This document shows positions 1 through 64,000 of a DNA stretch of 64,000 bases, piece by piece (the first letter of the stretch is position 1; each line of letters opens with the position of its first letter). The stretch is from Thalassobium sp. (GTDB taxonomy: Bacteria; Pseudomonadota; Gammaproteobacteria; Pseudomonadales; Oceanobacteraceae): contig NVUW01000003.1 of NCBI GenBank assembly GCA_002733205.1, positions 248,001 to 312,000 on the forward strand, read 5' to 3'. Both the position numbers and the translations under genes were made by a program. The notes beneath the pieces are model-generated. The model did no database searches. It was not told where the DNA came from and saw only the letters and a list, made by a program, of their open reading frames with translations.

Positions 1-120
1 CGCAGCAAGCTTAGGCCAGGCATCATCAAAAAAAACAACGGAGTCAAAACCCGACAACAATGCCGCATCGGCAATCACTTTGCCATGGCCACTGGCACCC
101 AATATGGCGAGTTTTTTCAC
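1..120 (-). CDS. PglD/NeuD-like sugar O/N-acyltransferase, N-terminal fragment
   Basis: Only the first 40 codons are in the window; the gene continues beyond base 1. Translation from GTG at 120 gives [20 protein letters not shown], a beta strand and glycine-rich GASGHGKV turn typical of the nucleotide-sugar-binding N-terminal domain of PglD/NeuD-type left-handed beta-helix acyltransferases. The GTG overlaps the TGA stop of the PglC-like gene by 4 bases (GTGA), so translational coupling is likely. In known clusters PglD acetylates a UDP-4-amino sugar that PglC then transfers to undecaprenyl phosphate. The acyl donor and sugar cannot be told from this fragment. Confidence 0.75.
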
Positions 121-710
121 GACTTAGTACCGGTAAACTTACTCATAGTAGCCTCACCTTCGGCACTGATACCATCACGCACCAACACCTTTTTAACGGT
201 TAACCACAGAATTTTAATATCCAGCCAAAAGGACTGGTTATTCACATACCACACATCCAGCTTAAACTTTTCTTCCCAGCTGATGGCGTTGCGGCCATTA
301 ACCTGCGCCCACCCCGTAATACCGGGGCGAACCTCGTGGCGACGGTATTGTTCCGGGTTGTACAACGGCAGGTACTCCATTAGCAGCGGACGCGGGCCAA
401 CCAGGCTCATATCTCCCTTCAGTACATTCCACAGCTCTGGCAGTTCATCCAAACTAGTTGAACGCAACCAGTTACCAAAAGGCGTTAAGCGCTCTGAGTC
501 GGGCAGCGGGTTACCGTTCGCATCAACCGCATCGCGCATAGTACGAAACTTCACCATTTCAAAAGGCTTGCCGTCTTTTCCAGGGCGGACTTGCTTAAAC
601 AAAACCGGCGAGCCCAGATTTTTGCGGATTTTCCAAGCGACAAGCACAATAACTGGAGATAAGAAAATCAAAGTAACTATAGCTAGAAAAGTGTCAAAAA
701 TGCGTTTCAT
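117..710 (-). CDS. PglC-like initiating phosphoglycosyltransferase
   Basis: At 197 residues this is a small monotopic phosphoglycosyltransferase (bacterial sugar transferase family), which moves a sugar-1-phosphate from UDP-sugar to undecaprenyl phosphate at the inner membrane and starts repeat-unit synthesis. There is one N-terminal hydrophobic re-entrant segment (about residues 8-27), the KFRTMRD motif (54-60), the catalytic Asp-Glu dyad in [10 protein letters not shown] (D88, E89), the SLVGPRPLL motif and [12 protein letters not shown]. It lacks the extra transmembrane helices of WcaJ/WbaP. Its size and the adjacent PglD-like gene suggest a UDP-N,N-diacetylbacillosamine-like or related substrate (inference). 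Its ATG overlaps the preceding GT4 stop by one base. Confidence 0.9.
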
Positions 711-1831
711 TAAATCAGCCCCATTTCATTTAACATAAATGAGTTAACTTTATGTACGTCGTATTTCTCTTCAGCAATCAGACGTGAGTTTTTACCATAT
801 TGCCGAATAAGTTCAGGGTTCTCAATTATCTCAATCATGGCATCAGCTAACTCAACTACAGACTTCACAGCAACCAATTTGCCATTAACCCCATCCTGAA
901 CCGTTTCCCGGCAACCTGGAGCATCAGTAGTAATGATTGCTCTGCCCATCGCCATCGCTTCCAGAACAGTACGTGGTGTACCTTCTCGATAAGAAGGAAG
1001 CACATAAACTGAACTTGCAGCAATAGCTGGCCGCACATCAGACAACTTTCCCTTAAAATTAACGACTCCGGCAGCGATCCACTCATCAAGCTCTTGCTGT
1101 CGAATTGCATCGGGATTTTCATCAATCCAGCCGACCAGATCAAAACATACTGCCGGATACTTCTGCTTTACGAGTTGCGCTGCCTTGGCATACTCTCTGA
1201 CCCCCTTATCCCCTAACAAACGGGCAATAAGCAAAAAAACCGGGGTCTCGGGCAGTGCTGTAACTGCGTATTGAGCAGTATCAACACCAGAGCCATTCAC
1301 AATGCGGGTTGGGATATTGGCGCCAATAATGCCTAGCTTTTTAAAGAGTGCGGCATCATCCGGGTTCTGAAAAAAAACAATATTACTTTGCAACAATGCA
1401 GCTTTGTAAAGCCTTCGTACAATGCCACGAATTACACCCCGAATTCCCTTAGCTGACCCTGTAAAAGCGTAACCCAACCCGGTAATCAACGCAAAACGCC
1501 TTGGTACACTCGCCATACTAGCAGCCAACATACCGTAGATAACTGGTTTGATCGTGTATGCAAGTACAGCATCTGGGTTGATATCTCTCATAATATGACG
1601 TAGTGCAAATAAGGATTTTATATCTTCAATAGGATTAGTGCCCGTCCGCTTTAAAGGGATATCATGAAGAATAACACCATTTTTCATCAGGCTATCCTGT
1701 ATAGATAAATTAATACCCGGACAGGCCACATGAATTTCTATATTACTGTTAAGCATTCGCTTGATCAGATCACCACGAAATGTCACTAACGACTCAGCAT
1801 AACCAGCAACCAAAAGGACCTTCAAGCGCAT
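710..1831 (-). CDS. Glycosyltransferase family 4 (PglA-like)
   Basis: This 373-residue GT-B glycosyltransferase has an N-terminal acceptor domain (about 1-180) and a C-terminal nucleotide-sugar domain. The retaining GT4 signature is visible as [20 protein letters not shown] near residues 281-300, and ARLLGDKGV marks the start of the donor-binding domain. The placement directly before the PglC/PglD-like pair resembles PglA of N-glycan clusters or the WbpT/WbpU-type enzymes, which add the second sugar to an undecaprenyl-diphosphate-linked sugar on the cytoplasmic face. The sugar and linkage cannot be read from sequence. The start ATG lies five bases after the end of the candidate wzy gene, so the genes are one operon. 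Confidence 0.85.
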
Positions 1832-1836
1832 CTCCT

Positions 1837-3000
1837 TTAATACACAGATTGGATGTTATTTTGCAAAGCCCTTTTCCTCGATGGTAAAACGGAGATTAAA
1901 AGCACAATAATCATCGGCATAAACATCCATTTTTGCCTTATAGAAATACCTAAGTTCGATGTGGTTGTCGCCAACACTAGCAAACACACTACTGCAAAAG
2001 TCATCATAAATACCACAGAGCCGCTCTTAAGTACTTTCGTTTTATTACTACTATAAAAAACATAACTAAAACCTGCCAACAGCGTCAATAGCAATAAAAC
2101 GAGATTATCCAAAGCAGCAGCAAATTCATATAACGTTCTGCTTTCGAAAACAGTTGGTCGGTAAACATAAGCAAACAGTTTTTCTGGCAAGGACATTTGA
2201 GCAATATCCATTCCACCACCACCGTCCATATTAAATTGTTGCCGCTCCTCTATATAAGATAAAATACCAGCAACAGAACGTTCCTGAACACCGGCATAGG
2301 ACAATACAGCAGGTACAAGTGGAGTGATGACGAATAAGCTAAATACTACGAGAACCAATCGCTTACGATTTGACACTTTTGAATCAAAAAAGAATGCACA
2401 CGCCAAGGCAACAAACATAATCAGACCGATGTGCGGCCTAATCAGCAGCATCAATACAATTGCTATGAACATAAGCTTTATTCGAGCTTGAAGGTACAGC
2501 GAAGCCCATAAAGCCATACCCGTTGAAAGAAATGCAAGAGCGTCTTTTCCTATGGCAGATGTCCAGAAACTAATCGAAGGTAACAGTGCTATGATATAAA
2601 CGAGAAAAATAGTTGATTTATTTCCAGCAACAGACGTCATAACTGAAAAGAACAACAACAAACCTAACAGGCCTAGAAAATTAAAAACGAGAAAGCATGC
2701 ACTCATCGAGAGATCTAGCGTTTTCACCATTAAAAAGACTATAAAATTGACAAATTGCGTACCAGGCCTGAGATTCTCTAAACTAAATACTAAAGAATTA
2801 TGATAGTATGCCAAAGAGTCTCCGCCATTATTAATTACATACCAAATATAAACACCACAGAAAAAAGTGTGCCAGATATACATAAATAGCGAAAAGATCA
2901 AAGGAGTTCCTATTCTTCTAGAAAAGAATGGAATCAAAAGGAATCCAAACATAGCAACGACCACTGCATCCAGCTGAAAATATTGCATATCAAACATCAT
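1837..3000 (-). CDS. Polytopic membrane protein, candidate O-unit polymerase Wzy
   Basis: This 387-residue protein is almost wholly hydrophobic, with roughly ten predicted membrane segments. A longer hydrophilic loop in the middle (around residues 245-290) contains RQQFNMDGGGGMD. A short motif near the cytoplasmic/periplasmic boundary, FWTSAIGKDALAFL, resembles those of EpsG/Wzy-like polymerases. It is the only gene in the cluster that can be Wzy, next to wzx, three glycosyltransferases and with a separate wzz in the window; Wzy proteins are recognised by topology and context and not by strong motifs. The start overlaps the preceding GT4 by 11 bases (ATGATG at 3000; the second ATG or Met5 is also possible). 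The sequence is AT-rich compared with the housekeeping genes. Function is inferred. Confidence 0.6.
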   Translation of the reverse strand: MMFDMQYFQLDAVVVAMFGFLLIPFFSRRIGTPLIFSLFMYIWHTFFCGVYIWYVINNGGDSLAYYHNSLVFSLENLRPGTQFVNFIVFLMVKTLDLSMSACFLVFNFLGLLGLLLFFSVMTSVAGNKSTIFLVYIIALLPSISFWTSAIGKDALAFLSTGMALWASLYLQARIKLMFIAIVLMLLIRPHIGLIMFVALACAFFFDSKVSNRKRLVLVVFSLFVITPLVPAVLSYAGVQERSVAGILSYIEERQQFNMDGGGGMDIAQMSLPEKLFAYVYRPTVFESRTLYEFAAALDNLVLLLLTLLAGFSYVFYSSNKTKVLKSGSVVFMMTFAVVCLLVLATTTSNLGISIRQKWMFMPMIIVLLISVLPSRKRALQNNIQSVY

Positions 3001-4135
3001 TTAACGCCCAAGCTGCATTATACTTCTCAAGCATAGAGCCTATGGAATAACGCTCATACACTCCATTTTGCATTTCACAAGAGATACTCTCCCATAATTC
3101 AGGCTCATTTTTTTTAAGCGAAATAATTTTAATCAATCGTTCAGCCAAAGCAACATCATCACCAGGTGGTACAACGAATAATGCATTCTGAATTATGTTT
3201 GCTGCATCCCCAACATTACTAGCTAAACATGGTGTCCCACAGGCGATTGATTCTGCTACAACATTGGGAAAACCTTCCCCATATGTACTGGGAAGCACAT
3301 GTAAATCAAGAGCATTCATTACCGCAACAATATCATTTCTTGGCCCCAGCATCATCACGCGTTCTTGTATATCTTCCCGTTCCAATGCAGCTAGAAGGTC
3401 CTTATTATTAAAATCCATTTCGCGCCCAACAAAGCAGCACACAAAGTCAATCTGGTTCTTTATCAAGCCCAAAGCTTTTATAAATACATCATGGCCTTTC
3501 TGGCTATTATAGCGTCCGACCATGCCTAAAAGCACAGTCTCCTCTGATACCCCGATTTCAGACCTAAAATTACTTCCTAAACCCTTATCTTCCCTTAACT
3601 TATCAAATTCATATCCATTCTGAATAACAACCAGTTTCGTTTTTTTATAACCTATTGCAGCATGAATTGCTCTAGCACTCTCAGCACAGCAAATAATTTT
3701 GACTGGCAAAATATAGGATAATAACGCACAAAGGCGAGCTATTAAAATCGTAGTTAACTTCGACTCTCCAACCTTCAAGGTAGAATGCCTTATCCCCCAA
3801 TATACTTTTTTAACTCCAGCCAATTTCGCAACAATTCCACCCAGGAGATCAGCATGATACATCCATGTTTGTACAACATCCGGCCGTTGTATTTTCAAAA
3901 TCTGATAAAGCTTATAAGGGGCAGAGATTAAGCCCAACCAATCGCTATTCATATGAAGGCAAAAAACAGGCACACCGGAATCTTTTAATAGGCCTCCATA
4001 CTTACCTCCATCCAATAACGAAACAACTATATGATCATTAGATTTCTCATTGATACAAAGCCGGCTAAGGACTCCCTCAGCTCCGCCATCTCCTAAGCCT
4101 GTGATTACATGCAAAATCTTCTTTTTATCTTTCAC
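2990..4135 (-). CDS. Glycosyltransferase family 4
   Basis: This 381-residue GT-B enzyme opens with KKILHVITGLGDGGAEGVL, the usual N-terminal strand and glycine-rich loop of GT4 family members. The donor-site region shows LLGMVGRYNSQKGHDVFIKA, and the E-x7-E-like motif appears in STYGEGFPNVVAESIACGTP. It would act on the cytoplasmic side of the inner membrane, adding one sugar to the lipid-linked repeat unit. It overlaps the amidotransferase gene upstream by 4 bases (ATGA) and the candidate wzy downstream by 11 bases, which indicates tight translational coupling. The specificity is unknown. The family and fold are clear; the acceptor and donor are not. Confidence 0.85.
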   Translation of the reverse strand: MKDKKKILHVITGLGDGGAEGVLSRLCINEKSNDHIVVSLLDGGKYGGLLKDSGVPVFCLHMNSDWLGLISAPYKLYQILKIQRPDVVQTWMYHADLLGGIVAKLAGVKKVYWGIRHSTLKVGESKLTTILIARLCALLSYILPVKIICCAESARAIHAAIGYKKTKLVVIQNGYEFDKLREDKGLGSNFRSEIGVSEETVLLGMVGRYNSQKGHDVFIKALGLIKNQIDFVCCFVGREMDFNNKDLLAALEREDIQERVMMLGPRNDIVAVMNALDLHVLPSTYGEGFPNVVAESIACGTPCLASNVGDAANIIQNALFVVPPGDDVALAERLIKIISLKKNEPELWESISCEMQNGVYERYSIGSMLEKYNAAWALNDV

Positions 4136-6012
4136 TGTTCAGAAACCCAAGCTTGAAACATTAATACACTCCACAGCTTTAATGCATTATCAGCCTTACC
4201 AGATAAGTGCTGATGCAGTGCCTTTCTGATGGGTAACGGGTTGAAGTAACCCTCTGAGGCCAGTCGCTGTTCAGACAAAAGCTCCTCAGCCCACTCCCTT
4301 AATGGGCCACGCAGCCACTGAGCCAAAGGTATAGAGAAACCCTTTTTAGGACGATCAATCATGTTTTGCGGCACATGACGATATAATACCTCACGCAGAG
4401 CCCACTTACCGACTCCATTACGGATTTTCATGTGTTGTGGTAGTTGCCAGGCAAATGCAAATACGCGGTGATCCAACAACGGGACACGAGTTTCTAAGCT
4501 GTTAGCCATAGCCGCACGGTCCACTTTAACCAATATGTCATCGGTCATGTATTGGCCCGCATCCATGGCCATCATCCAATGCTCAAAGCCATCCGTCACT
4601 GGCCACTGCCGTGCATCGGATAAATACACCGGAACATCACGAGAATCAAAAACGACATCAGTTGCATTAGACCAGTGGCTCATCATTAACTGATAAAACT
4701 GGTATTGATCTTTTGCCGGAAACACCGAAAGCAGTTTTTCAAATTTGTCGGGTAACGGTAGCCCGGACAACAGTTGAAAGGCCAGTTTTCTCATTGGCAA
4801 TGGTAAAAAACACATCTTTTTCCATATATTGGGGGCAAACTGATAAGGATTGTAACCACCAAACAACTCATCCCCACCATCACCGCTTAAAGATACAGTT
4901 ACCTGCTGCTTTGCCATTTGGCTTACTAAATAAGTAGGTAATTGCGAACTGTCAGCAAAAGGCTCACAGTATATTTCTGCCAGTTTAGGCACCAGTGCCA
5001 GAGCATCACCAGCACCAACGTACAACTCGGTATGATCGGTTGCTAAATGCTGCGCCACCTCTTTAGCATAAATCGCTTCGTTATAGCCTGACTCATTGAA
5101 ACCAATAGCAAAGGTTTTTACAGGCCGCTGTGCCTGCTTCTGCATCAACGCGACCACCGTGCTACTGTCAACACCGCCACTCAAGAAAGCGCCTAATGGC
5201 ACATCCGCTAACATTTGATCGCTAATCGATGCTGTTAAGCGGCTTTCCAGTTCATCAACCGCCTGGCTATCGCTACCAGCAAATGGGTTTTGAATACCAT
5301 TTTCAACCACCTGCTTAAACGACCAGAATGGTAATGGCTGAACGTTATTACGTATTTGGCCTTTAGCAATTTGCACATAGTGCCCGGCTTTTAGCTTTTC
5401 TATGCCCTGATAAATACTATGAGGTGCTGGGATATAGTTATAGCGCAGCAGTAACGCCAATGCATTACGATCCACTTTAGCGTTAAAGCCTGGGTATGCC
5501 TTTAATGCTTTAAGTTCGGAACCAAAAAGCAACGTACCATTATTCCAGCCCCAGTAAAGTGGCTTTTCTCCGAAGCGATCTCGGGCAAGCGTCAGAACTT
5601 TTTCGTGCTTATCCCACAGGGCGATAGCGAACATACCGACCGTTGCCTGCAGAGTTTTTTCAACTCCCCAAACACCAAAGCAAGCCAGTAGGGTTTCAGT
5701 GTCAGAATGCCCTCTCCAGGCAGGGGCCTGCCCTTGCTGCTCTAGCCGTTGCCTAAGCTTATAGTGGTTATAGATTTCGCCATTAAAAGCGATCATATAA
5801 CGATCGCATGCTGAGGACATCGGCTGATGCCCGGCAAGCGATAAATCGACAATAGCTAATCGAGTATGGCCGAGGACAACACCTAATTCTTTATCACACC
5901 AAATTCCAGAGTCGTCAGGTCCACGATGACTAACACTACGAACATACCTATTCAAGGAATGACCGGAGCTCAGATCGATTCCAACATTTAGAAAGCCAAC
6001 TATTCCACACAT
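4132..6012 (-). CDS. Asparagine-synthase-like glutamine amidotransferase (AsnB/WbpS type)
   Basis: This 626-residue protein has a class II glutamine amidotransferase domain (residues 1 to about 200; MCGIVGF, with Cys2 exposed as nucleophile after Met removal) followed by an asparagine synthase-type AMP-forming domain with the PP-loop FLSGGVDSSTVV and SLSGDGGDELFGGYN. Free-standing AsnB makes asparagine, but paralogues inside O-antigen clusters (for example WbpS of Pseudomonas aeruginosa O6) are thought to amidate the carboxyl group of uronic acids. Here wbpO- and wbpP-like genes can supply UDP-GalNAcA, so amidation of a GalNAcA residue is the likely role (inference). A plain asparagine synthetase cannot be excluded. 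It overlaps the next GT4 by 4 bases. Confidence 0.85.
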   Translation of the reverse strand: MCGIVGFLNVGIDLSSGHSLNRYVRSVSHRGPDDSGIWCDKELGVVLGHTRLAIVDLSLAGHQPMSSACDRYMIAFNGEIYNHYKLRQRLEQQGQAPAWRGHSDTETLLACFGVWGVEKTLQATVGMFAIALWDKHEKVLTLARDRFGEKPLYWGWNNGTLLFGSELKALKAYPGFNAKVDRNALALLLRYNYIPAPHSIYQGIEKLKAGHYVQIAKGQIRNNVQPLPFWSFKQVVENGIQNPFAGSDSQAVDELESRLTASISDQMLADVPLGAFLSGGVDSSTVVALMQKQAQRPVKTFAIGFNESGYNEAIYAKEVAQHLATDHTELYVGAGDALALVPKLAEIYCEPFADSSQLPTYLVSQMAKQQVTVSLSGDGGDELFGGYNPYQFAPNIWKKMCFLPLPMRKLAFQLLSGLPLPDKFEKLLSVFPAKDQYQFYQLMMSHWSNATDVVFDSRDVPVYLSDARQWPVTDGFEHWMMAMDAGQYMTDDILVKVDRAAMANSLETRVPLLDHRVFAFAWQLPQHMKIRNGVGKWALREVLYRHVPQNMIDRPKKGFSIPLAQWLRGPLREWAEELLSEQRLASEGYFNPLPIRKALHQHLSGKADNALKLWSVLMFQAWVSEQ

Positions 6013-6016
6013 AAAA

Positions 6017-6925
6017 TCACTTAATTTTCTGGATCAAAAAATAGAACATACTTCTAACCAGATACTTAAGGGAAACCCCATAATCTTTTGTAGAATACAG
6101 CGCCTGCCGAATAACTTTCAGATCATGTCCAGCTAACATAGAAAATATAAAACGAACAATCATGTTAGTTCTCAAAAACTTCTTGTATTCGGGATTAGAA
6201 GAAGCCAAATCCAATATATTGTCAGCAAGATAATCAACAGTCGCTTTTTTATTTGATTTACTTCTAGTAACAGAAGGTGAAGAAGTAATTCTATAAGCAC
6301 TCAAAACTTCTTTCGAATAATAACTTGGGCCAGTCAATGAGTAATTAAAGGCAAACCAAAAGTCCAGCACCTCGCTACAAGGTGGCTTGAGATTCGCCCT
6401 ACAAGACCTTCTATACATCTGTGTAGAATGATGACCAACAACAGCATAACTCGATGCAATATCTCTAGCAGAAATGACACTAGGATAAAAGTACTTAGCA
6501 AGCTTTGATGGAAAAACACCAAGCTCCGTACCATTATCATTCACCAACTTAGCAAATGTCCACGTTTGCGAATATGACGGGTTCTCATCCAATATAGCTG
6601 ACTGGGAAGCCATTTTCCCCGGCAACCAGAAATCATCACCATCCATATGACAGACATATTCACCCTTAGCCTCAGCGTGTACTTTCAGGTAGTTGCGAGT
6701 AGCTCCAATATTTTCTTCATGAAATAATAACCGAATCACATCTGGGTTTTTCTGTTGAAGCTCAATTAATATATCTCTAGTTTCATCAGTTGAAAGATCA
6801 TCACCGATAATAATTTCATATCTAAAGTCGACAACCTGATTTAATATACTCTGCACACATTCTTCGATATATTTCCCATGATTATATGCAACCACACATA
6901 CCGAAACTTTAATATCATCAACCAT
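6017..6925 (-). CDS. Glycosyltransferase family 2
   Basis: This 302-residue GT-A enzyme starts with VSVCVVAYNHGKYIEECVQS, the family 2 nucleotide-binding strand, then EIIIGDDLSTDETRDIL with the first conserved Asp pair and HMDGDDFWLPGKM with the DxD-like metal site near residue 95-100. The C-terminal part ends in a hydrophobic stretch (YLVRSMFYFLIQKIK) that may associate with the membrane. It should transfer one inverting sugar to the lipid-linked repeat. It sits two bases after wzx and four bases before the amidotransferase gene. Base composition is AT-rich, as in the rest of the 2-10 kb stretch. The donor sugar is not evident. Confidence 0.87.
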   Translation of the reverse strand: MVDDIKVSVCVVAYNHGKYIEECVQSILNQVVDFRYEIIIGDDLSTDETRDILIELQQKNPDVIRLLFHEENIGATRNYLKVHAEAKGEYVCHMDGDDFWLPGKMASQSAILDENPSYSQTWTFAKLVNDNGTELGVFPSKLAKYFYPSVISARDIASSYAVVGHHSTQMYRRSCRANLKPPCSEVLDFWFAFNYSLTGPSYYSKEVLSAYRITSSPSVTRSKSNKKATVDYLADNILDLASSNPEYKKFLRTNMIVRFIFSMLAGHDLKVIRQALYSTKDYGVSLKYLVRSMFYFLIQKIK

Positions 6926-6927
6926 TA

Positions 6928-8430
6928 TTAAGTACTTTTCAATTTAACTTTAATCATATTACGGGCTGCATCGGATGAAAGCCCAGCTATTAATAGTGCT
7001 AAAAACCCGAGAGCAATAAGAAAAACCATTACTACAATCCGGTTATTCATTAGCGGCGCATAATTCCAAACTAACAACATTCCCAGGGTAACGGGAATAT
7101 ATATTTTCAAACTATCACTAACAAGCCATTTTAGATGTAATCCCGGCTCTAATCTATGATGCACATAACCAACCCAGACCACCAGATATAAAGAATTGAT
7201 GCCCAACCAAGCCCATCCCGCACCTTCTGCACCATAGTTAGTTGCTGCCCAGACGATTGCCGGTATTAATGTTATTACAATAACCAGATTACCAATTAAG
7301 TGATATTTTAAATTACCCAATGCGTATTGTAGGTAATAAGGAAACGCTGCAATAGCCAACACACCATAGCCTAATACATACAAACGTAATATCGGCGCTG
7401 CATTACCAGCAATGCTCCAATCACCGGTCCAGGCATAAAGCAACTGCTCTGCAAAGAAGGCAATCACAATAGATGCTGAACCAGCCACTACACTCACCAA
7501 TTGTGTACTATTACGATAAGTCTGAATCATCTCTTCATGCTTACCTTCAGCATGCAATCTTGCCATACGCGGCATAATTACAGTGCTGACGGGTTGGCTT
7601 AAAATCATAATGCCTGCCGCCACCATCACCGCAAGGGTAAAAAATCCATATTCATCTAATGGTAAAATGCCCGATAAAATCAGTTTATCGGTTTGGGTTA
7701 CCATCACCCAGACAGACGAAGTAAAGGCAATGGTCAGTGCAAACTTAAGTACCGGCTTAATGGGCGAGAATGACCAACCAATGGATTGACCTAAAGAGCG
7801 TTTAGTCGGCAGCAGGGTATTTCCCATCCACCACAACCCTGCGACTTCAAGCACTGCAACGGCCAACTGATGCCAGAAAAATACAAATGGTGTAAAACCG
7901 TATATTTTCATGCTGGCAAATACAGCAATAAAACGCAGTGTAGCAATCAGCACGTTAAAGCCGCTAATCCAAACCAGTTTTTCAGAACCCGTGACTACCC
8001 CCCGGTATAAGCCGCTCATCCAGCGCAGTGCCACACTGACCGCCATAATCTGAACGGCCAGCACTACTTGCTGCCTACTAAGCTGTTTAATATTCAACCA
8101 CTGGTCTGCAATGGGTTCAGCCATAAAAAACAATACCGTGCCACCGATAAGTGCAATGCAAAAAAAGATCAGACTTAAAGCGCGAAATAGCTGTCGATAT
8201 TGCAAAGCCGACATTGTACCACCGCGATAGCGAGCAGTTTCACGACCAATGGTTGGTGTTAAACCTAAATCAAGCAGTGCAAAACAAGCTTGTAGCATGG
8301 TAAAAAAGCCTACTAGGCCGTAGGCTTCTGCTCCCATATACTTGATATACAATGGCAGAATTAATATACCAATGCCAGCAACATAGAGCTGACTTATATA
8401 ATTGGCAGCTATATTTTTTTTTAATGACAC
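6928..8430 (-). CDS. wzx: Wzx-type polysaccharide flippase
   Basis: This 500-residue polytopic protein has about 12-14 hydrophobic segments and the N-terminal pattern of the MOP superfamily (NYISQLYVAGIGILILPLYI, then AEAYGLVGFFTMLQACFALLDLG and TIGRETARYRGG). Wzx exports undecaprenyl-diphosphate-linked repeat units across the inner membrane for polymerisation by Wzy. Charged or polar residues inside helices, such as the RY and ET pairs near residue 64-70, fit the family. The start overlaps the formyltransferase stop by 10 bases. It is the only flippase in the cluster, and no ABC transporter pair (Wzm/Wzt) is seen, which points to the Wzy-dependent pathway. Confidence 0.88.
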   Translation of the reverse strand: MSLKKNIAANYISQLYVAGIGILILPLYIKYMGAEAYGLVGFFTMLQACFALLDLGLTPTIGRETARYRGGTMSALQYRQLFRALSLIFFCIALIGGTVLFFMAEPIADQWLNIKQLSRQQVVLAVQIMAVSVALRWMSGLYRGVVTGSEKLVWISGFNVLIATLRFIAVFASMKIYGFTPFVFFWHQLAVAVLEVAGLWWMGNTLLPTKRSLGQSIGWSFSPIKPVLKFALTIAFTSSVWVMVTQTDKLILSGILPLDEYGFFTLAVMVAAGIMILSQPVSTVIMPRMARLHAEGKHEEMIQTYRNSTQLVSVVAGSASIVIAFFAEQLLYAWTGDWSIAGNAAPILRLYVLGYGVLAIAAFPYYLQYALGNLKYHLIGNLVIVITLIPAIVWAATNYGAEGAGWAWLGINSLYLVVWVGYVHHRLEPGLHLKWLVSDSLKIYIPVTLGMLLVWNYAPLMNNRIVVMVFLIALGFLALLIAGLSSDAARNMIKVKLKST

Positions 8431-9077
8431 CCTAGAGCCTTTGAAAAATACTCTTGATATTTTCTCCCCAGATTTGGAGAAAATTCACCAATAGAAAATT
8501 CTTCGTCTTTAATTGATACAGACCGCCCCTCTAATTCAACACGGCCATTAGCGAACCAATCTACGATCTGAGCAAGAGAAACGACTTGCTGAAGAAACAC
8601 CCTATGTCTTAACTGAGTAACTTCCTCTTTTGGATTCCTTGGATATGCTGCTTGGATTAACGGCAAACCTGTATCCATACCTTCGTCAATGAAGTGAACT
8701 GTAGATCCAACAAATCGAGCACCTGAAGCAATTGTATCTCCAAAGCCGTCCTTTCCTGGGCATGCAGGTAAAATTGACGGATGAAAATTGACAATGCGAC
8801 CTTCATGTTCTTTTAAAAAGCGTCCTTTCAATAAACGCGTATAAAAAGATATGAATAGCACCTCTTTATCAGCCTCATATTCATTAGCAAGAAAATTCGA
8901 GAATTCCTCTCCAGATTTCGTTGCATAGACGAAACTATTTATTCCATTCCTCCTTGCAAATTCAATAGCGCCGCACTGCCTATCACTGACAACGCGAAAG
9001 TCATAATCAACATCAAAGCTTTCCATAAAATGCGAGAATACACTTCCATTTGTTGAACACAATACAACAAACTTCAT
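8421..9077 (-). CDS. PurN-fold formyltransferase, probably sugar N-formyltransferase
   Basis: This 218-residue protein has the N10-formyltetrahydrofolate-dependent formyltransferase fold. The catalytic Asn-His-Asp triad is complete: N97 and H99 in IVNFHPSILPA and D135 in FIDEGMDTGLPLIQ. Its neighbours include rmlA, rmlB and a VioA/FdtB-like aminotransferase but no other purine genes, so its substrate is more likely an amino sugar nucleotide, as with VioF (dTDP-Qui4N) or WbkC, than GAR. It is short for a sugar formyltransferase and lacks the C-terminal subdomain seen in several of them. Its ATG overlaps the WbqC stop by 4 bases. An alternative substrate is an amino-uronate. Confidence 0.78.
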   Translation of the reverse strand: MKFVVLCSTNGSVFSHFMESFDVDYDFRVVSDRQCGAIEFARRNGINSFVYATKSGEEFSNFLANEYEADKEVLFISFYTRLLKGRFLKEHEGRIVNFHPSILPACPGKDGFGDTIASGARFVGSTVHFIDEGMDTGLPLIQAAYPRNPKEEVTQLRHRVFLQQVVSLAQIVDWFANGRVELEGRSVSIKDEEFSIGEFSPNLGRKYQEYFSKALGCH

Positions 9078-9769
9078 GAGTCTAACTCATAAGAGTCTAA
9101 TAACTTTATAGTTTCAGACTTCCCATTCCACATTAATACGTCAATCATCGACAAATACGGCACAAACTCCCCACCGCCCTGAGAGTATTCACTGACCTCA
9201 GGGTTTATGAACTGTAAATTCACTCCCATTTTTTGAAAGTACTCCTTACTGTAAAGTTTTCTGCCGCCAGGACTGTTCACGTATTCTGAACATTCATTTA
9301 ACTTCGATATTTCTATCAACTTGTCCGCAGCGGACAAATTCCGGTCATATTCGAGATCACTTGAGCGTAACAACTTAGGCTTTTGCAAACCTAAATAATC
9401 AAATACAACCTCTATACTTGCCATACACAAAGACGTTATTTCCCTATCTTTCTGAGTTAGCACTTTTTCTATTAAGGGCATAACCTGAGAATAATAGTTA
9501 GACTTTTTATATGCCTGGTCAATTGTTAATAGAATCTTGCTAACGTCTTCGGAGAATTTAAGGCTATTAATAAGTACGTTTTGAGATGCTCCAAGGACCG
9601 GAACGGTAAATCGATGTGCGGAGCCATTAAGGAGAATAGTGTTGCGGTTAACATACCCACGCTTTATATAATTGACATCATCATAAAATATAAAAACATC
9701 AGAAGAATATACTAATTGATAATAACCAATATATGGAAATAAATAAGGCTGCATAACTGCGGCTTTCAT
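9074..9769 (-). CDS. WbqC-family protein
   Basis: This 231-residue protein begins [20 protein letters not shown] and continues DVFIFYDDVNYIKRGYVNRN, the hallmark of the WbqC-like family found in polysaccharide clusters. The biochemical role of the family is not established; members tend to sit beside DegT-type aminotransferases and acyl- or formyltransferases, as here. I chose ATG at 9769 because it overlaps the aminotransferase stop (ATGA) and places the family N-terminus correctly; a ten-residue upstream extension is open but overlaps coding sequence. The gene is coupled to its neighbours at both ends by 4-base overlaps, which argues that it works with the amino-sugar enzymes. Confidence 0.82.
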   Translation of the reverse strand: MKAAVMQPYLFPYIGYYQLVYSSDVFIFYDDVNYIKRGYVNRNTILLNGSAHRFTVPVLGASQNVLINSLKFSEDVSKILLTIDQAYKKSNYYSQVMPLIEKVLTQKDREITSLCMASIEVVFDYLGLQKPKLLRSSDLEYDRNLSAADKLIEISKLNECSEYVNSPGGRKLYSKEYFQKMGVNLQFINPEVSEYSQGGGEFVPYLSMIDVLMWNGKSETIKLLDSYELDS

Positions 9770-10863
9770 TTCAAAACAATCTCTTTTCCAATATGACAAA
9801 TTTTTTCAATATTTATAGGGGATAAACCAACATACAACGGCAAACAGACAATTCGCTGAGCAATATATTCAGACACCGGCATAACCTGTCCATTACCATA
9901 GTTAGTACTATTCAGCGACGGGTAAAAATAACGACGTGCGGAAATACCCTGCTGCTTCAGATTCTCTAATAACACTAAAACCTGAGCTTCGTTTTTCAGC
10001 ACCACTGGCATATAGGCATAGTTAGCGTTTGCGGCATAGTTTATTGCCTGCAGTTGCATTTCAGCAGGTAATTGCTGCTGATACTGTTCAACAATGGCTT
10101 TTCGTGCGGCCAGGTTAGCGACCATTTCATCCAATACACACAAACCCATTGCCGCTTGAAATTCATTCATTTTGGCATTAATACCCGGCCCGGCAATATC
10201 TTCGGGCCCGGCGAGACCAAAGTTAATCATCTGCTGAGCCCGCCGCAGGTCGGCCTTGTGTTTAAACACAATCGCTCCACCTTCAATGGTATGGAACAAT
10301 TTTGTCGCATGAAAACTCAGGGTGGCTGCATCGCCCCAGTTCAATAAGCTGCTACCTTTATAGTTCACTGCAAATGCATGAGACGCATCGTAGACCACTT
10401 TTAACTGGTGTTTTTGTGCTATCTCGTCAATAGCCTCAACCTCACACGCATTACCAAATACATGCACGGGTACAATCGCACGAGTGTGTTCTGTTATGGC
10501 AGCTTCAATGTTAGCCGGGTCCAAGCACCAACTATCGACAGAAATATCGGCAAAAACCGGTTTCAGACCTTCCCATTGCAATGAACTGGCTGTGGCCACA
10601 AAGGTAAATGGCGTTGTGATGGCTTCTGCTGTTTCGTTACAACCGGTATTGCTGATACCAAGTGCTTTATAAGCCACTTGCAACGCCAGCGTACCATTTG
10701 ATACCAGAAGTAGATTTTCTACTCCTAGGTATTCTTGCAGTCGCTGTGTCAGCTGTTGTAACAGTGGTCCATTATTGGTTAGCCAGCGATGTTCATAAAT
10801 ACTATCGATATAAGCATCGAGTTTTTCGCGGCTGGGGAGGTAGGGCTTAGTAACCGGTATCAT
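9766..10863 (-). CDS. DegT/DnrJ/EryC1/StrS-family sugar aminotransferase (VioA/FdtB-like)
   Basis: This 365-residue PLP enzyme is of the type that transaminates dTDP-4-keto-6-deoxy (or 3-keto) hexoses using glutamate. The PLP lysine is K188 in [14 protein letters not shown], the cofactor-phosphate loop SNGTLALQ is at 55-62, and the pyridine-ring Asp is in VVYDASHAF (D159). The [10 protein letters not shown] and SFHATK motifs are those of VioA-like and related enzymes. Directly upstream rmlA and rmlB supply dTDP-4-keto-6-deoxyglucose, and downstream a formyltransferase could cap the new amine. Whether the amino group is at C4 (gluco or galacto) or C3 cannot be decided. It overlaps rmlA by 4 bases. 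Confidence 0.85.
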
Positions 10864-11741
10864 TGATCGCCCGCCGCCAAACTCAGCAAATACTGACCAT
10901 AACTGTTTTTCTTCATCGGTTGCGCCAGCTCGACCAAGCGCTCGGCCGACAACCAGCCATGATTAAAGGCAATCTCTTCCAGACAAGCAACTTTATAACC
11001 TTGACGCTTCTCCAACGTTTCAACAAACTGAGCGGCTTCCAACAAACTCTCGTGAGTGCCAGTGTCCAGCCAGGCAAAACCACGACCCAATAACTCGACG
11101 TTTAAATCGCCCTTCTCTAAATAAGCATTATTGACACAGGTAATTTCCAGCTCACCGCGATGAGATGGCTGTACCTGCTTGGCAATATCAATCACACGAT
11201 TATCGTAAAAATATAGACCGGTTACCGCATATTGGGACTTAGGATGTTTAGGCTTTTCTTCGATAGAAACGACTTTCATGTCGGTATCGAATTCCACCAC
11301 ACCAAAGCGTTCAGGGTCTTTCACCTGATAACCAAATACGGTAGCACCACTACCTTGCTGTGCTTTCGCCACCGCTTGCTTCAGCTTAGGAGTGAAGCCC
11401 TGGCCGTAATAGATATTGTCACCCAGCACCAAACACACATCATCTGTACCAATAAACTCTTCGCCAATAATAAAGGCCTGGGCTAAGCCATCCGGGCTTG
11501 GTTGTATCGCGTAACTCAGATTAACACCAAATTGACTGCCGTCCTGCAGCAGACGCTGAAAGGCGGGTTGATCTTCCGCTGTGGTAATAATGAGAATGTC
11601 GCGGATACCGGCCAACATCAGCACTGACAACGGATAGTAAATCATGGGCTTGTCGTAGATCGGTAACAGTTGTTTGGATACGCCCATTGTAATAGGGTAC
11701 AAACGAGTGCCGGAGCCTCCTGCGAGAATGATACCTTTCAT
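10860..11741 (-). CDS. rmlA: Glucose-1-phosphate thymidylyltransferase
   Basis: This 293-residue protein has the normal RmlA length. The activating loop [11 protein letters not shown] (8-18), the [15 protein letters not shown] motif, and the metal-binding Asp in VLGDNIYYG are all present. The enzyme makes dTDP-glucose from dTTP and glucose-1-phosphate, the entry point to dTDP-6-deoxyhexoses, and is usually feedback-inhibited by dTDP-rhamnose. No rmlC or rmlD accompanies it in this window, so the pathway here seems to serve an amino sugar. It overlaps rmlB by one base and the aminotransferase gene by four. Confidence 0.95.
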
Positions 11742-12859
11742 TATTTATTTCCTAAACGTGCTAATTGGTAGTCGCCGTTTAATACACGTTGCCACCATTG
11801 TTCGTTGTTTAAATACCACTCTACGGTTTTACGTAAGCCAGTTTCAAAAGTTTCTCCTGGTTGCCAGCCCAGCTCATCGGCGATTTTACTGGCATCAATA
11901 GCGTAGCGGCGATCGTGCCCCGGACGATCTTTCACATTAGTGATAAGCGCCGAATAACCCCCTTCCGGCGCCTTACTTAACACTAAATCATCAAGAATGG
12001 TGCAGATAGTCTGAACTACTTCAATGTTACGTTTTTCGTTATGGCCACCAATATTGTAGGTTTCACCTACTGTTCCCTGTGTAATTACCTGATACAGCGC
12101 ACGCGCGTGGTCTTCAACATACAGCCAATCGCGAATCTGATCTCCCCTGCCGTAAATGGGTAGTGGTTTACCATGTAAGGCATTCAGAATAACGTGCGGA
12201 ATCAGTTTTTCTGGGAAGTGATAAGGCCCATAATTGTTGGAGCAGTTAGTAATGATAGTTGGCAAACCATAGGTATGCCGCCATGCTCGTACAAGGTGGT
12301 CGGAACTGGCTTTACTGGCACTGTAAGGCGAGCTTGGCGCATAAGCCGTTGTTTCAGTAAATAACGGTAAATCACTGTCATTGTCGCGGGCATTGCACGC
12401 TCCTACAGATTCGGTACTTGCCACATCATCCGGGTGCGGCAAATCGCCATATACTTCGTCGGTGCTGATGTGGTGAAAACGGAAAGCTGCTTTGCGTATT
12501 GCATCCAGTTGCTGCCAGTAGTTGCGGGATGCTTCCAATAACGTAAGAGTACCAACGACGTTGGTTTCAATAAACGCAGCCGGTCCATCTATCGAGCGAT
12601 CCACATGGCTTTCTGCGGCAAGGTGCATCACCGCATCGGGCTGATGCTGAGCAAATACCCGCTCCAGTTCAACTCGGTTGCAGATATCTACCTGTTCGAA
12701 AGTGTAACGTTCAGACGTGCTAACAGCAGATAGATTTTCCAGATTTCCGGCATAAGTCAGCTTATCGAGATTGATAACCTCATTCTGAGTATCGTTGATT
12801 ATATGCCGAACGACCGCTGATCCAATAAATCCGGCACCGCCGGTAACAAGAATCTTCAT
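11741..12859 (-). CDS. rmlB: dTDP-glucose 4,6-dehydratase with a REP-encoded insertion
   Basis: RmlB converts dTDP-glucose to dTDP-4-keto-6-deoxyglucose with NAD. The Rossmann motif TGGAGFIGS (6-14), the catalytic Thr-Asp-Glu in STDEVYGDL (T133, D134, E135) and the YxxxK in YSASK (Y179, K183) are present. At 372 residues it is longer than the usual 350-361. The extra length lies in one place, about residues 151-162 ([12 protein letters not shown]), between the DE pair and the YxxxK. These residues are translated from a REP palindrome (12384-12406) that keeps the frame open. Everything around the insert follows the family closely, so the enzyme is probably still active (inference). Confidence 0.95.
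12384..12406 (-). repeat. REP palindrome inside rmlB coding sequence
   Basis: On the minus strand this reads GTAGGAGCGTGCAATGCCCG then CGA, matching the intergenic REP at 16623-16645 at 21 of 23 bases. It lies fully inside rmlB and is translated as V-G-A-C-N-A-R followed by D-N-D-S from flanking bases. The stem keeps five of six pairs. Relative to enterobacterial RmlB the protein carries about 12 extra residues (36 bases, in frame) exactly here. Confidence 0.85.
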
Positions 12860-12861
12860 AC

Positions 12862-13884
12862 TTATCCTAAAAACGTTTTATACCAGGGCATCGCTTGCTC
12901 GATACCTTGGGAAATACGATATTGTGGCAGATACCCTAGACAACTCATTGCTTTACTAATATCAGCTTGGGAATGTCGCACGTCACCGGCGCGGAAGTCA
13001 TGATAGACAGGCTCGGCATCCACCTGAACACCATTACTGGCTAATGCAGTTTTAATTGCCGCATACAAATCGTTCAGTGTGGTACGATCACCGACCGCAA
13101 CGTTATATACCTGATCTTTAGCCTCATCCGACGCAGACGCAGCCAAAATATTCATTTGTATGGTGTTTTCGATGTAGCAAAAATCACGGCTGGTTTCACC
13201 ATCACCATTAATGAAAACATCATTCCCCTGAATCATGGCTGCAGTCCATTTGGGAATCACAGCGGCATACGCACCATTGGGGTCCTGTCGCTTACCAAAT
13301 ACATTGAAGTAACGTAAACCAATAGTTTTGAAACCGTAAGTGCGGGCATAAACACCGGCATACAGCTCGTTTACGTATTTAGTTACTGCATAGGGTGATA
13401 GCGGGTTGCCAATGTTTTCTTCGACTTTTGGTAATGCCGGGTGGTCACCGTAGGTGGAACTGCTGGCAGCATAAGTAAAGCTGGCCACGCCCTCTTCTTT
13501 CGCCGCCTGCAACATATTCAGGAAACCGGTAATATTTGCAGCATTTGATGTAATTGGGTCTGCAATCGAACGGGGAACCGAACCAAGGGCAGCCTGATGC
13601 AACACATAGTCTATGCCTTTAACGGCTTTTACACAGGTGGAATATTCCCGAATATCCCCCTCAATAAACCGGAACTTTTGCCACTGCTGAGGTGCGACTA
13701 AGCCTTGGACTTCATCCAGATTACGCTGATGTCCCGTAGCAAAGTTATCCAGACCAACTACCTTTTGATTGAGCTTTAATAGGGTTTCCAGCAGATTGGA
13801 ACCAATAAAACCAGCTACGCCGGTAATTAGCCAAACCTTTGGACTGTGCAGCAATTGCTGTTTAATTTCTTCGTAACGCGACAT
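12862..13884 (-). CDS. wbpP: UDP-N-acetylhexosamine C4-epimerase, WbpP/TviC type
   Basis: This 340-residue short-chain epimerase begins [12 protein letters not shown] and continues [16 protein letters not shown], as in WbpP, WbgU and TviC. The catalytic SSS and YxxxK are visible in AASSSTYGD and [12 protein letters not shown], and the C-terminal half keeps the family pattern [20 protein letters not shown]. The family interconverts UDP-GlcNAc/UDP-GalNAc and, better, UDP-GlcNAcA/UDP-GalNAcA. I use the ATG at 13884; an open extension to 13971 would overlap wbpO and does not match the family. It follows the wbpO-like dehydrogenase, and the two together would yield UDP-GalNAcA. The rmlB gene follows after two bases. 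Confidence 0.92.
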
Positions 13885-13933
13885 ATTTAAGACCCATGCC
13901 CAAAATATTAATGAGAAACACCGATACAGACTA

Positions 13934-15211
13934 CTACAAGCGCATATCCACATCTTTCTTCGCCAGTACATATTTTAAGTCATATAGTACATGGGATGTT
14001 TTACCCAGCTTGTGAATAGCCTCTGCGCCCATCTGCTTAAACTCATTATGCCCAACCGCAAGAATGATCGCGTCATAATAGCTTTCCTTATATTCTGCTG
14101 ACAACTTAAGACCATACTCATGCATCGCTTCACCTGCTGAGCACCATGGGTCTACAAGATCAACATCGATATTGTATTCTTGTAACTCATTAACAATATC
14201 AACCACTTTGGTATTACGCAGATCAGGACAATTTTCTTTGAAAGTCAGCCCCATAACCAAAACTTTAGCACCCTCTACCTGAATACGCTCTTTCACCATG
14301 CGTTTAACCAACTGAGACACAACATACTGGCCCATACGGTCATTCAGACGCCGACCGGCCAGAATCATTTCTGGATGATAACCAGAAGCCTGAGCCTTAT
14401 GAGTTAAGTAATACGGGTCGACACCTATACAGTGCCCTCCCACCAGTCCAGGTCGGAAGGGCAAAAAATTCCATTTGGTACCAGCCGCCTCCAAAACTTC
14501 CAGTGTATCGATACCTAATTTATTAAAGATAATGGATAATTCATTAATCAGTGCAATATTCACATCTCGCTGGGTATTTTCGATAACTTTAGCTGCCTCA
14601 GCGACGCGAATACTAGAGGCTTTATGAGTACCTGCCGTAATAATTGAGGCATACAGTTTGTCGACAAAATCTGCTACATCAGGAGTTGATCCACTGGTAA
14701 CCTTGAGGATATTAGTCACCCTATGTTCTTTATCCCCAGGATTAATTCGCTCAGGGCTGTAACCAGCAAAAAAGTCTTTATTGAATGTAAGTCCTGATAT
14801 CTGTTCGATCACAGGGATACAATCTTCTTCCGTAGCACCTGGATAGACGGTAGATTCATAAATAACCGTATCACCTTTTTGTACGACGCTGCCCAACATT
14901 TTACTGGCTTTTATCAGCGGTGTAAGATCAGGTTGCTTGTACTCATCAATAGGTGTAGGAACAGTAACGATATAGACATTACAGGATTTTAAATCAGTAA
15001 CTTCACTGGAAAAATTCAATGCACTTGCTGCAGCCAACTCATCAGTACTTACCTCAAGGGTTGAATCAATTCCAGATTGCAGATCCTTAATTCTTTCCTG
15101 ATTTATATCAAAGCCAAGTACATCAAATTTTTTACTGAACTCAACAGCCAATGGCAATCCAACGTATCCCAAGCCGATGATGGCGATTTTGGCATTTTCG
15201 TGTGACAGCAT
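13934..15211 (-). CDS. wbpO: UDP-N-acetylhexosamine 6-dehydrogenase, WbpO/TviB type
   Basis: This 425-residue UDP-sugar dehydrogenase has an N-terminal NAD domain ([18 protein letters not shown], 8-25), a central dimer domain, and the catalytic Cys in [20 protein letters not shown]. This [12 protein letters not shown] signature separates the WbpO/TviB/WecC group from UDP-glucose dehydrogenases. The enzyme oxidises UDP-GlcNAc or UDP-GalNAc to the uronic acid with two NAD. In the Vi antigen and P. aeruginosa O6 pathways it pairs with a TviC/WbpP epimerase, as it does here. A leader of 145 bases separates it from ugd, and a GCAAGGAA ribosome-binding site precedes its ATG. Confidence 0.92.
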
Positions 15212-15294
15212 TCAGGATTCCTTGCAGAGATTCTTATTTATGAATTTTTGGGCCCGCTAATACTGAGTACCTTATAGGGCTGCCCTTACAGATT

Positions 15295-15308
15295 ATCGCG
15301 ACAAAAAT
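15295..15308. repeat. 14-base repeat, copy in the wbpO leader
   Basis: ATCGCGACAAAAAT occurs here, 84 bases upstream of wbpO, and again at 16549-16562, 26 bases upstream of ugd. In this copy it is also half of a small hairpin (CGACA-AAAA-TGTCG). Both leaders also share a GGNTTCCTTGC block next to the start codon, which is the ribosome-binding site on the minus strand. The shared pieces may reflect leader duplication. No function is known. Confidence 0.5.
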
Positions 15309-15356
15309 GTCGTTACTACGAAATTCACGTTATCGTGTTGATGAGGCATGCCTGCT

Positions 15357-16523
15357 TTAATCGCTACCAAACAAATCACGGGTATATACTTTACCCGCCA
15401 CATCTTCCAGCTCGGCGGATGGCCGGTTGGCAACAATCACATCAGAAATTTTCTTAAACTCTTCAAGATTATTGATCACCCGCGAGTGGAAGAATTCTTC
15501 TTCTTCCAGTACAGGCTCATACACCACCACTTCGATGCCCTTGGCTTTAATACGCTTCATTACGCCCTGAATAGCTGAGGCGCGGAAGTTGTCTGAGCCG
15601 GTTTTCATTACCAGACGATAAATGCCAACCACTTTCGGATTACGGCGCAGAATAGAGTCGGCCACAAAGTCTTTACGGGTGGTATTGGAGTCTACAATGG
15701 CGCGGATAATGTTATTGGGTACATCATCAAAGTTGGCCAGCAGCTGTTTGGTATCTTTCGGTAGGCAGTAACCACCGTAACCAAAGGAAGGATTGTTGTA
15801 GTGGTTGCCAATACGCGGGTCGAGGCCAACACCTTGGATAATCTGCTTGGCATCCAGTCCGTGGGTTTCGGCATAGGTGTCGAGTTCGTTGAAGTAGGCC
15901 ACGCGCAGTGCCAGATAGGTATTGGAAAAAAGCTTTACTGCTTCTGCTTCGGTGCTGTCGGTAAATAAAACTTGAATATCTTGTTTTATCGCGCCTTGCT
16001 TCAGCAGGCCTGCAAAGGTCTCTGCGCGCTTGCTTTGCTCACCAACAATAATCCGTGATGGGTACAGGTTATCGTACAGCGCTTTGCCTTCGCGCAGAAA
16101 TTCCGGAGAAAAAATGAGGTTTTCACAGCCGAATTCTTCTTTAAGTCGCTTGGTATAACCCACAGGAATGGTAGATTTAATCACCATGACTGCTGCAGGG
16201 TTAATTGCCATTACATCTTTAATAACTGACTCAACACTTTTGGTATTGAAATAGTTCGTTTGTGGATCGTAGTCAGTTGGTGTTGCAATAATGACAAACT
16301 CTGCACCGGCGTAGGCTTCTTCTTTATTTAATGTGGCGCGGAAATTGAGTTGCTTGTTCTGCAGAAAATCTTCTATTTCGGTATCTACGATGGGAGATTG
16401 CTTGTTATTAAGCATCTCGACTTTTTCGGCAATAATATCAACCGCGACCACTTCGTTATGTTGTGCCAGTAACATGGCATTGGAAAGACCGACGTAACCG
16501 GTTCCGGCAATGGCGATTTTCAT
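15357..16523 (-). CDS. ugd: UDP-glucose 6-dehydrogenase
   Basis: This 388-residue protein is exactly the length of the enterobacterial Ugd. Present are the NAD site [18 protein letters not shown], the substrate loop [11 protein letters not shown], the [20 protein letters not shown] motif, and the catalytic Cys in [14 protein letters not shown] (about residue 253). It makes UDP-glucuronate from UDP-glucose, which the upstream galU provides. UDP-GlcA may enter the repeat unit directly or feed other uronic or pentose sugars; no decarboxylase or epimerase for it is seen in the window. The family match is strong throughout, without truncation. Confidence 0.95.
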
Positions 16524-16548
16524 ATTGGTTCCTTGCTAGCTCTCACTG

Positions 16549-16562
16549 ATCGCGACAAAAAT
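16549..16562. repeat. 14-base repeat, copy in the ugd leader
   Basis: This is the second copy of ATCGCGACAAAAAT, identical to 15295-15308. Here the bases after the repeat (ATTGTTTATT) differ from the other copy, so the small hairpin is not conserved and only the 14 bases are shared. Confidence 0.5.
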
Positions 16563-16622
16563 ATTGTTTATTCAGAGAGAGTGATGATTTCTGTTGATTG
16601 ATTGGTCCGCTGAAACGGACTT

Positions 16623-16645
16623 TCGCGGGCATGGCCCGCTCCTAC
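16623..16645 (-). repeat. REP palindrome (Pseudomonas type)
   Basis: On the minus strand this reads GTAGGAGCG, then GGCCAT, then GCCCGCGA: a perfect GCGGGC-CAT-GCCCGC stem-loop with the GTAGGAG head typical of Pseudomonas REP sequences. It lies between galU and ugd. Such elements are moved by RAYT-type transposases encoded elsewhere and often sit at gene ends, where they can protect or terminate mRNA. No RAYT gene is in the window. Confidence 0.85.
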
Positions 16646-16704
16646 GATTTATGAAAACTTGCGCAGACATCGGCCTTGCTGCTAAAAATCCGGCATTCAC
16701 GCCT

Positions 16705-16727
16705 TCGATGGCAACGGCCGCTCCTAC
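16705..16727 (-). repeat. REP-like element, diverged copy
   Basis: The same GTAGGAGCGGC head and orientation as the element at 16623-16645, with a 23-base core that differs at five positions and a weaker stem. The two copies are 82 bases apart as direct repeats. The 59 bases between them show no clear structure. Together they occupy the galU-ugd spacer, which has no convincing coding sequence. Confidence 0.6.
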
Positions 16728-16743
16728 AAATTTTTACGGCTAA

Positions 16744-17631
16744 TTAAAGGGTTTTAATCCACTCACTGAAGGCTTTGCCTTCTTTTTCATGGCGCATGCT
16801 GTATTCCACAAAGGCTTTCATATAGCCCAGCTTACCGCCGCAATCATGTGACTTACCCGTCATATAAAAAGCATTGACTGAATTTTTTTTCATTAAAGTA
16901 AAAATGGCATCGGTCAGCTGAATCTCATCCCCTGCACCTGGTGCAGTATGCGCAAGAATATCCCAGATATCGGCAGGTAATACATAACGACCTACGACCG
17001 CGAGATTGGAGGGTGCTTCTTTTACAGCTGGCTTTTCGACGATCGTTGAGATCGGAGCGCTTTCGCCAGGCTTAATATCCGCTCCTGATATATCAACAAT
17101 GCCGTATTTGTCGACGTCTTGCTGTGCAACGGCTTCGACCAGAATCTGGCTGGCACCTGTGGTTTCATACTCGCGAATCATTGCAGCAAGGTTTTCCTGC
17201 TCCAGATTGGCACTGGCATCATCAATCAATACATCTGGCAGCACCACGGCAAAAGGAGAGTCGCCAATCAATGGCTTGGCACAGAGCACCGCATGACCAA
17301 GACCTTTGGCCTGTCCCTGGCGAATATGCATGATGGTTACACCTTTTGGTGTGATAGAGCGAACTTCATCCAGTAACTGGCGTTTTACCCGTGCTTCCAG
17401 GGTCGATTCCAACTCAAAGGAGGTATCAAAGTGATTTTCGATCGCATTCTTCGATGAATGGGTTACCAGAATAATTTCAGTGATACCCGCAGCTGCGCAT
17501 TCATTAACCACGTACTGAATCAGTGGTTTATCGGCCAATGTCAGCATTTCTTTGGGAATGGCTTTGCTGGCTGGCAGCATACGGGTTCCAAGACCCGCTA
17601 CGGGAATTACTGCTTTAGTGACCTTTGTCAT
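16744..17631 (-). CDS. galU: UTP-glucose-1-phosphate uridylyltransferase
   Basis: This 295-residue protein is Gal[21 protein letters not shown] at the N-terminus carries the nucleotide-binding loop, followed by [18 protein letters not shown] and VLPDVLIDD with the metal Asp. It forms UDP-glucose, the precursor for Ugd and for glucose-containing glycans. It is the first gene of the polysaccharide operon after rfaH, 193 bases downstream of it, and an ops-like element lies in that gap. The ribosome-binding site is weak; a GGAGAGG is present but about 19 bases from the ATG. Confidence 0.95.
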
Positions 17632-17743
17632 AATTAAATCCGGGCCGGGCCCTCTCCTTAGGTTTTAATTCGTTTGCGTTCAACATTCATCATGGGTGTC
17701 ATCGGTTCCAATAAACCTGCAAAAACTTCTGCCCAACGTTCAG

Positions 17744-17757
17744 ACACGCTGCCGCCC
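17744..17757 (-). promoter_or_regulatory. Candidate ops element (RfaH recruitment site)
   Basis: On the minus strand, in the leader between rfaH and galU, the sequence GGGCGGCAGCGTGT resembles the enterobacterial ops consensus GGCGGTAGCGTG. Eleven of twelve bases match; the exception is C in place of the T that is flipped out and read by RfaH. The location is the expected one, about 113 bases before the first cluster gene, and rfaH is the adjacent gene. The rest of the JUMPstart sequence is not clearly conserved. The call rests on position and partial match. Confidence 0.45.
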
Positions 17758-17824
17758 GAAGGTTATTCGCGAATGTTCCCTGATATCGCATCGCTGCTCT
17801 TAATTTTCATTTTGGCCAATTTTT

Positions 17825-18319
17825 TCAGGCCAGTGCCAGCTCGCTCAATTCCACAAGCAATTCGCTCTGCTGGCCCAGCAGAGAAAGTAAGATTACCGCT
17901 CTCTCTGCACCATCATACTCTTGGAAGATGGCTTCATAGTGTTTAAAGGGTCCACTGCTTAATGCAACTCTTTGCCCTTTTGTATATAGGGCATCATTTT
18001 CATTGCAAGCCGTACGTCGCTGCAAGTCATCAACCAGTAAAGTGTTTACAACGGCAGGTTGCGATCCGAAATACAGCAAACCACGCGCGCCCAGCGTTGA
18101 GCGCACTTTGCTGAGAAGTGGATTTTCCGGGACTGATTTCAGAAAGAGATATCCAGGAAACAGCGCCTCCTGACGAAGCACCCGTTTGCCTTGCATAACA
18201 CATTCGCGTTGAAAAAGAGGTAAAAAGACATGCGCCCCCTGCTGCTCAAGATGCTCCAGAGCCCGTTGTTCTTGCCGGGGCCGCGTCAGAACAACGTACC
18301 ATTGAGATACCACATCCAT
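17825..18319 (-). CDS. rfaH: Transcription antiterminator RfaH (NusG paralogue)
   Basis: This 164-residue protein has an N-terminal NGN domain (SQWYVVLTRPRQEQRALEHL; then ALFPGYLFLKSVPE) and a short C-terminal domain with the remnants of a KOW fold (ALYTKGQRVALSSGPFKHYE). RfaH binds RNA polymerase at ops sites and suppresses Rho-dependent termination in long polysaccharide operons. It is shorter than NusG and lacks other NusG neighbours (secE, rplK). It lies 15 bases behind pyrF, so it is probably transcribed with pyrF, and directly ahead of the 17-kb polysaccharide cluster that it most likely controls. Confidence 0.88.
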   Translation of the reverse strand: MDVVSQWYVVLTRPRQEQRALEHLEQQGAHVFLPLFQRECVMQGKRVLRQEALFPGYLFLKSVPENPLLSKVRSTLGARGLLYFGSQPAVVNTLLVDDLQRRTACNENDALYTKGQRVALSSGPFKHYEAIFQEYDGAERAVILLSLLGQQSELLVELSELALA

Positions 18320-18334
18320 GTTATTCCGCAGGCC

Positions 18335-19072
18335 TCAGCTAAGGCTTGCCAGAATCTGCTCACAGGCAAGAGCAGGATCAGAGGCCTGAGTAATCGGCCG
18401 GCCAATTACCATATAATTAACTCCTGCATTCTGTGCCTGCAATGGCGTTAACACCCGGCGCTGATCACCTTGCTCAGTCCCTTCCGGGCGGATGCCTGGA
18501 GTGACCGTCAGAAATTTCGGACCACAGGCAGCGCGAATTAAAGCGACTTCCTGCGCAGAACAGACAACGCCATCAAGCCCGGATTGCTCCGTTAATGTTG
18601 CCAACCGTTCAACCTGTACCTGAGGATCAATATCCAAGCCGATATCGGCCAGGTCTGCACGCTCCATCGACGTCAGCACGGTGACACCGATCAGCAGTGG
18701 TCTATGAGATTTTTTCTCAATTTCATTGCGCGCCGCTTCCATCATACGCCGACCGCCAGAAGCATGGACATTCACCATCCATACACCTAATTCCGCGGCA
18801 GCACCGACGGCTTTAGCGCACGTATTGGGAATATCGTGGAATTTCAAATCCAGAAAAACATCAAAACCAAGATGATGCAGTGACTCTATGATCGCAGGGC
18901 CGGCAGCCGTAAAAAGTTCTTTACCAACTTTAACCCGACATTGTGCAGGGTTCAGCAGGCCAGCCATGGCCAAAGCCTGCTGCTGGTCCGGATAATCCAG
19001 CGCGACAACAACAGGCGAGCTGACAGCACAAGATGTATTTGCACGGTCAGAAGAGAGAGATTGCTTATTCAT
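18335..19072 (-). CDS. pyrF: Orotidine 5'-phosphate decarboxylase
   Basis: This 245-residue TIM-barrel enzyme makes UMP in the last step of de novo pyrimidine synthesis. Characteristic pieces are [14 protein letters not shown] at the N-terminus, the catalytic DxKxxD in [24 protein letters not shown], and the phosphate-binding TPGIRPEG and VIGRPITQA. The start overlaps lapB by 4 bases (ATGA). The ihfB-lapA-lapB-pyrF order is common in gammaproteobacteria. The N-terminal 20 residues before the first beta strand are slightly long but similar to E. coli PyrF. Confidence 0.96.
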
Positions 19073-20247
19073 AAATCGAGCTTCGCTTTTGGCAACTGCG
19101 GCACAAAAGAATTAATGGTCGACCAGTCCTTGCAGCTAGGACAGCGCCAGTGAAATTCTTTGGCCTTAAAACCACAATTTTTACAAACGAACTTAGGCTC
19201 GTTTTCAACAATGCGCCGCAGAATATCATACACAACCAGCAACTGCGACTTGTCGAGCTGCTGCTTATGACGCACCACTAATTCTACCAACGCAAAAAAA
19301 CCCAGGTTAGATGGTTGCGCTGCCAACTCGGACAACAGTGTCGTCATTGCCGGTACGATCCCCTGCATTTCGACTTCGCATTCGGCCTTAGCAACCAAAG
19401 CGGGAACGTACTGGCTGGTATGCCATTGCTTCGCCAAGTGGGCAACCAACCCGGAGCCATCATCGACATGTTGAAAAGAATCAACCATGCGCTCCAGCAC
19501 CATAACAATCGCCTGACTATCAACATCCACCGCTTTTAAATAACAGCGAATAGCTTCGCGGGGCTCTTTCTGGCCATACGCCATATCGCCCTGAACCACA
19601 AAGGCCCGTGCGCAGCGGCTATCAATTTTCAGGGCCTGGCGGCAGAACTGTTGCGTCTCCAGGTAATCACCACGGGCCGAAGCGCTCTCTGCTAACTCAC
19701 ACACAGCATGTGCAATGCGTTTATTGAGTGATGCACTGCCAGCAAGTTTCTTCTCCCGATACAAATCGAAAATACGCTGCCATTCCCCTTCCTCTTCATA
19801 CAATTCAACAAGGTAACGAGACGCCTGCTCCTGAATGCGGCCACGCGCACCCAGCAATTCAACAAATAAACGCTCAGCACGATCCAGCAGACCGGCATAG
19901 GAATAATCGATGGCTAATTCCAGCTCCAGCAGCATCTGCGTATTACGGGAGAGATCGGTACGGGCGAACAATGCCTGGTGCAGATGAATGGCACGATCAG
20001 CCTCTCCCTTTTCACGCAGAGAGCGGCCCAGCTTGAGAAACAGATCGATGGCATCATCGTCTAACTGAGGGACATTAAGAAGTCGTTCAAGCGAGGCATC
20101 ATTAGCTTCCGCCAACAAAAATTCAACACTGGGAATCCAGTCAGGAGAAGACTCTTTTTTAACCTGGCGGGCAAATCGATAGCCGAGGGTCCAGCCGATG
20201 GCAATCCCCAACAGCAGCAGCACATAAACCAGTGCAGAATCCATCAT
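19069..20247 (-). CDS. lapB: Lipopolysaccharide assembly protein LapB (YciM)
   Basis: This 392-residue protein has one N-terminal membrane helix ([19 protein letters not shown]), a run of tetratricopeptide repeats over about residues 65-350, and a C-terminal rubredoxin-like metal site with two CxxC pairs (CKNCG and CPSCKDW). LapB works with FtsH and YejM to control LpxC stability and so LPS amount. It is paired with lapA as in E. coli and overlaps pyrF. Either of two adjacent ATG codons may be used. This LPS regulator stands close to the surface-polysaccharide locus. Confidence 0.95.
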
Positions 20248-20253
20248 AGGTGC

Positions 20254-20535
20254 CTACGGCAGTTTATTCAGGCGTTGTTTAGTGTCTGCAAGCTCTTTCC
20301 GCAACTGTCGCAGCTGCAGTTTTTGCCGGGCATTAATGACGATACCACTTAACAGACCAGCCACCGCCCCAAGCAACAATACTACGCCCATCCAAAGGGA
20401 TACCGGCATGGCAATTGGCGAGCCAATCAAAAAATTTAACTCAACCAGCAAGCTGTTTTGCGCAGCAAACGCGAGCGTATAGGCCAAAACGGCAATAAAA
20501 AGCACGACACTCAGGCCTACTTTCAGCGTTTTCAT
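20254..20535 (-). CDS. lapA: LapA (YciS) inner membrane protein
   Basis: This 93-residue protein has two hydrophobic helices (about residues 5-24 and 43-66) with NSLLVELNFLIGSPIAMPVSLWMG between them, the LapA-domain signature, followed by a basic coiled-coil tail (QKLQLRQLRKELADTKQRLNKL). LapA is an LPS assembly factor acting with LapB. It lies six bases before lapB and 26 bases after ihfB on the same strand, as in E. coli and Pseudomonas. Confidence 0.92.
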   Translation of the reverse strand: MKTLKVGLSVVLFIAVLAYTLAFAAQNSLLVELNFLIGSPIAMPVSLWMGVVLLLGAVAGLLSGIVINARQKLQLRQLRKELADTKQRLNKLP

Positions 20536-20561
20536 AGCATCGACTCCATATACCGGGATAA

Positions 20562-20855
20562 TTAATCATCTTCCGGACTGTCATTCACCTGATCACGCAG
20601 CTCTTTGCCGGGCTTAAAGTGAGGAACAAACTTCCCTTTAAGATCGACCGTCTCTCCGGTTTTAGGATTACGACCCATCCGCGGGGCACGATAATGCAGC
20701 GAAAAACTGCCGAAACCGCGAATCTCAATGCGATCCCCCGATGACAGAGTCTGCGACATGTGATCAAGCAAGGTCTTCACCGCCAGCTCTACGTCTTTCG
20801 ACGACAACTGCGGCTGTCGGGTTACGATTTTTTCTATCAGCTCAGATTTTGTCAT
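20562..20855 (-). CDS. ihfB: Integration host factor beta subunit
   Basis: This 97-residue DNA-bending protein of the HU/IHF family starts [17 protein letters not shown] and has the beta-arm [20 protein letters not shown], with the intercalating Pro in RNPKTGE. The acidic C-terminus (VNDSPEDD) is common in IhfB. I use ATG at 20855, which has an excellent GGAGGGAAAAGCC leader; an upstream open extension to 20906 covers the promoter and does not match the family. It follows rpsA after a terminator, in the usual rpsA-ihfB order. Confidence 0.96.
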
Positions 20856-20901
20856 GGCTTTTCCCTCCTTGAGAACGAAGCATGGCAATAAACCTAGCCA
20901 A

Positions 20902-20930
20902 ATCATGCAGTTAGCTCAACCCTTTTGCAA
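20902..20930 (-). promoter_or_regulatory. Candidate sigma-70 promoter for ihfB
   Basis: On the minus strand TTGCAA is followed after 17 bases by CATGAT, preceded by TGC (extended -10). Each hexamer matches the consensus at four of six positions. It lies about 47 bases before the ihfB ATG and downstream of the rpsA terminator, so ihfB-lapA-lapB-pyrF-rfaH can be expressed apart from rpsA. Confidence 0.4.
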
Positions 20931-21130
20931 GTGTTGATTGTTTGTACAACGGATTTCCATTCATCCCGACCCAAATCTGTAACAAAGCACCGGAAAACCA
21001 CCAGAAGAGGCCGAATTGCATAAGGAAAACCCCACAAATCCACCTTTTTGCTGCTCAGTGCAAAGCAGCGCTAAAAGGAGACGCCCGCTCTGGCAAGCAG
21101 CAACCAGAACCGGGAACAAATTCGAGGCAT
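20931..21130. other. Non-coding spacer between rpsA and ihfB
   Basis: The 325-base gap between ihfB and rpsA contains the rpsA terminator at its right end and the candidate ihfB promoter at its left end. The roughly 200 bases in between have no convincing open reading frame or clear RNA structure. IHF autoregulation of ihfB is known in E. coli, but I cannot place a convincing IHF site here. Confidence 0.5.
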
Positions 21131-21156
21131 AAAAAAACCCGCCGAAGCGGGTTTTT
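21131..21156 (-). terminator. Intrinsic terminator after rpsA
   Basis: On the minus strand the stem CCCGC-TTCG-GCGGG is preceded by AAAAA and followed by seven T residues, 25 bases after the rpsA stop. The UUCG tetraloop makes it especially stable. Confidence 0.92.
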
Positions 21157-21180
21157 CAGATCAACTTAACTCAGCAAGAC

Positions 21181-22869
21181 TTAGTCTTTCTGGTTCAGCT
21201 GCTCTTTGATCAGGTCACCAATAGTGGTAGGACCGGTCATTTCAGCATCGGCTTTAGCACGCTGTTCTTTCAGAGCCGCTTTGTCTTCAGCGCTGTCTTT
21301 CGCTTTCACGGACAGGCTGATGCCACGGTTCTTACGATCAACAGCAGTGATAACCGCTTCAACGCTATCGCCTTCGTTCAGTACGTTACGGGCGTCTTCT
21401 ACCTTGTCACGGCTGATGTCAGAGGCTTTCAGTACGCCTTCAACGCCAGGAGCGATTTCGATAACAGCCGCTTTCGCGTCAACAGAGATCACTTTACCGG
21501 TGATCAGAGTGCCCTTGTCGTTTTCAGCAACGTACTCAGAGAACGGATCGCTTTCCAGCTGCTTAACGCCCAGAGAGATACGCTCACGCTCAGGATCGAT
21601 AGACAGGATCACAGTTTCCAGTTCGTCGCCTTTCTTGTAGTTACGAACGGCTTCTTCGCCGCTGTCGTTCCAGGAAATGTCAGACAGGTGAACCAGACCG
21701 TCGATGCCGCCATCCAGACCGATAAAGATACCGAAGTCAGTGATGGACTTGATCTTACCGGAGATCTTGTCGCCTTTGTTGAACTTGGTACCGAACTCTT
21801 CCCATGGGTTCATGGTGCACTGCTTGATACCCAGGGAGATACGACGACGTTCTTCGTCGATGTCCAGAACCATAACTTCGATTTCGTCGCCAACCTGAAC
21901 CACTTTGCTTGGGTGGATGTTTTTGTTGGTCCAATCCATTTCGGATACGTGAACCAGACCTTCAACACCCTCTTCCAGCTCGGCGAAACAGCCGTAGTCA
22001 GTCAGGTTAGTTACGCGTGCTTTAACACGGGCGTGCTCTGGGTAACGCTCGTTGATGTTTACCCATGGATCATCACCCAGCTGCTTCAGACCCAGAGAAA
22101 CGCGGTTGCGCTCACGGTCGAACTTCAGCACTTTAACGTCGATTTCATCGCCAACAGCAACGATTTCGCTTGGGTGCTTGATGCGCTTCCACGCCATGTC
22201 AGTGATGTGCAGCAGGCCGTCAACACCGCCCAGATCTACGAATGCACCGTAGTCGGTCAGGTTCTTAACGATACCTTTAACAGACTGACCTTCCTGCAGG
22301 TTAGCCAGCAGTTCTTCACGTTCCTGGCTGTTAGCAGCTTCCAGAACGGCACGACGGGATACAACCACGTTGTTACGCTTGGCATCCAGCTTGATAACTT
22401 TGAATTCCAGCTCTTTGCCTTCCAGGTGCAGAGTGTCGCGTACCGGACGTACGTCAACCAGCGAACCTGGCAGGAAGGCACGGATGTTTTTCAGATCAAC
22501 AGTGAAGCCACCTTTGACTTTACCATTAATGATACCCATAACCATTTCATCAGCTTCGAAGGCTTTTTCCAGCTCAATCCAGCTTTCTGCGCGTTTCGCT
22601 TTTTCACGAGACAGGCGGGTTTCACCGAAACCATCTTCAACGGCTTCCAGAGATACCTGAGTGGTGTCGCCGATAGCAACTTCCAGCTCGCCTTTTTCAT
22701 TCAGGAACTGGCTGCGTGGGATAACAGCTTCAGATTTCAGACCAGAGTTAACGGTAACCCAATCGCTGTCGATATCGACAACAGTACCGGTAACGATGGA
22801 GCCTGGCTGCATGTCCAGTTCTTTAAGGGATTCTTCAAATAATTCTGCAAAGCTTTCGCTCATGCTCAT
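21181..22869 (-). CDS. rpsA: 30S ribosomal protein S1
   Basis: This 562-residue protein has six S1 RNA-binding repeats, clearly seen as recurring motifs such as [39 protein letters not shown] and [20 protein letters not shown]. It starts (MS)[16 protein letters not shown], close to E. coli S1; the ATG at 22863 is equally possible. S1 unwinds and recruits mRNA to the 30S subunit. As in other bacteria there is no strong Shine-Dalgarno sequence before the ATG, which fits S1 autoregulation. It follows cmk after a 162-base leader, the classical cmk-rpsA order. Confidence 0.98.
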
Positions 22870-23031
22870 GAGTATGTACCTATCTCGTTAAGGCGTGCTT
22901 CCGTGGGGTAATTAATGGAAGACAACGCGTACCAAATGGCCAGACATTCGGGGTTAGTCAAACATAAAAACAGGTGCGTTTTCTCATGTTCCCGCCTTGG
23001 GGAAAGAGCCGGCTAACGCACCGGTTTCATC

Positions 23032-23715
23032 TCAGATCAGTCCAGTAGTACGGACAAGATTCATTACCTGATCGCATACTTCCTCAATGCTCATTGAGGT
23101 GCTGTCGATCAGTACAGCATCTTGCGCGGGCTTCAATGGGGCGACAGATCGGTTACTGTCACGCTCATCGCGAGCTCGGATGTCTTCGATAAGGGCGGGT
23201 AAACTAGCACTAAATCCTTTTTCAAGCAACTGCTTGTAACGGCGTTGTCCACGTTCTTCAGCACTGGCGGTGAGGAATACCTTGACCGGTGCATCAGGGA
23301 AAACCACGGTACCCATATCACGGCCGTCAGCAATAACGCCGGGCGCAGTGCGGAAATCACGCTGACGCTGCAACAGTGCATCGCGCACTGCCGGTAACGC
23401 CGCCACTTGCGATGCCAGACTGCCGACTTCTTCAGTACGGATTGAATCGGTGACATCATCCCCTTCGAGAATGACGCGCACTCCCACCGGGGTCGGCTCA
23501 AAACGCACATCGAGGTCTGCGGCGACAACCGCCACAGCCGTTTCATCATCCAGAGCCAGACCTTTACGGCTCGCCGCCAGACCCGTAATGCGATACAACG
23601 CACCACTGTCGAGCAACTGCCAGTTCAGTGTCTGCGCCAAACGCGCGCACACCGTACCTTTACCGGCACCGGATGGGCCATCAATAGTAATGACAGGGGC
23701 AGAAAAAGCGTTCAT
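23032..23715 (-). CDS. cmk: Cytidylate kinase
   Basis: This 227-residue nucleoside monophosphate kinase has the P-loop [10 protein letters not shown] (residues 13-22), the YR-x-G substrate segment LYRITGLAA, and [19 protein letters not shown] with CMP-binding residues. It phosphorylates CMP and dCMP. It follows the tyrA-aroA fusion by 11 bases, so it is probably in the serC-pheA-hisC-tyrA/aroA unit, and it precedes rpsA. Length and motifs are normal for the family. Confidence 0.96.
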
Positions 23716-23726
23716 TCGATTTCCTT

Positions 23727-25985
23727 TTACTCAGCGGGCTTGCTGGTCACATCCAGTTGCAGGCCGGCATTATTGGCCAGACCGACAAAATCCGGGAATG
23801 AGGTTGCTACGTTGGCGCAATCCAGCACGATAATCGGCTCAGCGGCGCGCACAGAAGCAATGGCAAAACTCATGGCAATACGGTGATCATGATGGGTAAC
23901 AATTTCGCCACCACCAAATACAGCCGCGCCCATTCCCTGACCACCTTTACCCTGAATCACAGCGCCGTCTTCGGTGCCCCTGGCATCCACACCTAACGTG
24001 ACCAGACCATCCACCATGGCCTGAATACGATCGCTTTCTTTTACCCGCAGCTCTTCTGCACCGGTCAGGATGGTTTCACCTTCAGCACAGGCGGCGGCAA
24101 TAAACAGGGCCGGGAATTCATCAATGGCCAGTGGCACCTGGTCTTCCGGAATATGAATACCTTTTAACTGCGCACTGCGGATGCGGATATCCGCCACTGG
24201 CTCACCGCCCACTTCGCGTTCGTTCAGCACCTCAATATTGCCGCCCATAGCGCGCAGAATATTAATGACACCGATACGGGTCGGGTTAATACCCACGTGC
24301 TCAAGGGTAATGTCAGAGTCCGGTGCAATACTCGCGGCCACCATAAAGAAAGCTGCGGAAGAAATATCGGCTGGTACATCAATGCTGGTTGCGGTCAGCT
24401 TACCGCCGGACTGCAGCGTTACTGTGCTGCCATCGACCTGTACGTCATAGCCAAAGCCTTTCAGCATACGCTCGGTATGATCGCGGGTTGGCGCAGGCTC
24501 AGTCACCGAGGTTTCGCCTTCAGCGTACAGACCGGCCAGCAGCACACAGCTTTTTACCTGAGCACTGGCCATCGGCAGATCGTAGTGAATGCCTTTCAGC
24601 TTGCCGGCACCAAATACTTTGATTGGCGGACGACCGGCTTCGGCGGTTTCCACCACAGCACCCATCAGCTTCAGCGGATCGGCCACGCGCCCCATCGGGC
24701 GTTTGGACAAGGATTCATCACCGCTCATTTCGACATCAAAGCTCTGCCCTGCCATCAAACCGGCGAGCAGACGCATGGACGTTCCGGAATTACCTAAATA
24801 CAGCGCATTCGGCGGCGTTTGCAGACCATGCAAACCAACACCATGAATGGTTACCCGGCCACGATGCGGCCCTTCAATCACCACGCCCATATCACGGAAT
24901 GCCTGCAGCGTGGCAAGGCTGTCTTCACCTTCAAGAAAACCACTGACCTCAGTCGTACCCTCAGCCAGAGAGCCCAGCATGATAGAGCGGTGGGAGATGG
25001 ATTTATCTCCGGGAACACGGAAACTGCCGCTCAGCGAACCGGCAGGTGAAGCAATATAAGTAACAGATGCGGTTTTCATAGGATCAACGTAGGCCCTGCG
25101 GGCGAGTATTTTGGAAAAATGGTCGCGCGCCACTTTAGCACGGGTCAACACGCCCATCACGGTGGTGGTGTCTTCCTGTTCGATCGCGCTGCGTAAAAAA
25201 TTCAGGTCATGCTGAAACAGATCCAGCGTTTTCAGAATCTGTTCTTTATTGGCGGAAAAAATATCCCGCCACATCACCGGGCTGCTGGCAGCAATGCGGG
25301 TAAAGTCGCGAAAGCCACCGGCTGCGTAGTTAAAGATTTCTTTGTTTTCATGGCTGTTGGCCAGCGTATCCACCAGTGAATATGCCAATAAATGCGGCAA
25401 ATGACTGGTCGCGGCCAACACTTCGTCATGATGGGCAACGGTCATGTGCTCGACATCCGCCTCAACCGCACACCAGGCTGCGCGCACCAGGCGCAACGCT
25501 GCTTTATCGGTATGTGCCTGTGGCGTGATGATCACTTTATGGCGCACATAAAGATTTTCATCTGCGGCACTTACGCCGCTGCGTTCTGAACCGGCAATCG
25601 GATGGCCCAGTACAAAGCGGTTAAAATCTGCGCCAAAAACCGCCTCAACATCACTGGCAACAGAGCCTTTAACCGAACCGACATCCGTCAGTACCGCGGT
25701 ATCACGGATGGCGGGCGCAATATCCTGCAACACTTGACGTACGGCCAGAATCGGCACCGATATAATAATCAGGTCAGCATCGCGCACCGCGTCCGTTATT
25801 TCGGTACTGAAATCGTCAATCAAGCCGATCTGCAGTGCTTGCTGCATCGAATCCAGATTACGGTCATAGCCATGCACTTCGCCGACGCAACCACGTACCC
25901 GCAAACCTTTCACCCAGGAGCAGCCAATCAACCCGAGGCCAATAACGGTCACCCGGGGAATAAACAGAGAATGCTTTTTGCTCAA
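23727..25985 (-). CDS. Fused prephenate dehydrogenase / EPSP synthase
   Basis: This 752-residue bifunctional protein joins TyrA and AroA. Residues 1 to about 290 form the dehydrogenase, with the NAD motif [16 protein letters not shown] and [12 protein letters not shown], and make 4-hydroxyphenylpyruvate from prephenate. Residues from about 313 form the 5-enolpyruvylshikimate-3-phosphate synthase, with [32 protein letters not shown] and RVKESDRI, and make EPSP. The fusion is characteristic of Pseudomonas and relatives. It overlaps hisC by 4 bases. GNSGTSMR differs slightly from the GNAGTAMR of glyphosate-sensitive AroA; I draw no phenotype from that. Confidence 0.97.
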
Positions 25986-27109
25986 GACAACACCGCAGTC
26001 AGGGCATAAATAAAGGCCGTGTTTTCCGCCTCGGTACCGATCGAAACGCGCAGATATTCCGGCATTTCGTAATTAGCAACCGGACGAACAATGACACCCC
26101 TGGCCAGCAGTTTTTTATACACCTCCATGGCATTCACCCCATCCGGAACGCGGAAGGCAACAAAATTTCCAACCGATGGAATAAAGCTCAGACCTAATGC
26201 CTCAAAGGCTGCTGTCAGTTGCTGCATTCCGGCATTATTAATGGCGATACTCTGCGCGACATAATCGTCATCCGTTAATGCGGCTGTCGCGGCCGCCAGA
26301 GCAAAAGAGTCAACATTAAATGGCGGACGAACGCGGTTAAGCAGATCTGCCAGCTCAGGACTGGAAACGCCATAACCCACGCGCAAAGAGGCCAGACCAT
26401 AGGCTTTGGAAAACGTACGTGTGATCACCAGATTCGGATAGTGGGGTAATAACTCAATGCCATCCGGAAAATCGGCTTCATTAACGTATTCGAAATAGGC
26501 TTCGTCCAGCAGCACCAGGACATTTTCCGGCACTTGATCGAGAAAATTCACCAGTTCGGTTTTGCCCAGCCAGGTACCGGTTGGGTTATTCGGATTGGTA
26601 ATGAACACGATACGGGTTTTTTCCGTAATGGCAGCCAACATGGCGTCTAAATCGTGACCGTAATTTTTCGCCGGTGCCGCAATACAGTGAGCACCGACCA
26701 TGCGGGCCACCAGACCATAAATCGCAAATGCGTGTTGAGACACCACCACGTCATCGCCGTCGTTAACAAAAACGCGGGTAATAAAATCGAGAATATCGCT
26801 TGAGCCATTGCCCAGAGTAATTTGCTCCGGTCCGATGTTATAAGCGTCAGTGCTCAGTTTATCGCACAGGGCTTTTTTCAATTCAAAGCCAGCACCATCA
26901 GGATAGCGGGTGAGGTCTGCCAGTTCCGCCTGAATCGCCGCCAGCGCTTTCGGGCTTGGGCCCAGCGGGTTTTCATTACTGGCGAGCTTAACAATGTCGG
27001 CTTCTTTCAGGCCGAGCTCGCGCGCCAGTTCATCAATAGGTTTACCCGGCTGATAGGGCATCAGGCCACGAACGCCTTCCACTGCCAGCTGCTGAAAATC
27101 GACTGCCAT
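25982..27109 (-). CDS. hisC: Histidinol-phosphate / aromatic aminotransferase
   Basis: This 375-residue PLP enzyme of aminotransferase class I/II has the signature LASNENPLGPSPKAL, NPNNPTGTW, VLLDEAYFEYV and the PLP lysine in TRTFSKAYGLASLRVGYG. It is annotated as HisC, but the position between pheA and tyrA-aroA suggests that this copy also or mainly transaminates phenylpyruvate and hydroxyphenylpyruvate (the HisC2/HisHb type in Pseudomonas). No other his genes are near. It is 42 bases behind pheA and overlaps tyrA-aroA by 4 bases. Confidence 0.93.
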   Translation of the reverse strand: MAVDFQQLAVEGVRGLMPYQPGKPIDELARELGLKEADIVKLASNENPLGPSPKALAAIQAELADLTRYPDGAGFELKKALCDKLSTDAYNIGPEQITLGNGSSDILDFITRVFVNDGDDVVVSQHAFAIYGLVARMVGAHCIAAPAKNYGHDLDAMLAAITEKTRIVFITNPNNPTGTWLGKTELVNFLDQVPENVLVLLDEAYFEYVNEADFPDGIELLPHYPNLVITRTFSKAYGLASLRVGYGVSSPELADLLNRVRPPFNVDSFALAAATAALTDDDYVAQSIAINNAGMQQLTAAFEALGLSFIPSVGNFVAFRVPDGVNAMEVYKKLLARGVIVRPVANYEMPEYLRVSIGTEAENTAFIYALTAVLS

Positions 27110-27151
27110 AGTGCCTGCCTTACAATGCGTTAATAGGGAAGAAAAGCCGGC

Positions 27152-28243
27152 TCAGAGCACGGCTTTCGGATAGGAACCCAGCCATTTGAAATCCAGCGCG
27201 ACATCGCGCAGATCATCAATTAACGGCGCGATGCTGGCGTCGTGGCGGTGACCTTCAAAATCGATAAAAAATACGTAATTCCAGGTACCGCTGCGTGCCG
27301 GACGGGTTTCAATCCGGGTCAGGCTGATACCGGCCTTATGAAACGGCTCCAGTACCTGATACAGCGCACCGGGCTGGTTGCGGCTGGATACCAGCACCGA
27401 GGTTTTATCATCACCACTCGGCGTGGTTGCCTGACGGCCAATAATCAGGAAGCGCGTGGTGTTATCCGGACGGTCTTCAATATTGGCCGCCTGAATCCGG
27501 AGCTGATACAACTCCGCCGCCGCTTCACTGGCGATGGCCGCCGCATTGGCTTCTTTGCTGGCGCGACGAGCCGCTTCGGCATTGGAACTGACCGCAATGC
27601 GCTCAACATTAGGGTAATTCTGATCCAGCCAGCGGCGGCACTGCCCCAGCGACTGGGCGTGGGAATAAATGCGCTCTACCGGCTCAGCACCTTCTTTTAC
27701 CAGCAGGTGATGATGAATGCGCAGCGTTACTTCGCCACAGATCTGCAGATTAGAATCGAAAAAGCTGTCCAGCGTATGCGTTACCACACCTTCGGTCGAG
27801 TTCTCAACCGGTACTACGCCATAGTTGGCAGCACCGCTTTCCACTTCACGGAATACATCGGCAATCGACACCTGACCGCGGCACTGCACCGCATGGCCAA
27901 AATGTTTCACCGCCGCTTGCTGGGTGAAGGTACCTTCCGGCCCCAAATAAGCCACCTGTAGCGGCTCTTCCAGCGCCAGACACTGCGACATAATTTCACG
28001 GAACAGACGCGCCATGGCCTCATCCGGCAACGGCCCCTGATTACGCTCCATCACTTTGCGCAACACCTGAGCTTCACGCTCAGGCCGGTAAAACACCACA
28101 AGCTCACCCGGCGATGCGTATTTCTGCTTAACCTCTGCCACCTGCTGAGCGCAGTGGGCACGCTGGTTAATCAGGTCCTGAATCTGCTGATCCAGTGAAT
28201 CAATCTGCTGACGCAGCTGATCCAGCTCTTGTGCTTCGCTCAT
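27152..28243 (-). CDS. pheA: Chorismate mutase / prephenate dehydratase (P-protein)
   Basis: This 363-residue bifunctional enzyme of phenylalanine synthesis has three parts. An AroQ-type chorismate mutase helix bundle (residues 1 to about 90) carries LDQQIQDLINQRAHCAQQVA. The prephenate dehydratase (about 95-270) includes VAYLGPEGTFTQQA and VPVENSTEGVV. The C-terminal ACT domain includes NQPGALYQVLEPF and LTRIETRPAR, which correspond to the GAL and ESRP phenylalanine-binding motifs for feedback inhibition. It stands between serC and hisC on the same strand. Confidence 0.97.
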   Translation of the reverse strand: MSEAQELDQLRQQIDSLDQQIQDLINQRAHCAQQVAEVKQKYASPGELVVFYRPEREAQVLRKVMERNQGPLPDEAMARLFREIMSQCLALEEPLQVAYLGPEGTFTQQAAVKHFGHAVQCRGQVSIADVFREVESGAANYGVVPVENSTEGVVTHTLDSFFDSNLQICGEVTLRIHHHLLVKEGAEPVERIYSHAQSLGQCRRWLDQNYPNVERIAVSSNAEAARRASKEANAAAIASEAAAELYQLRIQAANIEDRPDNTTRFLIIGRQATTPSGDDKTSVLVSSRNQPGALYQVLEPFHKAGISLTRIETRPARSGTWNYVFFIDFEGHRHDASIAPLIDDLRDVALDFKWLGSYPKAVL

Positions 28244-28295
28244 AGTGTTCTGCCGTTTTCTGTCTGTTTAGCCATGATCTGCAAGCCAGCGTTAC

Positions 28296-29378
28296 TTAGC
28301 CGTGACGCTTGGCGAAATCACCCATAAAGCCGATCAGGGCATCAACCGCCTGCTCCGATACCGCGTTATAAATAGAGGCACGCATACCACCGACGCTGCG
28401 GTGACCGGCCAGATTCAGCAGGCCAGCCGCTTCACTTTCCGCCAGGAAGGTTTTATCCAGCGCAGCATCACGCAGTGTGAATGGCACGTTCATGATGGAG
28501 CGGTTATTTTTGACAACCGGGTTCGCGTAGAAGTCGCTGTTATCGATATAATCATACAGCTTGGCCGCTTTGCGATTGTTCACCACACCAATAGCCTCAA
28601 CACCGCCCTGGGCTTTCAGCCACTGGAACACCAGACCAGCCAGATACCAGCTGTAGGTTGATGGCGTGTTGTACATGGAGTCGTTATCGGCACAGACCTT
28701 GTAGTCAAACATGGTCGGCGTACCGGCGATGGTGTCACCCAGCAGGTCTTCACGCACGATCACCACACACAGACCGGCCGGGCCAATGTTTTTCTGCGCA
28801 CCGGCGTAAATCAGGCCGAATTTCGATACATCAATCGGCTCGGACAAAATAGAAGACGAGTAATCCGCTACCAGTACTTTGTCACCGACATCCGGGATGT
28901 AATCAAATTTAACGCCACCAATGGTTTCGTTCGGGCAGTAATGAACGTAGGCCGCATCCGGGCTCAGATTCAGTTCGTGCTGAGCAGGAACAGAGGTGAA
29001 ATTATTGCCTTCGGTGGTCGCTGCAATGTGTACATCGACGTAGCGTTTGGCTTCGCCAACGGCTTTTTTCGACCACTGACCGGTAACAATATAGTCGGCC
29101 TTTTTACCGCCACGTAGCAGGTTCATCGGTATCATGGAAAACTGGCTGCTGGCACCGCCCTGCATAAACAGAACTTTGTAATTCGCAGGAACGGCCAGCA
29201 GATCACGCAGATCCTGCTCAGCCTGTGCTGCCACACCAACAAACTCTTTGCTGCGGTGGCTCATTTCCATGATCGACAGGCCCTTGCCGTGCCAGTCCGT
29301 GATTTCATCACGGGCACGTTCCAGAACCGCCGTTGGCAATGCCGCAGGCCCCGCACAAAAGTTATATGCTCGACTCAT
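28296..29378 (-). CDS. serC: Phosphoserine aminotransferase
   Basis: This 360-residue class V aminotransferase has SRAYNFCAGPAALPTAVLE at the N-terminus and the PLP lysine in YAGAQKNIGPAGLCVV. It makes 3-phosphoserine in serine synthesis and 4-phosphohydroxythreonine in pyridoxal phosphate synthesis. It begins the serC-pheA-hisC-tyrA/aroA-cmk series. Its ATG is only 23 bases after the T-run of the wzz terminator, so its promoter must either overlap that terminator or lie inside wzz. Length and motifs are normal. Confidence 0.97.
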   Translation of the reverse strand: MSRAYNFCAGPAALPTAVLERARDEITDWHGKGLSIMEMSHRSKEFVGVAAQAEQDLRDLLAVPANYKVLFMQGGASSQFSMIPMNLLRGGKKADYIVTGQWSKKAVGEAKRYVDVHIAATTEGNNFTSVPAQHELNLSPDAAYVHYCPNETIGGVKFDYIPDVGDKVLVADYSSSILSEPIDVSKFGLIYAGAQKNIGPAGLCVVIVREDLLGDTIAGTPTMFDYKVCADNDSMYNTPSTYSWYLAGLVFQWLKAQGGVEAIGVVNNRKAAKLYDYIDNSDFYANPVVKNNRSIMNVPFTLRDAALDKTFLAESEAAGLLNLAGHRSVGGMRASIYNAVSEQAVDALIGFMGDFAKRHG

Positions 29379-29401
29379 TTTGCTTTGAACTCACTGATAA
29401 C

Positions 29402-29432
29402 AAAAAGGCGCGGCTTTGTTAAAAGCCGCACC
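29402..29432 (-). terminator. Intrinsic terminator after wzz
   Basis: On the minus strand GGTGCGGCTTT pairs with AAAGCCGCGCC (11 pairs including one G-U) around the loop TAAC, followed by TTTTT. It ends transcription from gyrA-wzz immediately before serC, or acts as an attenuator for read-through into serC. Confidence 0.88.
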
Positions 29433-29468
29433 GGAAAACCAATATTCAGAGTTTTCATCACCGCTCTG

Positions 29469-30569
29469 TCAGCGGGACTTCAACATTGCTGATATGCGCC
29501 GACGGCGATTGCCGATTTTAGACTTTTTGCGGCGTACCTGTGCAGCCGCCAGCAAGGCAAACATAACGCCCGCCATACCGCCGACTACGCCCGCCAAAGC
29601 AACGATCATTGCCTTACGTGGCTTGATCGGTTTCAGCGGTAACACGGCAGACTGGTCCAGCTGCACAAAACGGACGCTATCCCAGTTAACCTCTGCCTCT
29701 TCCAGGTTCTGAATTTTCCAGTTCAGTTCCGGTAACCCGGAAATATAAGCATCCTCACCACGCTCCGCGCGACTACGCATCTGCGAAAGCTCGGCATTAA
29801 TAACCGTTTGTCCCATCATAAATAATGGTGGCTGCGCACCGAATACTGCATTATTACTGCCGGAATAAAACGGCATTTTTTGTTTGATAGAAGCAGCAAT
29901 AGAAGATGCTTCTTCTAATGCCAACATACGCTGATTTTTCTGCGCCAGATATTTTGTCCGCAGACCATCCGCTTCAAGGCGCAAAGCGTCGAGCCTGGAT
30001 TGTTTATTCAGCTGAATGGTATTTCGTACTTCTGTCAGATAACGCTGCAGCACAAAATCGCTGTAGCGATTCAGTAACACGGTCGCCCATTGTGCATCGC
30101 TTAACGTAAATTTTATCCGCAAAAAAACATCACCATCTTTAGCACCGGGATCAACGTAAGCAAAAAATTCAGAAAACTTACTGAAGTTCTGCTCAGATGT
30201 AAGCCTTTCGTCATAAATAAGGGTCAGCAGAGAGTCATCCTTTTCTGCCAGCAGCTGATTATAAAATGCCCGCTTGGTATTGCCGGAGCGTGCAAGCGCC
30301 CGCACCTCTTTAAAGGCTTTTTCATTACTTAGTGAAAACACGCCCTGAAAGCGCGGCTGATTGACCGGCAATAAATCCGTATCTGAAACCTCCTTATAGA
30401 CGACTTCGGTCTGATAAACAGGCGTGACTTTATATAAATAAGCAAAAGCCAGGCAGAGGGACAGCGCAACCATCCCAACCAACCAATACCATTTAACTTT
30501 AATGTCATCGATCAGATCAAACAGATCAATTTCATCATTATTAGCGGTGTGTGACGTATCCATACTCAT
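29469..30569 (-). CDS. wzz: Wzz-type polysaccharide chain-length regulator
   Basis: This 366-residue inner membrane protein has two membrane helices, about residues 29-47 and 321-343, around a large periplasmic domain rich in coiled coil (about 180-250). The start NNDEIDLFDLIDDIKVKW and the proline-rich LKPIKPRKAMIVALAGVVGG before the second helix are typical of Wzz/PCP proteins. It sets the number of repeats added by Wzy. It starts five bases after the gyrA stop and so is probably co-transcribed with gyrA, about 12 kb from the cluster it serves. A basic tail (RRKKSKIGNRRRR) faces the cytoplasm. A second ATG at 30563 is possible. Confidence 0.9.
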   Translation of the reverse strand: MSMDTSHTANNDEIDLFDLIDDIKVKWYWLVGMVALSLCLAFAYLYKVTPVYQTEVVYKEVSDTDLLPVNQPRFQGVFSLSNEKAFKEVRALARSGNTKRAFYNQLLAEKDDSLLTLIYDERLTSEQNFSKFSEFFAYVDPGAKDGDVFLRIKFTLSDAQWATVLLNRYSDFVLQRYLTEVRNTIQLNKQSRLDALRLEADGLRTKYLAQKNQRMLALEEASSIAASIKQKMPFYSGSNNAVFGAQPPLFMMGQTVINAELSQMRSRAERGEDAYISGLPELNWKIQNLEEAEVNWDSVRFVQLDQSAVLPLKPIKPRKAMIVALAGVVGGMAGVMFALLAAAQVRRKKSKIGNRRRRISAMLKSR

Positions 30570-30574
30570 AAAAC

Positions 30575-33241
30575 TTACTCGTCCTCGGCATCCGGTTCAG
30601 CGCTTTCTGCATGATCATCTGCAGCACCATCAACCACTGCATCCGAATCAGCAAGCGCTGCGTCCGGATCAGTAACAACTTCACCTTCCAGCAGCTCGTC
30701 TTCAACTTCTTCGGCATCACAGATGCGCTCAACACCAACCAGTTTTTCTTTATCTGAGACTTTAATCAGAGTCACACCCTGGGTGTTACGACCCAGTACA
30801 GACACTTCATTCACACGGGTACGAACCAGCGTGCCCTGATCACTGATCAGCATCACTTCATCGCCTTCGAACACCTGAACCGCACCGACCAGCGGACCGT
30901 TACGGTCACTGGTTACCATGGCGATAACACCCTGAGTGCCACGGCCTTTGGTTGGAAACTCGGTGACCTCGGTGCGTTTGCCGTAACCACGCTGTGAAGC
31001 GGTAAGGATGGTTCCACCCTCTTCCGGAATAATCAGCGAGATAACACGCTGACCTTCCGCCAGTTTAATACCACGCACACCACGCGCCGTACGGCCCATT
31101 GCACGCACGTCAGACTCTTTAAAGCGTACCGCTTTACCGGCATCCGAGAGCATCAGAATATCTTTACTGCCATCAGTGATCGCAACGCCGACCAACCAGT
31201 CACCTTCGTCCAGTTCACAGGCAATCAGACCAGAGGAACGCGGACGACTGAACTGATCGAGCGTGGTTTTCTTCACCGTACCACGGGCCGTTACCATAAA
31301 GACGTAACGCTCCGCAGTGTACTCATCAACCGGCAGAATGGCGGTAATGCGCTCACCTTCTTCCGACATATTCAGCACGTTGACAATCGGACGACCGCGC
31401 GCGTTTCGGCTGGCCTGGGGAATATCGTATACAGTCAGCCAGTACACCTTACCGGCGTCGGTAAAGCACAGCACGGTGTCATGGCTGTTAACCACCAGCA
31501 GGCGCTCAATAAAGTCTTCATCTTTAACCGAGGTGGCGGATTTACCTTTACCGCCACGTTTCTGCGCCTGATAGGCATCCATCGGCTGGGTCTTGGCATA
31601 ACCACCGTGCGACAGTGTCAGTACCAGCGTTTCTTCCGGGATCAGGTCAGCCATGGTCAGGTCGCGCTTAACCGCCATAATTTCGGTCTTACGGGCATCG
31701 CCGTATTCTTCACGAACCGCTTCCAGCTCTTCGCGGATCACCTGCATCAGGCGATCGGCGCTGCCCAGAATTTCCAGATATTCGGCAATTTCGGTCAGTT
31801 TCAGCTGATATTCTTCAATCAGTTTTTCGTGCTCAAGGCCGGTCAGTTTCTGCAAACGCAGATCCAGAATCGCCTGCGCCTGAGCCGGTGACAGATAGTA
31901 GTTACCATCACGGAAACCGTATTCTTCCGGCAAATCATCCGGACGACAGGCATCCGGGCCGGCACGTTCCAGCATATCCAGCACATCACCCGGCGCCCAT
32001 GGTGTGGCAATCAGGTTTTCTTTCGCTTCGGCGGCGGTCGGGGATTTTTTGATCAGCTCAATCACCGGATCAATATTCGCCAGTGCCAGCGCCAGACCTT
32101 CCAGCAGATGACCACGTTCACGCGCCTTGCGCAGATCGTAGATAGTACGACGGGTCACCACTTCACGGCGGTGTTTAACAAAAGCTTCGAGCAGCTGCTT
32201 CAGGTTCAGAATTTTTGGCTGACCATCAACCAGCGCCACGGTATTGATACCGAACACGCCCTGCAGCTGAGTTTGGGCAAACAGGTTGTTAAGCACCACT
32301 TCCGGCATTTCGCCACGGCGCAGTTCAACCACGATGCGCATACCGTCTTTATCCGACTCGTCGCGCAGTTCGGTAATGCCTTCCAGTTTTTTCTCTTTAA
32401 CCAGCTCGGCGATCTTTTCGATCAGGCGGGCTTTGTTCACCTGATACGGGATCTCGGTGAAAATAATCGACACCTTGCCGTTACGCTCATCTTCTTCAAA
32501 ATGATGACGCGCACGCAGATAAATACGGCCACGGCCAGTGCGGTAAGCCTCAACAATGCCATCACGGCCATTAATAAAGGCACCGGTCGGGAAATCCGGT
32601 CCCGGGATATATTCCATCAGCGCATCGACATCCAGTTCCGGATCATCAATCAGCGCCAGACAGCCATTCAGCACTTCGGTGAGGTTATGTGGCGGAATAT
32701 TGGTTGCCATACCCACCGCAATACCGGACGAACCATTGACCAGCAGGTTCGGAATACGGGTCGGCATCACCGCGGGAATCTGTTCAGTGCCGTCGTAGTT
32801 CGGTACCCAGTCAACGGTTTCTTTATCAATATCAGCCAGAATGTCATGGCTGATTTTTTTCATCCGTACTTCGGTATAACGCATGGCCGCTGCGGAGTCG
32901 CCGTCGACCGAGCCAAAGTTACCCTGACCATCCACCAGCGTGTAACGCATGGAGAAGTTCTGCGCCATACGTACGATCGTGTCGTACACCGCAGAGTCAC
33001 CGTGCGGGTGGTACTTACCGATCACATCACCGACCACACGCGCCGACTTTTTATAAGGCTTGTTCCAGTCGTTACCGAGCACATTCATCGCGTGTAATAC
33101 GCGGCGGTGTACGGGCTTAAGGCCATCACGTACATCCGGCAATGCGCGACCCACGATCACGCTCATGGCGTAATCGAGGTAGGACTGCTGCAGTTCATCT
33201 TCAATGTTAATCGGAAGAACTTCTTTGGCTAACTCACCCAT
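30575..33241 (-). CDS. gyrA: DNA gyrase subunit A
   Basis: This 888-residue type II topoisomerase subunit introduces negative supercoils together with GyrB. The breakage-reunion domain begins [20 protein letters not shown], carries the active-site Tyr in MRYTEVRM, and the C-terminal beta-pinwheel includes the GyrA box QKRGGKGKS. In the quinolone-resistance region [15 protein letters not shown] both usual positions carry the sensitive-type Ser and Asp. The C-terminal tail is long and acidic (about residues 840-888). wzz follows after five bases. Confidence 0.98.
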
Positions 33242-33379
33242 AGATACTCGGCCCGTGTTCTGCGGATCACCCTTTTATGGTCATTTTCAGGTGATTCTGT
33301 CCTTGTTGTTGACGACCTCACCGGATGCACAAGGCTCTGTGCTGACACCGTCCGGACGAGGCTGCCAATAAAGTGCCGA

Positions 33380-33388
33380 ATCATACCA
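33380..33388 (-). promoter_or_regulatory. Candidate extended -10 promoter for gyrA
   Basis: On the minus strand TGGTATGAT gives an extended -10 (TGn-TATGAT) about 139 bases before the gyrA ATG. No good -35 hexamer lies at the proper distance. Gyrase promoters often rely on the -10 region because they respond to supercoiling; that link is only an inference here. Confidence 0.35.
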
Positions 33389-33444
33389 TAAATCAACAAG
33401 ATACCTAGCGGGTCCGGTAACCACCTGAACGCAAGACGGGAAGA

Positions 33445-33467
33445 GCCAGCACGTTTATAATGCTGGC
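33445..33467 (+). promoter_or_regulatory. Candidate mtaD promoter inside an inverted repeat
   Basis: A perfect TATAAT lies at 33456-33461, about 40 bases before the mtaD ATG. It is embedded in the inverted repeat GCCAGCA - 9 bases - TGCTGGC (33445-33451 and 33461-33467). The -35 region is poor. The repeat would suit a repressor site across the -10 box, or would form a hairpin in a longer transcript. Confidence 0.4.
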
Positions 33468-33500
33468 CTTTGTGCCGATGAATAAGAAGGAAGCCGAGCC

Positions 33501-34835
33501 ATGCAGGCCGACCTGAGAATCAATGCTCGCTGGGTAATCCCGATGAGCGGCGACCAAACCGACAACCAGACCGGAAACCATGCCAACCTGCTGCACCATC
33601 AGGCCGTCTTTATCAAAGATGGGCGCATTCTGGCCGTTCAGGATCAGGCAGCCGTGAGCCATGAGGCCACAGAAACCATCAACCTGCCCGACCATGTATT
33701 GCTTCCCGGGTATGTAAACGCTCACGGCCACGCCGCAATGTCATTATTCCGTGGTATGGCCGACGATCTGGCCTTAATGACCTGGCTACAGGAGCACATC
33801 TGGCCAGCCGAAGGCCGCTGGGTCGATGATGCCTTTGTCCGTGACGGCACCCGTCTTGCCATCGCCGAGATGCTGAAATGTGGCACCACCACTTACGCCG
33901 ATATGTATTTTTATCCGGGTTCCGGCGTGGAAAGCGCACTTGAAGCTGGCATCCGTAATGTCAGCTTTACTCCGGTGCTCGATTTTCCCACCAATTTCGC
34001 CCAGAACGCCGATGAGTACATCAGCAAGGCACTGGCAGTACGCGATCACTATAAACATCATCCGCTGCTGACTCTGGGCCTTGGCCCGCACGCACCCTAC
34101 ACCGTTTCCAACGGCCCGCTGCAGGAAATCACCACGCTGGCCGACCAACTCGACATGCCCATCCAGATTCACCTGCATGAAACGGCTTTTGAGGTAGCAC
34201 AAAGTATTGAACTGTTCGGCTGCCGGCCGACTCAGCGCTTGGCCGAGCTGGGCTTTATGACCGAACGCGTGAGCTGCGTGCATATGACGCAAATCAACGA
34301 ACAGGACCTCAGCATCCTGCAACATAGTGGCGCTTCGGTCGTGCATTGCCCGGAATCTAACCTGAAGCTGGCCTCCGGCTTCTGCCCGTCGGCACAGCTG
34401 CTGAACAGTCAGATTAATGTCGCTCTCGGTACCGACGGTGCCGCCAGCAACAACGACCTGAACATTCAGGGTGAAATGAAAACCGCCGCTATGCTTGCCA
34501 AAGCCGTCGCCGGCGACGCTGCCGCCGTCCCTGCCGCACAGGCGCTGTATATGGCGACCATGGGGGGTGCCAAAGCACTGGGACTGGATGATCAGACCGG
34601 TTCGCTGACCCCCGGAAAATGGGCCGATCTGCAGGCGGTTGATCTGTCACAACTGGCGCAGCAGCCGCTGTACGATCCCATTTCCCAGCTGGTGTATACC
34701 GACAGCAGCCGCGCCACCAGCCATGTCTGGGTGGCCGGCAAACAACTGCTGAACAACGGCGTACTGACCACCCTGGACGAAGAACAGATACAGCACAACG
34801 CCCGCCAATGGGCTGCACGCATCAGCAAATCCTGA
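33501..34835 (+). CDS. mtaD: 5-methylthioadenosine / S-adenosylhomocysteine deaminase
   Basis: This 444-residue amidohydrolase belongs to the TrzA/AtzA/MtaD branch. Metal ligands are seen in VNAHGHAAMS (HxH, about residues 74-76), IHLHETAFEV, and the Asp in LGTDGAASNNDLN; HCPESNLKLASG is the substrate loop. The family deaminates methylthioadenosine or S-adenosylhomocysteine to the inosine forms, part of methylthio-group recycling. The position ahead of ubiG, mupP and yciK matches the Pseudomonas order. A GAAGGAAGCC ribosome-binding site precedes the ATG. Other aryl or nucleoside deaminase activities cannot be excluded. Confidence 0.88.
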   Translation: MQADLRINARWVIPMSGDQTDNQTGNHANLLHHQAVFIKDGRILAVQDQAAVSHEATETINLPDHVLLPGYVNAHGHAAMSLFRGMADDLALMTWLQEHIWPAEGRWVDDAFVRDGTRLAIAEMLKCGTTTYADMYFYPGSGVESALEAGIRNVSFTPVLDFPTNFAQNADEYISKALAVRDHYKHHPLLTLGLGPHAPYTVSNGPLQEITTLADQLDMPIQIHLHETAFEVAQSIELFGCRPTQRLAELGFMTERVSCVHMTQINEQDLSILQHSGASVVHCPESNLKLASGFCPSAQLLNSQINVALGTDGAASNNDLNIQGEMKTAAMLAKAVAGDAAAVPAAQALYMATMGGAKALGLDDQTGSLTPGKWADLQAVDLSQLAQQPLYDPISQLVYTDSSRATSHVWVAGKQLLNNGVLTTLDEEQIQHNARQWAARISKS

Positions 34836-34874
34836 CGCAGGATCTTAACGAATTACTTTTTGCAGGAACCGAGC

Positions 34875-35594
34875 ATGGAACAGACACAGAACGTTGATCG
34901 CGCCGAAATTGCCAAATTCGAAGCCCTGGCCTCACGCTGGTGGGATCTGGAAAGCGAATTCAAGCCACTGCACGACATCAACCCACTGCGCACCAACTAC
35001 ATTGATCGTTACGCCCCGTTAGCCGGCAAAACAGTTCTCGATGTCGGTTGTGGCGGCGGCATTCTGAGTGAAGGCATGGCCAATCGTGGCGCCGTAGTCA
35101 CCGGTATCGACATGGGCGAAGCCAACCTCAACACCGCCAAGCTGCATGCGCTGGAATCCGGCGTAAAGGTCAACTATCAGTGCATTCCGGTGGAAGAGCT
35201 GGCAGCACAACAGCCGGAAAGCTTTGACGTGGTGACCTGTCTGGAAATGCTTGAACACGTGCCCGATCCGGAATCCATTATCCGCGCCTGTTACCAACTG
35301 GTAAAACCCGGCGGCCAGGTGTTTTTCTCCACCATTAACCGCAACCCTAAAGCCTATGCCTTTGCCATTCTCGGCGCCGAATACCTGATGCGTCTGCTGC
35401 CGGCCGGCACCCACGATTACCACAAATTCATCAAGCCCAGCGAACTGACCCGCTGGTGCCGTAACGTGGGTCTGGAAGTGCAGCATATGACCGGCATGGT
35501 CTATAACCCACTGACCAAAATCTACAAACTGAAAGACAACGACGTCAGCGTGAATTACCTGATGGCAACACGTAAGCCGGACAGCGCGGTATGA
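34875..35594 (+). CDS. ubiG: Ubiquinone biosynthesis O-methyltransferase
   Basis: This 239-residue SAM-dependent enzyme performs both O-methylations in ubiquinone synthesis. Motif I is [14 protein letters not shown], the N-terminal part [19 protein letters not shown] is diagnostic for UbiG, and [17 protein letters not shown] is the post-catalytic strand. I use ATG at 34875 with AGGA eight bases upstream; an earlier in-frame ATG at 34860 would add five residues. It overlaps mupP by 4 bases, so the two are translationally coupled. Confidence 0.97.
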
Positions 35595-36256
35595 GCCTGA
35601 CCCGCCCAAAAGCCATCCTGTTTGATCTCGACGGCACCCTGGTCGATTCCGCACCGGATTTTTATGCGGTGGTGAACGGTCTGCGCCAGGAAGCCGGCAA
35701 AGCCTCCTTAACCGATGCCAGCATCCGCGAGCAGGTCAGCAACGGCGGAGCCGCCCTTACCCGCTTAACCTGGGAAATCGACGACAGCCAGGCCGACTTT
35801 GCCGATTACCGCGCCCGCTTACTGGCGCGCTACAGCGACCATATCGGCTCTGCCAGCGCCCTGTTCCCGGGCTTTGCAGAAACACTGAGCTGGCTTAATC
35901 AGGAACAGATCCTGTGGGGCATCGTCACCAACAAACCACGGCCATATACCGAACCCCTGCTGCAACGGCTGAATATTCAGGCTGCCGTCGTGGTTTGCCC
36001 GGATGATGTCAGCCACGCCAAACCGCATCCGGAGCCACTGTTAAAAGCCGCAGCCGACCTCAGCCTGCAGGCCTCTGACTGCTGGTATGTCGGCGATCAT
36101 ATCCGTGATATCGACGCCGCACTGGCCGCCGGCATGCTCAGCATCGCCGCCACCTTCGGCTATATCGAAAGTGGTGACGATCCCAGAGACTGGCAGGCTG
36201 ATCTGCAGATTGACCAACCCCACGACCTGATCACCTTGCTCCGGGCAACGCTCTGA
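35591..36256 (+). CDS. mupP: HAD phosphatase, probable MurNAc-6-phosphate phosphatase
   Basis: This 221-residue HAD hydrolase has motif [16 protein letters not shown], the Thr motif WGIVTNKPR, the Lys in [10 protein letters not shown], and motif [12 protein letters not shown]. By sequence alone it could be phosphoglycolate phosphatase (Gph). The location between ubiG and yciK is that of Pseudomonas mupP, whose product dephosphorylates MurNAc-6-phosphate in the cell-wall recycling route that bypasses de novo UDP-MurNAc synthesis. I therefore favour MupP. The other recycling genes (amgK, murU) are not in the window. Confidence 0.82.
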
Positions 36257-36294
36257 GCCTGCAGACAGGCCGATAAACAGACATTAAAGATGAC

Positions 36295-36343
36295 AAAGCG
36301 GCAAACAATCATTGCCGCTTTGCCGCTGACACAAACAATCATT
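36295..36343 (+). repeat. Hairpin and 12-base direct repeat in the yciK leader
   Basis: AAAGCGGCAA and TTGCCGCTTT (36295-36304 and 36312-36321) form a perfect 10-bp stem. CAAACAATCATT occurs at 36302-36313, in the loop and its edges, and again at 36332-36343, exactly 30 bases later. The hairpin ends in only three T residues, so it is a weak terminator or an attenuator candidate between mupP and yciK. Confidence 0.5.
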
Positions 36344-36361
36344 TGCACAAAAGGTAGACCG

Positions 36362-37105
36362 ATGGAAACCGCCCCGAACTCACTGACTGGCCGAATTATT
36401 CTGGTAACCGGCGCCGGCTATGGCATCGGACGTACGGCCGCCCTGACCTACGCCCGGGCCGGGGCCACCGTACTGCTGCTGGGCCGCACTCAGGAAGCGC
36501 TGAACGACACCTACGACCTGATTGAAGCGGAAAACCTGCCGCAGGCCGCCGTACTGCCATTCGACCTGGAACAGCATGATGAAGAACCGTTCCGTCAACT
36601 GGCGGAGCTGATTGACGAAAACTTCGGCCACCTCGACGGCGTGTTGCTGAATGCCGGTGTGCTGGGTCAGCGCACCACACTGGAAAACTACGACTGGAAC
36701 ACCTGGCAGAAAGTAATGCGGATTAACGTCAACGGTCAGTTTGCGCTGATGAAGCACCTGCTGCCGCTGCTGCGCAACGCCAGCAACGATGCCTCCGTGA
36801 TTTTTACCAGCAGCAGCGTGGGCCGCGAAGGCCGTGCCTACTGGGGCGCATATTCGGTGTCTAAATTTGCCACCGAAGGCTTAATGCAGGTGATGGCGCA
36901 GGAGCTGGAAAACACCAGCAACATACGCGTTAACTGCATCAATCCCGGTGGCACCCGCACCAGCATGCGGGCAGCAGCCTACCCGGCTGAGCACCCCAGC
37001 AATGTACCGGAAGCCGATACCATTATGGCGCTCTACCTGCACCTGATGAGTCCGGCATCCATCGGCACCCATGGCCAAACCCTGGATGCCCAACCGAAGA
37101 AATAA
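36362..37105 (+). CDS. yciK: Short-chain dehydrogenase, YciK family
   Basis: This 247-residue SDR oxidoreductase has the cofactor motif VTGAGYGIGRTAA, the NAG motif LLNAGVLG, catalytic Ser in TSSSVGREG, and Tyr-x3-Lys in YSVSK. The sequence NPGGTRTSMRAAAYP at the cofactor-ribose side is typical for YciK. The substrate is unknown. I choose ATG at 36362, preceded by AAAGG; the open upstream stretch (from 36290) would cover a hairpin and does not match the family. It follows mupP with a 105-base leader containing a 10-bp hairpin and a 12-base direct repeat. Confidence 0.9.
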   Translation: METAPNSLTGRIILVTGAGYGIGRTAALTYARAGATVLLLGRTQEALNDTYDLIEAENLPQAAVLPFDLEQHDEEPFRQLAELIDENFGHLDGVLLNAGVLGQRTTLENYDWNTWQKVMRINVNGQFALMKHLLPLLRNASNDASVIFTSSSVGREGRAYWGAYSVSKFATEGLMQVMAQELENTSNIRVNCINPGGTRTSMRAAAYPAEHPSNVPEADTIMALYLHLMSPASIGTHGQTLDAQPKK

Positions 37106-37296
37106 TCCGTAAAGCCCGCCTCCCGCACAGCACGGTGGTTACTGTTTAGTACCACTGTTGCTGCAGCGGGTACGGTTTTTCCCGCTGTCCCCTCCGACTT
37201 TTGCCCAAGCTGCTCTTTACCCCACCGTGCTTTTCCTGTCCAATTCGTCAGAATATTGCTGATTCATCAGGGCGCAGATGCGCAGGAGACACATGT

Positions 37297-38424
37297 ATGG
37301 CTGGCTTACTTCCCGACCTTGATCCCGAAGGCCTGCTCGAATATTCCGTAGTATTTACCGACCGCTCTCTGAACCATATGTCGAAGCGCTTTCAGGGCGT
37401 TATGAACGATATTTCCGCCACTCTGAAGTCGGTTTATAACGCCGATGCGGTGGCCGTGGTTCCCGGTGGCGGCACTTATGGCATGGAAGCCGTGGCACGC
37501 CAGTTTGCTCAGGATAAAAAGACACTGGTTATCCGCAACGGCTGGTTCAGCTACCGCTGGACCCAGATTTTTGACATGGGCAAGATTCCGGCGTCCAGCA
37601 CGGTACTCAAAGCGCGCCGCAGCGGAGATGACGCTCAGGCTCCCTTTGTTCCGGCTCCTGTCGACGAAGTCATCGCCACCATTAAAAAAGAAAAACCGGA
37701 TGTGGTGTTCGCGCCCCACGTTGAAACCGCTTCCGGCATGATTTTACCGGATGATTACCTGAAAGCGGTGGCCGATGCCGTACACTCTGTCGGCGGTTTG
37801 CTGGTACTCGACTGCGTTGCTTCCGGCACCCTATGGGTCGATATGAAAGCCGTTGGCATCGATATTTTGATCAGCGCCCCACAAAAAGGCTGGAGTTCCT
37901 CCCCTTGCGCGGCATTAGTCATGATGAATCAGGCCGCACTGGATGTGATGGCAACCACCACCAGCACCAGCTTTGCTGCCAACCTGAAACAGTGGCATAT
38001 GATCATGCAGGCCTACGAGAACGGCGGCCATGCCTATCACGCCACCCTGCCGACCGATGCTTTAACCAAATTCCGCGACACCATGCTGGAAACCAAAGCC
38101 TACGGTTTTGATAAAGTGCGGGACGAACAGCTCGCACTGGGTAAGCGCGTGCGCCAGATGCTGGAAAGCAAAGGTATCAACAGCGTCGCAGCCGAAGGCT
38201 TTAAAGCACCGGGCGTGGTGGTGAATTACACCACCGACGCCGAACTGCAAAACGGTAAAAAGTTTGCAGCCCTGGGCTTACAGGCCGCAGCCGGCGTACC
38301 ACTGATGTGTGACGAAGGTGACGATTACCGCTCCTTCCGCATTGGTTTATTCGGACTGGATAAGCTGCACGACATTGACGGCACCGTTGCACGCCTGGAA
38401 AAAGTGATAGATCAGATCATGTGA
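37297..38424 (+). CDS. Class V aminotransferase (alanine-glyoxylate / serine-pyruvate type)
   Basis: This 375-residue PLP enzyme has the phosphate-binding loop PGGGTYGMEAVARQF, the pyridine-ring Asp in LLVLDCVASG, and the PLP lysine in ISAPQKGWSSSPCAALVM. The C-terminal small domain begins around residue 260. Relatives use alanine, serine or similar donors with glyoxylate or pyruvate; the precise substrate is open. I start at ATG 37297, with GCAGGAG nine bases upstream, instead of the open extension to 37201. It stands alone between yciK and a long regulatory gap. No metabolic neighbours narrow the role. Confidence 0.82.
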   Translation: MAGLLPDLDPEGLLEYSVVFTDRSLNHMSKRFQGVMNDISATLKSVYNADAVAVVPGGGTYGMEAVARQFAQDKKTLVIRNGWFSYRWTQIFDMGKIPASSTVLKARRSGDDAQAPFVPAPVDEVIATIKKEKPDVVFAPHVETASGMILPDDYLKAVADAVHSVGGLLVLDCVASGTLWVDMKAVGIDILISAPQKGWSSSPCAALVMMNQAALDVMATTTSTSFAANLKQWHMIMQAYENGGHAYHATLPTDALTKFRDTMLETKAYGFDKVRDEQLALGKRVRQMLESKGINSVAAEGFKAPGVVVNYTTDAELQNGKKFAALGLQAAAGVPLMCDEGDDYRSFRIGLFGLDKLHDIDGTVARLEKVIDQIM

Positions 38425-38771
38425 TCGCTGAGCCGCTGGCGCAGCGGCAAAGGCCGGCGGCATATATCTGCCGCTGGCCCTGATAAATCCCCTCCCTATC
38501 CCCATCCCTGATTATGTTCTGCACAAAAGCTACTGGCAGCAGGTCAAAACAAACCATTATTTGTTCAGTTTTTGTCATTATTCTCTGACCAAACAGTCAT
38601 TTTATTGGCAAATAGCCAAAACAGCCGACAGTCAAATTGCCAACTTCCTGCCATACCAAATACAACAAAGCCTATAAGTCTTTGTTTTTAAAGAGAAATA
38701 AAGACCCAAAAATACTGGCACAAAAATAGCTTTGCACTGATCAGGAATCATTTACCTGTACGAGGTAACTC
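38425..38771 (+). other. 347-base intergenic region with hairpins and an AT-rich half
   Basis: The left part has two adjacent GC-rich hairpins after the aminotransferase stop: GCCGCTG-GCG-CAGCGGC (38432-38448) and GGCCGGCGGCA-TATATC-TGCCGCTGGCC (38452-38479). No T-run follows, so they may stabilise the mRNA end or act as poor terminators. The right part is AT-rich and contains TTGGC-AAATA-GCCAA (38605-38619) and an inverted TTGGCAA...TTGCCAA pair (38605-38611, 38637-38643), possible operator halves for the diguanylate cyclase gene. No open reading frame of note. Confidence 0.5.
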
Positions 38772-39728
38772 ATGGTCAGTCCGTTACACAGCAACGGCCG
38801 GGCAGAACTCCAGGACGACAAGATCGTATCCAGTATCGGAGACCTGGCACCCAAGCCTGATATACGCCCGGAAGTGCTGCTGAGGCTGTCGGGCAAATTG
38901 CAGACAACTCTGGAGCTGTCACAGCTGCTGGAAATCTTCTTTGAAGAAATTCAGCAGGCGGTGTTGGTCGACGGCATCAGTTTCAGCCATAACGCCCACA
39001 ACCTGCTGCTCAGCTATGGCCGTAACAGCGTTCACAGCGCCAGTTACCGTCTGCAGACCCAACAGGATTATATGGGTGATCTGGCATTTCACCGCTCTAC
39101 CCGCTTCCGCGAGCATGAGCTGGCGAACCTGGAAGGTCTGCTTACCACACTGGTCTACCCAATGCGTAACGCCCTGCGTTACCACGAGGCGCTGGCGGCG
39201 GCGTTCCGCGATCCGCTGACCGGAGCCGGCAACCGGGTCGCACTCGATAAAACGCTGCAACGGGAAATCGAGCTGACCAAGCGCCATGGTCAGCAGCTGT
39301 CGATTCTGATGCTGGATCTTGATCACTTCAAACTGGTCAACGACGAGTTTGGCCACAGCATGGGCGACAAGGTGCTGAAAGAAGCGGTTACCTGCATTAC
39401 CGGCTGTATCCGCCAGACCGACATGTGCTTCCGCTATGGTGGCGAAGAGTTTCTGGTCATGCTCAGCAATGCTGAACACGCCGGGGCACTGCGCATTGCA
39501 GAGCGAATCCGTATGAGCATCAGTTCACTGGCTTTCAGTAATGAAAAAGGCCGCTTGCAGGTCACCACCAGTATCGGCTGCGCCACACTGACCATGGAAG
39601 ACAGTATGGATTCACTGGTACAACGTGCCGATAAAGCGCTGTATCAGGCCAAACACAACGGCCGTAACCGGGTCGTGTGTGATACCGATGACGAGCTGGA
39701 TACTCCGCCGTCCAAAAGCTTGCTGTAG
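38772..39728 (+). CDS. Diguanylate cyclase (GGDEF domain)
   Basis: This 318-residue cytoplasmic protein has an N-terminal region of about 145 residues, without membrane segments, that looks like a degenerate GAF-type sensor. A complete C-terminal GGDEF domain (about 146-305) follows, with DPLTGAGNR, DLDHFKLVND, and the active-site loop RYGGEEFLVM (GGEEF at 223-227). The product-inhibition I-site RxxD is present as RQTD (214-217), five residues before GGEEF. It should make cyclic di-GMP from two GTP and be feedback-limited. The input signal is unknown. It is a single-gene unit ended by a bidirectional terminator. Confidence 0.92.
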   Translation: MVSPLHSNGRAELQDDKIVSSIGDLAPKPDIRPEVLLRLSGKLQTTLELSQLLEIFFEEIQQAVLVDGISFSHNAHNLLLSYGRNSVHSASYRLQTQQDYMGDLAFHRSTRFREHELANLEGLLTTLVYPMRNALRYHEALAAAFRDPLTGAGNRVALDKTLQREIELTKRHGQQLSILMLDLDHFKLVNDEFGHSMGDKVLKEAVTCITGCIRQTDMCFRYGGEEFLVMLSNAEHAGALRIAERIRMSISSLAFSNEKGRLQVTTSIGCATLTMEDSMDSLVQRADKALYQAKHNGRNRVVCDTDDELDTPPSKSLL

Positions 39729-39738
39729 CCCGCCTGAT

Positions 39739-39776
39739 GGCATAAAAAAGCCGCTCATTGAGCGGCTTTTTTATGC
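39739..39776. terminator. Bidirectional terminator between the GGDEF gene and rluB
   Basis: AAAAAAGCCGCTCATTGAGC followed by GGCTTTTTT forms a symmetric stem GCCGCTCA/TGAGCGGC with A and T runs on both sides, placed between convergent genes. It can end transcription from both strands. Confidence 0.93.
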
Positions 39777-39792
39777 TGAATCAATTCGACAC

Positions 39793-40662
39793 TCAGTCGA
39801 TCTTTTTCTTCTGCCGTGGCTTTGGCGCCGAGGTCTTACGGGCGGTCGCCTGCTGACGGATCTTCTGGCGTTTGGCTACACGCTGGAACTGTTCTTTCTC
39901 GCGCCCGATCATGCGTTTGGTTTGCTTACGCTCAATCCCCACCAGATCGGCCAGGTCGTTGACTTCACGCTGCCCCAGCTCAACCCAGGTACCAACAGGA
40001 ACGTTGGACGGCATAAATATGCAGCCATAACGTACGCGTTTCAGACGGCTGACGGCAATGCCCTGACTCTCCCACAGGCGACGGACTTCACGGTTTTTAC
40101 CTTCCATCAGTACCACGTGATACCACTTGTTCTGGCCTTCACCATCGAAGAACTTAACGTCGGTAAAGCGGGCCACGCCATCATCCAGCATCACGCCTTC
40201 TTTCAGGCGTTCGATCATTGCTTCATCAACGTCGCCACGGACGCGTACGGCGTATTCGCGGTCAACCCCGGAGGATGGGTGCATCAGTTTATTAGCCAGC
40301 TCACCGTCGGTGGTAAACAGCAACAAACCGCTGGTATTGATGTCCAGACGACCGATATTAACCCAACGCTCGCCTTTGGTTTTCGGCAGGTGATCAAACA
40401 CCGTTGGTCGGCCTTCCGGATCTTTCAGGGTGCAGACTTCACCCACCGGCTTGTTATAGGCCAGTACACGGCGTGAGCGACCAGCATCTTCCAGGTTCAC
40501 CTGGCGGCCATCGACACGCACATCGTCATAACGGCTGGCACGGTCGCCGAGTTTGGCGGTTACGCCGTTAACACTGACACGGCCTTCGCCGATCCAGCGC
40601 TCGACTTCACGACGGGAAGCCACGCCGGCCAGTGCCAGCAATTTTTGGATACGTTCATTCAT
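39793..40662 (-). CDS. rluB: 23S rRNA pseudouridine synthase RluB
   Basis: This 289-residue RsuA/RluB/E/F-family enzyme isomerises U2605 (E. coli numbering) of 23S rRNA. An S4 RNA-binding domain (residues 1 to about 60; [21 protein letters not shown]) precedes the catalytic domain with the Asp in [20 protein letters not shown] and the [13 protein letters not shown] motif. The C-terminal tail is long and basic ([17 protein letters not shown]). It is the last gene of the trpS-trpS-scpA-scpB-rluB unit, four bases after scpB. Confidence 0.94.
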
Positions 40663-40665
40663 GAT

Positions 40666-41796
40666 TTATCGGTCTTCTTTATTCGCAGCTGCGTCAGGGG
40701 CATCCGGCCGCACCACGTCAGGGGTTTGGTTAAATAAACTCGGAACTTCCTGAGTCCGTTGAACGGGAACGTCGCTGGCATCATTGCCGTGCTGTTCACC
40801 GGGTGTTTGTATGTGTTCTGGTTCTGTTGCTTCCGGCTCTGCTGTTTCAGCAGCGTCGGCGGCGGTTTGCTCTGCCGTTGCTGCGACAGGCTCAGGTTCT
40901 TCTGTCGCCACCGCCAGGTCATCGGCTACGGACAATTCATCCGCTGCCGGGGCATAGGCGACTTGTGTTTCCTGTTCTCGCTCTTCTTCAGCGGCTTTCT
41001 GTTCCAGCCGCTCCAGCAAATCGCCGATGCTGCGCTTTTTCGGTTGGCCACCATTATCCGCTTCGTCATCGTCGCCGTCATCCCGCGCAAACAGATTACT
41101 TTCTACCCGTGCGACAATATCGGCGGCTTTGGCCAGATCTTCTTCGGTGGTGGCGAGTACATCGGCACCGCGCTGCGCCACTTCTTCGTCGCTGCGGAAT
41201 TCAAAATCTTTGGCCGGTTCTTTACGCGCTTCAGCATCGTCGCCCAGTTCCAGCTTACGATTGGCGTCATCCAGCTCGCGGATTTCTCCCAGACTGGGCA
41301 GGTCTTCGAGGCTTTTTAAGCCAAAATAGTCAAGAAACTCACGCGTGGTGGCATACATCGATGGCCGCCCCGGCACATCGCGGTAACCCACAACCCGGAC
41401 CCATTCGCGTTCGAGCAGCGTTTTCATAATGCTGGAACTGACCACTACACCACGCACATCTTCAATATCGCCACGGGTAATGGGCTGACGATAGGCAATC
41501 AATGCCAGGGTTTCCAGCAGCGCCCGTGAATATCGCTGCGGCCGCTCATCCCATAAGCGTGCCACCCAGGAGGCCACTTCGGTACGCACCTGCAGGCGAT
41601 AACCGGAGGCCACTTCCGTCAGCTCAATTCCCCGGCCGAGTAAATCCTGCTTCAGCTCAGTTAATGCGGCTTTTAATTCAGACGGCAACGGAAGGCGGTC
41701 TTCATCAAACAGGCTCTGCATGCGCTCCAGCGATAACGGGCCGCCAGCCGCCATCAACGCTGCTTCGAGGATATTTTTTAATGGCGGTTGCATCAT
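40666..41796 (-). CDS. scpB: Segregation and condensation protein ScpB with a long acidic tail
   Basis: Residues 1 to about 185 form the conserved ScpB pair of winged-helix domains (LKNILEAALMAAGGPLSLER, RYSRALLETLALIAYRQPIT, REFLDYFGLKSLEDLPSL). ScpB joins ScpA and SMC in the chromosome condensation complex. The rest, about 190 residues, is low in hydrophobics, rich in Glu, Asp, Ala and Pro, with one predicted helix (KKRSIGDLLERLEQKAAEEE), and is probably disordered. Many ScpB proteins end near 200 residues, so this is an extended form. It overlaps scpA by 4 bases. Confidence 0.93.
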   Translation of the reverse strand: MMQPPLKNILEAALMAAGGPLSLERMQSLFDEDRLPLPSELKAALTELKQDLLGRGIELTEVASGYRLQVRTEVASWVARLWDERPQRYSRALLETLALIAYRQPITRGDIEDVRGVVVSSSIMKTLLEREWVRVVGYRDVPGRPSMYATTREFLDYFGLKSLEDLPSLGEIRELDDANRKLELGDDAEARKEPAKDFEFRSDEEVAQRGADVLATTEEDLAKAADIVARVESNLFARDDGDDDEADNGGQPKKRSIGDLLERLEQKAAEEEREQETQVAYAPAADELSVADDLAVATEEPEPVAATAEQTAADAAETAEPEATEPEHIQTPGEQHGNDASDVPVQRTQEVPSLFNQTPDVVRPDAPDAAANKEDR

Positions 41797-42722
41797 GACA
41801 GCTCTCCGTCCTGCTGATACGAGGGCGCCCCTGCGGCGCTGTGTTCCCGGGCACGCAAGTGAATCGGGCCGAAAGTATCCTGCTGCACAATGTCGATCAA
41901 GGATTCTTTCACCAGTTCAAGAATCGCCAGAAAGGTGACGACCACCCCCAGCTTGCCTTCACTGGGATCAAACAGCGCCCGGAACGACATAAAGTGTCCA
42001 CTCTGCAGCCGCGCCAGTACGTCGCTCATGCGCTCACGGGTCGATAACTGTTCACGGTGGATTTCGTGGTGTTCAAAGCGCTCAGCACGGCGCAGTACTG
42101 CAGCAAACGCCAGCATCAGCTCACGCATTTCCACTTCCGGGTGCACCCGTTCCTGAATGCGGTCGGGAGCATCCACTTCCGGCAGAAAAATATCGCGCTC
42201 CAGCCGGGGCAGCTCGTCGAGATTTTCGGCCGCTGTTTTAAAGCGTTCGTATTCCTGCAAGCGTCGCAGCAACTCAGCGCGTGGGTCATCTTCTTCCTCG
42301 TCGCCATTGCCTTCGCGGTTACGCGGCAACAGGACGCGGCTTTTAATTTCCGCCAGCATGGCCGCCATCACCAGATATTCTCCGGCCAATTCCAGCTGCA
42401 TGGCCTGCATCATATCGATATATTCAATGTACTGATCAACGATTTCGGAGACATTCACTTCAAGAATGTCGAGATTCTGCTTACGGATCAGGTAAAGCAA
42501 TAAATCCAGCGGGCCTTCGAACTGCTCAAGAATCACTTCCAGCGCATCCGGCGGAATGTACAGATCCAGTGGCAGCTGGGTCATCGGTTCGCCCTGCACC
42601 AGCGCGAATGGCATCTCCTGCTGACCGGTTTTTACCCGCATCCGCGCTTTGGATAAATCGGGCACAGGCTCTGCGGCAACCACTGGCGGCAGAATGTTGT
42701 CTGCAGGCTCGTTCGTACTCAT
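41793..42722 (-). CDS. scpA: Segregation and condensation protein ScpA
   Basis: This 309-residue kleisin bridges the SMC heads. The N-terminal SMC-neck-binding helix is in EVILEQFEGPLDLLLYLIRK, followed by NLDILEVNVSEIVDQYIEYI and ELAGEYLVMAAMLAEIKSRV, and the C-terminal winged helix contains GKLGVVVTFLAILELVKESL. About 55 residues precede the conserved region, slightly longer than in many ScpA proteins. It overlaps trpS-2 and scpB by 4 bases each. The trpS-scpA-scpB-rluB order is common among pseudomonad relatives. Confidence 0.94.
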   Translation of the reverse strand: MSTNEPADNILPPVVAAEPVPDLSKARMRVKTGQQEMPFALVQGEPMTQLPLDLYIPPDALEVILEQFEGPLDLLLYLIRKQNLDILEVNVSEIVDQYIEYIDMMQAMQLELAGEYLVMAAMLAEIKSRVLLPRNREGNGDEEEDDPRAELLRRLQEYERFKTAAENLDELPRLERDIFLPEVDAPDRIQERVHPEVEMRELMLAFAAVLRRAERFEHHEIHREQLSTRERMSDVLARLQSGHFMSFRALFDPSEGKLGVVVTFLAILELVKESLIDIVQQDTFGPIHLRAREHSAAGAPSYQQDGELS

Positions 42723-43933
42723 CGGTAACCCAATCCCATCGCTTCCCGTACCTCAACCATGGTGCTGCGCACCGCATCCCGCGCCCGTTCACTGCCTTCA
42801 GCCAGAATACGCACCAGTAATTCCGGATTTTGTTCAAACTGTTGTGCACGTTCACGGATCGGCGTCTGTTCGGCAATGATCGCATCAGTGACCGGCTGCT
42901 TGCATTCCAGACAACCCCAGGCTGCGCTGCGGCAGTTATTCTGCACGCGCTCGCAGGTAGCAGCATCGGAATACACCGTATGAAAATGCCAGACCGGGCA
43001 TTTCTGCGGATCTCCGGCATCGGTCAGACGGATACGCGCCGGATCGGTCTGCATGGTGCGCACTTTTTTCGCGACATCATCCGGCTCTGCGCGCAGCGGA
43101 ATCATATTGCTGTACGATTTGGACATCTTTTGTCCATCCAGTCCTGGCATCCGTGATGCTGTCGTCAGCAAGGCCTGCGGTTCAGCCAGAATATTTTTGC
43201 CGATGCCTTCGAGATAGCCCAGCAATCGTTCTTTGTCCGCCAGGGTCAGATTGCTCTGCTCTTTCACCAGCGCCTGAGCGGTATGCAACGCCTCGACATC
43301 ACCATGGCTGAGGTAAGCATTGCGCATCTGTTGGTACAGCGCGGAAGCTTTTTTACCCAGCTTTTTGACCGCCGCCAACGCATTGGCTTCAAAGCCGGGT
43401 TCACGGCCATACAGATGGTTAAAACGGCGGGCAATGTCACGGGCGATTTCAATATGCGCTTCCTGATCACCGCCAACCGGCACCAGGCCTGCACGGTAAG
43501 CCAGAATATCGGCACTCTGCAGCAGTGGGTACCCCAGAAAACCGTAGGTATTCAGATGTTTATCCAGCAGTTTGTCCTGCTGATCTTTATAGCCCGGCAC
43601 CCGCTCCAGCCAGGAGATAGGCGTAATCATCGACAGCAGCAAATGCAGTTCGGCCAACTCCGGCACCTGACTCTGCACAAACAGCGTCGCTGAACCGGGA
43701 TTAACCCCCGCCGCTAACCAGTCAATCAGCAGATTGCGGCTTGAGCGCTGGGTGCCGGCAGCGGTTTCATAATCGGTGCTTAACGCGTGCCAGTCGGCAA
43801 TAAAAAAGAAGCACTCAAATTCGTGCTGCAGTTTTACCCAGCTTTTTAATACGCCGTGATAGTGGCCCAGATGCAGCTGACCGGTCGGGCGCATGCCCGA
43901 CACTACCCGCCTCTGCGGATCCACGGCACTCAA
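42719..43933 (-). CDS. Tryptophanyl-tRNA synthetase with Fe-S-type cysteine motif
   Basis: This 404-residue class I synthetase has the HIGH-type motif HLGH (21-24, in TGQLHLGHYHG) and KMSKS (269-273). It is longer than bacterial TrpRS (about 330-350). An insert near 180-250 contains KKLGKKASALYQQMRNAYLS. Four cysteines, C312, C334, C341 and C344, are spaced C-x21-C-x6-C-x2-C, nearly the C-x22-C-x6-C-x2-C of the Thermotoga maritima TrpRS that holds a [4Fe-4S] cluster in the anticodon-binding region. It overlaps scpA and follows a second TrpRS, so it may be the stress or backup enzyme, or the reverse. Confidence 0.9.
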   Translation of the reverse strand: MSAVDPQRRVVSGMRPTGQLHLGHYHGVLKSWVKLQHEFECFFFIADWHALSTDYETAAGTQRSSRNLLIDWLAAGVNPGSATLFVQSQVPELAELHLLLSMITPISWLERVPGYKDQQDKLLDKHLNTYGFLGYPLLQSADILAYRAGLVPVGGDQEAHIEIARDIARRFNHLYGREPGFEANALAAVKKLGKKASALYQQMRNAYLSHGDVEALHTAQALVKEQSNLTLADKERLLGYLEGIGKNILAEPQALLTTASRMPGLDGQKMSKSYSNMIPLRAEPDDVAKKVRTMQTDPARIRLTDAGDPQKCPVWHFHTVYSDAATCERVQNNCRSAAWGCLECKQPVTDAIIAEQTPIRERAQQFEQNPELLVRILAEGSERARDAVRSTMVEVREAMGLGYR

Positions 43934-43967
43934 CGGCTATTCCTCTTGCGCTCGCGTCTTAAAGACA

Positions 43968-44984
43968 TCAGGCCAGCTTAAAGATGCCAACGGCTTCGCG
44001 CACCTGTTCCAGCAACGGCTGGCTGATGGCGCGGGCTTTGATAGCGCCCTTCTGCAGTTCAGCTTCGATATCGGCCGGGCGCGCCAGCAAATCGTTGTAA
44101 CGCTCACGCGCTTCACCGATTTCGGCGTTAATCAGGCCAAACAGTTGTTTTTTGGCATCGCCCCAGCCAATACCCTCGGCAAATGCCTGACGCATTTCAG
44201 CGGTTTGCTCAGCCGTGGCAAACGCCTGCCAGATCTGGAACACGGTAGAGGAATCCGGATCTTTCGGCTCACCCGGTTCCAGCAGGTTGGTTTTGATTTT
44301 ATTGATGTGTTTCTGCAGCTGCTTTTCGGTCAGGAACAGCGGAATGGTGTTGCCGTAGCTTTTGCTCATTTTACGGCCATCAAGGCCCTGCAGTACCGAC
44401 ACCTGATCGTCTACCTGATAATCCGGCAGCGTCAGCAGCGGCTCTTTTTTACAGTAGATATGGTTAAAACGACCAGCGATATCGCGCGCCATTTCAACGT
44501 GCTGAATCTGATCTTTGCCGACCGGTACTTTATTGGCGTTAAACATCAGAATATCGGCGGCCATTAATACCGGGTAGCTGAACAGACCCATGGTGATGGC
44601 TTTGTCGGCATCTTCGTTTTCGGCCAGATTGGCATCCACCGCAGCCTTATAAGCATGGGCGCGGTTCATCAAGCCTTTGGCGCAGACACAGTTAAAAATC
44701 CAGGTCAGTTCCGGAATTTCGCGAATATCCGACTGGCGGTAGAACACAGAATTATTGGTGTCCAGGCCCAGCGCCAGCCAGGTAGCGGCGATTTCCATGG
44801 TGGACTGATGCACCGCGGCCGGGTCCTGACATTTGATCAGGGCATGATAATCGGCGAGGAAATAAAACGTATCGTTAGCCTGATCCTGACTGGCGGCAAT
44901 GGCCGGACGGATGGCGCCAACATAGTTCCCCAGATGCGGGGTGCCTGTGGTTGTAATACCGGTTAATACACGCTGCTTGCTCAT
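43968..44984 (-). CDS. trpS: Tryptophanyl-tRNA synthetase
   Basis: This 338-residue class I synthetase charges tRNA-Trp. It begins [20 protein letters not shown], with the HIGH-type motif HLGN (17-20), and has KMSKS in [15 protein letters not shown], plus the tryptophan-binding region [21 protein letters not shown] use ATG at 44984; the open extension to 45029 contains the promoter. The first gene of the operon, it is 34 bases before the Fe-S-type TrpRS. It has no C312-like cysteine cluster. The two TrpRS proteins are only distantly alike. Confidence 0.94.
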
Positions 44985-45024
44985 ACTGCCCTGCTTGGTC
45001 AACGACGGAATCTGAAAACGCGCC

Positions 45025-45053
45025 ATCATACCGGTTTTAGCGGCGCGTTTCAG
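45025..45053 (-). promoter_or_regulatory. Candidate sigma-70 promoter for trpS-trpS-scpA-scpB-rluB
   Basis: On the minus strand CTGAAA, a 17-base spacer and TATGAT (four of six and five of six consensus matches) lie about 41 bases before the chosen trpS ATG. Confidence 0.45.
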
Positions 45054-45089
45054 TCTCTGTTAGCCGTTGTTGCCTGCCGTTTTTGCGAC

Positions 45090-45710
45090 TCAGAGAAAAT
45101 CACTGGCGTCGCCGACGCCCTGACGCAGCACGACCGGTATTTCATCGGTCATATCAATCACCGTGGTCGCCTCAAATCCGCAATGGCCGCCATCAATCAC
45201 CAGCTCCAGCTCATGCTCCAGTGATTGACGGATATCGTAAGGATCAGACAGCGGCAGCTCATCACCAGGCATGATCAGTGAGGTGGTCATCAGTGGCTCG
45301 TTCATTTCTTCCAGCAACGCCATGGCGATGGGATTGTTGGGCACGCGAATACCAATGGTGCGTTTTTTCGGATGCATCAGCAGGCGCGGTACTTCGCGCG
45401 TGGCTTCCAGAATAAAGGTGAAAGCTCCCGGCGTGTGCGCCTTTAGCATGCGGTATTTGGTGTTGTCGACCTTGGCGAACAACGACAGTTCGGACAAGTC
45501 CCGGCACAGCAGAGTGAAGTTATGCTTTGGCGGTAACTGACGCAGACGATGGATCCGGTCGGTGGTTTTTTTATCGCCGATGCGGCCAGCCAGCGCATAA
45601 GCACAGTCGGTTGGAATAACCGCCAAACCGCCATTACGGATAATTTCTGCAGCCTGTTTGATCAGCCGCGCCTGAGGATTGTCAGGATGAATCTGGAAAA
45701 ATTGGCTCAC
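45090..45710 (-). CDS. yciO: YciO, Sua5/YrdC-family protein
   Basis: This 206-residue protein matches E. coli YciO nearly end to end: MSQFFQIHPDNPQARLIKQA, then PPKHNFTLLCRDLSELS and TIGIRVPNNPIAMALLE, and the ending VLRQGVGDASDFL. The family shares the fold of threonylcarbamoyl-AMP synthase (TsaC/Sua5), which makes the precursor for t6A37 of tRNA, but YciO is not essential and its activity is weak or different. It lacks the C-terminal Sua5 domain. The gene follows yciV with a palindromic spacer. Confidence 0.93.
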   Translation of the reverse strand: MSQFFQIHPDNPQARLIKQAAEIIRNGGLAVIPTDCAYALAGRIGDKKTTDRIHRLRQLPPKHNFTLLCRDLSELSLFAKVDNTKYRMLKAHTPGAFTFILEATREVPRLLMHPKKRTIGIRVPNNPIAMALLEEMNEPLMTTSLIMPGDELPLSDPYDIRQSLEHELELVIDGGHCGFEATTVIDMTDEIPVVLRQGVGDASDFL

Positions 45711-45729
45711 TAAAGCTCCTTAAAGCCTG

Positions 45730-45756
45730 CTGACAGCAGCGATCGCTGCTGCTCAG
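45730..45756. repeat. Palindrome between yciV and yciO
   Basis: CAGCAGCGATCGCTGCTG (45734-45751) is a perfect 18-base palindrome without loop, extended by CTGA/TCAG arms with one unpaired base. It is centred on a GATC site. It may be an operator or a cruciform-forming site, or it may fold in the yciV-yciO mRNA. No T-run, so not a terminator. Confidence 0.55.
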
Positions 45757-45778
45757 GAATCATAAAACGATGACAGAA

Positions 45779-46627
45779 TCAGGCCCAGCTCTGCCACACG
45801 GGCGTCACATCCGCCGGGAATGGCGGCATAACCCCCAGATCAAGTCCGAAACGATTCGGGCCATGAAAATCACTGCCACAGGAACCCAGCAGTTCAAATT
45901 CGCGGGCAAGCCCTGCCATCTGACCACGCTGGTTATTGTCCATCTGGCCATACGCCACTTCCAGTCCACGACCACCGGCATCGACAAAATCGGCCAGACA
46001 GGCACGCAGTTTGGTTCGGGTCATATTATAAAGATGGGCATGGGCCATCACCGGAATACCACCGGCGGCGGCAATCCACTGCACCACCGTTGCCATCTCT
46101 GGCCAGCTGGCTTTGACATCACCGGGTTTACCGGCACCGAGGTATTTATTAAAGGCCACCGCCATCGACGGCACCAGACCTTTATCAATCAGATATTGAG
46201 CAAAATGCGGACGACCAATGGATTCTCCACCCGCATACGCCTGAACTTCGGCCAGATCGATGTCGTGCTTCAGACGCTTGCTGACACGTTCAGCAATAAT
46301 CTGTGAACGACTGCTGCGGGCTTCCGTCTGCGCCTGCTCAGCGGCGCGCATGACGTCGGATTCGGGGTCAAAATTAAGGCCGACAATGTGAATAGTGACA
46401 CCGCCCCAGATGCAGGACAGTTCAATACCGGGAATCAGTCGCACGCCGAGTTCCTGTGCGGCAGCCTGACCAAGACGATAGCCTTCGGCGGTATCATGAT
46501 CAGTAATGGCCAGGGTTTTTACGCCGCGTTCCGCCGCCCGCGCAACCAGCTCAGCCGCCGGTAATTTGCCGTCGGAAGCGGTGCTGTGGCAATGAAGATC
46601 GATTTCTGAGTTCACGTGGACGCTCAC
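45779..46627 (-). CDS. rnm: PHP-domain 5'-3' exoribonuclease (YciV/RNase AM)
   Basis: This 282-residue PHP-domain enzyme shows the metal ligands in DLHCHSTASDGKLP (HxH near residues 13-15), AITDHDTAEGY, the Glu in GIELSC, and the C-terminal GSDFHGP. E. coli YciV (also TrpH or RNase AM) removes 5' nucleotides from RNAs, trims 23S, 16S and 5S rRNA ends and degrades pAp. It is divergent from yciB across 53 bases and ahead of yciO. Length is normal. Confidence 0.92.
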   Translation of the reverse strand: MSVHVNSEIDLHCHSTASDGKLPAAELVARAAERGVKTLAITDHDTAEGYRLGQAAAQELGVRLIPGIELSCIWGGVTIHIVGLNFDPESDVMRAAEQAQTEARSSRSQIIAERVSKRLKHDIDLAEVQAYAGGESIGRPHFAQYLIDKGLVPSMAVAFNKYLGAGKPGDVKASWPEMATVVQWIAAAGGIPVMAHAHLYNMTRTKLRACLADFVDAGGRGLEVAYGQMDNNQRGQMAGLAREFELLGSCGSDFHGPNRFGLDLGVMPPFPADVTPVWQSWA

Positions 46628-46680
46628 TCCTGGTTACGCCATAATCGCCCCATTGTAATGACACTGAAGCCACTAAGCGA

Positions 46681-47283
46681 ATGAAGTTACTTCTCGACTA
46701 CCTGCCCATCGTCCTTTTCTTTCTGGTTTATAAGTGGGCTCCCGAGCTGACCGGGCAACTGGCACCGTATCTGTCTGACGAATACATCACCCTGTTCCAT
46801 GAAATGCCGATGCTGCTGGCTACTGCCGTTTTAATTCCGGCCACCATACTGCAGGTTCTTTATATCCGCGCCACCACCGGTAAGGTGGAAAAAATGCATC
46901 TGATTACCCTGGCCATGGTGGTTCTTCTCGGCGGAGCCACCCTGATTCTGCGCGATCAGGTCTTTATTATGTGGAAGCCGACCATCGTTAACTGGTTATT
47001 TGCGGCGGCCTTCCTCGGCAGTCAGTGGTTTACCCAAAAATCGTTTCTGCAACGCATGATGGAGCAAGCCGTTACCTTGCCTGCCGACGTCTGGGCACGT
47101 CTGAATTACGCCTGGGTGGCTTTCTTTGTGTTAAGCGGTGTGGCAAACCTGTACGTGGCCTATACCTTCTCTGAAGATATCTGGGTTGATTTTAAATTCT
47201 TCGGTTTGCTGGGGCTGACCATCCTATTTATTATCGGCCAGTCACTGTTTTTATATCGCTACATGAATAAAGAGGAGCAGTAA
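46681..47283 (+). CDS. yciB: Inner membrane septation protein YciB (IspZ)
   Basis: This 200-residue membrane protein has five or six hydrophobic segments and the family start [20 protein letters not shown], then [20 protein letters not shown] and [17 protein letters not shown]. Members affect septation and cell-envelope integrity and interact with divisome and elongasome proteins; the molecular role is not fixed. It starts the plus-strand yciB-yciI unit, with yciI two bases later. Confidence 0.94.
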
Positions 47284-47285
47284 GC

Positions 47286-47585
47286 ATGTGGTACGCCATT
47301 ATCAGTCAGGATGTGCCTGACAGCCTGGAAAAACGTCTGTCTGTACGTCCGGCTCACCTGCAGCGCCTGCAGGATTTAACTGCCGCCGGTCGTCTGCTGA
47401 TTGCCGGTCCGCACCCCGCGATCGACAGTGAAGATCCGGGCAGTGCCGGTTTCAGCGGCAGCCTGGTTGTGGCTGAATTTGCTTCTCTTGCAGACGCTCA
47501 GGCCTGGGCTGATGCCGATCCTTACGTCAGCGCTGGTGTATACCAGCAGGTAACGGTTAAGCCGTTCCGTAAAGTCCTTCCCTGA
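47286..47585 (+). CDS. yciI: YciI-like protein
   Basis: This 99-residue protein has a dimeric alpha+beta (ferredoxin-like) fold of the YciI family: [20 protein letters not shown], then [11 protein letters not shown] with the His, and [20 protein letters not shown] with the Asp of the proposed His-Asp pair. A hydrolase or dehalogenase-like role has been suggested, but the substrate is unknown. It lies two bases behind yciB, as in E. coli. Confidence 0.93.
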
Positions 47586-47610
47586 ACGGAAAAATAAAAA
47601 GGTATTTGTT

Positions 47611-48273
47611 GTGAAAAAATTTCTGATTACTCTATCACTTCTGGCCATTGCAGCGACCGCTGCTGCGATTGAAAAACGCTACGTTACCGATACCCTGTGG
47701 CTGCAACTGCGCTCAGGCCCAAGCCAGGAATTCCGCATTCTGAAAGCTCTGCCGAGTGGCGAGCATCTGATTTTTATCGAAGAAGATGCCGAAACCGGTT
47801 ACACCAAAGTACAAACCGATAAAGGTGTTGAAGGTTACGTCTTAACCCGATTCCTGGAAATGGAACCCATCGCCAAAGAAAAATTAATTCTGGCGAACCG
47901 TGAGCTGGATAAAGTAAAAGCCGAACTGGAAACCACCAAAACCCAGCGTGCTGAATTCCAGAGTGAAGTGGAAAAACTGAAAGCCGACCGCTCCGGTCTT
48001 GGCCGTGAAAACGGCGATCTGGAAAAAGAACTGGAACGCATCAAAAGCATTTCGGCCAATGCCCTGGCGCTGGACGAAAAATCGAAAAAGCTGACCATGC
48101 GCAACCAAGAGCTGGAAATTCAGGTGGAAGCACTGACCGCTGAAAATGCGCAAATGCACGACAACCGTCAGCAAACCTTTATTCTGTATGGCGGCGCGCT
48201 GGTGATTATCGGCATCCTTGCCGGCCTTATCCTGCCGTCGATCCGGGGTAAACGCAGCAGCGGCTGGTCGTAA
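47611..48273 (+). CDS. YgiM-like SH3-domain membrane protein
   Basis: This 220-residue protein is of the TIGR04211/YgiM type. A signal peptide (about residues 1-19, MKKFLITLSLLAIAATAAA) is followed by a bacterial SH3 domain (about 22-86; YVTDTLWLQLRSGPSQEFRI), a coiled coil (about 90-185) and a C-terminal transmembrane helix (about 188-208) with a basic end. It probably sits in the inner membrane facing the periplasm and binds peptidoglycan-type ligands; its role is unclear. The start is GTG with AAGG nine bases upstream. It ends in a good terminator. Confidence 0.88.
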   Translation: MKKFLITLSLLAIAATAAAIEKRYVTDTLWLQLRSGPSQEFRILKALPSGEHLIFIEEDAETGYTKVQTDKGVEGYVLTRFLEMEPIAKEKLILANRELDKVKAELETTKTQRAEFQSEVEKLKADRSGLGRENGDLEKELERIKSISANALALDEKSKKLTMRNQELEIQVEALTAENAQMHDNRQQTFILYGGALVIIGILAGLILPSIRGKRSSGWS

Positions 48274-48285
48274 GGTTCAGCCAAC

Positions 48286-48316
48286 AAAAGGGAGCCCAGG
48301 CTCCCTTTTTTATTTT
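48286..48316 (+). terminator. Intrinsic terminator after the YgiM-like gene
   Basis: AAAAGGGAGCC-CA-GGCTCCCTTTTTT: a 7-bp GC stem with a two-base loop plus flanking A and T runs, 16 bases after the stop codon and between convergent genes. Confidence 0.9.
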
Positions 48317-48328
48317 GCAGATCAGCGT

Positions 48329-48619
48329 TTAATCTGCCTCAGCGTCAAGCTCGCAATGCCCAAGAGACGCGTCCGGCGCAATCGTGTCACGCAACAGCCG
48401 CTTTAATTCGGCAACCTCAGGGAAACCATGATTTTCTTTTCGGTCCCACAGACACTGGTCATTCGCCCAGACCTGAAACTGCCCGGATTCACCGACCACC
48501 AATTCGATGGCTGAAAGCCTGCCCTGAAAGGTCGAGAACAGCTCTTGCGCATACCAACCCGAACGCAATGCCCACTTACAGCCTTCACAAAATACGATTC
48601 TTACTTTAGCTTTAGCCAA
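48329..48619 (-). CDS. SelT/SelW/SelH (Rdx) family thioredoxin-like protein
   Basis: This protein of about 96 residues begins AKAKVRIVFCEGCKWALRSG with the redox motif CxxC (CEGC), both cysteines, where animal SelW has selenocysteine. The family pattern QELFSTFQGRLSAIELV, then WDRKENHGFPEVAELKRLLRD, is clear. It is likely a small cytoplasmic redox protein of unknown substrate. The start is uncertain: no ATG is in frame. A TTG at 48619 with GAGG about nine bases upstream fits the family N-terminus best; a farther TTG at 48649 adds ten residues. Confidence 0.82.
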   Translation of the reverse strand: MAKAKVRIVFCEGCKWALRSGWYAQELFSTFQGRLSAIELVVGESGQFQVWANDQCLWDRKENHGFPEVAELKRLLRDTIAPDASLGHCELDAEAD

Positions 48620-48692
48620 AAGCCCGACCTCATATGAACCATTTAACAAAACCCGGCACTAAACCGGATACTTTTTCCCGCGGAGATCATTG

Positions 48693-49301
48693 ATGCAACG
48701 ACTGATAAAAACAACCCTGCAAAGCGCCGCTCTGAGCCTGTCTGTACTGCTGGCACCGCTGAGCCTGCAGGCTGAAGAAGCAGCCGCCGATAACGTTCAT
48801 GTACTGATGAAGACCACCGCCGGCGAAATTGAGCTGGAACTCGACCGCAGCAAAGCGCCAGTCAGCGTCGATAATTTTTTAACCTACGTTGAAAGCAAGC
48901 ATTACGACGGCACCATTTTTCACCGTGTTATCCGCGACTTTATGATTCAGGGCGGTGGCTTCGGTGCGGATATGCGCCAGAAAGCAACCCTGCCACCGAT
49001 TAAAAACGAAGCTGAAAATGGTCTGAAAAACACCCGTGGCAGCATCGCGATGGCACGCACCAGCGTGATCGACAGTGCAACCAGCCAATTTTTCATCAAC
49101 GTAAAAGACAATAATTTTCTTGATCATGGCAGCCGTGACTTTGGTTACGCGGTGTTCGGTAAAGTCGTTAAAGGCATGGACGTGGTCGATGCCATCGCCA
49201 TCAGCCCGACCGGCGCCCGCGACATCCCACGCGAGACCATTCTGATTGAATCCGTCAGTGTCATCAGTGATGAGAGCAAAGCGACCGCTACTGCGGAATA
49301 A
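48693..49301 (+). CDS. ppiA: Periplasmic peptidyl-prolyl cis-trans isomerase (cyclophilin)
   Basis: This protein of about 202 residues has a signal peptide ([20 protein letters not shown], cut after about SLQA) and a cyclophilin domain with [15 protein letters not shown] (catalytic Arg, Phe and Gln), [20 protein letters not shown] and [19 protein letters not shown]. It should isomerise Xaa-Pro bonds in the periplasm. The typical cyclophilin Trp of the drug site is absent, as in bacterial PpiA. I use ATG at 48693 with a GGAG site; a TTG lies directly before it. A strong GC hairpin follows the stop. Confidence 0.92.
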
Positions 49302-49324
49302 CGCGACCTCAGAGCCACCCTCGC

Positions 49325-49345
49325 GGTGTCCGGGCCCCGGACACC
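49325..49345 (+). repeat. Strong GC hairpin after ppiA
   Basis: GGTGTCCGG-GCC-CCGGACACC is a perfect 9-bp stem 24 bases after the ppiA stop. There is no T-run, so it is not a standard intrinsic terminator; it may protect the 3' end of the mRNA. Confidence 0.6.
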
Positions 49346-49552
49346 AGACATTAAGGCACTTCTGAATCATTCAGTGTCCACTACGGTCAGCGCGGCAGAA
49401 ACCGGTCGTCACGCGAATCAGCAACAGCACCATAAGAGCGAACATTTCAGTTATCATGAGCGGATAATACGTGAGCCGTACACTGTTCGTTTGCCACAGA
49501 CTGGCGATAAAATAGTGCCTGCCTAACACCTCTTTACGCCCTGAGAATTATT

Positions 49553-51682
49553 GTGTCTTCCAGCTCATCTGACCATGCTGATCACAGCCTTTTAAACCGT
49601 GACACTTCAGACAAAACGCCTTCAGGCCACACGTCCGATAACTGCACGCTGGCGGCACCGGAGTTGCAGTGGAGCAACGATGGCCTGCCCGTATCGCGGG
49701 AATTCAATGACCCGTATTTTTCCGTGGAAAATGGTCTGGAAGAAAGCCGTCATGTGTTTTTGCAGAACAATGGCCTGCCGCACCGCTGGCATGACTGGCA
49801 GGGCGATTTCAGCATTATAGAAACCGGCTTCGGCACCGGACTGAACTTCCTGATGACCTGGGAAAGCTGGCGACACGCCGAAAAGAACGACAGCGCCTGG
49901 CTGCACTTCAGCAGTATTGAAAAATTTCCGCTAACCCTGCAGCAACTGCGGCAAGCTCTGGCCTTATGGCCGCAACTCAGCGAATACAGCGCCTTACTGT
50001 TTGAACAATACCCGTTACCGGTAGCTGGCTTTCATCGCCTGAGCTGGCCGCAAGAACGTATTTCCCTGACGCTGATTTTTGCCGATGTTGAAGATGCCCT
50101 GCCACAGTTAAGCGGGCCGGTACACGCCTGGTATCTGGATGGGTTTGCCCCGGCCAAGAACCCACAGATGTGGTCCGAAGGGTTGTTCAGCGGTATGCGC
50201 CGTTTAAGCCAGCGCCAACCCTTACAATATGGCGGAGAGCAACCCGCCAGCGTCGCAACCTTTACCTCCGCCGGTTTTGTGCGCCGCGGCCTGCTCGGAG
50301 CCGGATTTAACGTCAAACGCGTGCCCGGCTATGGCCGCAAGCGTGAAATGCTGGCTGGCTGTTTTAATCGTCGCCAGGGGCCGGAACTGACACCGGTTCA
50401 TCAACATAAGCCCTGGCTCTTAAACGAAACAACCAACCTGCCACCTGCGCAGATTACCATTATCGGGGCCGGTCTGGCGGGCGCAACGACCGCGCGGGCG
50501 CTGGCAGAACGTGGCCTTAAAGTGCGCGTCATTGATGCCAACGGTATCGCCCGCCAGGCTTCGGGCAACCCCCAGGGCGGCTTGTACGTAAAACTCGCCG
50601 CTGGCGACAACGCCATTCATACCGACTTTTATCTGGCCGCGTTTCAATATGCCCTGCCTTATATGCGCCGCTATTTAGGACCCGGTGATGGCGACAGCCA
50701 TAACCCGTATTGGTCGCAATGCGGTGTATTGCAGTTGGCGTATGACGATAAAGAAACCCAGCGTCAGCACAAATTCAGCCAGACCCGCCCCCTGCCGCAG
50801 GAACTGGTTCGCACACTGACACAGGAACAGGCCTCGGTCATCGCCGGCAATCCACAAAACAGCGGCGGGCTGTTTTTCCCGCAGGCAGGCTGGGTCAGTC
50901 CGGCAGAGCTGTGCCGTGTATTACTGCAACACGACAACATTAGCTTTGAACAACGGACCGTCGATGCGCTGGAAGCCACCCCACAAGGCTGGCGCCTGCA
51001 CAGTACAGAAGGTGCCCTGGACAGCCGCCAGCTGGTCCTCGCCTGCGCGGCGGCGGCCAGAACGCTGCTACCAGCAGCCTACCTGCCGCTGAAACAGATT
51101 CGCGGTCAGCTCAGCTATCTGAACGCCGAACAAACACCGCCGCTCAACACCGTGCTTTGCGGTCGCAGCTATATGGCACCGGCCCGAAATCAACGCCTGT
51201 GCCTGGGGGCAACCTATAACCTGCGTGATGATGAAACCGCACTGCGTCACAGCGATCATCAGGCCAACCTCAATCACCTGCCCGATTTCGGCCCGCAGTG
51301 GCAGGCTTTAAATGAACAACAGGGAATGTCTGCCATCCTGGGGGGCCGGGTCGGCTTCCGCTGTACCACTCCGGATTACCTGCCGATGGTGGGTGCGGTA
51401 CCGCACAGCCAGGCGTTTGTCCGCAGCTTTGGCGGACTGGTACGCAATGCCAAACGCATTCCGGCCAAAACAGCGCCACACTATCCGGGGCTCTGGCTGA
51501 ATATTGGTCATGGCTCACGCGGCCTGGCTTCTGCCCCGCTGTGCGCAGAATTACTGGCCCAACAGATTGTCGGCGCTCCTCTGCCGGTCGCACTGGATGT
51601 GGCCGAAGCCTTATGGCCGGGACGTTTTTTACTGCGGGATATGGTGCGGCGCAAATTGCCGCAGGAACTCACTCAGAACTGA
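49553..51682 (+). CDS. mnmC: Bifunctional tRNA modification enzyme MnmC
   Basis: This 709-residue enzyme finishes the mnm5s2U34 modification of tRNA. The N-terminal methyltransferase (about 35-265) has VSREFNDPYFSVENGLEESR and ETGFGTGLNFL (SAM site). The C-terminal FAD oxidase (about 300-700) has ITIIGAGLAGATTARALAER and QASGNPQGGLYVKL. The first step removes carboxymethyl with FAD and the second methylates. The only plausible start is GTG at 49553, which leaves a low-complexity 37-residue lead (SSSSSDHADHS) before the family begins; no ATG is available. A GAG-type ribosome-binding site is weak. Confidence 0.94.
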   Translation: MSSSSSDHADHSLLNRDTSDKTPSGHTSDNCTLAAPELQWSNDGLPVSREFNDPYFSVENGLEESRHVFLQNNGLPHRWHDWQGDFSIIETGFGTGLNFLMTWESWRHAEKNDSAWLHFSSIEKFPLTLQQLRQALALWPQLSEYSALLFEQYPLPVAGFHRLSWPQERISLTLIFADVEDALPQLSGPVHAWYLDGFAPAKNPQMWSEGLFSGMRRLSQRQPLQYGGEQPASVATFTSAGFVRRGLLGAGFNVKRVPGYGRKREMLAGCFNRRQGPELTPVHQHKPWLLNETTNLPPAQITIIGAGLAGATTARALAERGLKVRVIDANGIARQASGNPQGGLYVKLAAGDNAIHTDFYLAAFQYALPYMRRYLGPGDGDSHNPYWSQCGVLQLAYDDKETQRQHKFSQTRPLPQELVRTLTQEQASVIAGNPQNSGGLFFPQAGWVSPAELCRVLLQHDNISFEQRTVDALEATPQGWRLHSTEGALDSRQLVLACAAAARTLLPAAYLPLKQIRGQLSYLNAEQTPPLNTVLCGRSYMAPARNQRLCLGATYNLRDDETALRHSDHQANLNHLPDFGPQWQALNEQQGMSAILGGRVGFRCTTPDYLPMVGAVPHSQAFVRSFGGLVRNAKRIPAKTAPHYPGLWLNIGHGSRGLASAPLCAELLAQQIVGAPLPVALDVAEALWPGRFLLRDMVRRKLPQELTQN

Positions 51683-51694
51683 GGAGGAATAACA

Positions 51695-51892
51695 TCAGAC
51701 AACGCGCTTGATGCGCTTGCGCCGCTCGGCTTCGAGCTTTGCCTGCTCAGCATCTTCGCGTATCTGACGCATGGCGGCGGCAAGCTCGGCACAGCAACGG
51801 CGGACTTCGGCCAGCTGAGCCTTCATCTCATCAATATCACCAATGGCGCTGCGCAGGCGTCGTTTCAGTTGTTGTTGCTTGAGATCATCCAT
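51695..51892 (-). CDS. Small coiled-coil hypothetical protein
   Basis: About 65 residues, nearly all helical and charged: MDDLKQQQLKRRLRSAIGDI, then a heptad-like run with ELAAAMRQIREDAEQAKLEA and a basic end (RRKRIKRVV). I do not recognise the family. It overlaps the YheU-like gene by eight bases in another frame and ends a three-gene minus-strand unit. A start seven codons earlier at 51913 is open but has no ribosome-binding site. The function is unknown; a small structural or nucleic-acid-binding role would fit the charge but is not supported further. Confidence 0.6.
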   Translation of the reverse strand: MDDLKQQQLKRRLRSAIGDIDEMKAQLAEVRRCCAELAAAMRQIREDAEQAKLEAERRKRIKRVV

Positions 51893-52226
51893 TGTCACCA
51901 CCAGACCAGCCATGACTGCGTAATACGCGTGTCATTTCAATGTGGCAGGTCTGCTGAATGGGGTCAAACAAAAGTATGGCACTGCCATCGGCCAACTGCG
52001 CCTTAACCTGGGCTTTTTTATCGGCCAGGCTTACGTCGTAATCGCCGTAATCCGTGCCTTCACGGCAGACAAAGTCTTCCAGAATGGCGTCCAGTGCCTC
52101 GGCACTCAGACGCTGGTAAGGAATTGCCAGCACCCCTTCCTGCGGCGCATCTTCACCGTAAGGAGCATCTTCGCAAGAAGTACTGGTGTAGCCGTGGTCA
52201 TCAGACGGTACGGAATCAGATGGCAA
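51885..52226 (-). CDS. yheU: YheU-family (UPF0270) protein with an N-terminal extension
   Basis: Residues from about 32 match E. coli YheU: LAIPYQRLSAEALDAILEDF followed by REGTDYGDYDVSLADKKAQV. YheU is a small protein of unknown function. The open frame begins with TTG at 52226, preceded by GGAGG at six bases, a good ribosome-binding site, and overlaps the upstream gene by 11 bases. That adds 31 polar residues (SDSVPSDDHGYTSTSCEDAP and more) not found in YheU. A GTG at 52133 would give the usual length but its ribosome-binding site is too close. Which start is used is open. Confidence 0.75.
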   Translation of the reverse strand: MPSDSVPSDDHGYTSTSCEDAPYGEDAPQEGVLAIPYQRLSAEALDAILEDFVCREGTDYGDYDVSLADKKAQVKAQLADGSAILLFDPIQQTCHIEMTRVLRSHGWSGGDNG

Positions 52227-52659
52227 AACCCGCCTCCCGTTCCCACTCGCAGCTCATACGCAAATCGGCATCCGAAGGCACATGGCCCTGATCGGTATTC
52301 CAGTTAAAGGTGTGCTTACCGGATAACTCGGTTTCCAGATGCACCGTGGCTGATACCCAGTACATGCTTTTCAGCAGAGTCTCAAACTGGCGCAGCCAAT
52401 GTTCCCACTCATACTCCACCGCTTTATAAGAAGCCGCAAAGTGAATTAACTGAGTGTGATAGGTGCCGCTGAAGACATCATCACCGGGCATTGAGAACAT
52501 TTCCCGGCACAGCAGTGACCAATCATCATCAACACCCAGAGGCAACGATTGAATGGCACTCCAGTTGGCACGACGATGAAGACGGGCGCTGAACTCATCC
52601 GTGGCCGGAATATGGCGGATCACGCCGTAAACGATGGATTCCTGATCGAATTGTGACAC
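52216..52659 (-). CDS. Hypothetical protein, 147 residues
   Basis: The protein begins SQFDQESIVYGVIRHIPATD and includes LPLGVDDDWSLLCREMFSMP and AVEYEWEHWLRQFETLLKSM; it has many Trp and acidic residues, no signal peptide and no membrane segment. I do not recognise it. The start is GTG at 52659 with AAGGA six bases upstream. It leads a minus-strand unit with the YheU-like and coiled-coil genes, downstream of the phaC terminator. The Trp-rich, acidic makeup is reminiscent of some immunity or adaptor proteins, but nothing in the context supports such a role. Confidence 0.65.
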   Translation of the reverse strand: MSQFDQESIVYGVIRHIPATDEFSARLHRRANWSAIQSLPLGVDDDWSLLCREMFSMPGDDVFSGTYHTQLIHFAASYKAVEYEWEHWLRQFETLLKSMYWVSATVHLETELSGKHTFNWNTDQGHVPSDADLRMSCEWEREAGFAI

Positions 52660-52713
52660 GCAAAATCCTTACAACTGAATGCTGCGGCCATCATAGCGGA
52701 ATTATAGAAAAAC

Positions 52714-52741
52714 AAAAACGGCGCCTGAGCGCCGTTTTTGT
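52714..52741 (-). terminator. Intrinsic terminator after phaC
   Basis: ACGGCGC-TCAG-GCGCCGT on the minus strand with flanking AAAAA and TTTTT forms a strong, possibly bidirectional terminator, 21 bases after the phaC stop. Confidence 0.92.
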
Positions 52742-52761
52742 GAGCCAGTAATCAGTGATGA

Positions 52762-54561
52762 TTACTTATGCAGCACATCGATGATGCGTTGCTTAACATA
52801 ACGCCCCGGAGCGTCTTCGATAACGGCGAGCTTACCAGAACCCGGCTGACGGGCTTCGGTCTGTTCCGTGCCCCCCTGAGTCATAGTCCACTGCTGCCAA
52901 TCGAGCCACCAGGAGCCGTCATGCTGTTCGGCATTCCGATACCATTCTTCCGGATCCTGCGGTAATGCTTCGTTTGTCCAGTAGCCGTACTTATTGGCCG
53001 ACGGCGGATTAACCACACCGGCAATATGTCCGGAACCACCCAATACAAAGCGATTTTTACCGCCCATAAGCAAGGGGCCTTTGTAGGTTCCCTGCCACAG
53101 CGCAATATGATCCTGAGCGGTAGACAGAAAATAAGTCGGGATGCTGATCGCACTCAGGTCGATTTTCTGACCATCTAATTCCAGCGCATTTTTTTGTACC
53201 AGTTTATTATCCAGGTACATATTACGCAGATAGAAAGAATGCATGGTGGATGGCAAATTGGTGCTGTCGGTATTCCAGTACAACAGATCAAAAGCGGCCG
53301 GACGTTCACCCTTCAGATAGTTGTTAATAAAGAATGACCAGAACAGATCATTTTCCCGCAGCGTATTAAAACTGAAGGCCATTTGCCGGCCATCGTAATA
53401 GCCGAGTAAATTCATCTGTTTTTCCAGGGCAGAAATAGCCGTCTCATTGATAAAGACGCCAATTTCACCTGGCTGAGAAAAATCGGTCAGAGTGGCCAGA
53501 AACGTTGCCGACTTAATCGGTTCTTGTTTCTTTTTCTTCAGGTAAGCCAGCGTTGCCGCCAGCAGAGTACCGCCCAGACAGTAGCCGATGGCGTTCACTT
53601 CTTTCTCGCCGGTTGCCTGCTCAATGGCATCCAGCGCTGCAATCGGGCCTTCGAGCATATAGTTGTCGAAGCCTTTAGCACGCAATGCCGGGCCCGGGTT
53701 GACCCAGGAAATACAGAAAACCGTATGTCCCTGATCCACCAGCCACTTCAGGTAAGAATTATTCTCGCGTAAATCGAGAATATAATATTTGTTAATAAAC
53801 GGAGGAATGACCAACAGCGGACGCTGATAGGTTTTTTCTGTCGTCGGGGTGTACTGGATCAGCTGAATCAGATCATTCTGATAAATAACCTTACCTGGCG
53901 TTGTTGCCAGATTACGGCCAACCTGAAACGCACTGGTATCGGTCATGGCAACGTTAAGCGAACCCTTAACACTGGCTTCCAGATCTTCGCCCAGCTGTTC
54001 CATTCCGGCATAAAGATTGGCACCGCCGCTTTCCAGTGTTTTACGGATAACTTCGGGATTCAGTGCTGCAAAATTGGTAGGCGCCAGGGCATTAACGTAC
54101 TGACGTACGAAATACTCTACTTTCTGATGTGCGTGCTCGCTGATGCCATCGGTGTCTTTTACCATCTGCATCAGGGTACTGCCCTGCAACAGATATAATT
54201 GTTTGATGAAATCAAACAGTGGATTCTCGCTCCACTGCGCATCTTTAAAACGTTTATCGCTTTTTTCCGGGGTAATAACCGGATCGACTTCCTTTCCTAA
54301 AAAGCGCAGAGCCGTGTGCTGATATAACTCCTGCTGTTTTTTCAGCAGCTCCATCTGATAGCCCATCAGCTTGCCGGGATTTTCCAGCATATGTTCGCCC
54401 AGCTCGCGAAACGCCTCACTGAAATCCGTCAGAACAGAAGCCGCCGGATCATCTGCGGTTGTTGGCTGGTTCACTGCTTTTTCCAGCAAGCGTCCATACT
54501 GCTCTGCCACACGGGTGGTCATATCATAAAAATCACTAACGGCTGTTTCTATGCTTTCCAT
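52762..54561 (-). CDS. phaC: Class I poly(3-hydroxyalkanoate) synthase
   Basis: This protein of about 599 residues polymerises (R)-3-hydroxyacyl-CoA into PHA storage granules. It has the N-terminal PhaC domain, the lipase-like box GYCLGGTLLA with the catalytic Cys, and YFLSTAQDHIALWQGTYKGP with the catalytic Asp; GGSGHIAGVVNPP carries the His. Size and single-subunit form point to class I (short-chain monomers). I start at ATG 54561 (MESIETAVSDF) with AGGA nine bases upstream. The first ATG of the open frame (54615) lies inside the phasin terminator and is unlikely. phaA and phaB are not in the window. Confidence 0.95.
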   Translation of the reverse strand: MESIETAVSDFYDMTTRVAEQYGRLLEKAVNQPTTADDPAASVLTDFSEAFRELGEHMLENPGKLMGYQMELLKKQQELYQHTALRFLGKEVDPVITPEKSDKRFKDAQWSENPLFDFIKQLYLLQGSTLMQMVKDTDGISEHAHQKVEYFVRQYVNALAPTNFAALNPEVIRKTLESGGANLYAGMEQLGEDLEASVKGSLNVAMTDTSAFQVGRNLATTPGKVIYQNDLIQLIQYTPTTEKTYQRPLLVIPPFINKYYILDLRENNSYLKWLVDQGHTVFCISWVNPGPALRAKGFDNYMLEGPIAALDAIEQATGEKEVNAIGYCLGGTLLAATLAYLKKKKQEPIKSATFLATLTDFSQPGEIGVFINETAISALEKQMNLLGYYDGRQMAFSFNTLRENDLFWSFFINNYLKGERPAAFDLLYWNTDSTNLPSTMHSFYLRNMYLDNKLVQKNALELDGQKIDLSAISIPTYFLSTAQDHIALWQGTYKGPLLMGGKNRFVLGGSGHIAGVVNPPSANKYGYWTNEALPQDPEEWYRNAEQHDGSWWLDWQQWTMTQGGTEQTEARQPGSGKLAVIEDAPGRYVKQRIIDVLHK

Positions 54562-54603
54562 TGGCATATTTCCTGTATTACCTGCATTCAGAAACGATTC
54601 AGC

Positions 54604-54627
54604 AAAAAAGGCCACCCGGAGGTGGCC
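54604..54627 (-). terminator. Intrinsic terminator after the phasin gene
   Basis: On the minus strand GGCCACC-TCCG-GGTGGCC followed by TTTTTT, 18 bases after the phasin stop. It separates high-level phasin transcription from phaC. Confidence 0.92.
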
Positions 54628-54644
54628 TTTTGTATCACAACAGA

Positions 54645-55037
54645 TCAGGCAGCTGATTTAGGTTTAGCAGCAGCTGGCTTGGCGGTCGTTGTTGAAGCGG
54701 CTGCGGTTGAGCGCGCTTCTTCCATGATGCCTTCAATCTGAGTTTTGAATTCCATCGCCATGTCAGAAAATGCTTTCGCATCGTCCATCACTTTTTTGTT
54801 CAGCGCAGAAGCCGTTTCTGCTTGAGTGGCGGTGAAAGAACGCATGCTTTCTGCATCTTTAACGTCAGCAGCTTTTTTCATCTGCTCAAGACCCATATCT
54901 GCATACGATTTAATGGCGTTCAGTTGGAACTCCGTCATTTTTTCCATGTTGTCGACAAACAGACTGTTAAATTTCGCCATGGGTGCGTACATGGTTTTAG
55001 CCTGCTCTGCGAATGCATTAAGAATATTCTCTTGCAT
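54645..55037 (-). CDS. phaP: Phasin family protein (PHA granule coat)
   Basis: This 130-residue helical protein begins MQENILNAFAEQAKTMYAPM and has the amphipathic phasin helices (NSLFVDNMEKMTEFQLNAIK, then AKAFSDMAMEFKTQIEGIME). The C-terminal 25 residues are an Ala/Lys/Pro-rich tail (TTTAKPAAAKPKSAA). Phasins cover PHA granules and set their number and size. It lies upstream of phaC but is cut off from it by a terminator. GAAGGAG precedes the ATG at a good distance, fitting the usual strong expression. Confidence 0.9.
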   Translation of the reverse strand: MQENILNAFAEQAKTMYAPMAKFNSLFVDNMEKMTEFQLNAIKSYADMGLEQMKKAADVKDAESMRSFTATQAETASALNKKVMDDAKAFSDMAMEFKTQIEGIMEEARSTAAASTTTAKPAAAKPKSAA

Positions 55038-55234
55038 AGTCTTGCTCCTTCAAAAGTCTAATAGCAGTTGGTGTAAATCTATACTAGGGCATTTTATCTT
55101 ACACTTAAATGACAGCATCGCATTCAGTGAAAAATTTATTGACTAATATCATCCTTTATCATGATCGATTTTCAGGGCGTCTAACAATGAGGTCAAACGC
55201 TGGCGTCAATTGCCCTAGAGCATTCACTTTAATC

Positions 55235-55495
55235 TTAACTGTTATTCTTATCAGAAGAAGATGACGATGCGCCGGACATCATACTCAGCATCATTTTCTG
55301 AAACTGACCCATGGCGTTCATGCCTTCATTAAACATCGGCTGATACAGACTCATGGCATCGTACCCCTCTTCACCGGATTTCATTTTTTCCAGCATGCTG
55401 GCAAAAAGTTCCTGCTGAAACTCCTGCACATCCGGTAATCCCATAGCACGGCGTAATTCTTCAGGCGTAAGATCAAAAGTGACATTAATTTTCAT
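55235..55495 (-). CDS. Small conserved protein next to the PHA genes (DUF6489-like)
   Basis: This 86-residue protein begins MKINVTFDLTPEELRRAMGL and continues PDVQEFQQELFASMLEKMKS; the TPEE-RR-x-GLPDV pattern resembles a small proteobacterial family that I believe is DUF6489. The middle is Met- and Gln-rich, and the tail is low in complexity (MMSGASSSSSDKNNS). The amphipathic, Met-rich character recalls phasins and granule-associated proteins, and the neighbours are a phasin and phaC, so a granule role is plausible but unproven. AGGGAA precedes its ATG. Confidence 0.7.
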   Translation of the reverse strand: MKINVTFDLTPEELRRAMGLPDVQEFQQELFASMLEKMKSGEEGYDAMSLYQPMFNEGMNAMGQFQKMMLSMMSGASSSSSDKNNS

Positions 55496-55566
55496 TGTTT
55501 ATTCCCTGTCGTTCTATATTGTCGTTCTGAGCTTTTTTTTATTGAGTATTCTGATATTTCAGCCCC

Positions 55567-56721
55567 TCAGCCCCCGGTCGCCTTAAGGCCTTTCCACGCA
55601 ACCAAAGCGCCCAGCAGTGCTGCCAATGTAGCCAGAAAAAATACCTGACTGCCACCCCAGAGTTGCCAAAGACTACCACTGACCCAGGCACCAATCGCAC
55701 CACCGATGCCAAAGCCGACACTGGAATACAATGCCTGAGCACGCGCCTGCAGTTGCTGCGGAAATAAATGCTGAATATAACGCATAGAAATTGCATGCAT
55801 GGCGGCAAAGCTAAACGCATGTCCCAGTTGAGCCAAAATAAGCCAGCCCCAGAAATCCACCAGACTGCCAATCAGTGTCCAGCGGACAGCGGTAATCAGT
55901 AAGCTCAATACGCACCAGGTTCGCCAGCTGAAAAAGTTGACCACCCGGTGAAATTTCCAGAATAAAAAAACTTCGGCCATAACTCCCAGCGACCATAACA
56001 AACCGATCTGCGCAGGTTTATATCCATGATTTTCAAGGTAAATACTGAAAAACGTATAGTAAGGTCCATGACTGATCTGCAGCAGAATATTCATCAGAAT
56101 AAACACCTGCACCGGACGCGATTTTAAAACATTTAAAAACTGTCCGGGCGCACTGTGTTTCCGGTTGGAAGCGTCAGCCTCTGGCAGTGTCAGACTGTTA
56201 ATACCAATGAGCGCCATCAGCGTCAGCATCACGACCGGCAGCCAGCCAACAGACACCAGCTCAAACAGATAACCTGCGCCCAGCACCACCAGCACAAAAC
56301 CAATCGAGCCCCACATGCGGATCTGGCCATAGGCCTCAACCTGAGTGCCACAGTGCTGTAATGTCATGGCCTCGTACTGGGGCAGCATGGCCGCCCAGAA
56401 AAAACCGTACAAAATCATCACCGCTGCCATCGTCCAGAAGCTGTCGGCCCACCAGATCAGCGAGAAGCACAACATGGTCAGCACACCGGCCGTTCGTACC
56501 ATTTGCATCGGCGAGCGGAAATAACGACTCCAGTAGGCCCAGAGATTAGGGGCAAGAATGCGCACCAGACCAAAGCACGCCATCAGCTGACCGATCTGTT
56601 CCGGATCAAAGGCACGGCTCTGCAGAAACAGCCCCCAATAAGGCGCGATGCAGCCGAGCAAGGCAAAGTAGAGTGCGTAAAAGAAAGAAAGCCGTTTAAA
56701 CGGCAAAGCGGAAGACATCAT
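55567..56721 (-). CDS. MFS transporter, HcaT-like
   Basis: This protein of about 384 residues has 12 hydrophobic segments and the MFS_1-like (3-phenylpropionate transporter HcaT/LacY-related) start RLSFFYALYFALLGCIAPYW, followed by FGLVRILAPNLWAYWSRYF and YGQIRMWGSIGFVLVVLGAG. The substrate is unknown. The start is uncertain: the open frame reaches 56775, inside the aroC terminator; ATG at 56721 (or 56718) places the family N-terminus properly. It follows aroC but is separated by the terminator, so it should have its own promoter. Many relatives sit near unrelated housekeeping genes. Confidence 0.82.
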   Translation of the reverse strand: MMSSALPFKRLSFFYALYFALLGCIAPYWGLFLQSRAFDPEQIGQLMACFGLVRILAPNLWAYWSRYFRSPMQMVRTAGVLTMLCFSLIWWADSFWTMAAVMILYGFFWAAMLPQYEAMTLQHCGTQVEAYGQIRMWGSIGFVLVVLGAGYLFELVSVGWLPVVMLTLMALIGINSLTLPEADASNRKHSAPGQFLNVLKSRPVQVFILMNILLQISHGPYYTFFSIYLENHGYKPAQIGLLWSLGVMAEVFLFWKFHRVVNFFSWRTWCVLSLLITAVRWTLIGSLVDFWGWLILAQLGHAFSFAAMHAISMRYIQHLFPQQLQARAQALYSSVGFGIGGAIGAWVSGSLWQLWGGSQVFFLATLAALLGALVAWKGLKATGG

Positions 56722-56760
56722 GGCGTTGAAGGCCAGCCTCATGCCTGAAAGGGTTGCATC

Positions 56761-56785
56761 AAAAAGGGCCGGCAAAGCCGGCCCT
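56761..56785 (-). terminator. Intrinsic terminator after aroC
   Basis: On the minus strand AGGGCCGGC-TTT-GCCGGCCCT forms a perfect 9-bp stem followed by TTTT, nine bases after the aroC stop. It overlaps the open frame upstream of the MFS gene, which argues for the later start. Confidence 0.92.
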
Positions 56786-56793
56786 TCCTATTT

Positions 56794-57891
56794 TTACTCT
56801 GCCTCGGCGGCAATCACTGGTGTTGTGCATTGCACATCAGCGTTCTGCCCACGATGACGCAGCAGATGGTCACACAGCACCATCGCCATCATGGCTTCAG
56901 CAATGGGGGTTGCCCGAATGCCCACACAAGGGTCATGACGGCCCTTGGTGATGACTTCAATCGGATTGCCATCGGAGTCAATCGATCGACCCGGAATAAT
57001 CAGACTGGAGGTCGGCTTCAGTGCGATATGCGCAATGATGTCCTGCCCCGTAGAAATACCACCCAATACGCCGCCGGCGTGATTGCTTAAAAAGCCTTCC
57101 GGTGTCATTTCGTCACGATGCTCACTGCCCTTCTGTTCAACACAGGCAAATCCATCCCCAATCTCCACGCCTTTTACCGCGTTGATGCTCATCAGTGCAT
57201 GCGCCAGTTCAGCATCCAGACGATCAAAAATCGGTTCACCCAGGCCCGGGAACAGACCGCTGGCGACGACCGAAATTTTCGCCCCGACGGAGTTACCCTC
57301 TTTACGCAGCGCGTTCATGTAGGTTTCCATCTCCGCCACTTTAGAGGCATCCGGACTGAAGAACGGATTTTGCTCTACCTGATCCCAATCGAACTGTTCA
57401 ATTTTGATCGGTCCCAGCTGGCTTAAATAACCACGCACCTGAATGCCTTTAGCGGCCAGTACTTTTTTGGCAATAGAGCCTGCCGCTACACGCATCGCGG
57501 TTTCGCGGGCGGACGAGCGGCCGCCCCCGCGGTAATCGCGGAAACCGTACTTTTGCGTGTAAGCGTAATCGGCATGCGCCGGACGGAAGGTCTTGGCAAT
57601 ATCGGCATAATCTTTCGAACGCTGGTCGGTATTTTCAATCAGCAAACCAATGGGCGTACCGGTGGTTTTACCTTCAAATACGCCGGACAGGATTTTTACT
57701 ACATCGTCTTCGCGACGCTGAGTGGTGTAGCGCGAGGTGCCTGGTTTGCGACGATCCAGATCCAGCTGCAGATCGGCTTCGCTCAGCTCAATGCCCGGCG
57801 GACAGCCATCAACGACAGCCACCAGTGCCAGACCATGACTTTCACCGGCGGTGGTAACGGTGAAACTTTTGCCAAAGGTATTTCCGGACAT
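56794..57891 (-). CDS. aroC: Chorismate synthase
   Basis: This 365-residue FMN-dependent enzyme makes chorismate from EPSP, the substrate for the PheA and TyrA proteins encoded near 24-28 kb. Signatures include [19 protein letters not shown] near the N-terminus, [19 protein letters not shown], and the [17 protein letters not shown] block at the C-terminus. It is 40 bases behind prmB, the usual prmB-aroC pair, and it ends with a strong terminator. Confidence 0.97.
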
Positions 57892-57931
57892 AATCAGTCT
57901 CTTATTTCAGGGCCGGTCAGGCGGCCGTCAA

Positions 57932-58861
57932 TTAATTCAGTAAATCCAGGTCGCGCGCCTGCAGTACAAACACGCCGTGTCCGCCGTGCTCAAACTCCGG
58001 CCAGACAAAAGGTAACTGCGGGTAGGCGGCGGCCAGTGCCGGCCAGCTGTTACCCACTTCGACCACCAGCAGACCATCATCGGTCAGATACTGGCGGGCT
58101 TCTTTCAACATAATATGTACCAGATCGAGGCCATCGTCACCGGCTGCCAGCGCCAGCTCCGGCTCGTGGTGGTACTCCTCCGGCAGGCAGCTCATATCAT
58201 CGGCGTCAACATAAGGCGGGTTGGACACAATCAGGTCGTATTTGCCGCTGGCGGCAGCAAACAGATCCGATTGCAGTGCCATTACCCGGTCTTCCAGCTG
58301 ATGACGCTGAATGTTTTCATCCGCAACTTCGAGCGCTTCGAACGACAGGTCGAGCAGCTCAACCTCCGCCTGCGGGAATTTTTTCGCCATGGCGATGCCA
58401 ATGCAGCCGCTGCCGGTGCATAAATCGAGTATGCGCCGGGGTTCCGGCTGGCCCTGGGAAATATGTCCCTGCCACCAGGTGGCAAAGCCCTGGTCAATCA
58501 TCTGACCGATGGGCGAACGGGGAATCAGCACCCGTTCGTCAACCAGAAAGGGTAAATTACAAAACCAGGCAACGCCGGTTAAATACGGCGCCGGCACACG
58601 CTGCTCAATGCGCGTAAGAATCAGATCAATTGCCGCCTGACGCTCTACGCGGGTCAGCTGCGCATTGCGCCATTCGTTGGCCAGATTCCACGGCAGATGC
58701 AGGGCATGGGTTACCAGCAACAAGGCTTCATCCCAGGGATTATCGGTGCCATGACCATAATAAATACCGGCCTCTGACATACGGCTGACCGACCAGCGGA
58801 TAACGTCCTGCAGGGTGTGAAGTTCATCAACCGCAAGTTCGGCGTGACGCTGTAAATCCAT
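57932..58861 (-). CDS. prmB: Ribosomal protein uL3 N5-glutamine methyltransferase
   Basis: This 309-residue SAM enzyme methylates a Gln in ribosomal protein L3. It has the PrmB N-terminus (LQDVIRWSVSRMSEAGIYYG), RVLIPRSPIGQMI, motif I DLCTGSGCIGIA, and the NPPY motif in IVSNPPYVDADD. The GHGTDNPWDEALLLVTHALH stretch separates PrmB from PrmC. It lies upstream of aroC on the same strand. The ribosome-binding site before ATG is weak. Confidence 0.95.
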   Translation of the reverse strand: MDLQRHAELAVDELHTLQDVIRWSVSRMSEAGIYYGHGTDNPWDEALLLVTHALHLPWNLANEWRNAQLTRVERQAAIDLILTRIEQRVPAPYLTGVAWFCNLPFLVDERVLIPRSPIGQMIDQGFATWWQGHISQGQPEPRRILDLCTGSGCIGIAMAKKFPQAEVELLDLSFEALEVADENIQRHQLEDRVMALQSDLFAAASGKYDLIVSNPPYVDADDMSCLPEEYHHEPELALAAGDDGLDLVHIMLKEARQYLTDDGLLVVEVGNSWPALAAAYPQLPFVWPEFEHGGHGVFVLQARDLDLLN

Positions 58862-58981
58862 AAAAGAAGCGGCTCTTTAGAGTGAATCGGGCAGAAAGTG
58901 CGCTAGTTTACCTATTTTGCCGGCTCAGGGCATCTTTCCGCCGTTGCCACGCAATGATTCCGACCCCGGCTTCAGTGGCAT

Positions 58982-59902
58982 TCAGCCCATGCGCTGGCCA
59001 TACAAACTGCTGTTACCGGCCTCAAAGGCATCCAGCGCCTGATCGGCGATATTACGCCCCAGTGCGATCATTTCTTCGGCGCGGTAAAACTCATACACCT
59101 CACAGCAGTTAAGCGGTATTTTAATCAGCAGGTCCGGCGGATAACCGGCGATTTTGTACTGGGTCAAAGATGCCGACATCACCTCAAACACCTGATTCAG
59201 AATATCCAGTTTTCCCAGACTATCGTTGGCTTCTTTGCGCGCATTGTTTTTGTTTTCGAACCACTGACTGGCTTTATCGACCAGTGTGTTAAACCAGTCC
59301 TGCTTTTCTTTGCGCTCGTTTTCCGGATCGATGACCAGCTCTTTGGGCACCGGCACTTCGGCATTCAGATCCACGGCGATAATAAAATCAGCATGCGCGG
59401 AGACACAGGGGGTAATGGGCAGCGGATTCAGCACCGCACCATCAACCAGCAAACGGCCGTTATTTGCCACCGGCGACAATAAGCTCGGAATCGCTGCCGA
59501 CGCGCGTACAGCATCCTGCAGCGAACCACGCTGAAACCAGATTTCTTTTTTATTGGTGAGGTCGGTAGCCACCGCGGTAAACGGAATGGGCAGCTCTTCG
59601 ATATTCCGGCCGTTAAGCATTTCACTGATGATGTTAAAGACCCGGTCGCCACGGATAACACCGCCTGACAGCAAACTCAGATCCACCAGTTTAAGGACAT
59701 CCAGATATTTAAGACCACACACCCAGTCGCGATAAACGTCGAGCTGACCGGCACAATAAAAGCCGCCAACAACCGCGCCCATCGAACAGCCGGATACCAT
59801 CACAATATCGTAACCGCGGGCTTCCAGCGCATCGATAACGCCGATATGGGTATAGCCACGCGCAGCGCCGCTGCCGAGTGCCAATGCCACTGTTTTCTTC
59901 AT
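58982..59902 (-). CDS. Patatin-like phospholipase (RssA type)
   Basis: This 306-residue protein has the oxyanion loop LGSGAARGYTHIGV, the nucleophile elbow SGCSMGAVVGGFY (GxSxG), and the catalytic Asp in LLVDGAVLNPLP: the full Ser-Asp dyad of patatin-type acyl hydrolases. It resembles E. coli RssA and other bacterial NTE-like proteins. There is no signal peptide, so it should act in the cytoplasm or at the inner membrane, with an unknown lipid substrate. GGAGG precedes the ATG, two bases after the DUF4892 gene; the two are one unit. Confidence 0.88.
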   Translation of the reverse strand: MKKTVALALGSGAARGYTHIGVIDALEARGYDIVMVSGCSMGAVVGGFYCAGQLDVYRDWVCGLKYLDVLKLVDLSLLSGGVIRGDRVFNIISEMLNGRNIEELPIPFTAVATDLTNKKEIWFQRGSLQDAVRASAAIPSLLSPVANNGRLLVDGAVLNPLPITPCVSAHADFIIAVDLNAEVPVPKELVIDPENERKEKQDWFNTLVDKASQWFENKNNARKEANDSLGKLDILNQVFEVMSASLTQYKIAGYPPDLLIKIPLNCCEVYEFYRAEEMIALGRNIADQALDAFEAGNSSLYGQRMG

Positions 59903-59904
59903 AC

Positions 59905-60765
59905 TTACCTCCCTGGCCAGAATATAAAACGTAAAGCCGGCTGCAGGCTGTTGTCCGGTGCCGGTGTCAGCGCGCCATGACCATCAATATTCAGTTCGAA
60001 CTGACCATCAAAGGTCGCCAGACGCAATTGCTCAGCCAACCGCTGCGAGCATTGAATGTTGTCGCTCATATGGCTGGCATCGTAACAATGGACCAGCAGA
60101 TAGAGGCGACGTTTCATGCTCGGCGTGAGATTTTTCAGATAGCTGATCAATGCGCTGCTTTGCTGTTCATTAATCCGGCCATTATCCGTCACCAGTCCGG
60201 GTAACCAGCCGTGACTGCTGACCAGCGCCTGTTGAATCAGGGCGTTCATATCAGCTTGTTCTTTTACCGCGTCAGTGGTGGTCAGCACATCCAGATTCAC
60301 CATCACCTGCTTCGACCCGCGCTCAATGATGTACAGCACGTAGAGCGTTTTTTCTTGCTTGGCAGGGTCTTCCAACAGCGCCACCCGATAAAACTGATTC
60401 TGTTCGCGACCACCCAGACGGGCATTGCGGAATATTTCGTTAGCCCAGAATGGATTGCTGCCACAGTCCAGTGCGCGACACTGATACAGCACCTGGCTGT
60501 CGCTCAATTGCTGTGTGTAATAATCAATCACCGTATCCAGCTGCACACGGTCTTCCACCGCCCATACCCGCCGCCAGAGTTTGCCATTCAGGCGCCGCTC
60601 GTGTTCACCGTAGGTCGTTGCCTGATTGCGCTTCAGGCCAGACAGCACCAGGCGGTAATTTTTAACTTCCTGCGTTTTGTCATCCTGCAGGGCCGCCTGA
60701 GGAAAACCCTCCAGAGCCCACAGTGGCGACATCATCAGACTCGCTAACAATAACAACCAGCGCAT
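59905..60765 (-). CDS. Exported DUF4892-domain protein
   Basis: This 286-residue protein has a signal peptide (MRWLLLLASLMMSPLWA) and the DUF4892 pattern: YRLVLSGLKRNQATTYGEHE, YQCRALDCGSNPFWANEIF with two conserved Cys, and VLYIIERGSKQVMVNLDVL. The family occurs in Pseudomonas and relatives and is thought to be periplasmic or outer-membrane-linked; the role is unknown. A possible disulfide joins the two Cys of CRALDC. GAGGAG is placed well before the ATG. It leads the two-gene unit with the patatin-like enzyme and is divergent from the DUF885 gene. Confidence 0.82.
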   Translation of the reverse strand: MRWLLLLASLMMSPLWALEGFPQAALQDDKTQEVKNYRLVLSGLKRNQATTYGEHERRLNGKLWRRVWAVEDRVQLDTVIDYYTQQLSDSQVLYQCRALDCGSNPFWANEIFRNARLGGREQNQFYRVALLEDPAKQEKTLYVLYIIERGSKQVMVNLDVLTTTDAVKEQADMNALIQQALVSSHGWLPGLVTDNGRINEQQSSALISYLKNLTPSMKRRLYLLVHCYDASHMSDNIQCSQRLAEQLRLATFDGQFELNIDGHGALTPAPDNSLQPALRFIFWPGR

Positions 60766-60904
60766 TGGTCACTCCTCTCTAAGATACCGCGTTAGAGTAA
60801 CACGACGCACACAACCTCCCTATGCTGTGAATGCCGCCGCACCCTTTAAACCTTTACCTCCCGGCTGTTACACTCGGCCGCGCCATTTTTCAGAGTCAGA
60901 ACCT

Positions 60905-62875
60905 GTGTTGATAAATTCGTTACTCCGCCCTGTCACCCTTTCCTGCCTGCTGGTCCTCAGTGGCTGCCAGGCCATGCTGCCAACCCACAATAATGGTGAG
61001 CAGGCACCGGTCTACAGCCAGGAACAGCAACAACAGGCGAATGCGGCCGCCGATGAACTGTTCGACGAATATTATCAGTTTGCGGTTGAACAAAGCCCGG
61101 TTTTGCGCAGCCGGTTAGGAATCAGTGGCCAGTTTGAGTGGGACGACATCTCCCCTGAAGCCAGCGAACAGCAGGTGGCGTTTTATCAGAATCTGCGCAG
61201 CCGTCTGCATGCCATTGATGAAGAAGCGTTGTCGGCCGATCATCAGGCCAGCTACCGCACGCTGTTATCCGATCTGGAATTTAATCTGTTAATGGTGCCG
61301 TTTGAGCATCATCAATACGCGTTCAGCCAAATGGGCGGCTGGCATACTCTGGTGGTCGATGTATTAATCAACAACCACCCGATCAGCAGCGTTCCCGAAG
61401 CCCGCGATTACATCAGCCGTATGGAAGCCGTCCCGGCGCTGTTCAAACGCTGGAGTGAAAATATCCGCAGTGCCGAGGAAGACGGGATTATTCCACCGGC
61501 GTTTGTGTATCCGGCGGTTGAAAGCAGCATTGAAGCCATTATCAGCGGCATTCCATTCGATAACGGCCCTGACGCCTCGCCCTTATGGGCCGACTTCAAC
61601 AACAAACTCGACCAGCTGAATCTGTATCCATCCAGCCGTAAATTACTCGAACGCAAAGCGCGTTCGGCCTTGCTGCAGGATGTATTACCGGCCTACCGCA
61701 ATATTCTGGCGCTGGTACGCGAACAGAAGCAGCGTGCCCCACAGCATCAGGCGGCACTGAATCTGACCGATGGCCTGCGTTACTACCAACTGCTGCTGGC
61801 CCACTACACCAACAGCCAGTTTGATGCTGACCATATCCACCAGCTCGGTCTGGCCGAAGTTACCCGCATTCAACAGGCCATTATTGCCCTGATGCCAGCG
61901 CTCGGTTATCAGCCCGCCGACAGTCATGGTCAGAATCAGCTGCCTGCTTTTTTTCAGTGGATGGAAGAACGCAGTTATCGCTTCCCGGATGATCAGCAGG
62001 GCCGCGATGAATTTCTGGGTTATCAAAAGAATAAAGTGCGGCAAATGGCCGAACGTCTGCCCTACTTTTTCACCCGTCTGCCGGTCAGCCCGATCGTAGT
62101 CAAAGCGGTAGAAGATTACCGCCAGAGCAATGCACCGATTGCCTTTTATGAAGCGCCCTCGATGGACGGCACCCGTCCGGGCATTTATTACGTGAATCCG
62201 GCGCGTATGAACGACCTGCCGCGTTATCGTCTGGCGGCTCTCGCTTTTCACGAAGCCCTGCCCGGCCACCATATGCAGATTGCATTAACTCAGGAAAACG
62301 AACAGCTGCCGGATTTCCGCCGTAATCTCGGTTACAGCGCCTTCAGCGAAGGCTGGGCGCTGTATGCTGAAAAACTGGCCGCCGAGATGGGCGCTTACGA
62401 ATCGGCAGAAGAAGAATACGGCCGCCTGATTATGGAACTGTGGCGCGCCATGCGCCTGGTACTGGATACCGGACTGCACGCCAAAGGCTGGAGCCGTGAA
62501 CAGGCCATCAGCTTCCGCCTGGAAAATACGCCGTTTTCCCGTGCCGACAGCGAAGCGGCCGTTAACCGCTACCTGGTGATGCCGGGTCAGGCCACCTCTT
62601 ACAAAATGGGCGAATTACGCATTCTCTCCATCCGCCAACAGGTGAAAGACATTCTTGGCAGCCGCTTCGACCTGGCCGATTTTCATTCCGCGATTCTCAG
62701 TCAGGGCGCACTGCCACTGGATGTGCTGCAGGAATGGATGATCCGCTGGGCCAAACAGCAAAAACGCGCCGCCAGTGTTGCTGCAACGGCGAAACCCATC
62801 ATCAAAGAATCCACAACAGCAACGAAGACTGACAGCACAGAGGTAACAACCGCTTCCGTCATGACCACCGAATAA
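60905..62875 (+). CDS. DUF885 family lipoprotein (putative zinc peptidase-like)
   Basis: This protein of about 656 residues is of the DUF885 family. The mature N-terminus is a lipoprotein: start GTG at 60905 (or TTG at 60908) gives the signal LINSLLRPVTLSCLLVLSGC with lipobox LSGC. A zinc-site-like motif appears in FHEALPGHHMQIAL, and YSAFSEGWALYAEKL carries further conserved residues; together they resemble a gluzincin fold. The C-terminal 30 residues are Thr/Ala-rich. It is likely outer-membrane-anchored and periplasmic; the substrate is unknown. The frame is open upstream to 60827, but that lacks any signal peptide and I reject it. Confidence 0.85.
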   Translation: MLINSLLRPVTLSCLLVLSGCQAMLPTHNNGEQAPVYSQEQQQQANAAADELFDEYYQFAVEQSPVLRSRLGISGQFEWDDISPEASEQQVAFYQNLRSRLHAIDEEALSADHQASYRTLLSDLEFNLLMVPFEHHQYAFSQMGGWHTLVVDVLINNHPISSVPEARDYISRMEAVPALFKRWSENIRSAEEDGIIPPAFVYPAVESSIEAIISGIPFDNGPDASPLWADFNNKLDQLNLYPSSRKLLERKARSALLQDVLPAYRNILALVREQKQRAPQHQAALNLTDGLRYYQLLLAHYTNSQFDADHIHQLGLAEVTRIQQAIIALMPALGYQPADSHGQNQLPAFFQWMEERSYRFPDDQQGRDEFLGYQKNKVRQMAERLPYFFTRLPVSPIVVKAVEDYRQSNAPIAFYEAPSMDGTRPGIYYVNPARMNDLPRYRLAALAFHEALPGHHMQIALTQENEQLPDFRRNLGYSAFSEGWALYAEKLAAEMGAYESAEEEYGRLIMELWRAMRLVLDTGLHAKGWSREQAISFRLENTPFSRADSEAAVNRYLVMPGQATSYKMGELRILSIRQQVKDILGSRFDLADFHSAILSQGALPLDVLQEWMIRWAKQQKRAASVAATAKPIIKESTTATKTDSTEVTTASVMTTE

Positions 62876-63136
62876 CGTCAGAACCGGCGACGGCATCGCG
62901 CACGGGCATGCCGCCGCTCACCGCCTCACTACCTCTGTCCTTTCAGGCCAGAGCGACTCAACGTCCAATACTGTCGATTGTTTCTCTGCCGGTGCTGCAT
63001 TAGCCTGCATCAGGCAAAGGAATGCGTCAGGTCTTCTTCATCTGCTCCCGCCGATGTCAAACCCCCATGCATTCTTCTGCGCTGACGCCAGATAAACGTT
63101 ATATATTCTCCGGACTTAATCTACAGGGATACAACC

Positions 63137-63568
63137 ATGACAAGACTGTTATTCGTACTTCTGGCGATACTGCCATTACCGGTGTTCGCCGACGCCAAAT
63201 CGCTGGCATCGATAGAAAAAACTAAAGAACTGGCTGAAGCGGTCATGACCGATGTCGGCAATAACGCCATGCTCAAAGGCCTGGCCCTGTTAAAACCTTA
63301 TGTTATGTTTTCAGAGTCGGAATTTAACGCGCAGATGAATAATGTCAGCACGCAGTTGCCGGTCATGGATCAGCACTATGGGAAATCGTTAGGGTACGAC
63401 TTTGTCTCCAAAGAGCTGATCGGTGACACGCTGGTCAAATATATATTCTTGCAAAAATTTGAACGTCACCTGATGACCTGGCATTTTATTTTTTATAAAC
63501 CGAAAGATAAATGGCTACTGAATACCTTTTATTTTAACGACGATTCAGCGGCACTGTTTCTGCGCTGA
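63137..63568 (+). CDS. Small exported hypothetical protein
   Basis: This 143-residue protein has a clear signal peptide (MTRLLFVLLAILPLPVFADA, cleavage after VFA) and a mature part of about 125 residues with DQHYGKSLGYDFVSKELIGD and MTWHFIFYKPKDKWLLNTFY. The pattern of a snoaL-like or DUF4440-like cone fold (aromatic strands at the end) is possible. I do not recognise it. CAGGGA lies at a suitable distance from the ATG. It is a single gene in a 261-base-spaced position after the DUF885 gene. Confidence 0.72.
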   Translation: MTRLLFVLLAILPLPVFADAKSLASIEKTKELAEAVMTDVGNNAMLKGLALLKPYVMFSESEFNAQMNNVSTQLPVMDQHYGKSLGYDFVSKELIGDTLVKYIFLQKFERHLMTWHFIFYKPKDKWLLNTFYFNDDSAALFLR

Positions 63569-63599
63569 GACATGCGCTACAGGCACTCTCCAGACAATA

Positions 63600-63641
63600 A
63601 AAAGAGCGGCATTAAAGAACGACGTTATTGCCGCTCTTTAT
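63600..63641. terminator. Stem-loop between convergent hypothetical genes
   Basis: AAAGAGCGGCA (63601-63611) pairs with TGCCGCTCTTT (63629-63639) over 11 bp with a 17-base loop. The right arm overlaps the last codons of the minus-strand gene. The A and T ends are short but suit a bidirectional terminator. Confidence 0.7.
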
Positions 63642-64000
63642 CTTTCACGCTGTAGCGTTTAAACAACGCATAGTCGTAGGGAATATTCATCGTCAGATCC
63701 CTTGCCTGCCATAACGCACCTTCTGACGGCCGGCAAAAATCGTAAGCCGGTTTCATAAAGTTAATACCTTCAGGGGCTTCCTGGTAGCGGTTAATCGTAT
63801 CGTCGTAGAGCAATACCATACAACTGATACAGCGATAGTTACCGTCCGTTGCGGGATTGTTGTAGCAGGTTCCCACTCTGATGGTTAACCCCTGTTCACG
63901 GATCACATCCAGCAATAAACCCTCAGTCAGATGGATCAGTCCGCTCTGGGCATTTTCATCAATCGGATAATCATCCGCGATTTCAAGCCGTTCAAAGTGT
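63625..64000 (-). CDS. Hypothetical protein, cut by the right window edge
   Basis: The minus-strand frame stays open to base 64000 without an ATG, so only the C-terminal 124 residues are visible. They include HFERLEIADDYPIDENAQSG, VGTCYNNPATDGNYRCISCM and FMKPAYDFCRPSEGALWQAR. Four Cys are present, with a CISC pair. The apparent start at 63915 is a TTG inside the frame and is not credible. I do not recognise the family. The stop codon lies in the shared stem-loop with the neighbouring gene. Confidence 0.75.
   Translation of the reverse strand, partial: HFERLEIADDYPIDENAQSGLIHLTEGLLLDVIREQGLTIRVGTCYNNPATDGNYRCISCMVLLYDDTINRYQEAPEGINFMKPAYDFCRPSEGALWQARDLTMNIPYDYALFKRYSVKDKERQ

What the first reader, a model, noticed from the sequence alone, without database searches (positions are those of the whole stretch)
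12384..12406. REP palindrome translated inside the active-site region of RmlB
A 23-base Pseudomonas-type REP (21/23 identical to the intergenic copy at 16623-16645) lies in the rmlB frame and codes for most of a 12-residue insertion (about residues 151-162) between the catalytic DE pair and the YxxxK. The insert equals 36 bases and keeps the frame open. In-frame coding REPs are rare outside cases like Rickettsia palindromic elements. It would be a case of a selfish palindrome tolerated in a conserved enzyme, perhaps because this loop is naturally variable.
Basis: partly seen in the sequence, partly recalled or inferred. Interest (0 to 1): 0.75.

Follow-up and report, generated by a model that had tools for sequence, protein, structure and literature searches.

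The report
Selfish DNA palindromes translated inside RmlB
A tiny mobile DNA palindrome that normally sits between genes is translated inside a floppy loop of the sugar enzyme RmlB, is shared by a sister species, and the same loop has kept several unrelated repeats in other bacteria, which makes it a recurring landing spot for such DNA inside a protein.

Summary
Bases 12384-12406 are an in-frame copy (21/23) of a GTAG-class REP with 12 copies in this genome (7 exact; control 0). It encodes most of a 12-residue insertion in RmlB relative to Salmonella RmlB.

(1) The insertion is not unique: a second species of the genus has it at the same locus, with a REP 22/23 identical to the family consensus, so it probably predates their split. 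(2) In-frame REPs are already described (PMC3733652). (3) What looks new is recurrence. In 252 distinct RmlB genes at hand (not a random sample), all 16 with a loop of 32 residues or more carry a repeat there, and none of the other 236 does by the same test. The repeats are GTAG REPs, a GTCGGAT..ATCCGAC palindrome, a triplex-type motif and an AT-rich repeat. The classes were defined after looking. A 47-gene tree needs 5 changes for six carriers; a quick tree of all 252 needs 11 for sixteen.

The loop is predicted with low confidence and is weakly constrained. Best reading: a permissive loop that repeatedly retains translated repeats. Benefit to the enzyme is unproven.

The parts
11741..12859 (-). 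rmlB, dTDP-glucose 4,6-dehydratase, 372 aa, long-loop (DLPHP) subtype
12384..12406 (-). In-frame GTAG-class REP; on the coding strand GTAGGAGCGTGCAATGCCCGCGA, codons 152-159 (VGACNARD, last codon partly)
12377..12412 (-). Approximate 36-base (12-residue, [12 protein letters not shown]) insertion relative to RmlB of the same subtype without insert; exact borders ambiguous
12455..12460 (-). Catalytic D134-E135 codons (catalytic role from established knowledge of the family)
12311..12325 (-). Y179-S-A-S-K183 codons, the YxxxK motif
16623..16645 (-). Intergenic copy of the same REP, exact to the genome consensus

Best explanation
A GTAG-class REP, presumably moved by a REP-associated tyrosine transposase (RAYT), was inserted in frame into rmlB before two species of this genus separated. 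It survived because it fell in the length-variable, probably disordered loop between the TDE and YxxxK motifs of the long-loop RmlB subtype, where 12 extra residues are tolerated. It is now decaying: each species has its own changes. The same loop has separately kept other REPs and unrelated repeats in other gammaproteobacteria, in all of the GTAG, ATCCGAC and triplex-type cases read in one orientation and frame per element. RmlB loop 1 is thus a recurrent landing place for translated palindromic elements, filtered by tolerance at the protein level. SHOWN: REP identity, frame, sharing between two species at one locus, recurrence, weak constraint, low model confidence. INFERRED: the RAYT as agent, neutrality, enzyme activity, vertical inheritance, order of events.
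For: REP family in the genome and in 7 of 9 genomes of the genus, 8-51 copies each, with compensatory stem variants. Same insertion in G002 at 22/23, with collinear flanks. Insert pN 0.20, pS 0.24 against 31.2/823 and 95.8/245 in the rest of the gene. pLDDT mean 48 at residues 151-160 in a model of mean 88.9. 16 of 16 loops of 32 or more residues carry repeats, 0 of 236 shorter ones by the same test. 5 changes on a 47-gene tree, 11 on 252 genes. A different REP subfamily in L043, with 34 near copies in its own genome counting rmlB and 0 in G000 and G002.
Against: The repeat classes were defined after seeing the loops, and the 252 genes are a biased sample (close hits; one genus searched specially). 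The REP borders do not match the insertion. No RAYT flanked by this REP subfamily was found; G002 has no PF01797 match. G508's REP occurs only in rmlB, which suggests import with the gene. No synonymous change in the 8 REP codons where I would expect about 2.4, which is not simple neutral decay. By stem length alone the four GTAG-REP loops do not stand out from codon shuffles.
Confidence: 0.82

Rival explanations
1. Import: the insertion spread by horizontal transfer or recombination of rmlB alleles, so part of the recurrence is shared history and not separate insertion.
For: This RmlB type is patchy: at E <= 1e-130 only 2 of 9 genus genomes have it. G508's REP is the only copy in a complete genome. 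Two different Marinobacter RmlB lineages (L215, L228) carry the identical 27-base palindrome. pS differs between gene halves, 0.59 and 0.25.
Against: The element types differ in sequence between lineages; carriers are scattered on trees built without the loops; the G002 locus is collinear; L043's REP subfamily is abundant in its own genome.
Confidence: 0.12
2. Domestication: the hairpin or the peptide has a function (RNA structure, or tuning of the active-site loop) and is kept by selection.
For: One orientation and frame in all GTAG, ATCCGAC and triplex-type carriers although 4-6 of 6 frames are open; no synonymous change in the REP codons.
Against: High pN in the insert; a stem pair is broken in G000 and the GTAG is lost in G002; most RmlB lack any insert (236 of 252). 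Few independent events.
Confidence: 0.08
3. Chance: ordinary codons of a variable loop happen to resemble a REP.
For: The loop is hypervariable and the stem in G000 is imperfect.
Against: Best of 1000 codon shuffles is 5 mismatches, observed 2 and 1; G002 has 22/23.
Confidence: 0.005
4. A recent insertion unique to this genome.
For: Few genomes of the genus have this RmlB type.
Against: G002 has the same insertion in the same frame and locus.
Confidence: 0.01

Closest known systems
Intragenic GTAG and CGTC REPs, Di Nocera et al. 2013 (PMC3733652; section 15 read, other passages seen)
   Same: In-frame REPs in genes of known function (uvrA, recB, DnaE2 and others), including different REPs at about one site of recB in two Xanthomonas species; tolerance in flexible loops is suggested there.
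   Different: RmlB, rml and rfb are not named in the main text (its supplementary gene list could not be read). Here one loop holds several unrelated element types across lineages, sometimes two side by side.
Rickettsia palindromic elements (RPE; passages of the review PMC2229807)
   Same: Palindromic element translated in frame inside conserved enzymes.
   Different: RPEs are 105-146 bases and lie in many genes of one genome; this REP is 23 bases and rmlB is the only such gene found among the G000 copies that were tested.
REP/RAYT systems (passages of PMC8266576 and PMC2817692)
   Same: GTAG head plus palindrome, repeated in the genome; RAYT genes present.
   Different: Single REP inside a coding region; no RAYT flanked by this subfamily was found.
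Intrastrand triplex motifs, TMECO (PMC4666352; passages seen)
   Same: 5 of the 7 Marinobacter loops of this kind match the consensus with spacings relaxed and, in one, a mismatch in the last block.
   Different: Described there as always intergenic in E. coli MG1655; here translated (PSPLAGEGxGERG and variants).

Membership tests
GTAG-class REP | GTAG at one end of a short palindrome | tested here: met
   GTAGGAGCGTGCAATGCCCGCGA; one stem pair broken here, stem perfect in G002 (where GTAG reads ATAG)
GTAG-class REP | Many dispersed copies in the genome | tested here: met
   12 copies in G000, control 0; modest compared with REP-rich genomes
GTAG-class REP | Stem kept by compensatory changes across the family | tested here: met
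   Double-changed stems such as GTGGGCCATGCCCAC and GCGGCCCATGGCCGC in the genus list, read by eye
GTAG-class REP | Cognate RAYT flanked by the same REP | tested here: inconclusive
   Two RAYTs in G000; one flanked by another GTAG subfamily, neither by this one within 1.5 kb; genome 86.9% complete
REPIN (two inverted REPs) | Second REP in inverted orientation close by | tested here: not met
   Only one copy at this place
RPE-like intragenic element | In-frame insertion into a conserved enzyme with the frame kept open | tested here: met
RPE-like intragenic element | Many genes of one genome carry it | tested here: not met
   Of 12 G000 copies, ORFs of 150 aa or more cover the rmlB copy and one REP pair (L002/L003); there one ORF has the REPs ahead of its Pfam domains and the other has no Pfam match. 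Shorter ORFs were not tested
dTDP-glucose 4,6-dehydratase (RmlB) | Family profile, catalytic motifs and fold | tested here: met
   NF007490 over cut-off; TDE and YxxxK conserved; TM 0.90 to 1g1a
dTDP-glucose 4,6-dehydratase (RmlB) | Catalytic activity with the insert | not testable with these tools
   needs an enzyme assay

The most novel reading that the evidence does not exclude
RmlB loop 1 is a natural landing pad inside a coding sequence: unrelated palindromic DNA elements colonise it again and again, stack up, and are kept in one orientation and frame because the resulting short peptides are useful variable loops beside the active site. Selfish palindromes would then serve as raw material for enzyme loop evolution.
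Probability: 0.15. Interest if true: 0.75.

Novelty: new variant of a known kind. Interest (0 to 1): 0.58.

Why it matters
Translated REPs are known as scattered cases. Here one conserved enzyme offers a repeated natural experiment: the same loop with no element, with one of several unrelated elements, or with two, in genomes close enough to compare. That makes it testable which palindromes coding DNA tolerates, whether orientation and frame are set at insertion or by selection, and whether selfish DNA supplies new protein loops.

Tried and rejected
Rejected: chance resemblance; uniqueness to this genome; a known Rfam RNA nearby (none at gathering threshold in window 9000-19500). The simple terminator scan does not list the rmlB REP.

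Led nowhere or stayed open: exact insertion borders (the loops of insert-free relatives cannot be aligned base by base); the cognate RAYT; the palindrome in the second variable loop of L043 (no further copy in 100 kb sampled from its genome); the AT-rich repeat of L052 (only related repeats at two places in 300 kb of its genome; the exact 19-mer tried gave 0); the triplex-type element as a genomic repeat in Marinobacter (one place, seen on both strands, in 200 kb of G788; 0 in 200 kb of G808 and 0 in 400 kb of G432; the reversed pattern is itself similar, so that control says little). L045 (+6 residues) might hold a decayed REP; not claimed. I made no search of the E. coli, plasmid or phage collections. 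A paper joining rmlB or rfbB with a coding REP was not seen in the listings, which show 25 of 1,311, 2 of 2 and 15 of 72 papers; most of these were not opened.

Dropped or limited rows: L175 and L181 (contig edge, wrong register); duplicate genes; genes whose loop my sequence pattern did not recognise are not counted; 30 of the 34 REP places in G425 were available as loci. One ORF (L148, 167 aa) was not tested against Pfam.

Full report
WHAT IS THERE. Bases 12384-12406 lie in rmlB (11741-12859, minus strand, 372 aa). On the coding strand they read GTAGGAGCGTGCAATGCCCGCGA. The genome consensus is GTAGGAGCGGGCCATGCCCGCGA: 7 exact copies and 12 within three mismatches in G000, none for the pattern read backwards. 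Of the nine genomes held for the genus, seven carry it (8 to 51 copies within three mismatches) and two carry none; all backward controls are zero. Variants with both sides of the stem changed (such as GTGGGCCATGCCCAC and GCGGCCCATGGCCGC) show that the palindrome is maintained in the family. Shuffling the codons of this rmlB 1000 times never came closer than 5 mismatches; observed 2.

THE INSERTION IS PROBABLY OLD. The sister genome G002 (RmlB 91% identical) has the same 37-residue loop with ATAGGAGCGGGCCATGCCCGCGA, 22 of 23, in the same frame. Window 10950-12858 and 15357 to about 21540 match G002 in the same order and orientation; the DNA between them differs. The nearest RmlB without the insert, L015 (81% identical), has a 24-residue loop. 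The two copies carry different changes: G000 broke one stem pair and altered the hairpin loop, G002 lost the G of GTAG. In codons 149-164 pN is 0.20 and pS 0.24; in the rest of the gene 31.2 nonsynonymous changes fall on 823 sites and 95.8 synonymous changes on 245. The inserted residues are therefore weakly constrained. Against plain neutrality, the 8 REP codons show no synonymous change, where 6.2 synonymous sites at that rate would give about 2.4 (my arithmetic).

WHERE IN THE PROTEIN. The insert lies between T133-D134-E135 and Y179-S-A-S-K183, both conserved. The AlphaFold2 model (mean pLDDT 88.9) matches Salmonella RmlB 1g1a (TM 0.90 by query length) and is least sure at residues 151-160 (mean 48; 154-157 under 50) apart from the C-terminus. 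The model of the L043 protein also drops in loop 1 (156-160 under 50) and in a second variable loop (block 301-310, mean 56). Solvent exposure was not measured.

OTHER COPIES OF THE REPEATS. In 80 loci around repeat copies (12 of G000, 30 of G425, 26 of the genus, 12 others), 23 had an ORF of 150 aa or more over the repeat position. Five of these are RmlB, and two were out of register. Sixteen ORFs from the rest were tested against Pfam. Where domains were found (GARS, amidase/AMIN, AAA and Wzz proteins) the repeat lay before or after them; the other twelve had no Pfam match. So no further repeat was found inside a Pfam domain; ORFs under 150 aa were not tested.

RECURRENCE. In 252 distinct RmlB genes, loop 1 has 16-18 residues in 180, 23-25 in 52 (mostly the DLPHP subtype), 26-31 in 4 and 32 or more in 16. 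Applying one repeat test to all 252 loops gave a hit in 16 of 16 of the last class and in 0 of 236 of the others. The carriers are: this genome and G002 (GTAG REP); L043, a gammaproteobacterial MAG (GTAGGAGCGACTTCAGCCGCGA; 34 places in its own genome counting rmlB, 0 in G000 and G002); L202 (GTAGGAGCTGGCCACGCCTGCGA); six genes with GTCGGATAGAG..ATCCGAC (L215, L228, L379, L380, L405, and L381 decayed, 5 mismatches); seven with CCCTCTCCC..GGGAGAGGG (L379, L380, L382, L383, L388, L389, L394); and L052, Oceanisphaera pacifica, with AT-rich repeats. L379 and L380 hold two different elements side by side. G425, the genome of L043, also holds two exact copies of this window's REP consensus, so that subfamily is not confined to the genus. 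Five of the seven triplex-type loops match the published E. coli triplex consensus with relaxed spacing. Outside loop 1, L227 carries GTAGGAGCGACTTCAGTCGTGA in the second variable loop, one of 14 near copies in 400 kb of its genome, reversed control 0. Limits: the classes were drawn up after seeing the loops, the set is biased towards close hits and Marinobacter was searched on purpose, and a whole-gene scan of 239 genes had one hit in its reversed control. By stem length alone the four GTAG-REP loops do not stand out from codon shuffles; the triplex-type loops and the undecayed ATCCGAC loops do.

INDEPENDENCE. On an IQ-TREE of 47 RmlB with loop 1 removed, six carriers (L013, L014, L043, L202, L215, L228) need 5 changes (bootstrap range 5-5; at least 4 forced by well-supported branches). 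FastTree on all 252 needs 11 changes for the 16 carriers; by element type 3 for the GTAG REPs, 4 and 5 for the other two. Such counts do not separate gain from loss. G508 is a caution: its REP occurs only in rmlB within a complete genome, which fits import with the gene. In G500 the same palindrome stands in rmlB and again near the 3' end of the adjacent gene, which has Wzz and GNVR domains.

FRAME. All GTAG, ATCCGAC and triplex-type elements in loop 1 are forward and, per element type, in one frame at the 5' block, although 4 to 6 of the 6 frames of each element are open. The second block of the triplex-type element shifts frame in L380 alone. With few independent events this is suggestive only; it points to a filter at the protein level, or to oriented insertion.

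MECHANISM. Most likely a RAYT-type single-strand process, or copying from another REP, placed the palindrome, and insertions that keep the frame in this loop survive because the loop is not part of the fold core. RAYT recognition involves the GTAG tetranucleotide and the hairpin (passages of PMC8266576). G000 has two RAYT genes over the NF047646 cut-off, one flanked by another GTAG subfamily. None flanked by this subfamily was found, and G002 has no PF01797 match. The agent is therefore inferred.

WHAT IS KNOWN. In-frame GTAG and CGTC REPs, including different REPs at about one site of recB in two Xanthomonas species, are in PMC3733652 (section 15 read), which also suggests that insertions may be neutral in flexible linkers or loops (passage). 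RPEs in Rickettsia genes are reviewed in PMC2229807 (passages). So the kind is known. The RmlB loop as a repeated landing site for several element types is, as far as my searches show, a new variant.

Noticed in passing
16705-16727: A second, degenerate REP-like stretch (18 of 23 to the consensus) in the same orientation, about 59 bases after the intergenic REP.
   Followed up: partly
L168:1315-1821 and 1889-2131 (own genome): A RAYT gene with, beside it, a short tandem repeat that would read MPNAECR four times.
   Followed up: no
L170:1294-2020 (own genome): A second RAYT gene flanked on both sides by GTAGGAGTGGCTTTCAGCCACGA, a different GTAG REP subfamily.
   Followed up: partly
L043:5902 onwards: The second variable loop of the same RmlB holds an 8-base-stem palindrome, ATCCTGCG..CGCAGGAT, in frame; no further copy in the 100 kb sampled.
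   Followed up: partly
L332:1454-2470 (G500): The gene next to rmlB (Wzz and GNVR domains) carries the same GTCGGAT..ATCCGAC palindrome near its 3' end.
   Followed up: partly
L382, 9-44 bases after the end of the rmlB open frame (G860): A further triplex-type motif lies directly downstream of rmlB, besides the one in its loop.
   Followed up: no
L179:1196-2116 (G003): A 307-aa open frame without Pfam match is covered by at least two REP copies in an exopolysaccharide-like neighbourhood; possibly spurious.
   Followed up: no
L073, near 5832 (Sulfurovum MAG): AATTCAAAATTCAACA-type repeats lie in the second variable loop of RmlB, as in L052.
   Followed up: no
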